Assembly: GCF_000004075.3 (NCBI RefSeq)
Contig: NC_026657.2
Span: 30,474,408 to 30,538,407, forward strand
Direction: 5' to 3'
Length of the DNA: 64,000 nt
From: Cucumis sativus
Lineage: Eukaryota > Streptophyta > Magnoliopsida > Cucurbitales > Cucurbitaceae
The position numbers and the translations under genes are program-made. Shown in pieces: positions 1 to 64,000 of the stretch. Numbering within the stretch: position 1 is the stretch's first letter; every line of letters begins with the position of its first letter. A model generated the notes under the pieces. That model made no database searches. It was not told where the DNA came from and saw only the letters and a list, made by a program, of their open reading frames with translations.

Positions 1-1012
1 AAAAAGATGCAGTAGTCAAGAACACCATCAATTGTGTTGTGAGGAGGAGTGCCTCTCGTGCAACAGTGTCAGAGAAGCCAACTCCTTCATGGTTCGAGGG
101 ACTCTTTTGGTGAGATATTGTCTTGTCAACTACGTTGTTATGCTCAAATATACTTAGTATACCGAATCCTGATAAATACTTAATACACCGCCCCCTCTTA
201 AAAAAACAGATACCATGTCGAACAGCAATGAGAGGAAGCTTTCCGCTGAATGGCACTTACTTTCAAGTCAATGAGGTAAAGTTAAACGGGATATGTACTG
301 TCTTTGTTCTTCAACGCTTAGTGCCACAACTTACTATAAATATTTTATTTGTAGGTGTTTGCAGATCACGAATCAAGCCTCAACCCAATAGATGTTCCAA
401 GGGACTGGATATGGAATCTACCTAGACGCACAGTGTATTTTGGGACCTCCATACCAACAATATTCAAAGGTTCCTCATAGAACATATACCTCTTATTGTG
501 TGATTGATTAAATAATAACAGTTCTTGTCCACCAGGTTTATCAACACAAGGCATCCAACACTGTTTCTGGAGAGGTACCTATTCTTAAATTACTATTTTC
601 CTATCATTTATATGCGCCATTGAGAAAAATGTTTGCTATGTGTGTGTGTGTGTGTGTCTGTGTATGTATATGTATGTATGTGTGATTGCAGATGACATAA
701 GAACAGGTGTAACATTTACAAACAATGTTAAAAATGTGAGAATAATGGTAACAGACTAACAGTTAAACAAAATTTGATTTACTGGCCCTGTGTTTGCACC
801 AACCAATGACTTCGAGTAAACATTAAACGATCATCATAAATCTCTCAACCTTATCATTCTCTACTTTCACTCAAATGTATTCACAACATGCAGGATTCGT
901 CTGTGTAAGAGGTTTTGATCAAAAAACAAGAGCACCCCGACCATTGATGGCTAGGCTTCATTTTCCAGCCAGCAAATTGAACAGAGGAAGAGGCAAAACA
1001 GAGGATCAATAA
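1..1012 (+). CDS. DEMETER/ROS1-family DNA glycosylase, 3' end (partial)
   Basis: This is the C-terminal part of a bifunctional 5-methylcytosine DNA glycosylase/lyase, which removes methylated cytosine in the nucleus during active demethylation. The gene runs off the left edge. Exons fit 1-109 (frame from base 2), 210-275, 355-469, 536-574 and 894-1012, all with GT-AG introns and consistent phases; the stop is TAA at 1010. The first exon carries a cysteine cluster (CSSQ..LCCEEECLSCNSVREAN), matching the permuted CXXC region of the family. It is followed by the RRM-like DME domain (CRTAMRGSFPLNGTYFQVNE, then ADHESSLNPIDVP, then RAPRPLMARLHFPASKL). The catalytic HhH-GPD domain and the Fe-S cluster lie outside the window, so DME and ROS1 cannot be told apart. 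The last intron (575-893) contains a TG microsatellite at about 638-658. Confidence 0.93.
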
Positions 1013-2000
1013 GAGAGCGAGGAGATGAAGCCCAAACCAGGACAGCCCAAATAACATAGCAGTAAGAAAAGAACATTTGGTAAGACAGCTTCCAACCCGT
1101 CACAAATAAGTTAATATCCATTGTAAATTCCTGTTTGACACGTGATTAACAGCATTAGAATTAGTCATTTCAAGCTCAAGTCTGAATCACTCATAAAAAA
1201 AAACTAGCGTCCGACACTAGCCATGAGATGCTTATTAATTTCTCTATCCAAGATGTGAGATGCCAGTTGCATACCAGCAAACGGAAGATTACAGCACGTC
1301 AAACTAGCGATCATCAGAAATTTAGCTGAGTGTTGAGAAGAAAGTCGTGTTTTTTTTTTTTTCAGTCAGATAAATTATTAGAGACAGAGATGGGCGTAGA
1401 GATGCAAAAGACAAGAGTATCAAATTTGGAGGCAGTGTTTAGTGGCTTGTCGGTGTGAAACAAAATATGACTCCTGTGTGAATCCGAAAGTTAGGAGGTA
1501 GTTTGGGAGCTGTATAGAAGAATATATATATATCTAGATATAGAAATTTGAAAATGCATTTAAAAACAAACTTTTGAGTAATTTTATGTTTGAAAATACT
1601 ATTCTACAATTTCGAGGAAAAGGAATACTTGGTTATTAAAGAAGCCAAAAAAAATAATACAAGTACTCTTGAACTGAAATTTTATTGGAAAAGGAATATA
1701 TTAAAAATTTTCGTTCAAACCATTGTAAGGACTCCATGGAATACCGTCGTTATGCAAAAACGGCTCGACTTTTAAGAACTTCACTCATGAGTTCATCTAT
1801 TTTGAGACATTCAGTATATCTATCTATATGGAGAGAAGGAAAGACACACACACCGACAAAATTTATCCCAAAAAAAATTGAAGGCGAAGCAAGCCAGATC
1901 ACTTCAGAATACAATCGCGAAAGCATAGAAATCTGCCAATATGCTCGTGAAAAAAAAGGTTAAATCCTCCAAAGAGCTGCTATATAAATTAGCTTAGTCC
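1013..2000. other. Region downstream of the DNA glycosylase
   Basis: Expected to hold the 3' UTR of the glycosylase gene in its first few hundred bases. The rest is AT-rich with a T run at 1351-1362 and a short TA repeat near 1522-1533. Apart from a small minus-strand frame at 1204-1314 I see nothing coding. Confidence 0.5.
1204..1314 (-). CDS. Candidate short reading frame, unidentified
   Basis: On the minus strand an ATG at 1314 opens 36 codons to a TAG at 1204. The predicted product (MIASLTCCNLPFAGMQ..., ending NKHLMASVGR) has a balanced composition, unlike the Phe/Lys/Asn-rich noise of this AT-rich region. The frame stays open further upstream (…SSQHSAKFL-M). A pyrimidine-rich CTTTCTTCTCAACACTCAG at about 1327-1345 could be a splice acceptor, making this the last exon of a minus-strand transcript that might begin in the repeated exon array at 2360-3300. 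I do not recognise the protein, and chance is a real alternative. Confidence 0.2.
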   Translation of the reverse strand: MIASLTCCNLPFAGMQLASHILDREINKHLMASVGR

Positions 2001-2359
2001 AGTTCGTTCGAACTATAGCAAAAATCTAGCGACTCACAGTTATCTCCTGAATTTCGTATACTGGAAAATATAGATTGAGCACAGACTACCAGTCATTGAG
2101 CATGAAACAAATAACTGTAGTAAGGTATATAGAAATGAACAATGTCTTGCGCAACTTCCTAAATCACCCTTCATTCAAAAATCTTAAGTTCGGCTGGATT
2201 AAAATCTACTCAAAGGCACAGACATCAAATATTTAGCAAATAATGAAAGAAAGTTAATTGGACTGAAAAAAGCACGATATGATCGTCAAGATAAATTGAT
2301 CTCCGGCCAATTTTTACTCGAACTCGAAATATAGTTAATTACAAGACCACTATATTGGA

Positions 2360-3300
2360 TGAAAACGTGTACCTTGTATCATTCGAGTGAAGCCATAGAT
2401 GGAAACCGAAGCGCAGCGTGAGATCGAACTGAAGAGAAATCAAAATGAGCTAAGACGGTTACCATTAATCAACTAATAAAAATAAACAAAATAAAAGTAG
2501 TCGAGTTATATAGTAGTGCACTGCTCCTGACTTAACCACAAACGATTCTAAAATCTTAAGCTGTTAGGCATTGGCGATCTTGTTGAAGTGCCAGAGGCAC
2601 CGTATTAATTGCAACAAAAAATGGGAGAAATAAATTGGATTTAACAAAGCAGAACATATTCATCAAATAAACTGATCTCCGGCTAAGTTCAACTCGCACT
2701 TGAAACATCTTTATAAAACTGCTATTTCAGAGCAGAAAACATACCTTGAGTCCGCAATATGAACCAAGTGCCCGTGCTGGCGGAAATCGGACCCCAGAGG
2801 AATACCGATCTGAAGAGAAAATAACAGATTGAGATCAAAGGATAACCAGTCCTTGACGATAAACAATATAAAAGTAGTCGATTATGTAGTAAATAAACAA
2901 ATCTTGCGCAAATTACAGATAATGTGATAAACTGAATTAAATTGGACGAAGCATGATGCAGTTATAATATAGACTGGTATCTGACTAAGTTCAACTAGAA
3001 CTTGAACCGTCGGTAGAGACTACTCTTACAGGTAAAGAAACGTACCTTGGTTGCGAGTGTATGATGCGAGCGAATGAGCAAAGAGAGATCGAATCGAGGA
3101 TGGAGATCGTACTGAGGAGAGTAGTGAAGAGCCAAACATGTGAGAAAGCGGGAATGAAGATGGTGGGAGGGGTAAATGGGAGAAAAATGGCTGTCTTTTC
3201 CGCTTAGCCGCCAATTTTTGTACCTTTCCCGCCCAGCTCCATTGATTTTAGGTTTTCGTTTTTTCTTTAATAAATAATCGTCTTTTTTAAACAATTATAA
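2360..3300 (-). repeat. Degenerate tandem array with three exon-like blocks (minus strand)
   Basis: Three diverged copies of a unit about 300-380 bp long. On the minus strand each copy has a CTTCAG or CCTCAG acceptor, a 56-66 nt block of related sequence (start close to TACGATCTC / ATCGGTATT / TTCGATCTC) and a CAAG|GTAYRY donor: donors near 3045, 2744 and 2368. The DNA beyond each donor is also repeated (a block containing CTCCGGCTAAGTTCAACTCG on the plus strand, at about 2300, 2673 and 2975), as is an AAAAGTAGTCGA block (2490, 2868). Because the splice-site positions survive in all copies while the DNA between has drifted, a spliced minus-strand transcript with a triplicated exon is likely. 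It has no convincing ATG-led frame, so it may be noncoding or 5' UTR. Confidence 0.55.
3225..3232 (+). promoter_or_regulatory. E2F-type site TTTCCCGC
   Basis: An exact match to the plant E2F consensus TTTSSCGC, in an unusually GC-rich patch (3180-3240) of an AT-rich region. It lies just upstream of or inside the first exon of the putative minus-strand transcript, so it may link that transcript to S phase. Eight bases can occur by chance. Confidence 0.35.
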
Positions 3301-5420
3301 TAATAATAGTTGTTTTTATATATAACAACTTTCATCTAACATATTTAAAATACATCATGATATATTTTAAATAATCGATAGCTATTTATATATGTTTGTA
3401 TTAAGTGGTGAATCCATCAATTTTACATAAAAGGACATCGTGCACTATATAATAAACACACTAAAAATATTAAAAAAACATCTTTACGTTTCACTTATTA
3501 TCCAATAACATTCATTACATTTGTAACAATAAATAAATACGTGAAATTTTTACATGATTTTTTAATGTAAATATGTAAATTTAGAATTTGCATACAAAAA
3601 AATAGAATAAATAATAATACATTTTAAGAAATCAAATTATCTTCCTTTTCGGAAATCGTTGAAATTTATGAATAAATTTGATATTTATAAAAATAAAATT
3701 ATTGATATTTGGAAAAAAAAACTATTTTGTAAAAATAATTGTAGTAGATTAAATTATGCAAAATTAAGCTAAATTTAATATATATTATAATCTAACACTT
3801 CAAAATTAATATTAAAATACAAAAATCAATAATATGAGGAAGTATGCGCTCTCTAATTCTTTAAAAAATCCGCCCTTGTTTGTATTATGATAAATAAGTT
3901 TATAGTCTCCCGTGATTCACCCATAAATTATTACACTTTATTATATTGTAAATATTTTAAAATTTTATATGCTTTAAAATAATTTTCCTTTTCTTTTTAA
4001 TTTTAAAATTTTCCTTTAATAATAAGTTTTTCATTTTTAGTTGGGTTTGGGGAATTTAATTTAAACTTGACTTCCTTCTCCTTTGCTTATTATTTATTTT
4101 CTCTCTTGGTTGAATGGCAATTGACGTGATTCCCTTCCACTTCCTTTAGATGACTAAAACTTAAGGTTTAGTATTCATTCACTCGTTTTGTAATAAATGG
4201 TTCAAACTATGTTTAGACCAACAAAATAGATTTATCAATTATTAGTAAGTTGGAGTCTCCTACTTTAATTGGTCCATTAATTTTCAATTTTTAGTTTAAA
4301 TTTTGTGTACTTGCCAGTTGCAAGAACTCTAAAAATTGACTTGTTGAGTGTGGTTTATTTGATTTATGGTGTGAATATACGTATCTAAACTATATATAAA
4401 ATGATATACGGAGACTAATCTTTACCTCGCAAAATTTTCCTTAAACTTGTTTATGGTTCGTATTTTTTCTTGCACTTGCATGTGATGTCAATATTGTATA
4501 CAATCCAACTTATGAATACATGTTTAGACAAGCAAAGACATTTTCTGTTTTTTTTAAAAACAACAACGTGATACATTATCTCATTTACGTAGGTATGGCC
4601 TACCCAATTGATATGAAATTTATATCGTAGACACAATTCACTTGTCAAATTACGATTGTTGGTGTCACATGTATAATTTTACTTGCATTAACTTTGTCAC
4701 AAACTTAAAAGTCAAAAGTTTTATCTTCTAACACTGTCTGTCGATAAAAAGTAGATAGGTTTTATTTCGTGCTTTGGTAACAATAATGACAATAGCAACA
4801 AATGCATGCACATTTTCTAATTCATAGTCGGTTAAAAAGGTAATGAACACATTCAATGTAGATAGTTTTTAACAACCATTTAATTTATTGTTTTTAGGCG
4901 TGTTTGATATGTCATAGTTTCCAACTCAAATTTTCACACCTTTGTAAGAATCAACTATCCATTCTAACATATTTGAATTACTAGTCAATTTTGTTCATAT
5001 ATTAAAAAATAAACTAAAATATCATATTTTATATAAGTTAGTTTTTATAAATAAACGAAATTGTTAACATATTTATGGACCATGGAATAAAATTAAAAAA
5101 GATTTCACATTTGTTATTCTTTTTCATCGTATTTTGTTTATAAATATTGTATTATTTGGTTTAGTAGTGGATCCGGAAAAAATTGGTAAATCTAAACTAT
5201 GAAGTAGAATAAGGAAATCAAATATTTGAGAGGAACATTCTTTATATTTTATATTATAGGATTTTTTGTTTTTGAAAATGATGTATGGAATGCTAATATT
5301 TTTTGGTTTGGTTATATTTTAAAAATGCTTTTAAATAACTAAAAAAAGAAAAGAGAAAGGGATGGAGTAGAATGGTAATTGAACCACCCAATTTATTACA
5401 CAAGGGGTGAAAATTATGCG
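3301..5420. other. AT-rich intergenic DNA
   Basis: Low-complexity AT-rich sequence between the repeated exon array and the CTR1 promoter. No reading frame, RNA gene or structured repeat could be supported. Confidence 0.6.
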
Positions 5421-5490
5421 CACGTGTCAGAGGAGGTGGAAGGGAAATGAGCTGCGTCGTCTCGAATAAGCTTAGTGGGCCTATTTAAAG
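5421..5490 (+). promoter_or_regulatory. CTR1 promoter: G-box/ABRE and TATA-like element
   Basis: CACGTGTC at 5421 combines a G-box core with an ABRE-type ACGTGTC. About 55 bp further on, TATTTAAA at 5482-5489 is a TATA-like element. Transcription from it would start near 5515 and give a 5' leader of about 250 nt before the CTR1 start at 5772. Inferred from motif and position only. Confidence 0.4.
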
Positions 5491-5620
5491 GGCGATGGAG
5501 CCAACTGCGAATTTGATTTTTATTTTTAATATCTGATATTGGGCGAAATAAATTAATTAAGAATTTATTGGACGATAGAATATTACGAAAACGCCACTAC
5601 GCCTAAAAAGTCAGTTCTGT

Positions 5621-5902
5621 ATGGTTCTCAGTTTCTCTCTCCGACAATCGAATTCCAGAAAGAGACACACCGTAAAGGTGAAAAATCGAAGAGAGGGGAA
5701 TTCTTCATCGATTCGATGGTGGATTTTAGGGTCCAAACGGATTCCAACTGATCGGAATTCTCAGAAGCTCGATGGAAATGCCCGGCAGGAGGTTGAACTA
5801 TACGCTTCTAAGTCAAATTCCAGACGACCAATACAGTGGCGGCGTTGCCGGAGCTTCGACATCTTTCATAGAAACGTCATCGGGAGAGGGGAAGAACGAT
5901 AG
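5621..5902 (+). other. Overlapping upstream ORF of CTR1
   Basis: An ATG at 5621 opens a 93-codon frame, out of frame with CTR1, that runs through the CTR1 start codon and ends at 5902. If the leader starts near the TATA-like element at 5482, ribosomes must bypass this ATG (context CTGT-ATG-G, a weak -3 base) to translate CTR1. The peptide is basic and has no recognisable domain, so any role would be in translational control. Confidence 0.4.
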
Positions 5903-8900
5903 GAGGAAGTTAGAAAGAGGATTGGATTGGGAAGTTGCTGGTGATCATAGGGCGGGCCAGCAGCAGCAGGTTAATTGGATCGGCAATATGTACTCGGCGT
6001 TTGGTTTGCAGAGGCAGTCCAGTGGAAGCAGCTTTGGAGAGAGCTCGATATCCGGGGAATACTATGCACCGACACCATCTACTACGGTGGCTAACGAGAC
6101 AGATGTATTTGGTTGTACGCACGATGATGTGCTTAGAGTTGGAGGAGATTCGAGAGCACAGGCAGGCGAGATGGCCGCTGGGGCTGGAGGTTCTTCTGCT
6201 AAGACCTGGGCCCAACAGACGGAGGAGAGTTATCAGCTGCAGTTGGCATTGGCGCTACGGCTTTCATCTGTGGCGACTTGTGCTGATGATCCCAATTTCT
6301 TGAATCCATTTCATGATGATTCAGCTTTGAGGAGGCTGATAGGTTCTGCTGAGAGTGTGTCACATCGATTTTGGGTAGAAACTGTTTTCCATCTAGCATA
6401 CGTTCTGATTCGTGCTTATGGTTTTATTGAGTTGACTTCAGTGGCCATGCCAATTCTCGTCCTGTTTTTTTTTCCTGGCATTGCTAGTCTAGACAGCAAT
6501 CAGTTTGTTATCTGCCCATTATTTGAGCAAATTCCCGATTACCCGATAAAGGATTGACATGACATCAATTTAGTATTAATCTACAAAACTGTTAACGAGG
6601 AATTGTAGGACATGTCGTAGATCTCTGATGATAGTCCGTGTTTGGGTTTATATCTATACTCACGAAGGTGTGCTTGGTGAAGGCTTATGGCCAATGAAGA
6701 GTAGAAAGGGGATTGTTCATCTAGGATGTCGCAACAGATGAAGAAAACACGAGTTTGGTTTATTGTTTTAACATCACAGTCACATTGGGTCCTTGGCATG
6801 TACATCAGGGACATTTTCCTGGGGGCAACGATGTTGTCTAAGTTAGAGTACTACGGTCCAAACAAAATATAGGGTTGGAAAATGGATATGAGTTTAGGAT
6901 CCATGTTTTGCTAACTTTCTCTCCTATTTTTGTGGTTAGCATATTACAGTAGATGCGCTAAATGGACAGTTCTAACCATATGAGCTTTGTTATGCCAATA
7001 TTTATTTGCGAGTGAAAGTTAGTTATGGACTATATCCATTGTAGTAGTTGACACCGTAAGTGTAACTGTTTGTCAATAGGTCAATTAGTTCTTATTTCAT
7101 TTAAGTTGGTTGGATTCTACTGCTAGCCATGAAAGATTAAAAAAGAACCTTATATTTGAATAAGCATGCCACTTCAATATGGAAATATAGTTATTGGGAT
7201 ATTTACTATGTCATCAATATTGAAGATTTGACATTTTTTCTTTGATTTATTGTAATGCCACCGAGAATGCATCGAGAAACATATTCGTAGGTCTAGCAAA
7301 ACGAAGTACCATTTTTCTGAATTGATGTTATGTTGTGTGGTCATATGTATCAGGTGAATGGCTGTCTATCGTACTTAGACAAAGTCCCTGATGGGTTTTA
7401 TCTAATCCATGGAGTGGATCCGTATGTATGGACTGTGTGCACTAGCCTGCCTGACAATGATCACATGCCATCAATTGAATCTCTAAAGTCTGTTGATCCC
7501 AGTACAGATTCGTCAATTGAAGTTGTTCTGATTGATCGGTGCACTGATCCCAACTTAAAAGACCTCCAAATTTGGGTCCAAAACATTTCTTGCAGCTCTA
7601 TAACTACAGAAGAGGTTGTAGACCAGCTTGCAAAACTTGTCTGCAGGAGTTTGGGGTGAGACATTCACACTAGCATTTGGAAACTTGTCTATTTCATTCA
7701 ACACCAATAACTTCCTTTCTATTGGTATCAATAGTGGCTCAGTTTCTGGAGAAGACGCGTTGGTGTCCATCTGGAAGGAGTGCAGTGATAACTTGAAGGA
7801 GACCTTAGGCTCAGTGGTTATTCCTCTTGGTGGACTTTCTGTAGGACTCTGCCGGCATCGTGCTCTTCTTTTCAAAGTGAGATCCAGTTTTGAAGCACAT
7901 CGATTGACTCTTTAAATAATTTGTTATTCCTGCATTACTTTATCCTCACCAATTTCTTATATTATTTTTTGCACATGGCTTCTGGGAAACTTGAAATTTA
8001 GTATTCTTGGACCTTCAATTTGCATAGCTACTATTTGATACAGATTACCTTTTAGTTTATCAAGTGAATTGATATAGTTCAAGGTTCGCTTATCCAAACT
8101 ATGGTATTTGCAGGTGTTAGCTGACACAATTGATTTACCCTGTCGTGTAGCCAAGGGGTGTAAATATTGCTCATGCCATGATTCTTCTTCTTGTCTAGTT
8201 CAGTTTGGGCTTGACAAGTATGCTCTCTCTGCAATACTACTTGATTCAAAAGAGTTCTAAAATGCCAATCGTCGAATATGCAGCTCAGATAACTATATAA
8301 TTTAAGCTGCTGCCTGCTGTTAATTGACGTATAATAATGCAATTCAATAATTATTACAATCTTAATCGTCATTCGAGAGAAAAAATTATATAGGATACTG
8401 GAAGAGCATAGGTATCCAATTCTGATAAAAATGGGTTATAAACAACATCACGTTGAAAAATCTCAAAATGGACTGAGATCTATATCGCAAAAAGACTTTA
8501 AGAGGCAAGAGTTAATAAGTTATTTTTTTATTGGTTTAAATCTCCTTTGAAATATTTGGTTTCGACATTGTCATGTCACTTATATTCTTTTCTATGCCTA
8601 TGTCTGTCTATTTTGTGCAATTATTAACATAGCTCCTCTTTAAATTTTAAATGTGTCTTGTGCACTTTAACAGTGCCAACCCTCCTCAGATTGACTGGCT
8701 CTCATTTTCCCTTGCTGATTCAAACTTTTAGTAATAATTTTTTGCATCTATTTAGATCTTTTGTGGGTATGGATGTTGGAGGAAGGGTTGTAGAACTGAT
8801 TATTGTTCCTCATTGTATTAATACAGTTATATGTGCCGTGGTTAATTTCTTTTTAGGGAGTATCTGGTTGATTTAATTGGCAATCCTGGTTGCTTATATG

Positions 8901-11900
8901 AGCCTGATTCTTTACTCAATGGTCCATCCTCCATTTTGATCTCCTCACCATTGCGATTTCCACGTCTAAATCCAGTAGAGCCTGCCACCGATTTCAGGTT
9001 ACTGGCTAAACAGTACTTTTCAGATTGCCAGTTGCTCAATGTTGTTTTCGATGAAGCTTCTTCATGTAATCATTCAGGTAATTATTGGGTTCTTGAGACA
9101 TTAATTTAGGAATTTGCAAATCATATTTTATTATTTCATTTTGCAATTTCCTCTTTGCAGCAATGTTGTAAGTTATAAACTGAGCTATTTTCTAATGTTC
9201 CTGAAAATTACATTGGGTGCTTAGGATCTGTCTGTTCATCAATAGATGACATGGGTGCTTAGGATCTGTCAGTTCATCTATGGATGACATTATGCAGTGG
9301 CATTACTTTGGCTGTTTTCAGCATTTAGTTTTGCAAAATACGTGGGCGCGTCCATTTTTGTGCAGTTCACCTGCATGCCCAATCACAAGTCAGCCTGTGC
9401 ACCTTTTCTTTTTTTTTTTCTTTTCACTTTTTAAAAATGTTTTTTTTTTTCTCTTTGTTATTGAAAGGGATGTATGGAAGTGGGTGCAACATGGGCTGTA
9501 TCCAAGTATTGCTCTCTAGTTTTTTTGTAGTTGTAGGTGAATTTTTTGATGGAAAACTGTTCAAATGTATTTCTGATATTAGTAACCTCAAGTTTATGAT
9601 TTTGGTTGTCTTAGTTAGTAAGCACTTGCTTTGAGTACTGATTTGGTATCTAAGGGAAAAGGGTGGTGCAACCAGGCAGAGCTGTATACATTTTTAACCA
9701 TCTAATCAAACTTCAATTTTAGAAAGTCCAGTAATTTTGCACCCCATGCTTTGATATTTTGTGAAAAGTTGGCTGACGAACACGGGAAATGATAAGAAAT
9801 AGACTTGTGCGATGTGAAAAGCTATAGTAAGGTGGAGGTTGAGGTAGCTGGGAAATTTTTTCTTGTTATGGATCTTCCAATATGGTAGATTTGTAGCTAA
9901 GAAAGGATTTACAAAGGCTGCAGTTAGTATTCAATATCATCAGATTGTATAATTCTTGTTATGCCTTGCATTTACATTTCTCGAAATTTCCATCATGCTT
10001 AATCTTGCAAGCATTCCCTTTGTATTATTTGTTTTCGCTGACAAGGTTTGTTAGTTATCATCACAGAAATTACTGTGGATGGAGAAGATGGCGCACTTCC
10101 ATTGTATCCAAAGCAGTTTGATAGGAAATTCACAAACAGAAGCAACCAAATGCTTGTCACTGGTGATAGTGATGAAAAATCCATTTTACTGCATCCAAAA
10201 ACTTCACAGCCTAACTCCCATGACAGAGATTTCCAACTGTATAAACCACGTGATAATTCTCATAGTGTTATTCAACCAACTGTCCTGGTTGAGGATTCAA
10301 TCCCACTGAAGTACATTCCACATAATAACCGTGGAAGCATGCAGTCACTTTTGGATATGTCCCAGCCAAGGATGGATTCTACTATGGATGTAAGGTTTGC
10401 AGCGGGAGGTCAGCTAATACCAAGCAATCGAAGTAATACACTTCCCCTTGGTGCGGAGGATTTGGACATTCCATGGGGTGATCTTGTTTTAAAAGAAAGA
10501 ATAGGAGCAGGTATAGGTCCTGCAAATTTGAAAAAGAATATGGATTTTTAAATATGATAATTGGCTCGTAATGCAATGATGTAAATCTGTCTGTAGAATT
10601 CATTTCAGTTAAACTTATAAGGCCATTCTGAGCATATTATTGGAATTTCAGGTTCCTTTGGAACTGTGCATCGTGCTGATTGGCATGGATCGGTGAGTCA
10701 TGCAAGAAATGGTTGATGATTGTTATTTTACGAAATCAGTCTATTATGCGAGCATGTGGCTTTTACTTTATTTTGAGTCAATGTTGTGATGCACACAATT
10801 CTTGTTTAATGTGACGTTTAACTCTTTTGTGAGTCTGATATTGGAGACATATAACCACCAGATTATTCTTATATTTTACTTGATACATGAACATCTCTTG
10901 TACAAATTCTTATAGTATGATTCCTATCTTACTTTCCCGTCAATGCACTTGCCTTTTCCCATTGTATTAGAAGATATTATTATGATGCAATGTGATTATG
11001 CGTCATTGTAGGGAACATTTTTATATGTTGCAGTTCCTCTGGATGTGAATGGAAACCCTGTCTTGTCCTACTTATCTAGCTATACTTTTGCAGTTATTGA
11101 GTAATTGAAGATTTTGTCTTTATGCCTCAATTCAAATGGCGCTTTTTCATTATCTTTTTAATATCAGTACATTGTCTTCCCCACCATTATTTCTAAGAAT
11201 TTATCATGGGCGTGTCAGGAAGTTGCTGTGAAGATCCTCACAGAACAGGACTTCCATCCTGAACGTGTTAATGAGTTTCTGAGAGAGGTACTCAGTGGCG
11301 AAAATCTCAATTATATGTGATCTAGGGGACATCTTATTTTGTTGACTCTGGTTTTGTTTCTTTATTTTTGCATGATAGGTTGCTATCATGAAATCTCTAC
11401 GACATCCTAATATTGTACTGTTTATGGGTGCGGTGACCAAGCCACCAAACCTGTCCATTGTAACCGAATATCTATCGAGGTTTTCTTTTACCATCTTCTT
11501 TCTTCTAATTAATTTTGAAAAAGTTAGCCCAAATATTTTGCAAACTTTGTGCTAGGTATAAAAGAAAACAGATAGAAAATGATCGAAAGTTGAAGAATTG
11601 GTTTTATTTGCAGAGGTAGCTTGTATAGGCTTTTGCACAAGTCAGGTGTCAAAGACATAGATGAAACACGTCGGATAAATATGGCTTTTGATGTGGTATG
11701 TATATTTTAATGACTCACCGACTGTCAACCCCGGGGTTTTATCTTTTGCTGGGTTGTTATCCAATTTTGATGTTGTCTATCTTTTGTTAAAGAACTTGAT
11801 AATTTGTTTTCGTACAGGCAAAGGGAATGAACTATCTCCACAGACGTGATCCTCCAATTGTTCATCGTGATTTAAAATCACCAAATCTTTTAGTTGACAA

Positions 11901-14477
11901 GAAGTATACAGTAAAGGTAGATAAGTTCTAGACTTCCAGCTTTAAAAGGTTTCTTCTAGGGGACACTATTTTACTGCTTTTATCTCTTGTTAAGTCGACT
12001 TTTTGCTGGCATGAACCCTCACTTTTCTTTTTGGTCTTTCAAAACTGTACTTTAGACTCTCACAGTATGTCATCTGCTTGTTATCACTGTTGATAAACTT
12101 GCAACTCCTAAGCAACACGACTTGAACTGAATTGTTGGAATATTATATATAAATAACATGTTTCAACCTTCAAGGGTAATTATCTGGAATTTACTTTTCA
12201 GCTTTCAAACATGGTAATAAATGATAGTGAATGTTCCAAAACTTGTAAGCACAAGTTCCAACTTTTAAACTTCAAGGAGGGAGGGGGAACATCGATTTTC
12301 AACATTGATAACAAAATAAAGTGTCATGCTATATGATAATATGCTTGACAAAACAGGGCTCAAAGTTGAAGTCCAGAAGGAATCATTTGAGATTTTTTTT
12401 CTGGTGATTATATATATTGAAAAGAAACATTTTTAACCTGAAAGGACACACTTTCTTTACGATTAAAATTTAGATAAAACAGAGCTCACTTTATCTCTGT
12501 TCAGGTTTGTGATTTTGGTCTCTCCCGTTTAAAGGCACGCACATTTCTTTCATCCAAATCTGCAGCTGGAACGGTAAGTCCTTGGCTTTTTATGAACATA
12601 TCACCCACTGTTACTATGCATGCAAGATGTCCTTAAAATTTGTAACTTTTAACTATTCAATTTATTAGCCTGAATGGATGGCACCAGAAGTACTACGTGA
12701 TGAACCATCAAATGAAAAGTCAGATGTTTATAGCTTTGGAGTGATTTTGTGGGAGTTGGCAACTTTGCAACAGCCATGGTGTAATCTAAACCCAGCTCAG
12801 GTTTTTTTCTCCCTTCTTATAGTAATGCTGTCAAGATAAGAAAGTTGCATTGTTATTAAAAGCAAATGTTCTCTTTAACTTTTAATCGTTGGTAAGTCTT
12901 CTAGATCAATCTTCCTAGTTTGAAATTGTTAAAGTGTTGATATCTGTAAGACCCCCAATTATCCATACTTATAGGAGGAAGGGTAGAAAAGTAACTGCAC
13001 AGGGAATTATTATGGAGAAATGATTGGAAGGACGTTCTGAGTGGTAGGGCCCACTGGGCTGAGGAATATGTGAGTCTATAAATAGGATTATTAGGTTGGA
13101 GTAGCTAGGGTATTTTTAACTTTTAGGAGGTAGGGCTACAGCAGCCACCAGGGTCTCTTAAAACCAAGAGGCTGGTATGATCTTTTCTGCATTTTTCCTT
13201 GTTGTTTCTTGTTATTTCTTTTCATCTTGTGAATCTGGATCATTTGGCTTTATATATAAATAAAGTAAACCAGAGTACCGCCTCTGTTTAAGCCATTTAT
13301 ACAGTCCTTTCAGTCTAAATTATTGTTAGTATCCTAACAATATCCCATTAACTTAGGCTTTTGGGTTAGTCGGTGATTTAACACAGTATCTAAGCAAAAG
13401 TTCATGTGTACATACAATTGTAATGTTATTTACTTTCCAATTAATTTTGATTTTTAATTGTTGAATTTTCTACAAATATTCAAACCCATAAGTGAGTGGA
13501 GTATTAAATGTTTATATGATTGAATTCACCATAACTCATGAACTTTTTGGATCATTTTTTTGGTTCAATTGGTGATTTAACAAAAATATAAATTGCTCTC
13601 TCTCTCAATAAATAAAACTTAGTCAATGTAATGAAATACACTCGCACACACAAAGGAGAAGAAGAATAAGAAGAGGGATTGGAGGTTTGAGGAAATCTTT
13701 TTGTCCAATGGGACGGTCAGACTGAAAGAGACTAAGACCTGGCTTCATTTTGCTTGCACAAAGAGACCGCCCATTGCAATTTTCTACGAACACCAGAATA
13801 TGTTAGTATACAAGCCAAAAATCAGGATGGAATAGCCGTTCTCAAGTGTTTTGCAACGTTTCCTTTTAGAAAAAGAAAACCAGTTGACTACCAATGTTAA
13901 CAGCCTTAGTAATTTATATAAATCACGAGAATTAGATGAAGGAAAAAGACAAGAAAGAAGTCTTAAAACATGACTGCAGAATCTTTTCCTAAATTAGTAG
14001 AGAAGGGATTTGGTGGGAGCTCAGTTACTGAATCCTACCAGGAGCATCTCTGTAACATAATAAAATTCATAAAAGAACTTCAATGATTTGTTCTTTTTTC
14101 TTCTTTTCTTCCTGCACCTTTCGCTTGTATGATGTGTAGGATTTGCATATGTGTAGCTAGATTTGTAATAATAGTTCTTTGTTGAATAGGTTGTCGCAGC
14201 TGTTGGATTTAAGGGCAAAAGGCTTGACATCCCACGTGATGTAAATCCCAAATTGGCTTCCTTAATAGTGGCTTGCTGGGCCGAGTGAGTTATTCTAACT
14301 TAGTTCTAATCTTGGGCTCTTTTGAATTTTTGTTTCTCAATTAGTACTTCTAACTGATAAAATTGCAGTGAGCCGTGGAAACGTCCATCTTTTTCCAGCA
14401 TAATGGAAACCTTGAAACCAATGACTAAACAAGCACCACCTCAACAAAGTCGTACAGACACACTCTCAGTTATGTGA
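5772..14477 (+). CDS. CTR1: Raf-like MAPKKK CTR1, negative regulator of ethylene signalling
   Basis: Ser/Thr kinase that binds ethylene receptors at the ER and phosphorylates EIN2, keeping the pathway off without ethylene. Exons: 5772-6374, 7354-7655, 7735-7876, 8114-8217, 8857-9077, about 10067-10510, 10652-10692, 11219-11287, 11379-11479, 11614-11695, 11818-11916, 12505-12573, 12669-12800, 14190-14284, 14369-14477; phases agree and the product is about 870 aa. The start MEMPGRR matches Arabidopsis CTR1. The N-terminal half carries the EDR1/CTR1 regulatory region ([20 protein letters not shown]; then VNGCLSY). The kinase domain has [26 protein letters not shown] and WMAPE, so it looks active. 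The exon 6 acceptor is ambiguous: AG at 10045, 10054 and 10066 are all in phase. Introns 1, 5 and 13 (about 1 kb each or more) hold AT-rich DNA; intron 13 holds a solo LTR. Confidence 0.96.
9214..9289 (+). repeat. 38-bp tandem duplication in CTR1 intron 5
   Basis: Two adjacent 38-bp units (9214-9251, 9252-9289), each starting TGGGTGCTTAGGATCTGTC and ending GATGACA, differing at only a few positions. It is a recent local duplication with no apparent function. Confidence 0.8.
12945..13339 (+). mobile_element. Solo LTR in CTR1 intron 13
   Basis: A 395-bp block begins TGTAAGACCC and ends ATCCTAACA (TG...CA termini with short TGT/ACA inverted ends). It is flanked on both sides by the perfect 5-bp direct repeat ATATC (12940-12944 and 13340-13344), the target-site duplication of an LTR retrotransposon. 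It has the internal plan of an LTR: TATAAATA at 13077 and AATAAA at 13259, both in the gene's sense direction. No internal retroelement coding region or second LTR is present, so it is a solo LTR left by recombination between two LTRs. Its poly(A) signal could prompt premature 3' end formation of CTR1 pre-mRNA. Confidence 0.85.
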
Positions 14478-15749
14478 CAATCTGTGTAATGTAGGAATGC
14501 CTGACGTTTTAGAGGGCTAGGTACGGTATCCTTCAGGAGATGTCTGGCGGGTTTAAAACCATACTCCATTGCTAGTTGTTACAATTTTCAAGCTAAGATC
14601 CTTGTACCTTGCTTCGCTCAAGTTTTCGTGAAGGGATGGGGAAGTGTTGGAAAACTTCAACTGCTAGACGATCCCATCAAATTTATTCTCAGTTCATAAT
14701 CATCAAAATGTAGAGAGATTATAAAAATGTGGATCACTTCATAGTCCACAATCAAGGAAGTTTCTACCTTTTTGATATGGTGATGAAGAAGCTTCAACTC
14801 CATGTCACCCTATTTCACTTCACAGATTATTTGTTTGTATATCTATTGGTCTTACCTTTGTTGAGGACTGGACCAGGAACTAATTTTGTACATACTAGTG
14901 ATTAGTCGTGGCTGGATGCAATCATGTCTTCAGTCAGACTTGGTGTTTGCTAGGAAAATACCATTGTTATTTAACAGCCACTTCAAACATTCAATTAATA
15001 TTCACTGAGTCTATTATTTTAGGTCCTGAAAATGGGAAGTGAAAGGCCCAAAAAAGGGGAGGGTTCATTTTTTTTCTTCTTCTCTTTAAGAGGCCGGGGA
15101 GTTTATATTAGAAAGTGTTAGGGTTTTGACAAAAAATAAGGCTTAACCAATCATATCAGGGTGGAATTTTCTTTAAAATAATAGTGAAACTTGGTATCAA
15201 TTTGCCTTTATTTCTAAATGAAAAACTTCAGTTGGGTCAGGTACGTGTTATTTTATTTATTTAAGATTTGATCATACAAACTATGTGGTCACGAGAAAGC
15301 TATAGAAAATACACAATGAGACAGCTCAATTGGTACTAAAACCAATCATATATTCATGATGATTAAAGATCATCATAACAATACAATCGAGTGTCATTTT
15401 CTAAATATCAAGAACAGACATGGAAAGAACTGCTCAATTTTACATTTGGAATCATTCTACTTGTGAATAAAAGTGGACAATTGAGATCATGAAACAAAAT
15501 ATCTGTGGTAAAAAAAATATTGCCTAATGATCTTGATATGAGAAAAATAGGATTAAAGTAATTGCTTCTCTATTTATAGCAAAAATTCAAATCATTTTGG
15601 ACTCATTTGGATCGTATATAGACTTTCAAGGATATAAATATCAAATATTTGAGTTTTTGAAGGTCTTACATAAATATTTGGAATCACTAATGTATTTATT
15701 TGGATATGCATAATCCTTAATTTATCGCTAAATATATATATTAAATGTG
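14478..15749. other. CTR1 3' UTR and intergenic DNA
   Basis: The first few hundred bases are expected to hold the CTR1 3' UTR. From about 15000 the sequence becomes AT-rich with no supported gene. Confidence 0.5.
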
Positions 15750-17133
15750 CCCATTTTGAATGATCTTTTTTAAAAATAATGTAAAATTTGAAACATATAT
15801 CAAAAATAGGATAGATGCAAAATTATTTTTAAAAATAGATGATTTAAGGTGAAGTCATGTACCGTATACGACTTCCATGCAGATTCTAGAGCAAGATTTA
15901 ATAAGTAATAGTCAACAAATTGGAATTTATTTATCAACATATTTTTTTTTCCATTTGAACTCATTTCGATCATTCTTTTAGCTGCTTTGATCCGCGATTT
16001 TTTTCTTATTTTTATATTTATACTACACTGGGCCCTACTTTTTTATTTTCTCATTATTTATATATGTGGGTCCCGCACATTTCACTTTTTCTCATTATTT
16101 ATATATACATACTCACATATAATATAATATATATATATATTAAACATTCAAATTCTAAAAATATCTTTTTTTATTAAATTAATTTTTTTTCTTTATATAC
16201 ATTTAAATATCACAATTTTCAATCTTCAATTTTTCTTATTAAATTCATTTTTCTACTGTAATTTAATTTTTTCTTAATCAAAATTACACATCTTTTTTTC
16301 CATTTTTAATTTTTTTAAAAAAACACATATATTAACCAAATATGTTATTAAAAAATACATTAAACAAATAAAAAAATAATAATAATTGAAAGAAGTTGAA
16401 ACTTACTCTAAAAATAATAATAACAATAAATTTGCAATTGAAAATTATCCATTAAGATTCTAAATTTAATTTGTAATCTAACCAATTTTTGTTTTTTTCT
16501 TTTTGCCATAAACATGAATTTTTTTTTATTCAATTACCAATGTGCGTTAGTGGCTTCAAGTGTTATTATTATTATTTCTTTTAGTAATTTTAACTTATCT
16601 CAATTATTATTATTACTATTTTAATTTGTTTAATATATTTTTAATAACATGTTTTGTTAATATATGGGATTTTTCTAAAAAATTGAAAATTGGAAAAAAT
16701 ATATGTATAATTTTGATTAGAAAAGAATTAAATTAAATTAGAAAAATGAATTTAATAAGAAAAATTGAAGATTGAAGATTGTGATATTTAAATATATATA
16801 AAGAAAAAATAAAAAAATAAATTAATTTAATAAAGAAAGATATTTTTAGAATTTGAGTGTTTAATGTATATATTATATTATATGTGTGTATGTATATATA
16901 AATAATGAGAAAAAGTGAAGTGTGTGGGACCCACGTATAGAAATAATGAGAAAATAAAATAATGTGGAGCTTAGTGTAGTATAAATATAAAAATAAGAAA
17001 AAAATATAATATGTAGGATCCACTGCATAGAAGTCGTGTACCTAAAATCACCTATTTTTCAAAATAGTTTTGCACCCACCCTATTTTTTATATATTAAAT
17101 TTTACGTCATTTTTAAAAAGGATCCCATTTTGG
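15750..17133. mobile_element. Large foldback (hairpin) element, about 1.4 kb
   Basis: The two halves are diverged inverted copies: the left arm (about 15750-16440) reads through to the loop and the right arm (about 16548-17133) is its reverse complement. Examples are TTTTCTCATTATTTATATATG on the left against the complement of AAATAATGAGAAAA on the right, GTGGGTCCCGCACA against TGTGTGGGACCCAC, and CAATCTTCAATTTTTCTTATT against its inverted match near 16760. The left arm has an extra piece of about 110 bp at 15886-15992. A transcript would fold into a long hairpin. It has no coding capacity; the family is unknown and a clear target-site duplication was not found. Confidence 0.75.
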
Positions 17134-17580
17134 ATGTAGAATCAAAGTGATTATTACTCAACTAAATAAAAGAGAACAAATGATGTAGTCATCAGTCAAA
17201 TTAGCATCCTTTAATTTATGATATTAACATTTAATCAATTAAAATAAAATAAATGAATACTTTTATATTAAATATAATTAAGTTATTTGAATAAGTGTTG
17301 TTGTTGTTGTTTTTTTCTTTTTTAATTCCAAGTAGTATTGTATATTAAAAATCTAATTGAGAGAGACCTTAAAAATCCTATTGGTGAGTGGAGATTTAGT
17401 GCTAACTTCCTCCTTAAGCAAGGCCCGGTCCAAAACGGTCGCTTTCAGACTAAAACCGTACGGTCAAAAAATATGTAAAATCCCGCGTTGAAAGATCCTC
17501 CCGTTAGGTGTGGCCAGTTTCCCCCAACCACAATACCGGCCTTCCCAAACACCGCAGCTTCTGCGAAAACGATCTCGTAA
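17134..17580. other. Upstream region of HSFA3
   Basis: AT-rich sequence up to about 17400, then a GC-richer proximal promoter. The perfect palindrome ACCGTACGGT lies at 17455-17464. No gene is seen. Confidence 0.4.
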
Positions 17581-17586
17581 ACGAAG

Positions 17587-17592
17587 GTCGGT
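17587..17592 (-). promoter_or_regulatory. DRE/CRT core (ACCGAC) in the HSFA3 upstream region
   Basis: GTCGGT on the plus strand is ACCGAC on the minus strand, the DRE core bound by DREB2-type factors. It lies about 310 bp before the HSFA3 start codon and about 210 bp before a TATA box. Arabidopsis HSFA3 is a known direct target of DREB2A through DRE elements, which makes this six-base match more meaningful than chance alone. Confidence 0.45.
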
Positions 17593-17663
17593 TCTTCTTT
17601 TGCTATTCCTTCCCTTCCAATTTGTAGAGAACCCAAATCCTTCCACTTTTTGGCAATTTCTTA

Positions 17664-17900
17664 ATGGGGTCCCGGCACGAGCAACAACTTCACTGTAGAG
17701 CTACGACTCCATTCATAGTCACTGTCTCCACCGCCTTTGAATTTCTTTCCCCAGATTTTTATCCCACACTTTGTCGGCGTATACTCCTTTTTTGCTGTCT
17801 TATATATACTCTGCTCCATTTACACGAATTCATAACTGGGTTTTCTTTACTTTTTCAAATTTCGGAACTGTGTGTATTGGGGTTTGAGTTTGACAGATGA
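17664..17900 (+). other. uORF whose stop overlaps the HSFA3 start (ATGA)
   Basis: ATG at 17664 opens 78 codons that end with TGA at 17898-17900, sharing four bases (ATGA) with the HSFA3 start codon at 17897. This matters only if transcription starts upstream of 17664; the TATA box at 17801 would place the start downstream and leave out the uORF's ATG. The peptide has no recognised domain. Confidence 0.3.
17801..17808 (+). promoter_or_regulatory. TATA box of HSFA3
   Basis: TATATATA in a CT-rich context, 96 bp before the start codon. It predicts transcription from about 17835 and a leader near 60 nt. Confidence 0.5.
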
Positions 17901-20418
17901 AACCCATTAAGGAGGGTGATTCAGTTACTCCTATTGCCGTATCTTCTTCTTCTGGTCAATCGGAGTTTGATGCTGCTGGGTTTTCTTCGGACCCTGAATC
18001 TATGTTATTGCCCTTTTCGCGGCCTTTAATGGGTTCTGAATCGTTTTCTCCTTGTGGGTCTTTTCTTGAAGACGCGGCAGCAGGGCTTTCAATGGTTAGT
18101 ATTGGTTTTTCTTCGTCTCCATCTACAGGGGGATTTTTGGGTGAAAACCCAATGCCATCTTCTGCTGCACACCACATGTTCGACGTAATGCTTGAACCAG
18201 ATAAAAGAACTTTGGATCCATTTGTGGTGCCGTGTATGGAGAGTGATGTGCCTCAACCGCTAGAATCCCTTCATGGTCAGTTTGTTCCGCCATTTCTGTG
18301 GAAGACTTTCGATATTGTTGAGGATCCTGTGCTTGATTCTATTGTATCTTGGGGTTCGGCAGGGCAGAGCTTTGTGGTTTGGGATCCCGTGGAGTTTTCT
18401 AAAGTGATTCTTCCTTCTAATTTCAAGCACAACAACTTCTCCAGTTTTGTCAGACAGCTAAATACTTATGTGGGTATTGCAGTACAGCCTCTAATGGCTA
18501 CTGTGGTCTGTATGTAAATTTTTTGTTCCACCTTTTGTTTTCTGCTCTTTTTGTAATTATCTTGATTTCTTTGTACTTTTATGCTTGTTTTTTTGCCTCT
18601 AGGTTTGTTTTCTTTTTCAATTTTTTGATTTGTTATTTTCTTCTCTCTGTAATTCCTTGACAAAGACCGTTGCTGGGAGACGGGGATGGGGTTTCCCCCC
18701 TCAATCTCAATGTAATTGACTCATTTTTGTACTTTTGGAATATTTCTTGGGATGTATCGAACTTTACTCCTCACGCTTCTGTATAAGATCTTTCCATTCA
18801 TATTTTTACTGGTTGCTTCTCTGTAATGGGATTGGTGTATTTATGTCAGTTTTAAACTATTGTGTATAATTAGTGTTATTTTATGTACCTTGTCATCGAT
18901 TTTGTACAATTTGTTCTTAAGTAATGTAAGAGTTGCTAGGCCACTCTTTCCTGCTTGATATTGCAGGCCTGAGGAAATACTTCCCTAGTGTTTGAAGGGG
19001 ATTGAGGACTTCCATCTTCACCACGTAGAATCAGGTCAAATTGACTGTGTTACTATGTTTACTTACCTTTCTGTCTATGTCAGCAGAAACAAATTTATTA
19101 GTTTTCTTACTGATCAGAGATTACAAAGGTGATGGAGCTTCCCCTATAAAAGAAAACTTTCGACTACCTATTGTGTTGTGTGTTAATTTTTGTTTAAATA
19201 CGTAAGTCGATGTATGCTGATGTTTGTTAATAGGAACATCTTAGGTACGTTGCTATACTCCTGATTTTGTCTTCAATGATTTGAATAACTCTTGGGAATT
19301 GAATTCAGGGATTCCGCAAGATCGATACGGACAAGTGGGAGTTTGCGAATGAAGATTTTCAACGTGGGAAGAAACACTTACTAAAGAACATTCAGAGGCG
19401 GAAATCATCTCATTCTCAGCAGATTGGAAGTTTAATAGGGCCATCTACTGGAGGAGGGAAGTCTGGATTAAAAGATGAGATTGGAAGGTTAAAGAAAGAG
19501 AGGAGCATGTTAATGCAGGAGGTTGTGGAATTGCAGCAGCAACAGAAGGGAACTGCTCAGCATGTGAATACGGTGAACCAACGCCTCCAGTCAGCAGAGC
19601 AGAGGCAGAAGCAGATGATTTCTTTCTTGGCAAAGTTGCTTCAGAATCCAGAATTCTTAGTTTGCTTGCAGAAAAAGAAGGAACAGAAAGATATTGATTC
19701 CTCAAGAACGAAACGGAGATTTGTTAAGCAGCATAAACATGAAGATGGTTTTACACCTTCCGTGGAAGGGCAGATTGTTAAATACCAACCTGATTGGGAA
19801 AATCTAGCCAGATCTTCAACCACACCGGATTTGAATCCAAGTCTGCTTGAAGGACCTTTTGCTTACCTTCTGCAGGGAGTATTTGGAGAATTGGGATCAA
19901 TTCCAGAAGGCATGCCTAATTTTCAATTTAAGAACGCTTCATCAAGCGATGTAATTGCGTCTGAGGAATTTGTATTCCATCATGGAGTAGTAAAGCCAAC
20001 AGAGGAGCTGAGGGTGGAGGCTTCAAACAAATCAATGGATGATCAACATTTCAAGGGAAAGGCTATTGAGAGTCCCCCAGAGGAATCCAATCCCGACTAT
20101 TTTCTCTCTTTGGCAGAGGGTATTCTTCAGTCCTCACATCATGGAACTCGAGGCGTCATTAAACCAGAAAAAATTTGGGATGCATATTTGAATGCCGATG
20201 TCAGTCCATCCGGTTCAAGCACCAAATTGTGGAGCAATCCAGAATGCTTCGAGGATCCATTTTTGCAAATCTCCAGCGAACAATCACCAATTTGGGATTT
20301 CGACTCCCAGCAGGCCGGAGATTCGAGCACAGATAAGTGGTTAGCTTCTGGTTTCCCATTTGACGATCCAGACAATCAAGCTTATCCCAAAAATGCAGAT
20401 GAATCAGATGATAAATAA
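17897..20418 (+). CDS. HSFA3: Heat stress transcription factor, class A3
   Basis: Trimeric DNA-binding activator of heat and drought stress genes, acting in the nucleus downstream of DREB2A. Two exons, 17897-18469 and 19309-20418, split at the intron position conserved in all plant HSFs ([18 protein letters not shown]); 560 aa. The DNA-binding domain spans about residues 131-223 ([14 protein letters not shown] ... [20 protein letters not shown]). The HR-A/B coiled coil is at about 245-310 with the long class A linker. A basic NLS ([10 protein letters not shown]) lies near 326. C-terminal Trp/acidic AHA-like motifs are IWDAYLN (about 480), IWDFDS (about 519) and [11 protein letters not shown] (about 534), which point to subclass A3. 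The 130-residue Ser/Gly-rich stretch before the DNA-binding domain is longer than I remember for Arabidopsis HSFA3. The intron contains an exon-like cassette at 18967-19034. Confidence 0.92.
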
Positions 20419-21291
20419 TCGTAGAGACTTGATTACCTACTACTGCTGCATGCAGCCACTATGAATCCTAGTTATATATCTAGTTGAAAGAACTATGGAT
20501 CGAGTCATTTATTTACTTAGAAAATGAATTGATTATTCACTTCCATTCTATCTTAAAATTCAGGATCTTCCTTTATTTCATTCTCCAACTTCCATATACA
20601 AAATGCAGGTAGTTATATAGGTTGGGTTGTGTTTGCCTTTCACCTGCAATGTTATAGTAATTTCTGTTGCTAACATATACATTAAGTTGCAGGCATGAAA
20701 TCATTGGACATCTATTCAACAAGAAGCCGGAGTTCATGGAAGATTGGAAGTAAGAGCCTTGATCCACTGTGATTTTCTTTTCCAGCTTTGATGGTTTTGT
20801 CGTGGAAGAGAACTTGGCAACCATTGCAAGAAATGGAGGAATTAAATCGGCAATGGGGTCTTGGATTTGAGGAGCTCTGGGGGGATGGTTGAGTGAAGAA
20901 GCCGTAATGGCATCATGGAGTGAGAAGAGCTTGAAGCCTCAAGAAGTGAGGGTTCGTATGGTCTAATGGTCTGCTGGCTGGTTTAGTTTGTCAAAATTAC
21001 CATTCTAAATCCTTTTCGATTGAATTTCCGTTGGCAGAACAAGTTTAGACATATGTTATCAAGTCGATTATTTTTTTGTTTAAAGCTCAACTGTGATTAA
21101 CATAATTTTTTCTTTCTTTAAGGTAAATGTTTGCCTTTTCATACTTCCATTTGCTGTATTATAAAATCTCATAATTTTGAAAAACCGTCAGGAAATATCA
21201 GTTTCCGTAGATAATTTTTTAAAAAACAAAAAATATAAATCTTTATTTGTTAATCCTTGAAAATTAGTCCAAACACAACCTACGTTACAAC
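20419..21291. other. HSFA3 3' region
   Basis: The stretch to about 21000 is GC-richer than true intergenic DNA here and may be a long or spliced 3' UTR of HSFA3. Stops are frequent in all frames, so no further protein is supported. Confidence 0.4.
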
Positions 21292-21787
21292 ATTGGCGAA
21301 AATAGCACACTTTTGATTTTTGTTTACAAAAGTAGCATATTTTTCTAAAACTTGTAAAACTATTTTTTTCTGTCAATCTCGGACGAGATTGACCATCGTG
21401 ATTTTTCTAAAATGTTAAAATTTTTCACTTATTGATTATTCTTGATTTTTCTATTCATCTTGGTAGACAATTAGGGAAAGAAAAAATAACAATTTAAATG
21501 AAATATTTGAGGAAATGGACAAAAGTAGCAAAAAAAATAGTTAAGATTTGGGAATGTTTGAATAACTTTTTTGAAATGATAATTTTTTTTTGAAGAATCT
21601 CGATTCAATTGTGTAGTGACATGCACAAGAAAAACCCAAAACAATCAAAAGTTGAAATTTTTTAATATTTTAGGGAAATATCGATGGTCGATCTCACTCG
21701 AGATTGACTAAGAAAAACAGTTTTACAAGTTTTAAAAAATGTGTTGTTCTTGAAAACAAAAATCAAAAGTGTGCTACTTTTACCAAT
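21292..21787. mobile_element. Foldback/MITE-like element with 130-bp inverted repeats
   Basis: The left arm (21292-21420) and right arm (about 21652-21787) are inverted copies. Both, read inward, contain ATTGG-gAAAA-TAGCAC, then ACTTTTGATTTTTGTTT, then AAAACTTGTAAAACT, then GTCAATCTCG. About 230 bp of AT-rich DNA lies between the arms, with no coding capacity. A non-autonomous terminal-inverted-repeat element is the best reading; the superfamily is uncertain. Confidence 0.7.
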
Positions 21788-22977
21788 TTCCTTCAACATT
21801 GCCTTGGTATGAGTGACACTATCTCTTTCTGAAAAGATCGATGACATATTGTGGTATTCTTTTTGTGATTTTTTCTGATTTGTTTTGTCTCTCTCTCGTA
21901 CTCTTGATATTTTTGTTGTAATTTGACTGATGATGAAACTCAGAAATGAGTAGCTTTATCTGCTATTAAAAAATTTATTTGGGAACTTAGTCATAAATCT
22001 ATAAACACTATTGGTCATCTCCAATGTCATATGCCTTATGTCTCTTTCTCCTTCTTGATGTGTTGTGCTAATGTTGAATCTTGCCCATCTTTTTATTCAT
22101 TGTCCTTACACTCAACAATTCTAGGATTTCGTTTAGAAGATTTTTACTTGATCTACTGCTTTGTCCAATGAATTTCAGACATCCTCAATTTTCTAATGTT
22201 GCAAGAAGGTTATTTGGCTGACTCTTCTTCTTGGACTTTCTTTTGGACTTCATGGAGCAAACGTAATAGGCGACTTTGAGACTCTTTTCATCTTTTAGTT
22301 CTTTCTTTGACATGGTATTTATCCACGTCTTTTATTGGTGCAAAACTAGACAAGAACTTTAGCTTATCGATTTTCATTGATCAACAATTGATGCCCGTTT
22401 TGTAATCATCTTTAGATGCTTTGGGTTTTGATGTTTGTTTCATATATGAAAAAAATTCAGTACATCTGAGTTGGAGAGATTCAAACCACGGGTAGCGTAA
22501 ATTAAATAAAGAAGTCAAGACATGTGACTTCCTCTGTCCCAAAGAAATTACTGGGATCTAGGTGTGCTTTGTACCCATCAATTCAAATCAAGGGCAGAGA
22601 TCGGCTTACTACGCATCCCTAACACAATCCCTAACACAATCATACACATAAATACAAATCTAGTTTTTCAAACCATGCCGAGCTTAGTAGTGTGACAAAA
22701 AAAAAAAAACAGAAATAATACACATTTAATTATCTTTACCACAATTAATCTTGAAGGAACAATCTGTTTCTACAACTTTGTGTCCTAGTTAAGATGATAA
22801 AAAGGTAGGCTTAACATGCAAAGAATCAGATTGAGGGCCAAAAAACAAAATTGTATAAAACCAAGTAAATAATTTGTCTGCTCTCTCCACATAATTGTCA
22901 TGCTAATACTATGCATTTCACTCATAACACAAGTTAACAAGAGGAGGATTGAATCAAATAGTGTTACACTAATTGAA
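21788..22977. other. Intergenic DNA between converging HSFA3 and RPF2
   Basis: No gene supported. The right end should contain the RPF2 3' UTR (minus strand). A 12-base A run lies at 22698-22709. Confidence 0.5.
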
Positions 22978-24974
22978 CTATTCCGAATCTTCCTTTGGTT
23001 TTTCAGAATCTTCCTTTGGTTTTTTAGAGGCTGGCCCATCATCTCTATTTTTCATTTTTGCTTCCCGCCGTTCTCTCTTCACTCCCTTTGATTTGTCGAC
23101 TATAGCCATATCTCCAACCTATGAGTCAAATTTGAGTAAAGCAAATTATTTGAATGACATACAATTTGTGATGAAAACGCTACTTCGGTGATAAACATGG
23201 CAAGGGAAGAGTTCAATAACATGAACCACTTCCAGTCCCTGCGGTATCTTTGACAGTCATGATTCTCTAACAAGAAAACAGATAGACAGACAGAGAGAGG
23301 GAGAGATGTGCACACACCTTTTGATCAGGAATATATATCCTTCCAATCTTGCCCTGAATAATATCTTTGCTAACATTTTTCTCCTGGGAGAAGTAAACAT
23401 CAAAATTAGGACAAACAGCTTAATGAAAAAATTGAAGTGTATTCATTAAAAAGATAGTTCATTAAACCTTCTTCTTAGCCTTATCCTTGGCTGTTTTCAT
23501 GGCTTCTTTCCTTAGCCCATCAGTAGGAAGTCGGTGGCGACGAATCACCATATCCATTGAAGGACCAACTTCAACTAGTTCCATTCTTGGAACTACTGAA
23601 CCTGATTTCTTCAATCGCAATGCACAATGAGTGAGAAATACTTTATTCGGTGAGATGGCTGTACATACATATACACGGTCCAATCCTGAAAGATTTAAAT
23701 TCTCTACAACCTGCAAAATACCATAGATATCTTTTATATCTACACCCTGAACAGTTACACTCAAGTCAACTAAAGCTGCAGGGTTTTTACCTCTCCTCGG
23801 AAGAAATCAAGCAAGACTTCCTTTAAATGCTTTAGCTCTTCCACATTCTCAAATCCTTCCCCAATGAAAGTAATGAAAGGCTTTGATCCCACCCGTGGAG
23901 ATAGTTTCTTATCGTACGCGAAAGAATGCATTGACTTGAAATTCTCAATCCCAACCTCAACCATGTCATAGATGTGCTGATTGTAGGTTCTTGCTATAAC
24001 AAGGTTATTGGGTCGTTTCTTTGAGTGAGAACCATACTGCAAAAAAGGTGCAATAATTACATCAATAAACAACTGGAGACATAGAAGTAAGAAGCTGTTT
24101 ACTATTTCATAATAACAAAGGAAAAGATAAACAAAGCTAGAACCCAACCGTAGCGGTGTTTGCATATAAACAAAGCAGTGTACCTCCTGAACTGACGTTC
24201 TCGAAACTCTTAGTGACTTAACTTACCCAAAAGAATGCAAATCATGACTATGTTTATCTACATGGGTTCATCCGTTTGAGAACTGCTTAGTTCTTCGATC
24301 ATTTGAGATATCTAAAACCCATTTAAAGAAAACTAGAAGCACTCATCCAAATGAATCAAACCTAAAGCGAAGCGTTACATGGCTCTAATTAATTTTATAT
24401 CAAATGGTTCGTTGTGATTGCAAGGTAAACAAAGTGCATCCGATGGGAAAACTAAGTTGAACTATCAAATACAAACCATAAAGAGGTACTCACTGCAGTG
24501 CTCCAATAAATTAAGCGAAATAAACAACCAAATACACCTAGATTATTAAGCATTCATAACTTTACTCACCAGGATAATACTACAGTCAGTCTTGAGAGAG
24601 AAGAATTCTAAAGACGCATCACCGCCACTTTCAAATGGTTTAATTCCATCATTCTTACGAGAATACTTCACGGCACTCTCTTTCTTCAGGTGATAAAGTT
24701 CCGTCAGTACTTCATTCAGCACGCCACTCGTTTTAGTTCCATGAAGTATCAGCGTCTTCTTCCCCGTCTCAACCTACAATATCCAAATCGATAACCAAAT
24801 CCATCAATGCACAAAACAGATAATAATCCAAAACCCACATACACTTCTATGAAATGCGTTTAATCAACAAACATAAACGCTTTACAGGGGACTGGAAGCA
24901 CTTACAAGTTTGGGAGCACGTTTCTCAAGCTCTCGCTTGACTTTCCGATTCTTGGGAGTTCTAATCTGCAACAT
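22978..24974 (-). CDS. RPF2: Ribosome production factor 2 homolog (Brix domain)
   Basis: Nucleolar 60S assembly factor; with RRS1 it helps load the 5S RNP into pre-60S particles. Six exons on the minus strand: 24906-24974, 24570-24773, 23791-24036, 23468-23710, 23318-23383 and 22978-23118, all phase 0, giving 322 aa. The start MLQIRTPKNRKVKRELEKRAP and the Brix-domain blocks (KKTLILHGTKTSG, RKNDGIKPFESGGDASLEFF, GSHSKKRPNNLV, FITFIGEGFENVEELKHL, FLTHCALRLKKSGSVVPRM, EVGPSMDMVIRR) match the RPF2 family from end to end. The C-terminus is basic (GVKRERREAKMKNR) and ends in two copies of KPKEDSE. Two telo-boxes lie upstream, as is usual for ribosome-biogenesis genes. Confidence 0.95.
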
Positions 24975-25006
24975 GGTGGAGGACAAGGGGATGAAGGAGA
25001 TGAGAT

Positions 25007-25118
25007 TTAGGGTTTGGTTGCTGAAGTAGCAGAGGAAAATCGATACACTTCCGGCGAATGCAAGCCGACGCCGATTTTGTAGGGCTTTGAAGGATGGGCG
25101 TCTTTAACGTTAGGGTTT
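25007..25118 (-). promoter_or_regulatory. Two telo-boxes upstream of RPF2
   Basis: TTAGGGTTT at 25007-25015 and 25110-25118 read AAACCCTAA on the minus strand, 33 and 136 bp before the RPF2 start codon. Telo-boxes in the leader or proximal promoter are typical of plant ribosomal and ribosome-biogenesis genes. A TGGGCC site II core at 25458 may act with them. Confidence 0.6.
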
Positions 25119-25149
25119 TGGGATCAAGTGGGGGTTTGCCAAAACTCAT

Positions 25150-25704
25150 AAAGCCACGTAATCCTCCTATTTAAATTATTGTAAAAAATACATTTTTGTC
25201 ACCCACATCTTTTTCTCTTTTCTACCTTTTATTTTCTCAAATAATTTGATTTAGTGATATTTACATGTTTTCAAGGTAGAGTTGAATGAGAAATCTAAAA
25301 CTATCCTAAAAACGAAAGAAATAGAAAATTAGAGAGAAATTGATGTAAATAGTTGAAAATATTTAATATTTTATTTTATCAATAATAAAAAATAAAATAA
25401 AAAGGGATTCATATAAATAAATAAATAAATATATATATATATTGATAAGTAAATAAATGGGCCAATGGAATAAAGAGCATAAAAAGCTTTACCTATTGCC
25501 CGCCACGCCGCCACTTCTCAATTTCTTCATTTAAGTGCTCCATTGCTCCCCATAGTCACCACCGCAGCAGATAAGAACTTGGAAAAAGAGGAATTTTACT
25601 AAATCTAAAAGTTTTTTTTTTTTTTAAATTTTATTTTGTTAATAATTAAAAATAAAAAGGAACGGACAGCTCAAACTGGGGGCTAAGCGTTGTTGCATTC
25701 TCTC
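25150..25704. other. Shared upstream region of RPF2 and PCFS4
   Basis: The two genes are head to head, with start codons about 1.1 kb apart. The middle is AT-rich, with an ATAAATA repeat at about 25415-25442 and the TGGGCC element at 25458. No gene is seen. Confidence 0.5.
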
Positions 25705-25711
25705 TATATAA
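25705..25711 (+). promoter_or_regulatory. TATA box of the PCF11-like gene
   Basis: TATATAA at 25705 followed by a pyrimidine-rich leader fits a start near 25740 and a 5' UTR of about 345 nt. The leader contains TTAGGGTTT near 25838 and again at about 26066, the latter just before the start codon. Confidence 0.45.
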
Positions 25712-26084
25712 CAAGCCCACTCTAAATCTCATTCCAAAGCCTCTCTTCTTCCCGGTTTCCACCATTTTTTTCCTTTCATTTCTATCCCCTTCCTTTCTTG
25801 TAAATCTTCCTTCTTCATTCTCTGTAATTTTCTACGATTAGGGTTTTGTTCTTGTACAATTCTGTGTGTTCACTCGGGTTTCTTTTTCTTTTTTTTTTCT
25901 TTTCCTTGTAATCTACATGTTGCTTTTGCGCGAACTAGTTGCTGGTAGGAAGAAATCAAGGAAAGTTATTGAGATCTTTTGTTTTCTTGTTTTGTCAATT
26001 TCTTTTCGTTTGTATCGATGATGTAATTATACAGAAATTAGAATTTTCATTAGTTTTAGGAAGGATTAGGGTTTTGGTTTGCTA

Positions 26085-32764
<6,680 letters not shown>

Positions 32765-35359
32765 TAGGGAGTGGTAGCTCTATACTGGTATTTTCTAGCT
32801 TCTGAATTCCTTTTTGTTTTCTTTTTGTTTCTTTTTTTCTTCTAAAGATATATAGTTGAGAATACATCAATGCAATGATCATTTTCATTCAGATCTTTAC
32901 CATCTTGTTTTCTCAGCAAATTTTCAATTAACATCAAATATATCTGTTGATGATATGAATGAGGCAGTGCAGTCCAAGTCCTGGCCGCTTGGCATCTCTA
33001 TATCCGCAAGCCTTTGTATTATCAAAAATCGGTCATACTAGCAAAGTGGTTTATGTTCACCATTATTTCTTTTCTCCTTGTATTTTTGCCTTAAATTTAG
33101 CTCTGGCACCAACTCGTGTTAGACAGCAACGGAGAGTTGTTTAAGATTCTCTTTTAGGTTTACGAGGGTTGTTCACTTATCTTGCGGGTCTGGTCTGGAT
33201 ATGACTATAATGATGATGTTGGATTTTGCTTCTTTTTGCTTCTATCATTTGGCCTTAGTCCCACCTTGTTTGGTTGATTAGACAAGCTTGGCATGGCAGA
33301 TATTGTTATACTTATGACAGATTTTATTGCAATAATTGTCTTCAACATTATGCGTTGTGTAATTATGAGAACGTTTCTGTTTGGATGGACATTAGACGTT
33401 AAAAAAAAAAAAAAAAGGAAAAAAAAAAAGCCAAATGATGACTCGAACGTAAAAATTCCTTTGATTCACACCCTTTGGTCGTAGAATTCTGTACCAATTA
33501 AGAAAAGCCAAATGATGACTCAAGCAAAATACATGCACCATTGTTGATCATGTGAGTATCATGATTGTTACAATTATACTTTCGTTAATTGATGCTTGCA
33601 AGTACCATCGTTTTTTTTTTTTTTTTTTTTGTGGTTTTTGCAATTCCTTTTCTTTTAAATAATTTTATGAAAGCTATGGTAAATTTTAATTAAAAAAATT
33701 GTATGCAACTTACATTTTGTTTAAGAAATTTTTTTTAAGAGTTGTTAAGGGTTGATGTTAAGAATTAAAATAAGGGGTTTTTTTAAAAATAAATAAATTA
33801 AATATCAAATTTTTTATACTTAAAAACAAAAATTCATTTGTAAATATTTTTTCTATTTCACTATTTTTGATAATTTTCTTTAAAATAAGCATAATTTAGC
33901 TTTTAAAGTTATTTTGTTTTGCTTCTTCTGCCCATTATTTACCTATCAAGCTTAATTTTAATTCTGAGAGAAAGAAAGAAATTATTGTAGATCATTGACT
34001 CGAGAGACTAATTAAGTAAATTAGGGTTGTAATATCATCTCACTCGGTTTTAGTTTACTTTCAATTGTGGTTTCGATATTAATCTCAAATTTAGTCTTTT
34101 TCTTTAATTTTTTAAAGCTTAAATCTAGTAATTTAAATTTAATTGGGTTTAAACTGTCTAAAATAATAATAATAACAATAATTTTTAGGTAAGGTGTAGC
34201 TTTAAGTGGATATATTATCAAAGTTTATAGAAGAAAGTTACTAAAAGTTAGTTGATATGGATGAGATTTGGACATTTTGGATATATATAATTCACTCGTG
34301 AGTTTATACTCAACCTAAGCTAAACTTAACTAATTTGATATTCTAATTTGATATACTTGTTTACTTTTCGAATTTGTTATTTCCACTGAAAGTAAAAAAG
34401 TAAAGTAAAATGGAGTTTTCAAATTCTTATCAACAACCGTCAAGTACTATAAAAAGAAAGGAAGTTGTTAATTTTAGAGAGTCTAATTAAGAGCTTTTCT
34501 TTAAAACCACTTCTTCTAAATCCATTTTAAGAGATGAAAATTCTGAAAAGTAGTTTTTCTCTAAATAGTAATCTAAAAGCTGTGGTTGAAAGTTATTATT
34601 GATTATTGGGTAAATCAAATTCAAATGGTTTTAGTGTTTGTTGAAAGGTTACGTGTTAAAACTGAATTGTCAAGTCTATGCTTAGTAAAACTTCTTTCTT
34701 ATTGTCTCAGTCTTACTTTTTTCAATATTGTTTTTTGTTTGTTGTTAATGTCATAATCTTACTATTCTTATGTTCCAACACCATCATCATCATCGTCATC
34801 TCTCTCCATTCTCTTATCCCCAAAAAGAAAAATGTACACTTTTTCTTCTCATTCTTTGTAGCTCCATTGACTTAGATTACTTCAGTTCGGTTCAAATTTC
34901 TCATGTAATGCTTATCTTAAAACAAGAAAGAAAAAGAACTTCTTTTGATTAGACGATATGATAAGTAAGAGATTTGATTCTTTGATGTTTGATCTTTCAG
35001 TTAATGTTCTGTAGTTTAATTTAAAATAGATGGTTGTAATTTTTTAATGGAGTAATTGAAAAATACCATCAAACTATCACTTTGTTGTTGTTATTATTTA
35101 TGAAAAGGGGGTCCTAACATCTACTTAAAGCCTTTATTTTCCTTGTAATAATAATAAAAACTTAAATATAAGATCATAGACTTGAGAAGAGACCAGAAAA
35201 GGGAAGAAGAAATGAATATAATAATAGTAATAGTAATAGTGTGTAGTAATGATAATAAATGTAAACAATATAAAACTGTATATATAAATATACGAAGAAA
35301 ACAGCAACAATTTCTTCTAGTTTAAGTATTTGGATATATACATAAAAACATATATTGAT
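32765..35359. other. PCFS4 3' region and AT-rich intergenic DNA
   Basis: The left part should contain the 3' UTR of the PCF11-like gene. Long A and T runs occur at 33401-33429 and 33611-33630. No other gene could be supported; the right end contains the PSK gene's 3' UTR (minus strand). Confidence 0.5.
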
Positions 35360-35882
35360 TCAAGGATTCTCATTTTGTGTGTAAACATAATCCAAGTGAG
35401 CTTCTAACATCATCTTCCTCTTCTCTCCTTCTTCTTCTTCTCCTACTTCTTTCTCTCCCTTTATCTACCAGAAAAAAAAAAAAAGAATTAAAATTAAAAT
35501 CCAAAGAAGGAAATTAGAAAATAAAAATAAATAAATGAAAAAGTAAAGGGTATTTAATTTACATGAGGGAAATCTGGCAATGAATCTCCTAATTGAACCA
35601 TTGATCCATAGCTGATCTTCCTGTGGGTTTCTTCTATACCTGCAAATTTTCGAGGAAAATCGAAAGGGAAACAGAAAGAAATAGTGAGAAAATAATGGAA
35701 GTTTTTTTTTTTACAAGAAAAAGAGGGAAGAAAAATTAAAAAAGGAAGGGTTTCTAGAAATGGGTTTTACCATGTTTGGATGGAGGGAAACTAGCAGAGG
35801 CAGAATGTGAAGAAAAGAGAAGAAAAATGAAGAGAAAAGAGATGAAGAAGAAGAAGAAGAAGCCATGGGAATTGTGGTTCAT
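35360..35882 (-). CDS. PSK: Phytosulfokine precursor with variant pentapeptide YVYTQ
   Basis: Precursor of a secreted, tyrosine-sulfated growth peptide perceived by LRR receptor kinases (PSKR). Three minus-strand exons: 35771-35882, 35563-35639 and 35360-35464, phases 1 and 0, with GT-AG introns and strong pyrimidine tracts; 97 aa, the usual precursor size. Residues 1-30 form a signal peptide (MNHNSHGFFFFFFISF ... HSASA). A variable segment (HRKISYGSMVQLGDSLPDFP) is followed by a Glu run, a basic RK and MMLEAHLDYVYTQNENP to the stop. The layout, with acidic stretch, basic residues, HLDY and a short tail, is that of PSK precursors (Arabidopsis PSK6 has a similar HLDYIYTQ ending). Two oddities: Val replaces Ile in the hormone, and the cysteine pair normally in the acidic segment is absent. 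The Asp before the first Tyr, needed for sulfation, is present. Confidence 0.85.
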
Positions 35883-38093
35883 TTTTCTTAATGCTGTTTC
35901 TTTTTCTCTCTTTCTTTCTTTTTTTTTTTTTTTTTTTTTGGAGGTGAAAAATGAGAGAAATGATTATTATTATTAGAAGAAGAAGAAGAAGAAGAGGGGA
36001 ATAGGTCTAATGGGAATGGAGAAAATGAAAAGAAAAAAGGAAAAAGGAAAATTAAATAGAGAGGAGAATAAAATAGAGAGATTGTGTGTTTGTTGCCTTT
36101 TTCAAGTCACATGGAGACACCAAAACAAAGGCAGTTATGGGCTTAAAAAATGCCAACAATCTTACAAATACCAATACTCTCTTCCTGGGCCATACCTCAC
36201 TTTAATTCCCTTCCTTTCTTTTTTTTATTTCTATTACTTTCTTTCCTTAAATTTAAATTAGAGAATATAATTCAAGTTCTCGTAATTTAAACGTGCATGA
36301 AAATATTAAAAAAAAAAAAAAGTTATAGAAAATTTGATATTTTATGAAAAATTTTATTTTTTGTATATGTCAATTTCATGAAAGTATGAAATTTTAATTT
36401 TTTGTATACATAAAAATTTATATAATGTATGCTCTCTACATTACATCATGTAGTGTTTGATATTTTAATTTTTTGAGCTTTTATTAACAATTTTAATTTC
36501 CACCTTAGGAGAAGTAATATCTAGCTATTATAAGCCTACTCAAAAAACAATTACCATGTCCATTAATTTAATATTATGATTTAGCACGAAAGCATAACTA
36601 ATCAAAAATCTTGAAAGAAAATAAACTTACATTGATAAAAGGATATTAATTTCGCTACTCATTTAAGTTTAATGTTTGATTCAGCAAAGTTACCAACTTT
36701 TATGATACATCTAATTCATTCTAATTGATTCATAAATTAGAAAATAATTCTCCCTCTCCAAATCTTAGGTTATGACTTTCTTTAAAATATAAATTTAAGG
36801 TAAGAACTTGAACCGAAAACTCCTTAATTATCAGATATATGCATGGGTACAATTAATTCAAACTCAGGATGAAAATTACATTATGCTTTAATCTTACTCT
36901 CATTGATTTTCTATATATTAAATGTTTCTATCACTTTTATCTGATTTAAAAATCAAACGTAACAAATGAAACGCACAAACATACAAATAATTGTTCTATT
37001 GGATTTCTATCAATAATCAATATAACAATGACGTGAAAAAAAACATAGAAACACAAATTAATTGGTTTATTGTCAAAGTAGAGAGAAAACAGAAAAAAGA
37101 TTGCTGCTTTTATGCATTTTTTTAGGGTTTCATGTGAACTTCAAAGCCAAAGGAAACCATAAAGTTGCTTTCTTTATCAAAGTTTTTTTTTATTATTACA
37201 TGTGAACTACAAACCAAAGATAAACCAAAAAGTTGTTTTTCTTTTCTATCATTTGGGATTTTACATATTTAACTATTAATCCCAATAACATTCTAATGTG
37301 TTTTCATTATATACACACAAAACAACATTAAAACAGTACATCACTAATAAAAATGGCATTTCTTAGAACAAATTCTTTTAGGTATACATAACAAATTCTT
37401 GGAACTGAATTAAAATGTTAATGTAGATAGATTAAAAACGTAATGCGTAGGAGAAGAGCACTTAATTTTTTCTATAAAATACCATAATATAATAAAATTT
37501 GAAGTTAGTGATGAATTGATTATAATTATTATAAAAGTCACATATAACTCCTCCAAATTAGTGATAATAATATTATAGTGATTAGAGAAAAAGAATAATA
37601 AAAAGAAGAAAAATAATGGTGGGATGTTAAATTAAAAATAAAGAAAAAGCTTAGTGGAAGAAGTCAAAGCTTAGGACTGCCATGGACGACAGCTGTCCGG
37701 AAAACCCCAAAATCATAAAAAAGTTTTTTTTATATAATTATTAATATTTTAAATTTTCCCTAATATTGAGAGAAATGCACGTGACCAACAATTTACAAAG
37801 CCTTTTTAATAACACTTTTATTTTAATGGGGAATTTGATTCTTTCTTTCAAAAAATCAAAACAAAACAAATCCTCTTGACAAAGCTATCAGACCTTCCAG
37901 ACTAACCCCTTTACAAATTTATAATAATAGAGCAATAAATACTAAAATTTGATTAAAGTGTGTGTGTTTGGTATAGAACTTAATTAAACAGGGGATTAGT
38001 ATGTTAAAAATGAAGCGTTTTGCAGTGTTCACATTCATAGCTGTTAGTCTGTAGAAATAAAAGTATACATAAACCATACAAGACAACAATAGT
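35883..38093. other. PSK upstream region and AT-rich intergenic DNA
   Basis: Next to the PSK start codon is a 29-base T run (35911-35939) and then a GAA microsatellite (about 35977-35995), which would be in or near its leader. Further right is AT-rich DNA without supported genes. Confidence 0.5.
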
Positions 38094-38111
38094 TTGTGTG
38101 TGTGTGTGTGT
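38094..38111. repeat. TG microsatellite
   Basis: About nine TG dinucleotides. About 80 bp further on, CATGCATGCATGCATG (38193-38208) contains overlapping RY motifs. Confidence 0.8.
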
Positions 38112-41100
38112 ATTTGGTATAGAAAGTGTTAAATTAATTTAGAAGTTTCTGACAAAAGCTATAGAAAGAAGAAGAAGATGATGCCATACATAACCATGCA
38201 TGCATGCATGTCCTTTTCTTGCCTTGGGAATTGGCTCCATTATAGAACTTTCTCACTACTCCATATATAGACTAGCTGTTCTTTTTCCAAATAATAAAAA
38301 TAAATTGCAAGATTCATTTTAAACTAATCTTCATTCTAATTAATTTCAAACAATAGCAGTACTTTGTTATATTATGTCTAAATATTTTAAATAATTTTTT
38401 TTTATTTTTATATTTTTGTAATAATTTATAATTCTTAAGAAAACCTATCCTCTCATTTTAAAAATAAAAACACCAGAATTACCAAAATATATAATAATAT
38501 TTAACTAATAATTAGTTTCAAAGTTTTGAAAGAACATTATGAATATAAAAATACTCTTCCATATTATTGATTTTTTCATTTATTGATTTATTGATTTATT
38601 GGGCATCTTTTCTCACTTTTCTTTTTCTTCACTTTTAATCTTCTTTGTACAATTATTCAAATAAAGTTTTGTTTTCTAATATTCCCATTATATTCAATTA
38701 TTCCCAAATTCCATTCTCATTTGTTACACAATTTTTCTTTGCCTACCTCTAGAAACATTTTGATTGTGACTTTGTTTTATGTCATTTTTTTGTGAAAGAT
38801 TTCAAACTTTTTTTTTTGACGTTTTTCGTTATATTCGATTCTCATTTTCTACAAGATTTTTCTTTATATACCTCTAGAGATTTTTTTATTGTGGCGCTGT
38901 ATATAAACATTTGAAAACTGATTTATGACTATAGAACTAGTCTCGTGCTAATGGTATCAATCTAAATCTAAGTTGAATGTTATCTTGGATAATATCATCG
39001 AAAATATTAATAAAACATAAACAAAACAAAACTTTCTAAACTATATATATATATAACAGTGAAAAAGTCATCTTATAAGTAGAAGATGTGATTGGGGTAT
39101 AAAAATATTTATTTTAATTCAGTGATTAAATTGATTATTTATAATTAAATAACATTACACCGCGTGTATATAAAATATATATATAGAATTTGATTTTTCT
39201 TTTTTAACTTGTGAAGAGTTTATAAATCTGTATTTGAAAAAATGGTGCAGTTTATGAAGTTCACAGTTGATTTGATATTTTGACACATAATTTCTCCACT
39301 TTCACTTCTTACACTTTTGTATATTTGAATAAAATACTTTGACCGTCCTGATTTTGGAACTAAATTATAAGTTTATCTAAATCATAGTGACCAAATTTGT
39401 AAGTTAATTTATAATATAATATAGTTGGTGTGTTATTCCAATTTATTTATATTTGATAGGGTTACTTTTTTGAACAATAGCAAGACACTAATTATTTGCA
39501 AATAGTTTTACTTTTTTTTGTTGGTACCTAATTAAATGTTTTGATTTTTGGTTTCAAAGGGTGTAGGGTCACTCACAAGTCTTGACCCCAAGACTTTGAA
39601 ACTATAAAGTGCATAATTATAATAACAACAACAACAATAATAATTTATTTTTCCCTTTTATTATTTTCTCTTAAAATATTGTTAATAGGAGACTTGTCAA
39701 TTATTTGTATACTAATGTTTCTAATTGGTTATTTTTTCATTTCAACAAAGTATTATTACATTTAGGATAAGATTTCAATTAAGCTTTTAAAAATTTGAGA
39801 GTAAATTATATATTTGTTTTTTTTAATGTATTAAAATTACACTTATTTCAATTCTTAAAAGCTAAAATATAAAATCAAAATCAACGTTAAAAATATCATA
39901 GCAAATTGATAGAAAAATAATTACAAAATATCACAAATTTATTTTCATTTAAAAGGCTTAACCCACACATATTCTATATCCCATTTCCATTTGCCCACCA
40001 GATTTGAAGAATTTTCTACCAAAGGGTATGAGTTTAATTAAAATCAAACACTCTTTCTAACATTATAAAAACAATTCAAAGTATATTAAATGAGAGTATT
40101 TCTATTGTTTAATTTTTAAAACTGAAGGAAATTGAATTTTGGCATCAGATTCTAAAGTCCGATAAATAAAAAGCTTTGGAGAAAAAAAAGTGAGATTCGA
40201 AGGAAATTATTTTAGGAACCGTCCAAATAATTTTGATGGGATTGCCTGTCTATTTTCACTCATTTTTCTTGTTCCATTTTCAAAATTTGACCCTCATTTC
40301 ATCAAAACAATATATACACTACATCCCACTCGAAAATATAGTCTCCCCTACTATAATTTGGTATAAACTATTTTAATATGATTACAAACCGGTGGAGAAA
40401 ATTGTTGCGAAAATAACAAACCCGATCTACAATGAAAGTTTTTGAATAGTTGTGTTGTAATAAAGTGTCGCAAACATCCTTTAGACTGAACTTATAATTT
40501 AACCTAAATTTTTAATTAGTTAAGTTGATAATTATTTTTAAATATTTAAATTTCATTGTTCAAATTAGAAGGAAAGAAAGAAAAGACATTGCCTTGTGTT
40601 ATATATGCCGCAAGCATATACCGATTGAATCATTTGAAAAATCCTTGCAACCATCCGAACCGGACCGAAACAAGAATTAAAGGCCCAGTATAGCTTTATG
40701 AACAACAGCCTCGATATTTGGGCCTTGGAAGACTCCGATATGGGCCGTCAGTTTTCTGGCCCGTTGAAATTTTAAAGAAGTGTTTTCTTCCCTAATACTT
40801 TTTGAGTTTTACTATACTTCAGTGTATTTACTCCAAAATTACGAATTTGATTTCATTTACTTTCAATAAATTTCAAAATCGTCTCTATAATTGGTTTTTA
40901 TGAGCGTCATCTTCATAAAATGCGAAATTTTGTTGTGGTTCATCAAATATTAACCTCATGATTTATCTTGAATTTACAATTATTAGTTTTAACCTTCATT
41001 TTAGTTTAATGTCCAATAATTCTTTACATGTTTTGAATCGATAGTTTATGTTTAGTTGAGACTAGTATCGTTGAAGTACGAGTCATCATCTCACTCTTGA

Positions 41101-43245
41101 GAGAATAAAAATAACGTCATTTAAAATTTACATATATTTTGTAATATATAAAACGGAAGAATCGAATATCTAACTTTAAAATCGTTGATACATATTTTAA
41201 GTTAAAATGTTTTCTTCAAATTATATTTTAGTTGTGGAAGATGAAGATATGATCAAAATTCATATTGTCCACTTTTAGGAATAAAATAATAAAAATTAAA
41301 TTCACGAGTCAATTATATCCACCGAAAAAGAAAAAAATGTCAATAAATGTCACAAGCCCCTCAACACGTCTTTTTTGTTTAAGTCAACTCTAAAGATTGT
41401 CCAATTGACATGTGACAAATTATTTTAAAACAATCCAATAATTTTCCCCAACAAATTAGATACGTAGGATGAATTAATTTTGTAGATGAATATGAAGTGT
41501 AAATATAATTGTATATATGATATGACCCATTGAATTGAATTATAGTTGTTTAATTTATGGACCCAATAGTAAGATAATAAAAGAATGGGTAGGGTTGAAA
41601 TTAGAATATTCCACAAAGTTGAAAAGACAGAAAATCTTGGGATGGTCTATGGGATCACGAGAGTCAATTAGTTCAACTTAACACCAACTCGTAAAGCACT
41701 TTTTTTCTTTTGGGTAGTTGATGAAAATTGAACAAGTTTGGCCTTTGACATTCAATTTAATTTTGGTTTGACTTATATACATATTATTTACTCCTTCTCC
41801 TCTCACAACCAACCCTTTCCCAACCATTTTTATCCAATAAAAACTTGTCATAAATTCAATACCTTCCTCGCAGTATGAACACTCCTATCATGCCTTCAAC
41901 AAACAAACCTTTCAAAACATAACTACGTTACCCAAACCGCTTCTTCCTACATCTCTAAAGCCTATATTATGTTCTCTCTAAAGGTTTGTTGCTAACAAAT
42001 ACAACATATGCTTTTATCTCTTTTTGGTTATATCGCATATGCGAGAGTATTGACAATCATCCACTGAGACAAAACATTGTATATTATTCTTCTCTTAAAT
42101 AGTTGTTTAGCTTCTCTCTATTCAACACGTTTTTTAGTTTTTCTATTGTAGATCATGTCATCAAGGTTTACTACATTTGTTTTCTCTATCATTTGGAATT
42201 AAGTTTGTGGTATGTAATGTACCACTTGATAAATTGCGTGACCCACCATGCTATTTTCACTTTGTGCTTAAAAATTATCGTGAATTTTTATGTTAGATGT
42301 GTTTTTCTTTTTGTCCTACACTTAAATATAAATTCGTGATCTTCAACTTTTCCATAGTTTATATGAGAATAGGTTGGGTAGGACATCTAAAAACCTAGAA
42401 GCAACTAACTAGACATAGATTAATTAATTATAACTAGTGTATGAACTCACAACACATGACTTTAGTCCATTATTTTTTAGTGAGAAGATGTGCATCACAT
42501 TCTATCCTTATTGAACTATCTTCCTTTTCACTATTGATATTCCGATAGAGTAAGTTACCAACTCCATAAATTCATCTTAATTATTCAACTATAATAAAAT
42601 AAATGACATACTCTTCAAGAAAAATAAAATGTTATAGGCAACTCCCAATTCTTGCCTCCATAATATTTGGAGATCCAAAATACTCTAATATTAATAATTA
42701 CAAATGAGATATTTTTTAGTTACAAATCAGGTGGACATATAGGTAATAATTAAACTAAAACTCTTGTTAACATCCATTAATAAGAAGGTTAGGTTTATAT
42801 TTATAGACCAAAATATATGAAATCTGTTTGATTGATCAAATCTATAAATGATTTCACTTTTTTCAAGTGGGTGTTCATCACAAAACAATATATACCGCTA
42901 AGCACAGTATACCTTCAACTTGACCTTGGTGCAACTTGGCTTTATATTTCCATTTCATTTCTACTACACTTCTCTAAAAAGTTTAATAACACTTTCATAA
43001 AGTGAACTCAAAGAAGAAGAAAAACACATTTTGGTAAAGTTTTAATAGATTTTGAAACTGTGAGTATTATAGTATTATAAATTTGCCCTTTTTGGTTAAT
43101 GGTGATCGTGCTTAGAGATCATCAAGTGGGGTGGATTCTATATCTGTTCTCTTATAATGCTACTTCTTTATATTCGCTTTCAATGTCCAACTTTTGACTT
43201 TCTCACAACCTATATTCCAATTTTGTTCTCTGTTCCGCCCAAAAT
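38112..43245. other. Gene-poor AT-rich DNA and PAN-gene promoter
   Basis: Five kilobases of AT-rich sequence. I looked for spliced small genes like the PSK gene and found none I could defend. The last few hundred bases must contain the promoter of the gene starting at 43246. Confidence 0.5.
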
Positions 43246-45532
43246 ATGCCCGGATTCACTACCACCTCGGCGGCGACTCACTCACCTCTCCTTTTATTTC
43301 TTGTTTTCATCACTCTTTTCCACTTCCCCATTTGGGTATCCACAGCGGCCACTCATCAAGAACTCGTCTCCGGTTTCAGAGCCTCACCAGACACGGCGGT
43401 TCAATCTTTCCAGCCTCTCTTAAACGATCCAACCGGAAACTTCTCGCTGGGTTTCCTCCGAGTTCAGGGGACTCAGCTCGCCGTCGTTATTCTCCACGTG
43501 ACATCGTCGGAAACAATCTGGACCGCTAATTCTTCAGTTTTCCCGGACTGGGCCGACCGAACTCTGCTCCGGTTCGATGGGGGTTTGGTACTTTCGGATA
43601 CAGATGGGAGGGTATTTTGGTCAACTGACACAGCGGGAGACCGGGCCGTTTTGTTAAACTCGTCCAATCTGCAAATTCAGCTTCGCCGTGATCCGGCGGT
43701 GGTTCTGTGGCAGAGTTTCGACTTTCCGGCGGATACCCTCGTCGAGAATCAGAATTTCAGTTCTGAAATGGTGTTAATATCTTCAAATAGATTGTTTTCG
43801 GCTCGATTGGGGGCTGATTTTATTGGACTTTATGCGGAGTTTAATGAAGGGAAGAGTCAAATTTATTATAGACACAGAGCATTGCAAGCAAAAGCTCAGG
43901 TAATTCCCGGCGGTGGACCGGTTCATCTCCTGCTGAACACTGATGGGTATCTCGGTATGTATCAAAACAGCAGCGTTCCGGTGGATTTGCAAGCCTTCAA
44001 TACTTTTCAGAAATCGGCGAATGGGTTCCTCCGGCTCCGTCTGGATTCCGACGGCAACCTCAGAGGTTTTTACTGGGAAGGTTCGTCAAAATCCATTTCA
44101 AAAATTTTTCTTCCCGTTAGTAGGCGCAATATAAAAATCACGTTAAATTATACAATATTTGTTTTTAATTGGTTTTCAGTTTCCAAATGATATTTAAAAA
44201 TTAACATTCATGGTTTAAATTTGTCACGAAGAATTAGAGAGTTGAGTTTAATCATACAATTTTCAAGCCAAATTATGCTTGTTGAACTAAAGGAATTAGA
44301 TAGGTTCATAGAACATTTTGCATGGTTTAAATTTACATTATTCAGTTACTTTACAGAACTAATAAGTACTCAATAAGTCCATAGTTTCTAATAAAATTTT
44401 GTGTTCAGTAAGGGTTTAATTTTTTTTTAAAATTATATTATGATAGGTTCCTTTTCAATGTAAAATTTTAAAAATTCATAATGCTTTTAAGTTTTAAATA
44501 CATAATTGAAAGAAACTAATATTGAAGTTTTATCCTAGTTTTACAATTAATCTATGTAATTGATGAAAATTTTGAAATACTAAAAATGATAGATAATTTA
44601 AACTTTTATAGAGTAAAAGATCAAGTTAATCGCAACTAAATTCACCTAAAATATATATTATCGATTGAAGGATAAGTGTTGGAATATAGTTAGATTATTC
44701 CAAACTAAAAAGAGAGCATGAGAATTTACTTCGAGCGTTTTCACCATTTATGAAATTAATTTTTAAGTAATGAAAAAAGCCAAGGAACCAACATAGATTC
44801 AAAAGCTTATAGAATTAAATTATATTTTGTATTATCGAACCATTAAATTTATCAACCATATTTTATCTTTCAACAGGTTCCGAATGGGTTCTAGTTTTCG
44901 AAGCAATATCCGAACAGTGTGAGCTACCGAGTCCCTGCGGTTCATACGGTTTATGCGAACCCGGTTCTGGTTGCTCATGTCTAGACAACCGGACGATTTA
45001 CACCTCCGGCCAATGTCTCCCATCGGATTCCGGCGACTTCTGCGGAGTCGGGGTAGCAAAAAGCGAGTTTTGGGTTCTGAGAAGGAGCGGAGTAGAATTA
45101 CCGTTCAAAGAACTAATGAGTTATCGAACCGGGTTCACCATGGACCAATGCGAGAGCGTTTGTGAAACCAATTGCTCTTGCTGGGGCTCGCTCTACTACA
45201 ACGCGACCGGGTTCTGCTATCTGGTCGACTACCCGGTCCGAACAGTTGTAGCGGAAGCCGACGGGACGAAAACCGGCTACTTCAAAGTCCGAAAAGCTCA
45301 GGCTAGGTCGAAATCGAAAGTGGGTCTTGAGATTGGGCTGGGAATCCTGGGCGGAATCTTTGGAATCGTGGTGGCGATTCTGGGGTTCGCGAGTTACCGG
45401 CAATGGAAGAGGAGGAGGGGGATTGGGCGGTTTTTCGAAGACGATGACGGGTCGGTATCACCCGGGCCGTATAAGGATCTTGGATCCGCGAGTTTTAAAT
45501 CAATAGAGATGGGTAGTGGGTTTAGTCGGTGA
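43246..45532 (+). CDS. PAN/B-lectin receptor-like membrane protein (At5g03700 type)
   Basis: A single-pass plasma-membrane protein built like the outside of an S-locus lectin receptor kinase but without a kinase. Two exons, 43246-44080 and 44877-45532, joined in phase 1 (WEG|SEW); 496 aa. A signal peptide occupies about the first 34 residues (SPLLLFLVFITLFHFPIWVS). A bulb-type lectin-like region follows (GNFSLGFLRV, ETIWTANSS, WQSFDFPADTL). Then come an EGF-like Cys cluster (CELPSPCGSYGLCEPGSGC), a PAN-like Cys-rich region (CESVCETNCSCWGSLYY), one transmembrane helix at about 429-451 (GLEIGLGILGGIFGIVVAIL) and a cytosolic tail of about 45 residues. It matches the Arabidopsis PAN-domain protein At5g03700 as I remember it. 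The ligand is unknown. The intron (44081-44876) is AT-rich. Confidence 0.9.
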
Positions 45533-47202
45533 CGTAACGAGTGACGTCTTTTGGGGTTTAGGGAATAGGAAATGATAATCTGACCGACAGTGATGTAGAC
45601 GCCAACCAGTTTGCATACCTTGTGGTGGGTCCGGGTTTTTTTTCAAAATTTATATATATAATTTTTGTCTTTATCCCAATAGAATGGTTATCCACCTATG
45701 TTCTAGAACCAGAGCTGACTTCAAATATACAATTTAATTCTAAATTTGATTGCTAAAGTAAATTATATATATTGCTAAAGTGAGCAAGTTTTCATCCTCA
45801 AAACATGTATATTTTGTCCATAAATAGTTGTCTCTAGTCTTTTAGTTCTTTTCTTCAATTACTTTCTTTTGTTTCTTTCACTTTCTGTATAATGTCATGA
45901 CATTAACTTTTATTAATTAATCATGACACAATCACACTTTTACCTTGTCCATCTATCATCATACATTTGTTTGATACTTTCAATTATGTTTAGTTTTTTC
46001 ATAGTATATTTATTTTTCTAGTTCATTGGACATGCATGCATTTATATTTTTTTATTTTTTAACATTATGTGTTCCATATAAAGTAACTTTTGAAACCAAC
46101 GTTTTTATGCATATTTTGAAACTTTAAAATGCAGATTCATATTATTAAAAAAAAAATGTTTCAAATTAATTAATAAAAAGTTGATAAATTAAAGTTCGTG
46201 TAGCGCGGGCCGCGTTGATCCAATATTTTAGGCCATTTATGAATTGGGCTGGTTCGGACCAAGCCCAGTCCATTTTCTTCTTCCTCTCTCTCCTCCGTTC
46301 ACTCCGGTGACCGCCGCAAGGACAATCTCGTTGAAAGTATGGCCGCGTGTTGCGTATCTTCGTTCTAGTTTCGCTCCTCATCATCCATCAATCTCTCTCA
46401 GTCTCAGCCGTTAGTAGCCATCACACTGGGGAGCTATACTCTGTTTGATTTCGCCATCGATACTTTTCGGTTTTTCCCTTTAAATACTGCAACATTTCAA
46501 GTCTTAATTGCGGAGATATGATCTCATTTTACTGCATGTAACACTATTTAAAACCACAACCCTAATATGAACCCCCCCCATATTTTGAATCTGTTCCAAA
46601 GAAATAATCAATCTCTATGTGAGGTATGATGTCTCCTTGTAGACGAATGTTGTGTCTCTGGTTGAAATTTTGTGAAGTCGATCGTTTCTCTTTATTTGTT
46701 TCCTGTGTGGAGCATGCTTGTGTCTTTTCTTCTTAATTCTCATACTCATGCTGGTCAAAACTTAGTTGTACAAATTTTGGTAATTGTTTTTTATCTTATA
46801 CATGTACTAAGTTTTTTCAAAACTACAAAATAGGGGTAAGAAAGAATCAAGAAACAAAACCAAGAATAGTTGCTTAAATTTCTGGGTTGCTCCAAAAAAT
46901 GTCGTTTATCCGACCCAATCCAACCAGTTACCACTCCTACCAAATCCAACTTATTTGGAACGGAATTATTTTTCCAAAAAACAAAGATATTTCTTTATTT
47001 CCCCTACTCGGATTTCAAACAGGGGTCAATCTGCGTTTGAAGTTATAATCTAAGTATGCGGAATTTTTCTAAATAAATAGAGAGTTTTCTCTGTTTCAGT
47101 CGATCTCTTGAATGTACGAGTACATGTTGCCGTTCAATTGATTTTCTCTTTCCCGTGCCTTTTGTTGCAGAAAATTTAGGCTTGTATTATTTCAAAAGAG
47201 GA
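45533..47202. other. Intergenic DNA and decayed RLP24 upstream region
   Basis: After the PAN gene's 3' UTR the sequence is AT-rich to 46190. A GC-rich patch at 46200-46420 with TGGGCT and AGCCCA site II-like cores and CT-rich leader-like sequence could be the former promoter and first noncoding exon of the RLP24 copy. No protein is supported. Confidence 0.45.
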
Positions 47203-48016
47203 ATAAGGTTAGAGAAGTCTTGGTTCTGTTCGTCCACTATATATTCAGGTCATGGTATTCAGTTTGTTCGGAATGATGCGAGGGTAAGGGCATAAATTTG
47301 TTCTCTTATTGTGAAGTTTATTGACGTTCAACACCTTTCTCGGCCTTTGGCTAAGATCTAATGTAGTATCTAAAGGTTCCAAACTTTCATGTTTTGTGTG
47401 TCGTGCTCTACTTCTTGCTTGCATGTAATTTGCTTGTGGTATGTCTCGCCAATTTTATTTAATAACAACAGATTGACGAGACAACACCATCCTGTTCTAT
47501 CTTGGCCTGTTTGTAATTTGTTGTTTCCTATGCTTACTAGACTGTAGAAGTAGATGTTTTTTTTTCGTTGGGGTCTTAAATTAGTGTTGATGGGGAGAAC
47601 CACATGATCCTATTTCCAAATATGATTTTTTCTGCACATTTTTAGATTTTGTCGATCAAAATGGCACAAGAACTTTAAGATGAAGAGAAATCCCCGTAAA
47701 GTAAAATGGACCAAGGCATATATAGGAGGTTGCATGGAAAAGGATGTGACATGGGTAAACATGAAAGTTTATAATCCAGGACTCAACTTTTGAGTTCGAG
47801 AGGAAGCGCAATAGACCAGAGAGATATGACAGGAATTTCGCCGAAGAGCCACTGAAGGCTATAAAGAAGATTGATAAAGACACAGCGGATGCGTGGAAAG
47901 AAAGCAAAGGGGCTAGAAGAGGATCAGAAGGAGGATCATTCCCTCACCCTTCCAAAGATCAAAGTCAAGGGGGTACCAATCAGAAGCAGAGCAAAATCAG
48001 CCCAATGGAAGAATGA
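47203..48016 (+). pseudogene. Decayed duplicate of RLP24 (L24e-like 60S biogenesis factor)
   Basis: The intact protein is a pre-60S assembly factor with a Cys4 zinc finger at its N-terminus. Here the family's blocks appear in order but broken: [20 protein letters not shown] (47206-), [17 protein letters not shown] (about 47643-), [16 protein letters not shown], then in another frame MRGKKAKG and LTLPKIKVK. The start codon position is ATA (47203), two zinc-binding cysteines are Ser and Trp, the first intron's acceptor reads CAC instead of CAG (47635-47637), a two-base insertion near 47720 shifts the frame, and the second intron is shrunk to about 25 bp. Introns are kept, so it arose by DNA duplication, not reverse transcription. 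Confidence 0.85.
47331..47371 (+). pseudogene. Truncated U2 snRNA fragment
   Basis: CACCTTTCTCGGCCTTTGGC followed by TAAGATC and GTAGTATCT is the 5' end of U2 snRNA with few changes (one T lost from CCTTTTGGC, AAGTG changed to TAATG). Similarity stops after about 41 bases, so stem II and the rest of U2, including the Sm site, are missing. No upstream sequence element (TCCCACATCG type) is visible. It is a dead fragment inside the first intron of the RLP24 pseudogene. Confidence 0.75.
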
Positions 48017-51000
48017 GTTTGTTACTTCTCTTATCTCACTATTTCAAATGTCCACATCGTAATTACTTTCATCACATATCTTCAACTACCACATTTCTTG
48101 CACAGCAGTAGATTGCCATTGTCTGTCCTTACACACGCATGGTTCTTCTATAGAAGTTCATTCTGAAAACGCTTATACATCTTTTAGCCGGCTGCACTTT
48201 TGTTTGTGTTTTTTATTTTGTTTAAATGGATAGGATGGGTTGGGACTTGAAATTTCAAGTTGTAGTAATTACTCTAAATAAGCTTTTCTACTAGTTAGGT
48301 GTATGTCCCTTGAAAATTGTTGAGGTGCATGGACGAATATGCCTCTAAAAAGTGTGGCACTAAAATTAATAACCTTCACACAATCCAGTTATGTCTATCT
48401 AAGTTTGAATATTGCATTTTAAAATTACATTGACTTTTGCATTTCCATAGGCCAACCTCTTTTTTTTCTCTCCTTTTTTTCTTTTAGATAATGTCAACTA
48501 TTTGAATCAGTTGTTTTTATTATTCCTTTGAAGAAAATAAAGTCGGTTTTTATATATTTGTATATAAAAAGGAAAGTGTAATGTAAGGCCTCTTTTGTTC
48601 CATAGGTCACACTCGTTTTTTTTATGAAAGTTGTTTTGTTATATATCTGAAAACATAACTTTGAAAGGAAGGGTTTACCAAAAAAAACAAAGTTATATTT
48701 TAAGTTATCATAACAACAAATTCAAAAGGTTGGATTTCAATTTAAACGATTCTTTAAATTGCGTTTGATAATGTATCTATTAACTATTGAATGTTGGATT
48801 GACTATATATTATGTTAATTAATTAATAGCAATGTCTTATGTTGTTGTTTTTTTTTTTACATATTATATATTTTAATATTAATTGAGTTTATAACATGAC
48901 ATAACATGAAAAAAAATCAAATGGTGTATACTAAGCATATATTTGTTCTTTTTATCTTTGATAGAAACAATATCTGGTATCAAAATTTCAATTATTAGTG
49001 TAAGCAATGAATAGATTACTTGCTCTCAAGGAAAGCGATGAGATTATAAAGCACAGGAGAGTTTGTTTAATAGTCAGATATAAAGAAGTTGATGTTGTTA
49101 GATAATTTAAATTCCCCAACAGCCATCATTATCATATTCATTTCAATCTTCAATACTTCAACTAAGAAAGCTGCTTCCCTTCTCATTGGATCATTTTGAA
49201 TGAAGATAGGGACTTCAAATTTACAATTGGATAATAGGAAATTTTGCTTTTAAAGCCATGGATGGGTTAAAAGAGGGTTGGGTGGTTGTCTATTTAATGT
49301 ATATATGTAACTCTTGTTTGATTTGCTTTTTTAACTGTCCACCAATTTGTTACCAATTCTGGAAGTGAAAATGATTTTTATACTTTTTGTATTTATAACT
49401 TGTGGAAGTTTATGATGGTATGTTTCATAGAATTAGGAAATATTTAAGTCAGAATAATTAAAAATTGAGTACTGAGAGTACACACAACATAACCATTAAT
49501 CATACAAAACTAACACTTTTTTTAATAGCACAAAACGAAGACTTGGGTCAACAAAGTTTGGAATATTGGAGTTTATTTAGTTTTAATTTTGATCCATGTA
49601 TTTTTACTAAATATTAAACTTTAACATAAAAAAAATACTTAATTTAATCGAAGATATATCTAATCTCCCACTTGGCAGTATAATTGAACAACTAAAAAAT
49701 ACATCAACTAAAATGGTATTTTAAATTACATATTTGCAATTGTAATATTATATAATAAAAAGTATATCAATATATCGTTTTAGTAAATTTCAATTAATTT
49801 GGTTCAATTCTACCCAAATAGTTTTTTTATATATAAAAAAAAACTAAAATGTATAGTGTTAATGTTATATTCATATAAGTGATCTATTGTTGATTAACTT
49901 TTTGAAATTAAATATAAAAATAGTAACGAAGATGTGGGCATGGAAACATTTAAAACCATTCTCTAATCTTTCGTATACTTAAATCTAATTTAACCTAAAA
50001 GTAAATATTCGAATTTATTGATGAAAAGAAAAAACTGAAAATTCGGCGTTTCCTTTTCTGTTTGCACTAAAACGGAAAATAATAAATAAACAAAAAAAGC
50101 TAAATATGATTTTAATATTTTGTAGTGTAAACTGTAACTCACACGTTTGGAAGAATATAATAATAATCGTCTACTGTTGCGGTTTACATAAAAACTTAGG
50201 AGCCGTTATTAATTCCATGGCCCCATACATCACTCTCAGCCATTCATTCCCATCATTCCATAAATTTCCCCCCACGTGGCACCACGTTGTTCTTCCTCTA
50301 ATTCCTTTTCCCATTTCTTTATTTCCATTTGGATATTAATTATAAAATAAATTGAATCTAATTTAGTAAACGATATATATATTTAATTAATATTATTGTT
50401 ATTCTCGTAGCTAATATTTTAAAACTACTTTGCAACATCTTTGAAAAAAAAAAAAAAGTAAGAGAAGAAAAAGTAAAACTCTTTAATTAATTTAATAAAT
50501 TGAGTTTTTTATAAGTAATTTATTAATTGCAGTAAAACGTGTTAGAATAAACCTGTGTCCTAATATATTTTATTAGTTATGTTACAATTATATTGTATTT
50601 TATTTCATAAATTTGTGTACAATTATTATGTTGGTTGCTCGAAAAATCTTGATATAACATAGACAAGTTTAGAAGAAAAGAATTGAAAATCATACAAAAT
50701 TGGTATATGTATATAAGTATTTGAAAAATTGAAAATAGGAAAGTATAAATTAAGTTTTATTTCAAATATAATTAATGAAGTTGTTGTTGTTGTTCATTTT
50801 ATTTTATGAAATTTCATAGTTGGTCATGATCAGATGGAAAAAGAACAAATATATTGTCAAACTTTTTTTATTTTTAGTTTTTATAGTTTTTGTTGGATAA
50901 ACATAAAGCTGCAACCATTTTTAGACGTAAAATGAAGAAAAACACAAAACTTTGGTCTTATCCACATTATATTTCTCATATTGATAAGTACAGACAAAAT

Positions 51001-52065
51001 AAAGGTGAGATTTTCATACACATATTCCAATATTAATTATTTCTAATTCTTTAAGCTCAGAGAATCATACTTCTTTATTTATTTTCTTTAACACAATAAC
51101 ACGCCTTTCATTCTCTCACCTCCTTTTCTTTTCCTTAAAAAACCATCATTTTTTTTTTATAAATAATTCAACCATTTTTATCAATCTTCTTTTTACTATC
51201 AAATACCAATGCATTTTAGAGATTTGGAACCAAACAATTTCATTTTCAATTTTTCTTTCTTTTACGTTTATATATCAATTTCACCCAAAAAGTGGGTGAC
51301 AAATTAAACAGAAACTTGAAAATATTGACTTTTTTTTTTTAACCGAATCTTTTAATCTATTTAATCTAATGTTATTTGTTTTACTCTTGATTAGGTATAT
51401 GAAAAATATTTACAAAGTGTTGACAAAGTATACATATATATATAGATATGTTCAAAATAGCATCTAATACTTATTCTAAGAAAGACTAAATATTGTGACT
51501 ATATTTAATAATTTATGAGAAAAAGTCTTACTTTCGTAACCATGAAAATTTAAACGATGGAAGTTCAATGTATTCTTACTAAGTTATGTTAATATTGATT
51601 TAATACAAAATACTATTATTGTGAATTTACGAATTTGTTAAAATTTAAATTTTGAGTACACAACAAATATAATTAAACAGTAATTAGATCAAGAATAGAA
51701 AGATATGTTCTAAAAGTATAAGAATTAAGGAAAAGTTAGAAATAAAAAATTAAAATAAACTAAAGTGGAAGGCATAGGTTAAATTAGAAATTTAGTTCCA
51801 ATATTAAATATAGATGAAAAAAGAAAAGCAATCACAGATGAACCAACACAAAGCCATAAGAACCTCAACAAAAACCCCTCGCTTTTGTCAACTTCACTTT
51901 TCTCTTCCCCCATTTTTTTTATTTTCTTCTTTCTCACCCAAACTTACAATTATTCTTCCACTTTTACACCCTAAAAACACACACCTTCCAATTTTCATCT
52001 CTGTTTTTCCACAATTTCCCCTGTTTCCTTTCTTCTGCTTCTTCGTCTTCTTCGTCTTCTTCCTA
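48017..52065. other. AT-rich intergenic DNA and DUF868-gene upstream region
   Basis: Four kilobases without a supported gene. CCCACGTGGCAC at 50270-50281 is a perfect G-box/ABRE in a small GC-richer island (50190-50300), far from any gene. The right end is the upstream region of the gene at 52066. Confidence 0.5.
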
Positions 52066-52965
52066 ATGAGGAGAAGCATTGCTACTTGTTACAGTGAACA
52101 TGCCGTTAAAGTCTCCGATTCTTATTGCTCTGGCCCTTCTCCTAATCCCCATGTCTTCTCCAAATTCCCTTCTTCTAATTCCCCTCTCTCTGTTTCTTCC
52201 ATTTACAGAGCAAAGCTTTCCGCTTCAAATGATCTTCTTATTCTTCTCCATTGGACTGCTAAAGATTTGGGTCAATCCTTTAAAATCAAGATCAATTCAA
52301 TTTCCCTTCCCATTCTCACTACCAAGGGTCTCAAATCGTTCAAATTCGATCACAATTCCGAGATTTCGGTCTTTTGGGATATCTCCGATGCCCGATTCGA
52401 TCCTGGGCCAGACCCGAGTTCTGGGTTTTACATAGCCGTCACGGTGGATTCCGAAATTGCGTTGCTGATGGGTGATGAGAGGGATAAATTGGTGAAACTG
52501 GGAGTTCTGAAAGAGAATACGGATACCCAATTGTTGAAATTCTCCCTGGTTTCTAGGAAGGAGGATTTTTGTGGTGACGATTCTGTTTTCTTGACGAAGG
52601 CTAGATTCTCGGACGAGGGTGGGGTTCATGAGATTGTGGTAAAGTGCGGGGGCGGAGGAGAGGAAATGAGGAACCAGAGATTGGCGGTGTTTATTGATAA
52701 GAAACAGGTATTTGAAGTGAAGAGGTTGAAGTGGAATTTTCGAGGGAATCAAACGATATTTTTAGATGGGTCGGTGGTTGATATGATGTGGGATGTATAC
52801 GATTGGCTATTCCGACCGGAGTCTGCGGCGGGGGCGGCGTTCATGTTCAGGAAGAGAAGTGGATTGGACAGTCGGCTGTGGCTGGAGGAGAAGACGAAAC
52901 AAGAAAAGCCTGGCTTCTCTTTGTTGATTCGAGCTTGTAAGAATAATCTCCTCCCTCCTTCATAA
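52066..52965 (+). CDS. DUF868 family protein
   Basis: Single-exon gene for a 299-aa plant-specific protein of unknown function. The start MRRSIATCYSEHAVKVSDSYC resembles the usual DUF868 beginning, and the body has the family's blocks: ISSIYRAKLSAS-like SVSSIYRAKL, SISLPILTTKGLKSF, SEISVFWDISDARF, GFYIAVTVDSEIALLMGD, VFIDKKQVFEVKRLKWNFRG, VVDMMWDVYDWLF, GAAFMFRKRSGLDSRLWLEE. No signal peptide or membrane segment is seen. An in-frame ATG at 51814 would add 84 residues rich in Phe, Pro and Leu. That stretch looks like translated CT-rich leader, so the start at 52066 is preferred. Confidence 0.9.
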   Translation: MRRSIATCYSEHAVKVSDSYCSGPSPNPHVFSKFPSSNSPLSVSSIYRAKLSASNDLLILLHWTAKDLGQSFKIKINSISLPILTTKGLKSFKFDHNSEISVFWDISDARFDPGPDPSSGFYIAVTVDSEIALLMGDERDKLVKLGVLKENTDTQLLKFSLVSRKEDFCGDDSVFLTKARFSDEGGVHEIVVKCGGGGEEMRNQRLAVFIDKKQVFEVKRLKWNFRGNQTIFLDGSVVDMMWDVYDWLFRPESAAGAAFMFRKRSGLDSRLWLEEKTKQEKPGFSLLIRACKNNLLPPS

Positions 52966-55900
52966 TTTGGTTTTTCATATCGTTTTTCTATTTTATTATC
53001 TCTTTTTCTTTTTGTGATTTTTAGTTTGGATTATTTGATTCTCCCTTTGTAGTTACTTGGAAGAAAAATGATTCTATAGGAACTTTCTTTTTTCTTCACT
53101 TACAGGGAAATTTGTTCAATGTTCTTTTCTTTCAACATGGGATGTTTGGGGTTTTTCACCTATTGTAACTTGTATATATTCTAATCATGAACAAAATATG
53201 TAAATTTGAAGGCACATGTATGAGTTTAATTGTCTCTCTTTTGTATTTTTCTTTTTCTATTTGAGTTATGATCATGTTATTTGTGTTGAATTAAGTAAAC
53301 TATTGTAGTTCTCTCAATGTATTGACATCTCCTTATAATAGTTGAAATTCAAAATTATTATAACTCATACTTAAAATCGAAAACCTTCATTACTCATATA
53401 TATTTGTAATCGTGCTATTTTTTCATAGGTAATTCATACTCTTACCCCAAGTAAGGCCTATTATAATCTATAATAACCAACTTAGTGCGTACTCTAGATA
53501 ATTAAAAAATATTAGGTTGTGATTTTGAAAGAAATTTAAATGACGGAGATGGGATCTCTACAAGGGGACAAGAATGTGATTGTGAAGTCGAGGTCATTCT
53601 CTTGTAAATCCAATTAGATTTTGATTACATTTAGAGGGAACAAGAATGTGATTGTGAAGTCAAGGTCTAAATCCAATTAGATTTTGATTACATTTGGGTA
53701 AGGATGAAAAATATAAATTGTAGAAAAAAGTTAAGAAAGGGGTTAGTAATTTTTGGGTTTATATGCAACGTTAAAAACTTAAGAAAAAGTATATGAGGTA
53801 CGAATTTAAAATCTAAAATTGCTATGATTGACTATAGAAAGCAAATGTCGAAAGCAAATGCATTTAGATGTTTGTCAACTTGGCCATAATTTAGTTGATT
53901 AAAGTATAAATGCACAGTAACTACATCCACACACAATTCCAATAAAAATAAATAAATTAAGATTTTAAAGTTATTTATTCTTTTAGGAAAACTATTGATA
54001 TTAAGATAAATTATGATACTAATAACTCATGCAAATAATTTATTTTGTTCAAGTGTTGCTCTGAAAACTCTATTAAATTCCTTTGGAAACATTTTTTTTC
54101 CACTAAATTTCCATACATAACAATTAAGAAAGAAAACACCGATTTAAAATGGGCATAAATGCATTAAACAATCGTATTTAATTTTGATTATTAAGCAAAT
54201 CAAATAAAACAAAGTGAATAAACTTGTACCAAATTTCAAACTTTAACCTAAAAAATAGTTTTTAAAAGTTAGATGAAAGTGAGATGACATATATTATATA
54301 ATTATTATATAATATGGACTGTTATAAGTAAAACTAAGAATTAAAATTTTAATAATTAGCTAAAATAGTCTAAGACCAGGTTTCCAAACTGGGCTAGTTG
54401 ATTTGATAATATTTGGGCTTGAGGCCCATTTCCTGACTCCCAAAAGGTTTCGTGCAAGCCCATACTTAAAAGCTTGGATTTGATGCCCAAATCACGTCCT
54501 TTTTATTCTTATTTTCAAATTACCAAAAAAATAAAAACTATATTTATATACCACAATCGTTAATAATTCGAATGGGCTATTTTTACAAATATTTTGATCC
54601 ATTTTAATAAATTTGAAAACAGTCTATTTAGTTATTAATTTTAAACTATATTTCAAGTTAATTATTATTCATCTTATTACTTTATAAACACTATTTTCAA
54701 GATATATTTTTTCTCCAATCATTTAACCAAAAGATAAAATTGGAAAATATGGTACATATATTATTATTAATAAATTGAATGCAACCGCTTCAATGAGATG
54801 TAATTGATAGAATTAAATTTTGATATATTAATGAATATTATGAATACAATATTTAATATTTACATTGATGATTTCTCTTAAATACAAGTTAAAAGTTTTA
54901 AATTTCTTGATCTTCGGTCCTTATAATGTTGTAGTTGCAAGTCTATTTAACACCAAGTCTTATGTAATTCAATGAAAGTTTGATCTTTCGAGTATTTAAT
55001 TTTTCAGAGGATGATGATCTCGAAGTTGATAATAATTTGCATGTATTGAGAGCTTCAGTATTCAATTATTCATAGTTGAGAGCTTCAATTATTCATTCAA
55101 CAAAAGACCCCTCAAATGAGTGACAAATGTACTTTAAGTGGACTTGGACCAATTTATTTGATGGGCTTAGGCTTGGGTCTCATTTACCTTATTGAACTTG
55201 GCTTAGACCCATCTGTTTGTTGGGCTTGGATCTATCTGCTTGTTGAGTTTGAATCGGATTGAATTGAGTAGACTTAATTATCAAAACCCAATAAGTTAAC
55301 ACAATATTTTAGGTAATGATGTGGCAAAATTTAATTGATTGAAAATTTTCCCTAACAACAATTTTGATAAAGTTCAAATTTAAATTTGGCTAGAACATAT
55401 AAATAGCTTTTACATTATAAATATTCATGATGTTTTCGGATATAATTTAAAAAAAAATGGTATTAAAACAAACAATACTAAAATTAAAGAAAGTATATTT
55501 AAAAAATTATCTTCAATTTTATCGTCTATCTTGAAATTATATTATTAATTATGATATAAAAACATGAATATTACGTTAATTTTTTCTCTAGAATTTTGAG
55601 TAGTTGCTTTCAAGAACGTCCATCGATAATATATAAAAGCATATGGTTCTCTCGACCACTTCGAACATAATATATATATATAGAATATATTAATTAAACA
55701 TCTCACACAATGGAATATGATGCAGAAAGGCAAGTTGACACATGACATACAAATATGCCTAATTAGTAAAATAGTATAGTTGGTTGGGGAAATGAGGTAT
55801 AAATCCTTTTCAGTGGAAGAGAAAGGCATCATGTGTCACAATGGCACCATCCTCAACCATGCTTCAAAGTGACAAATATTTTTATTAATGTAAAGTGATG

Positions 55901-58114
55901 AACATGACAAATATTTTCATTAATATAAATGGGTCAAGAGGATACAACCAATTAAATTAACTCAAATTAACCTATTCATATATATATTTTTTTTCTTTGA
56001 AGTTACAAAGTTTCGTCAATCATTTTCATAATTAATTATTGTATTAAAACATCACATATATGTGGTTAAGCAAACATACATGACTTAAATTAAGTCAAAG
56101 TTTGATTTATTTATCAAGAATATGATAATTTTTTTGAATAGAAATTAGTGTATTTTAATATATTTTACATGAGAAAATTCAACTCACCTAGAAATAATAA
56201 ATTTTCAATATTACATCATTGTTTCGTTATTTTAATTTTGAACATCTTATTGACTTAATTAGAGTATGAAAAAAGTGAACTACAAATTTGTTTACTCTTC
56301 TTCTCAATTATTTAAAGGGAAAAAATACATTTTTTTCTATTATTTAAAGAAAAAATTAATTCAATCTGTACTTTCAATAAATTTAAAAATAGTTCACATT
56401 ACTACTAGTCTGTGGTTAAAATTTCTTTGTAAGTTCTTAAAAATATATTCATAATTTCCTTTACTTGGATGGAATATGTTGCTATGATTCGTATTCAAAT
56501 CGAACAAGATATATTTAATAATATATTAACAAAAATAAAATATAAATATAAATACAAAGAATAAAATGATTTACTAAAAAAACGTGGAAGTGAGGATCCA
56601 ACCACAGTCGTTGTTTTCATTATTATTGAGTTAAGATCAATGTAATATTTTAAACTGTGATACATACTAGCATATTTTTTCAAATACTATAACATAAATC
56701 TTTTTATTAGAGTCAACTAAAAATTTAATACTTGAGAATTTGAATGAATGTGTGTATATTTATATAAATATTAGTCTGCAGCCAACAATTTTGAAATTGA
56801 AATGGTTTGGATTGTGAAGTCACAAATTAATTAGCAACCTTATGAATATTTTGTATATCTCCATCTCTAATAAATTGGTGGAGGACAAATTTGGGTAGGG
56901 AAATGGATGGATTCATACGTTGCCAAACTCTAATTTAGTCATCAAACTATTTCACCTAACCTACGATGTCAATGTGGTAGCTTGATTGCCATCCGATTCT
57001 TTCATTTACTCATCTACAATCCTCTTTCTTAGAGTTATATATAGAACCAATACAAATAAGATACTTTGTATAACACATAGAATATGGATCAATATGTTAT
57101 GGTATTTGAACACGCGGACCGTGGTACCCTGAATTTGTGAGCTACCAAAAAAGTGATGGTAAAAACCAAAAGCAAAACAAGCAAAAGCCCCTGGATCTAT
57201 TAAACCAAGTGTGGCCCCTTGACTTGGGTTTCTACCCCCACAGTTTTTTTCTTTCCTTTTTGTACCCCAAACTTTGACCTTTCATTGCTCATAGATTTCA
57301 ACCTTTTTTCTGGAAATCTCCACATTCTTCTTTATTCCCATTTTAACCTTCTATTTAACATGGGCCCATTTCACAAACAAATTTAATGACTTCTCTTTCC
57401 AAAATCTCCATACCGTCCTTTGTAGAATATTAATGCTACAATCTTTTTTTTTTTTTACATGACTTTAACATCTATCTTTTATTTGAATATATTATATGTT
57501 TGAACACTCTTACCTTCAAATATATTGATGGATTCAAAAGAAAAAGAAGTATCATGTCGTTTTAACCACTCATACATTAAATAAATAAATTATCTTTTAT
57601 TAATTTATTTATTTTCAGTTGATAATTTTTTATTAACACTTTATTTGAGTTCTTGTAGAATTTATGCTCATCTTTATAATGATTTAAATTTTACACTTTA
57701 TTCCTCGTAAAAGGAAAAACACAGCTATGCACTCTAAAATGTTGATATATGATTAAGTATTTTATTTTCCAAACAATTTTGTGTTCTATAGTTAACCTAG
57801 GTTGATTTTATCTAGTTTAAAAGTTTATGAGTTTAAACTTTGACCTCATAATGGATTTTATGAGTTTTAAGATTTATTTGACCAAGTTTGCAATCAATAT
57901 AAACGATAGTAATAATAAAAGTAAATAGAAAGATTGTAAATTATGGTATATGGAATGAGAATTGTAAATGTTTGATGCAGTGGGAATATTCTTAGGATCT
58001 TGAAGACAAGAGGGGTAAAATAGTAAAATCGTTATTTTCTTGCGGAAAAAGAAAAACGCCAAAACAAGTGGCGATGATTACTCTCTTTGTTTTTGTATCT
58101 GCCAAACCGCTTGA
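52966..58114. other. AT-rich intergenic DNA
   Basis: Five kilobases with no supported gene. It includes a tandem duplication at 53565-53697 and a run of GGGCTTGG/GGCCCA-rich sequence (54390-54490, 55130-55260). Polypyrimidine blocks at 57180-57360 resemble plant leaders but lead to no convincing frame. Confidence 0.5.
53565..53697. repeat. Tandem duplication, two units of about 65-70 bp
   Basis: The units at 53565-53635 and 53636-53697 share ACAAGAATGTGATTGTGAAG and AATCCAATTAGATTTTGATT; the second has lost about 9 bp in the middle. Intergenic, with no apparent role. Confidence 0.85.
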
Positions 58115-58120
58115 TATAAA
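58115..58120 (+). promoter_or_regulatory. TATA box of the aldolase gene
   Basis: TATAAA at 58115 followed by a CT-rich stretch, 94 bp before the start codon; it predicts a leader of about 65 nt. Confidence 0.55.
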
Positions 58121-58213
58121 CGCAGACCTCCTAAAACCCTTTCAATTCACTGCTCTCTCTGCTTCCAATTTCTTCAATCTTCTTCAACTTTCAATCCTCG
58201 TTTCCATTCCAAT

Positions 58214-60620
58214 ATGTCTTCCTTCAAGAGCAAGTACCAGGGTATTTCTTCCTTTTCTCTCTTTCTTCCAATTTCCCCATCTTCCGATCAGTGTTTTGTT
58301 TTCGCCCTCTCGTTCCATCTTTTAGTATTTACGTTTGATGGCCTTTTTTTTTTTTTTTTTGGTTGATCTGTGTCTCTTGGTTTAATTTCTCGAATCTGGG
58401 TGTTTCTTGCTTCTGTTTCCAGTAATCCGGTTGTGATGCTCTGTTTGATCATTACTCTGTTTACCTTTATTTATTTGCTCATTCATTTTCATTTGATTGC
58501 ATCTGTCTATACTCTATTTTGTTATTTTACTTAGATCTACCAAATACATGTAGTAACTCATATATACTCCTTTATCGTCAGTATTTCTACTCTTTTGAGG
58601 TGTGCTCACATTACGTTTTAAGTTACAGACGTACTGCTTTCGCCATATGGTTGGAATCAAACTTTCCAGTGACAGTATTGCAGGAAAAGATCGCTAGTTT
58701 GGATTACTGAATAGCCCGATTAACGATCATGCTTTTAACTTTATGTGTTAACAAGATCTTTACTTGATTTTGTATAAGCGTGGAGGCCTGGGTTGTCGGG
58801 ACAGGAATTTTGGGATTGAATCTTTGGTTTAAAGGGAATTTATTGTTCTGTGTAATGAAGAATAAAAATCATCTTATGTACGGTGGGCCAAGTAGAGGTC
58901 AATAATGTAGCCGTTTTTCTGGTTTCTTTCTGTTCAAATTTTTCACTCTGTTCCATCAATGGATGCCTTCTACCTGGTGAAAAAGGTACCTAAATTAAGA
59001 ACTTTGAAGGAGAAAAATCTTAAAGGTGTGTCAACTAAAGTATGTAGTTCTGTGAAAGGTTTTGAATGTATTTACCATTTATAGGTATTGTAGATCTATA
59101 ATGCTTCACTGTCATATATGTTCAAATTTTCCACTCTGATCTATCAAGTGGATCATGTCATCGTTTTCTTGTACATGGGGATTTGTCTAATTTTGCTTTG
59201 AATGACCAAGCATGTGTTTTGGTGTATTCATGTTAAATCTAATCTAGCCCTAGGGGTGACTCTAGTGAATCACATAAATCTCAATCTTCCCTGTTTTAAG
59301 TTTTTATGTTCTCGTACGTTCTTGATTTCTTAAGAGAACAGTTGAGTTATTTATCTTGATTGATTCACAGAATCATTAATTTTGAGCAAACTTTTTTAGT
59401 ATTTGTGATTTATGTCTTCTACGTACGTTCTGTGCAGATGAGCTCATAGCCAATGCTACCTACATTGGCACTCCTGGGAAGGGTATCCTTGCTGCTGATG
59501 AATCAACTGGTACCATTGGTAAACGTCTAGCGAGTATCAATGTAGAGAATGTCGAGTCCAACCGACGTGCACTCCGGGAACTTCTCTTCCTCACTCCCGG
59601 TGCCCTTCAATATCTCAGTGGAGTTATCCTGTTTGAGGAGACTCTCTACCAGAAGACAGCTGCAGGTAAACTGAAAAATTAGTACCGAAGTTTGATTTTT
59701 TAGTGTGTCCTTATACAGGTCGGACAGTCTGGTTTTTGCCTTTTGGATACGTTGATTTGTGTATGATGTGTAGCTTTCTCTATCTGGTTGTTTGTGCAGG
59801 CAAGCCATTTGTTGATGTCTTGAAGGAAGGTGGTGTGTTGCCTGGCATCAAGGTTGACAAGGGTACTGTTGAACTTGCTGGTACTAATGGTGAAACAACC
59901 ACACAAGGTCTTGATGGTCTTGCTCAGCGCTGCCAAAAGTACTATGAAGCCGGTGCTAGGTTCGCCAAATGGCGTGCAGTGCTCAAGATCGGTCCTACTG
60001 AGCCTTCACAATTGTCTATCAACGAGAATGCCTATGGATTAGCTCGGTATGCTGCTATCTGCCAGGAGAATGGTCTTGTTCCCATTGTTGAGCCTGAGAT
60101 TCTGGTTGATGGACCTCACAGCATTGAGAAATGTGCTGAAGTGACAGAGCGTGTTCTTGCTGCGTGTTACAAGGCCCTGAACGATCATCACGTCCTTCTC
60201 GAAGGAACTCTGTTGAAGCCCAACATGGTTACCCCTGGATCTGAAGCTGCTAAGGTTGCCCCAGAGGTGATTGCTGAATACACGATTCGGGCTCTACAAC
60301 GTACTGTCCCTGCTGCAGTTCCAGCCATCGTTTTCTTGTCAGGCGGGCAGAGTGAGGAGGAAGCAACCCTCAACCTCAATGCCATGAACAAACTGAAGGG
60401 AAAGAAGCCATGGTCGTTATCTTTCTCGTTTGGACGTGCCCTTCAGCAGAGTACTCTCAAGGCATGGGCAGGAAAGGAGGAGAATGTTGAGAAGGCAAGG
60501 GCTGCTTTCCTCACAAGGTGCAAGGCGAACTCGGAGGCAACCCTCGGAACATACAAGGGTGATGCAGAGCTCAGTGAGGGTGCGGCAGAAAGTCTTCATG
60601 TAAAGGATTATAAGTACTGA
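58214..60620 (+). CDS. FBA: Fructose-bisphosphate aldolase, cytosolic class I
   Basis: Cleaves fructose 1,6-bisphosphate into dihydroxyacetone phosphate and glyceraldehyde 3-phosphate (and the reverse) in glycolysis and gluconeogenesis. Three exons, 58214-58241, 59438-59665 and 59800-60620, joined in phase 1; 358 aa, the standard length of plant cytosolic aldolases. There is no transit peptide: the protein starts [16 protein letters not shown]. Diagnostic blocks are [15 protein letters not shown], the Schiff-base lysine in [15 protein letters not shown] (about residue 225), [20 protein letters not shown] and the C-terminal tyrosine (VKDYKY). The very short first exon (28 nt) and 1.2-kb first intron are typical of highly expressed plant genes whose first intron can boost expression. 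The reading is intact throughout. Confidence 0.97.
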
Positions 60621-61351
60621 AAAGGGTTTTATTTTGCTGTTTCTATTGTTATTCTGTTTTGTTTTAGTTTGTTTAATTAAGCATGAGGTAAAAGAGCATT
60701 CTGACATGTGTTGATGAGGCTCATCAGGGACAACAATAAGCCTTTTGAAGAAGCTTTTTTGTTTTGTTTTGTTTTGTTTTCTTTTCTTTTCTTTTTGTTG
60801 GGGTTGGTTGAGGGAGCTGTTCTGGTTTTTCTCTTTAAGGAAAAATAGGAATTTATCTATCTTTACATTCAATTTTACCCTTTTTATTTGTGTTATTTCC
60901 TGTTCTTTTTTCCAGAAAGATAAGAAAATAACTTAGTTTCGATTTAGACAACACATTTAATAAATTTGTGCCCAATATTATCAATTAACCTCAAATCAAA
61001 TCTGACTATATACATATATGAGAAGAAATTTAAGATAATATTTGATTTACTTGAACAAATATTTCAATTAAACTTTGCAGGATAATGTCATGGTCTTGGG
61101 GCAGATCCTATGTCCCAAGCCCAATGACGGTATGAAATCAATTATTTATTCCAAAATCCTTGTAAATAGAAAACAAGGATACTCAAAAGCGAACTCTTTA
61201 TTATATTAAAGCATAATATCAAAAATCACAAATTCCAATCCGAAAAAACTCATGCGTTGGTCTCTTCTTCTCTACACATCATGTCATAACAATATTTCTT
61301 AAATGGTTGTTCAAACAAAATTCTAACCTTAGTAAAAGTACAAAATTTAAT
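60621..61351. other. Aldolase 3' UTR and intergenic DNA
   Basis: The T-rich stretch to about 60950 is probably 3' UTR; the rest is AT-rich with no supported gene. Confidence 0.5.
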
Positions 61352-61543
61352 GTCCCATTTGGTAATTATTTTTTTGTTTAACTTCTATTTTAAAATTTTT
61401 GTTTATTAAAATCAAAAGTATATATATTTGGTAATCAAATTAAAAACAAGAGTTTTTTTTCTTTTCAATTTCAGTTTTACTTTCATAATTTTAAAAAACA
61501 AACTTTTTGCTTTAAAATTGAATTAGTTACCAAACACACCCAA
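61352..61543. mobile_element. Short MITE-like inverted-repeat element
   Basis: CCCATTTGGTAATTATT at the left and AATTAGTTACCAAACACACCC at the right form imperfect inverted ends about 190 bp apart, with AT-rich DNA between them. The ends resemble hAT-like MITEs with TTTGGTAA cores. The exact ends and target-site duplication are not resolved. Confidence 0.5.
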
Positions 61544-63169
61544 TTTTTAAAAACTAAAAAACAAAAACCAAAGACAGGAAATGAATTGGCTTACCAAGTA
61601 TATGACCTAGACAATCTCAAATTTTAATTTGAAAAAATAAAAAAGTTGAGGGTGGAAATATTCCCATTTGAGTCAAATTCAAATACAAAAAAGTTGGAAA
61701 AGAAAAGAAACCCCGAGGGATTGTTAAATAATAAAAAAAATGAAACTATTGAATGGGTTGAATAGATATAGAAAAGAATTTAATGAATTTTGGCTATCTT
61801 TTATAAAAAAATAATTTAATATTTGATTATTAAATAAAATGGGAGTATATATCATTTCAAGTTTTCAAGTGTTAAACTAAAAAAAGAGAAAAAGAAAAAG
61901 AATAAAAAAGAGGGTGAAACAGTGAAAACAGGGAAGCCCATGGTTTTGTGAGAGTAAAAAAGTAAAAAAGAAAGAGAGAGAGAGGGAGAGGGAGAAAAGG
62001 AATTAATAAAGAGAGAGAATTATTAAATGAAGAAATGGAAGTGCAGATACTTAAAAGAAAGTGAGTGAGTGAGTTGAAGTTTGAATAAATGAATTGAATT
62101 GAATTGGCAGAGAAATTCCCTAAACAGGAAGAGGATGACACAGTTCCCAGATTTCCAATTTCTGAAAAACAAAACTGCTTTATTCCTCCCCTTATTATTC
62201 TACCATCATCTAATCTTTATTAATACCATTCTACCCCTCACTCTTCATATCATTATTTAATATATTCACTTTCTTTACAATCCCCCCTCCAACCACAATA
62301 TATAACTCAATCCCTTAATACACACATATGTTTCAACTGCCTAACATCAATATACCCAACTGAGTTTATCATGAACTAAATCCAACTTCAACCAATCATC
62401 AAGTTGGCATTATTATTACTCCAACGGTAACTCCTTAACAGTAAGTTTAATTTAATTCTTTGGATCGTGCTAATTAATTTGAAAAGAAAAGAGAAAAACC
62501 CTAAATGATAGACAAAATGAGTAGAAGAAAAATAAAACTTGTGACAAGTGAGGTCACCTCTACTACTCTAGAATGAGTAATTTTATAAACGAGGCATGTA
62601 CATAGTCCAGACAACGTTCTTGCTTGGAATTGGACATCCACAATATATTAATATATTCTCTCGACTTTTCGTGCTTTCACACATATTGTTGAACTCAATA
62701 TACATACATATGCATGTATGTATGTGCACTTTTTCTCTTTGGTCCTAATTTATTTCTCTTCTATTTAATATTGCAAAACACTTGTGCATCCTTAGATAAT
62801 AATATTACATTTTTCTTTTGAATTTTTTTATGAGAATTTTTCTAATTTTTTTTTTTACTCTTATCTAATATTAACCTTGAGCACTCTTTACCAAAATTTT
62901 GATAAGAAAAATAAATTTTAAAAAAGATACACACAAGTGAATGTGATGATGATATGGTTGTGTGAAAACAAGTACTATGAGATTAAAGTAAATAATAAAG
63001 TTAAAAATTATTTAGGTCAAAAGAGACATCTAGGGATTCGAAAGAGAATGATTTAAGTCAATAACTAATTAATTAATATATATTTACACATATATTTTAA
63101 TGATATATATGTTGGAATTAATGGAAGAATTAAAAAAGGATGTTGGGAGTTAGTAATGGTTATATATAA

Positions 63170-63212
<43 letters not shown>

Positions 63213-64000
63213 GAAGAAGACTCATTAGAACTGTTTTCTTCAAAGTGACACTCTATTGTCATATCTGCTACATCCATAAAAGGACACATCCAAAACCCAA
63301 GGATCCAACTTGTTAAAATATTCCCCTACTTGTTCATCTAATACATTTACGCCATTCCAATATAAATAACTCAAATATTAAAATATGTGTCATCATTTTC
63401 CTCTCTAACTATTTGTGAAACTTCTTTTATAGTTTTAACATAGGAAAGGTCGTAATTAATTATGATTTGTGTATATATAAAACTTAAATTTGAGATTGAT
63501 TAAAATATATTTACAATATTAATTTTAGAAAAACGAGACTAAATTAATTACGCTCACATATTACATAATCTATACTCCATATTTCACAAATCTAACTAGG
63601 TCATTACAAATGTAACTTTATGAATCAAACATCACTCTACTCTACTGTATAAACTTTAAAATATACGAAAAAGAAAAAAAAACTAATAACATAGATATTA
63701 AAATAAATCATCAAACATTGTCAATAATACAAATATACATAAAAGGGTAAAAGAAAAAACAATTGTATTACATAGATCTGTGACAATTATATTTCAATAC
63801 TCATTATTAAGTACTTATATATTTGTACATGCATGGGCATAGATATACAAATGTTATGCGGATTTAATTAGAAGGTTTTAAAAATTCAAGCCTATATTTT
63901 AAGTAATTAAGTGCAGAAATGAAAAATGTAAATTTAATAAACTAAAATCTAACTAATTATAACGTAATGAATTGTAAAATTGATAATTTTTAATTTGCTT
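61544..64000. other. AT-rich intergenic DNA, right end
   Basis: No gene supported. On the minus strand a GA/CT-rich stretch (61940-62130) resembles a leader before an ATG in good context at 61943, but that frame closes after 29 codons. A perfect TA repeat lies at about 63181-63207, next to a CA run at 63171-63182. Confidence 0.5.

Follow-up and report, generated by a model that had tools for sequence, protein, structure and literature searches.

Our results suggest that the minus strand of the window (the whole 64,000-nucleotide stretch of cucumber DNA that was analysed) very probably carries a functional PSK-gamma-type gene for a phytosulfokine (PSK) precursor. The evidence supports a PSK precursor gene with valine at position 2 of the hormone (YVYTQ instead of YIYTQ) and without the cysteine pair that is usual in this genome's PSK-like loci.

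Conceptual splicing and translation of the window joins three minus-strand exons into one 97-residue frame, ending HLDYVYTQNENP. The first-pass annotation had proposed exactly this precursor, and the frame is exact; its two introns, 131 and 98 nt long, both follow the GT-AG rule. The following features can be read directly in the sequence or are predicted from it:

36052..36058, minus strand: weak TATA-like element, TATTTAA, judged by consensus only and lying 176 nt before the start codon
35771..35882, minus strand: exon 1, 112 nt; encodes the signal peptide, from the start codon on, and the beginning of the pro-region, according to the translation and the best-scoring model
35793..35882, minus strand: likely signal peptide MNHNSHGFFFFFFISFLFIFLLFSSHSASA, which satisfies a simple hydrophobicity and small-x-small rule
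35640..35770, minus strand: intron 1, 131 nt, GT-AG, phase 1
35563..35639, minus strand: exon 2, 77 nt; encodes the central part of the pro-region
35465..35562, minus strand: intron 2, 98 nt, GT-AG, phase 0, with a T-rich acceptor
35360..35464, minus strand: exon 3, 105 nt including the stop; Glu-rich without cysteines, basic stretch, HLD-YVYTQ-NENP
35375..35389, minus strand: hormone codons TAT GTT TAC ACA CAA, i.e., YVYTQ, with Asp at position -1

The protein is laid out as a hydrophobic N-terminus up to SASA, a short pro-region, a Glu-rich segment, a basic stretch and then HLD-YVYTQ-NENP. The supposed cut of the signal peptide after SASA was placed by eye. In the 300 nt examined upstream of the start codon, the nearest ATG lies at -230. 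The donor of intron 2 (CAT|GTAAAT) is a weak site with a score of 1.6.

None of the exons is visible as a long open reading frame. At a 50-aa minimum, a single listed minus-strand ORF overlaps the gene; it is 51 aa long and lies in another frame. The gene also sits in a gene-poor stretch, put at 10 kb at first: about 11.1 kb separates a Pcf11-like ORF (ending at 32095) from a B-lectin ORF (starting at 43246), and the longest listed ORF wholly between the two is 90 aa. A Pfam scan of seven of the 28 listed ORFs in this stretch, one of them overlapping the B-lectin ORF, gave none that reaches a family cut-off, and there is no Rfam match in 32000-43300. On the low side, the nearest neighbour that Pfam recognises is the Pcf11-like gene (PCFS4 zinc finger) at 30116-32095 on the plus strand.

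Membership in the PSK family is clearest from the Pfam phytosulfokine profile PF06404, which has a curated cut-off of 25 bits. The spliced 97-aa protein reaches 38.8 bits (E 1.9e-9), its match running from position 2 to 87 of the 88 in the profile, and a part of the last exon, 26 residues long, by itself gives 32 bits (E 4.6e-5) in a search of the whole genome. The window locus is the weakest of the eight PF06404 loci in this genome, all of which lie above the cut-off. Two traits of the family, a YxYTx motif near the C-terminus and Asp at -1, are both present; the latter is described as highly conserved in PSK precursors (PMC10796568, available in part). With 97 aa and an N-terminal signal peptide (by the simple rule), the precursor also fits the 80-120 aa range. 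All eight paralogue loci modelled in this genome have a single phase-0 intron just before the hormone exon, and intron 2 of the window gene agrees with it in place and phase. In an alignment of six last exons the His, the Asp, both Tyr, the Thr and the last Pro are invariant. The usual C-x7-C pair upstream of the hormone is absent from the window gene.

Plain sequence searches do not find the family. As a protein query, the 97-aa product retrieves no paralogue: its five matches are its own three exons and two others at E 0.36 and 0.81. Vice versa, the last exon of a Cys-bearing paralogue misses the window gene. Hence, it is the profile, together with the motif and the shared intron, that ties the gene to the family. 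In a PDB sequence search the precursor had only four weak and irrelevant matches, with E-values of 0.8 or higher, and a pattern scan of bacterial and archaeal contigs gave 20 matches, none of them confirmed.

Could the gene be a chance match, in which low-complexity TTC/GAA repeats next to a random YVYTQ pass for a signal peptide and an acidic pro-region? Exon 1 lies on GAA/TTC-type repeats and the acidic segment on a TCT/GAA repeat, which can open reading frames cheaply, and the protein as a plain query finds no paralogue. The bare pentapeptide is common genome-wide and is weak evidence for a PSK gene: the degenerate pattern TAYRTNTAYACNCAR (YVYTQ/YIYTQ) has 324+373 matches in the genome versus 286+305 in the reversed control. 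The profile E-values of the last exon and of the protein speak against chance, and so does a splice test. For this test exon 3 was fixed and all one- and two-intron models in the 600 nt upstream were enumerated, requiring an open frame, introns of 70-300 nt and a start that resembles a signal peptide. As splice weights we used general averages rather than trained values, and the resulting ranking should be read as indicative only. In dinucleotide shuffles any such model arose in 5 of 200 cases, and an equal or better one in 0 of 200. We rejected a chance or repeat artefact on the profile scores and the shuffles, and consider a mere coincidence extremely improbable. These results place the spliced phytosulfokine gene of the first-pass annotation beyond chance.

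One could also argue that the gene is real but has other 5' exons, through a different start or splice choice, so that the first two thirds of the 97-residue protein are wrong. After all, 18 upstream models pass the rules, and the eight modelled paralogues have two coding exons; intron 1 is an extra intron without a counterpart in their coding parts. Yet under the rules used there is no two-exon model within 600 nt upstream, and the original model scores 8.4 compared to 5.0 for the next best, which has the same start, exon 1 and first acceptor. A start codon at 35866 was discarded for want of read-through from the main exon-2 acceptor; among the 12 best of the 18 models only one has this start, and it relies on a different acceptor and has a score of -2.8. 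Three exons are also normal in Rosaceae, where PSK genes have two to three according to the available part of PMC7734187. We therefore regard a wrong 5' end as quite unlikely.

The gene does not stand alone. We found nine PSK-like loci in this genome, eight by the Pfam profile and one below its cut-off by pattern. In addition to the window gene these are:

L009, C6:26157262-26157402: YVYTQ; two coding exons, phase-0 intron, signal-peptide-like start
L010, C4:94344-94460: YIYTD, then TQKP; altered at residue 5
L011, C2:17853940: YVYTC, then DNPT; open spliced frame
L012, L013, L014 and L015, C1:21382599-, 21390250-, 21439715+ and 21446980+: YVYTC, then DNPT; open spliced frames
L040, C6:27181114: YVYTQ; 74 residues, secreted-looking, ending HEDYVYTQSLP

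Each of the eight paralogues has an open frame with two coding exons and one GT-AG phase-0 intron directly before the hormone exon. L012 to L015 form an inverted array on chromosome 1 (21.38-21.45 Mb) with about 91-99% identity over the aligned parts. L040 falls below the PF06404 cut-off, its last exon scoring 13.9 bits and its spliced protein 12.6. It has a signal-peptide-like start, the family's phase-0 intron and two cysteines at a spacing other than C-x7-C, and judging from its sequence it is possibly a divergent PSK class. Over all nine loci, YVYTQ is encoded three times, YIYTD once and YVYTC five times; without the weak ninth locus, two of the remaining eight encode YVYTQ. Val at position 2 is thus the rule in this genome. 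The first-pass annotation had treated Val2 as a departure from the canonical hormone. The residue is indeed encoded, and three loci (one below the Pfam cut-off) encode YVYTQ, so the window gene is not the odd one out.

Since Val2 is common to most loci here, what distinguishes the window gene is the lack of C-x7-C. The pair is present in seven of the nine loci, the exceptions being the window gene and L040, and the 97-residue protein is the only one of the nine that has no cysteine at all. We note that the pair is usual in this genome's loci and is not named as defining in the texts consulted. The comparison with L009 is instructive. Both genes have HLDYVYTQ, a phase-0 intron before the last exon and a signal-peptide-like start. 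L009 has two coding exons, CDGVGEEEC (C-x7-C) and RRTLAAH before the hormone, in contrast to the window gene, which has none of these, and the two are 44% identical over the last exon.

In seven paralogues the cysteine pair brackets an acidic patch. The window gene has a GAA-coded Glu run in that place, which overlaps an imperfect TCT/GAA repeat (75% matching) at 35413-35451. An acidic Glu run without the usual cysteines had been noticed from the start, and this description holds. Probably the C-x7-C stretch was replaced by GAA-repeat (Glu) codons, with repeat expansion as the simplest reading.

The same observations could be taken as signs of decay, in which a former C-x7-C precursor has been overrun by GAA repeats, its frame intact by luck and with little or no expression. 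That the gene is the sole Cys-free member among nine loci, that repeats lie over exons 1 and 3 (those of exon 1 being low-complexity repeats of the GAA/TTC type) and that donor 2 is weak are all compatible with such a history. A precedent may be Arabidopsis PSK6 (YIYTH), which a review suspects to be a pseudogene (PMC11534595, available in part). Against decay, 97 codons in three exons contain no stop and begin with a signal-peptide-like start, the phase-0 intron is intact, the H-x-D-YxYTQ motif is kept, and the quality of the spliced model exceeds that of all 200 shuffles. A decaying gene is hence an unlikely explanation, and we prefer a functional PSK-gamma-type gene.

The hormone itself is not new. 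YVYTQ is already known as PSK-gamma, a name that comes from soybean (PMC10796568 and PMC9662189, in the parts available), where it is described as specific to legumes; its mature sequence, as defined in PMC9662189, is the one that the window gene encodes. According to the accessible text of PMC10796568, PSK-alpha is widespread in seed plants, only legumes encode PSK-gamma, -delta and -epsilon, and a soybean PSK-gamma gene improves seed cell growth. The idea of a variant hormone therefore stands as far as the encoded Val2 is concerned; as a novelty it does not, given that YVYTQ is already named and functionally studied in soybean. In a cucumber genome, a YVYTQ gene would contradict the claim that PSK-gamma is found in legumes only. 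The window gene resembles GmPSKgamma1/2 of soybean in YVYTQ, Asp at -1, a secreted precursor of about 80-120 aa and a hormone near the C-terminus. It differs in its lack of cysteines, in its three exons, where PMC9662189 gives two for the PSK members reported, and in its occurrence in cucumber, the soybean type being described as legume-specific.

PSK-alpha precursors (AtPSK1-5, YIYTQ) belong to the same PF06404 family and have the same layout, with Ile at position 2 where the window gene has Val. Altered pentapeptides outside legumes have a precedent, since Arabidopsis PSK6, a non-legume PSK gene, encodes YIYTH (PMC11534595, in part); there the change is at residue 5, whereas in the window gene it is at residue 2. 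Cucumber PSK genes are already annotated, at least one of them (XP_011651990.1): this gene, 'phytosulfokines 5', is reported as differentially expressed in grafted cucumber in the available portion of PMC12736856. The first-pass annotation had called the window gene hidden and likely to escape ORF-based annotation; with three exons normal for PSK genes and a cucumber member already annotated, this is at most a proposal. We found no PSK family survey of a cucurbit in the partly covered literature, and no cucumber phytosulfokine gene under the name CsPSK in the literature searched.

A more unexpected aspect of our study concerns canonical PSK-alpha. Genome-wide profile, pattern and last-exon searches found no plausible YIYTQ precursor. 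Hence, the comparison with canonical paralogues that had been proposed for the window gene fell away, as no YIYTQ paralogue was found to compare. The pattern HxDY[x]YT has 16 matches versus 9 in the reversed control, and nine of the 16 are the PSK-like loci. The context of pattern matches was judged from the local open frame only, and the seven other matches were set aside because they have no PSK-like exon. Among these were HLDYIYTY (L031), HSDYIYTL (L024) and HYDYIYTNV-stop at C2:22850419 (L023), which has no PSK-like exon before it. The short open frame of L023, QYDLLIEFHYDYIYTNV-stop, contains YIYTN, the pentapeptide of PSK-delta, probably by chance. DY[VI]YTQ has nine matches versus eight in the control; three are PSK-like, all of them YVYTQ. 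[DE]YIYTQ has ten matches versus 12 in the reversed control, none in a PSK-like open frame. With a Cys-bearing last exon as query we recovered seven loci, none of them YIYTQ.

It is very likely, judging from these searches, that a canonical PSK-alpha gene in the assembly would have been seen. The targeted sifting for YIYTQ covered matches with D or E at -1. As the last-exon query missed both the window gene and L040, a strongly diverged YIYTQ precursor with neither Asp nor Glu at -1 may have gone unseen. A PSK-alpha gene could also lie in unassembled sequence. We would put it at about an even chance that the plant has dropped PSK-alpha, its nine loci giving only YVYTQ, YIYTD and YVYTC, and that PSK-gamma is its main phytosulfokine, partly made from a precursor without the cysteine pair.

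How might the window product act? In the PSK pathway, as described in the accessible part of PMC10796568, a precursor carries a signal peptide, both tyrosines are sulfated, subtilases cleave, and the hormone binds the island domain of PSKR; Asp at -1 is given there as essential for sulfation. By analogy we infer that the window gene would be transcribed and that its precursor would enter the secretory pathway by its signal peptide. Tyrosylprotein sulfotransferase, guided by Asp at -1, would sulfate both tyrosines of D-YVYTQ, subtilases would release the pentapeptide in the apoplast, and the freed YVYTQ would bind a PSKR-type receptor. A precursor without the cysteine pair would mature without that possible disulfide.

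Receptor-like genes are present in this genome. With 150 of 802 candidates scored, six genome matches have 50-66% identity to the piece of AtPSKR1 around the island domain, and the best PSKR-like match among these 150 lies in an open frame of 1015 aa. Two PSKR1-like loci, L042 (C5:8901703) and L043 (C5:8148321), are about 0.75 Mb apart and almost identical where aligned; the open frame around one of them spans 1015 aa, that around the other only 309 aa. Where AtPSKR1 has FPFFMK, the best match has FSLFVK, with F and K kept and Val for Met (contacts matched by letter order). AtPSKR2 also has LFVK, and for this reason we draw no conclusion on receptor co-evolution from FSLFVK. Published contacts of the PSK receptor include F516, M517 and K518 (PMC11994915, available in part). 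In the same text, Ile2 is calculated to be nearly fully buried in the receptor, and I2V to cause a moderate loss of AtPSKR1 binding (+0.99 +/- 0.54 kcal/mol). Changes at residue 5 are tolerated, and Q5A and Q5K have higher activity in root assays. Given that the calculated effect of I2V is moderate, YVYTQ would be expected to act on an Arabidopsis-like receptor, possibly as a weaker ligand.

On its own, the window gene adds to the known PSK precursors a further one, whose pro-region is unusual in having no cysteine. An absence of PSK-alpha would be the wider pattern, the less expected point, and would matter more than the single gene. If true, PSK-gamma without PSK-alpha would be a natural test of how much weight Ile2 carries for the receptor, and would bear on how ligand and receptor change together. 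It would also bear on the use of synthetic PSK-alpha on cucurbit crops.
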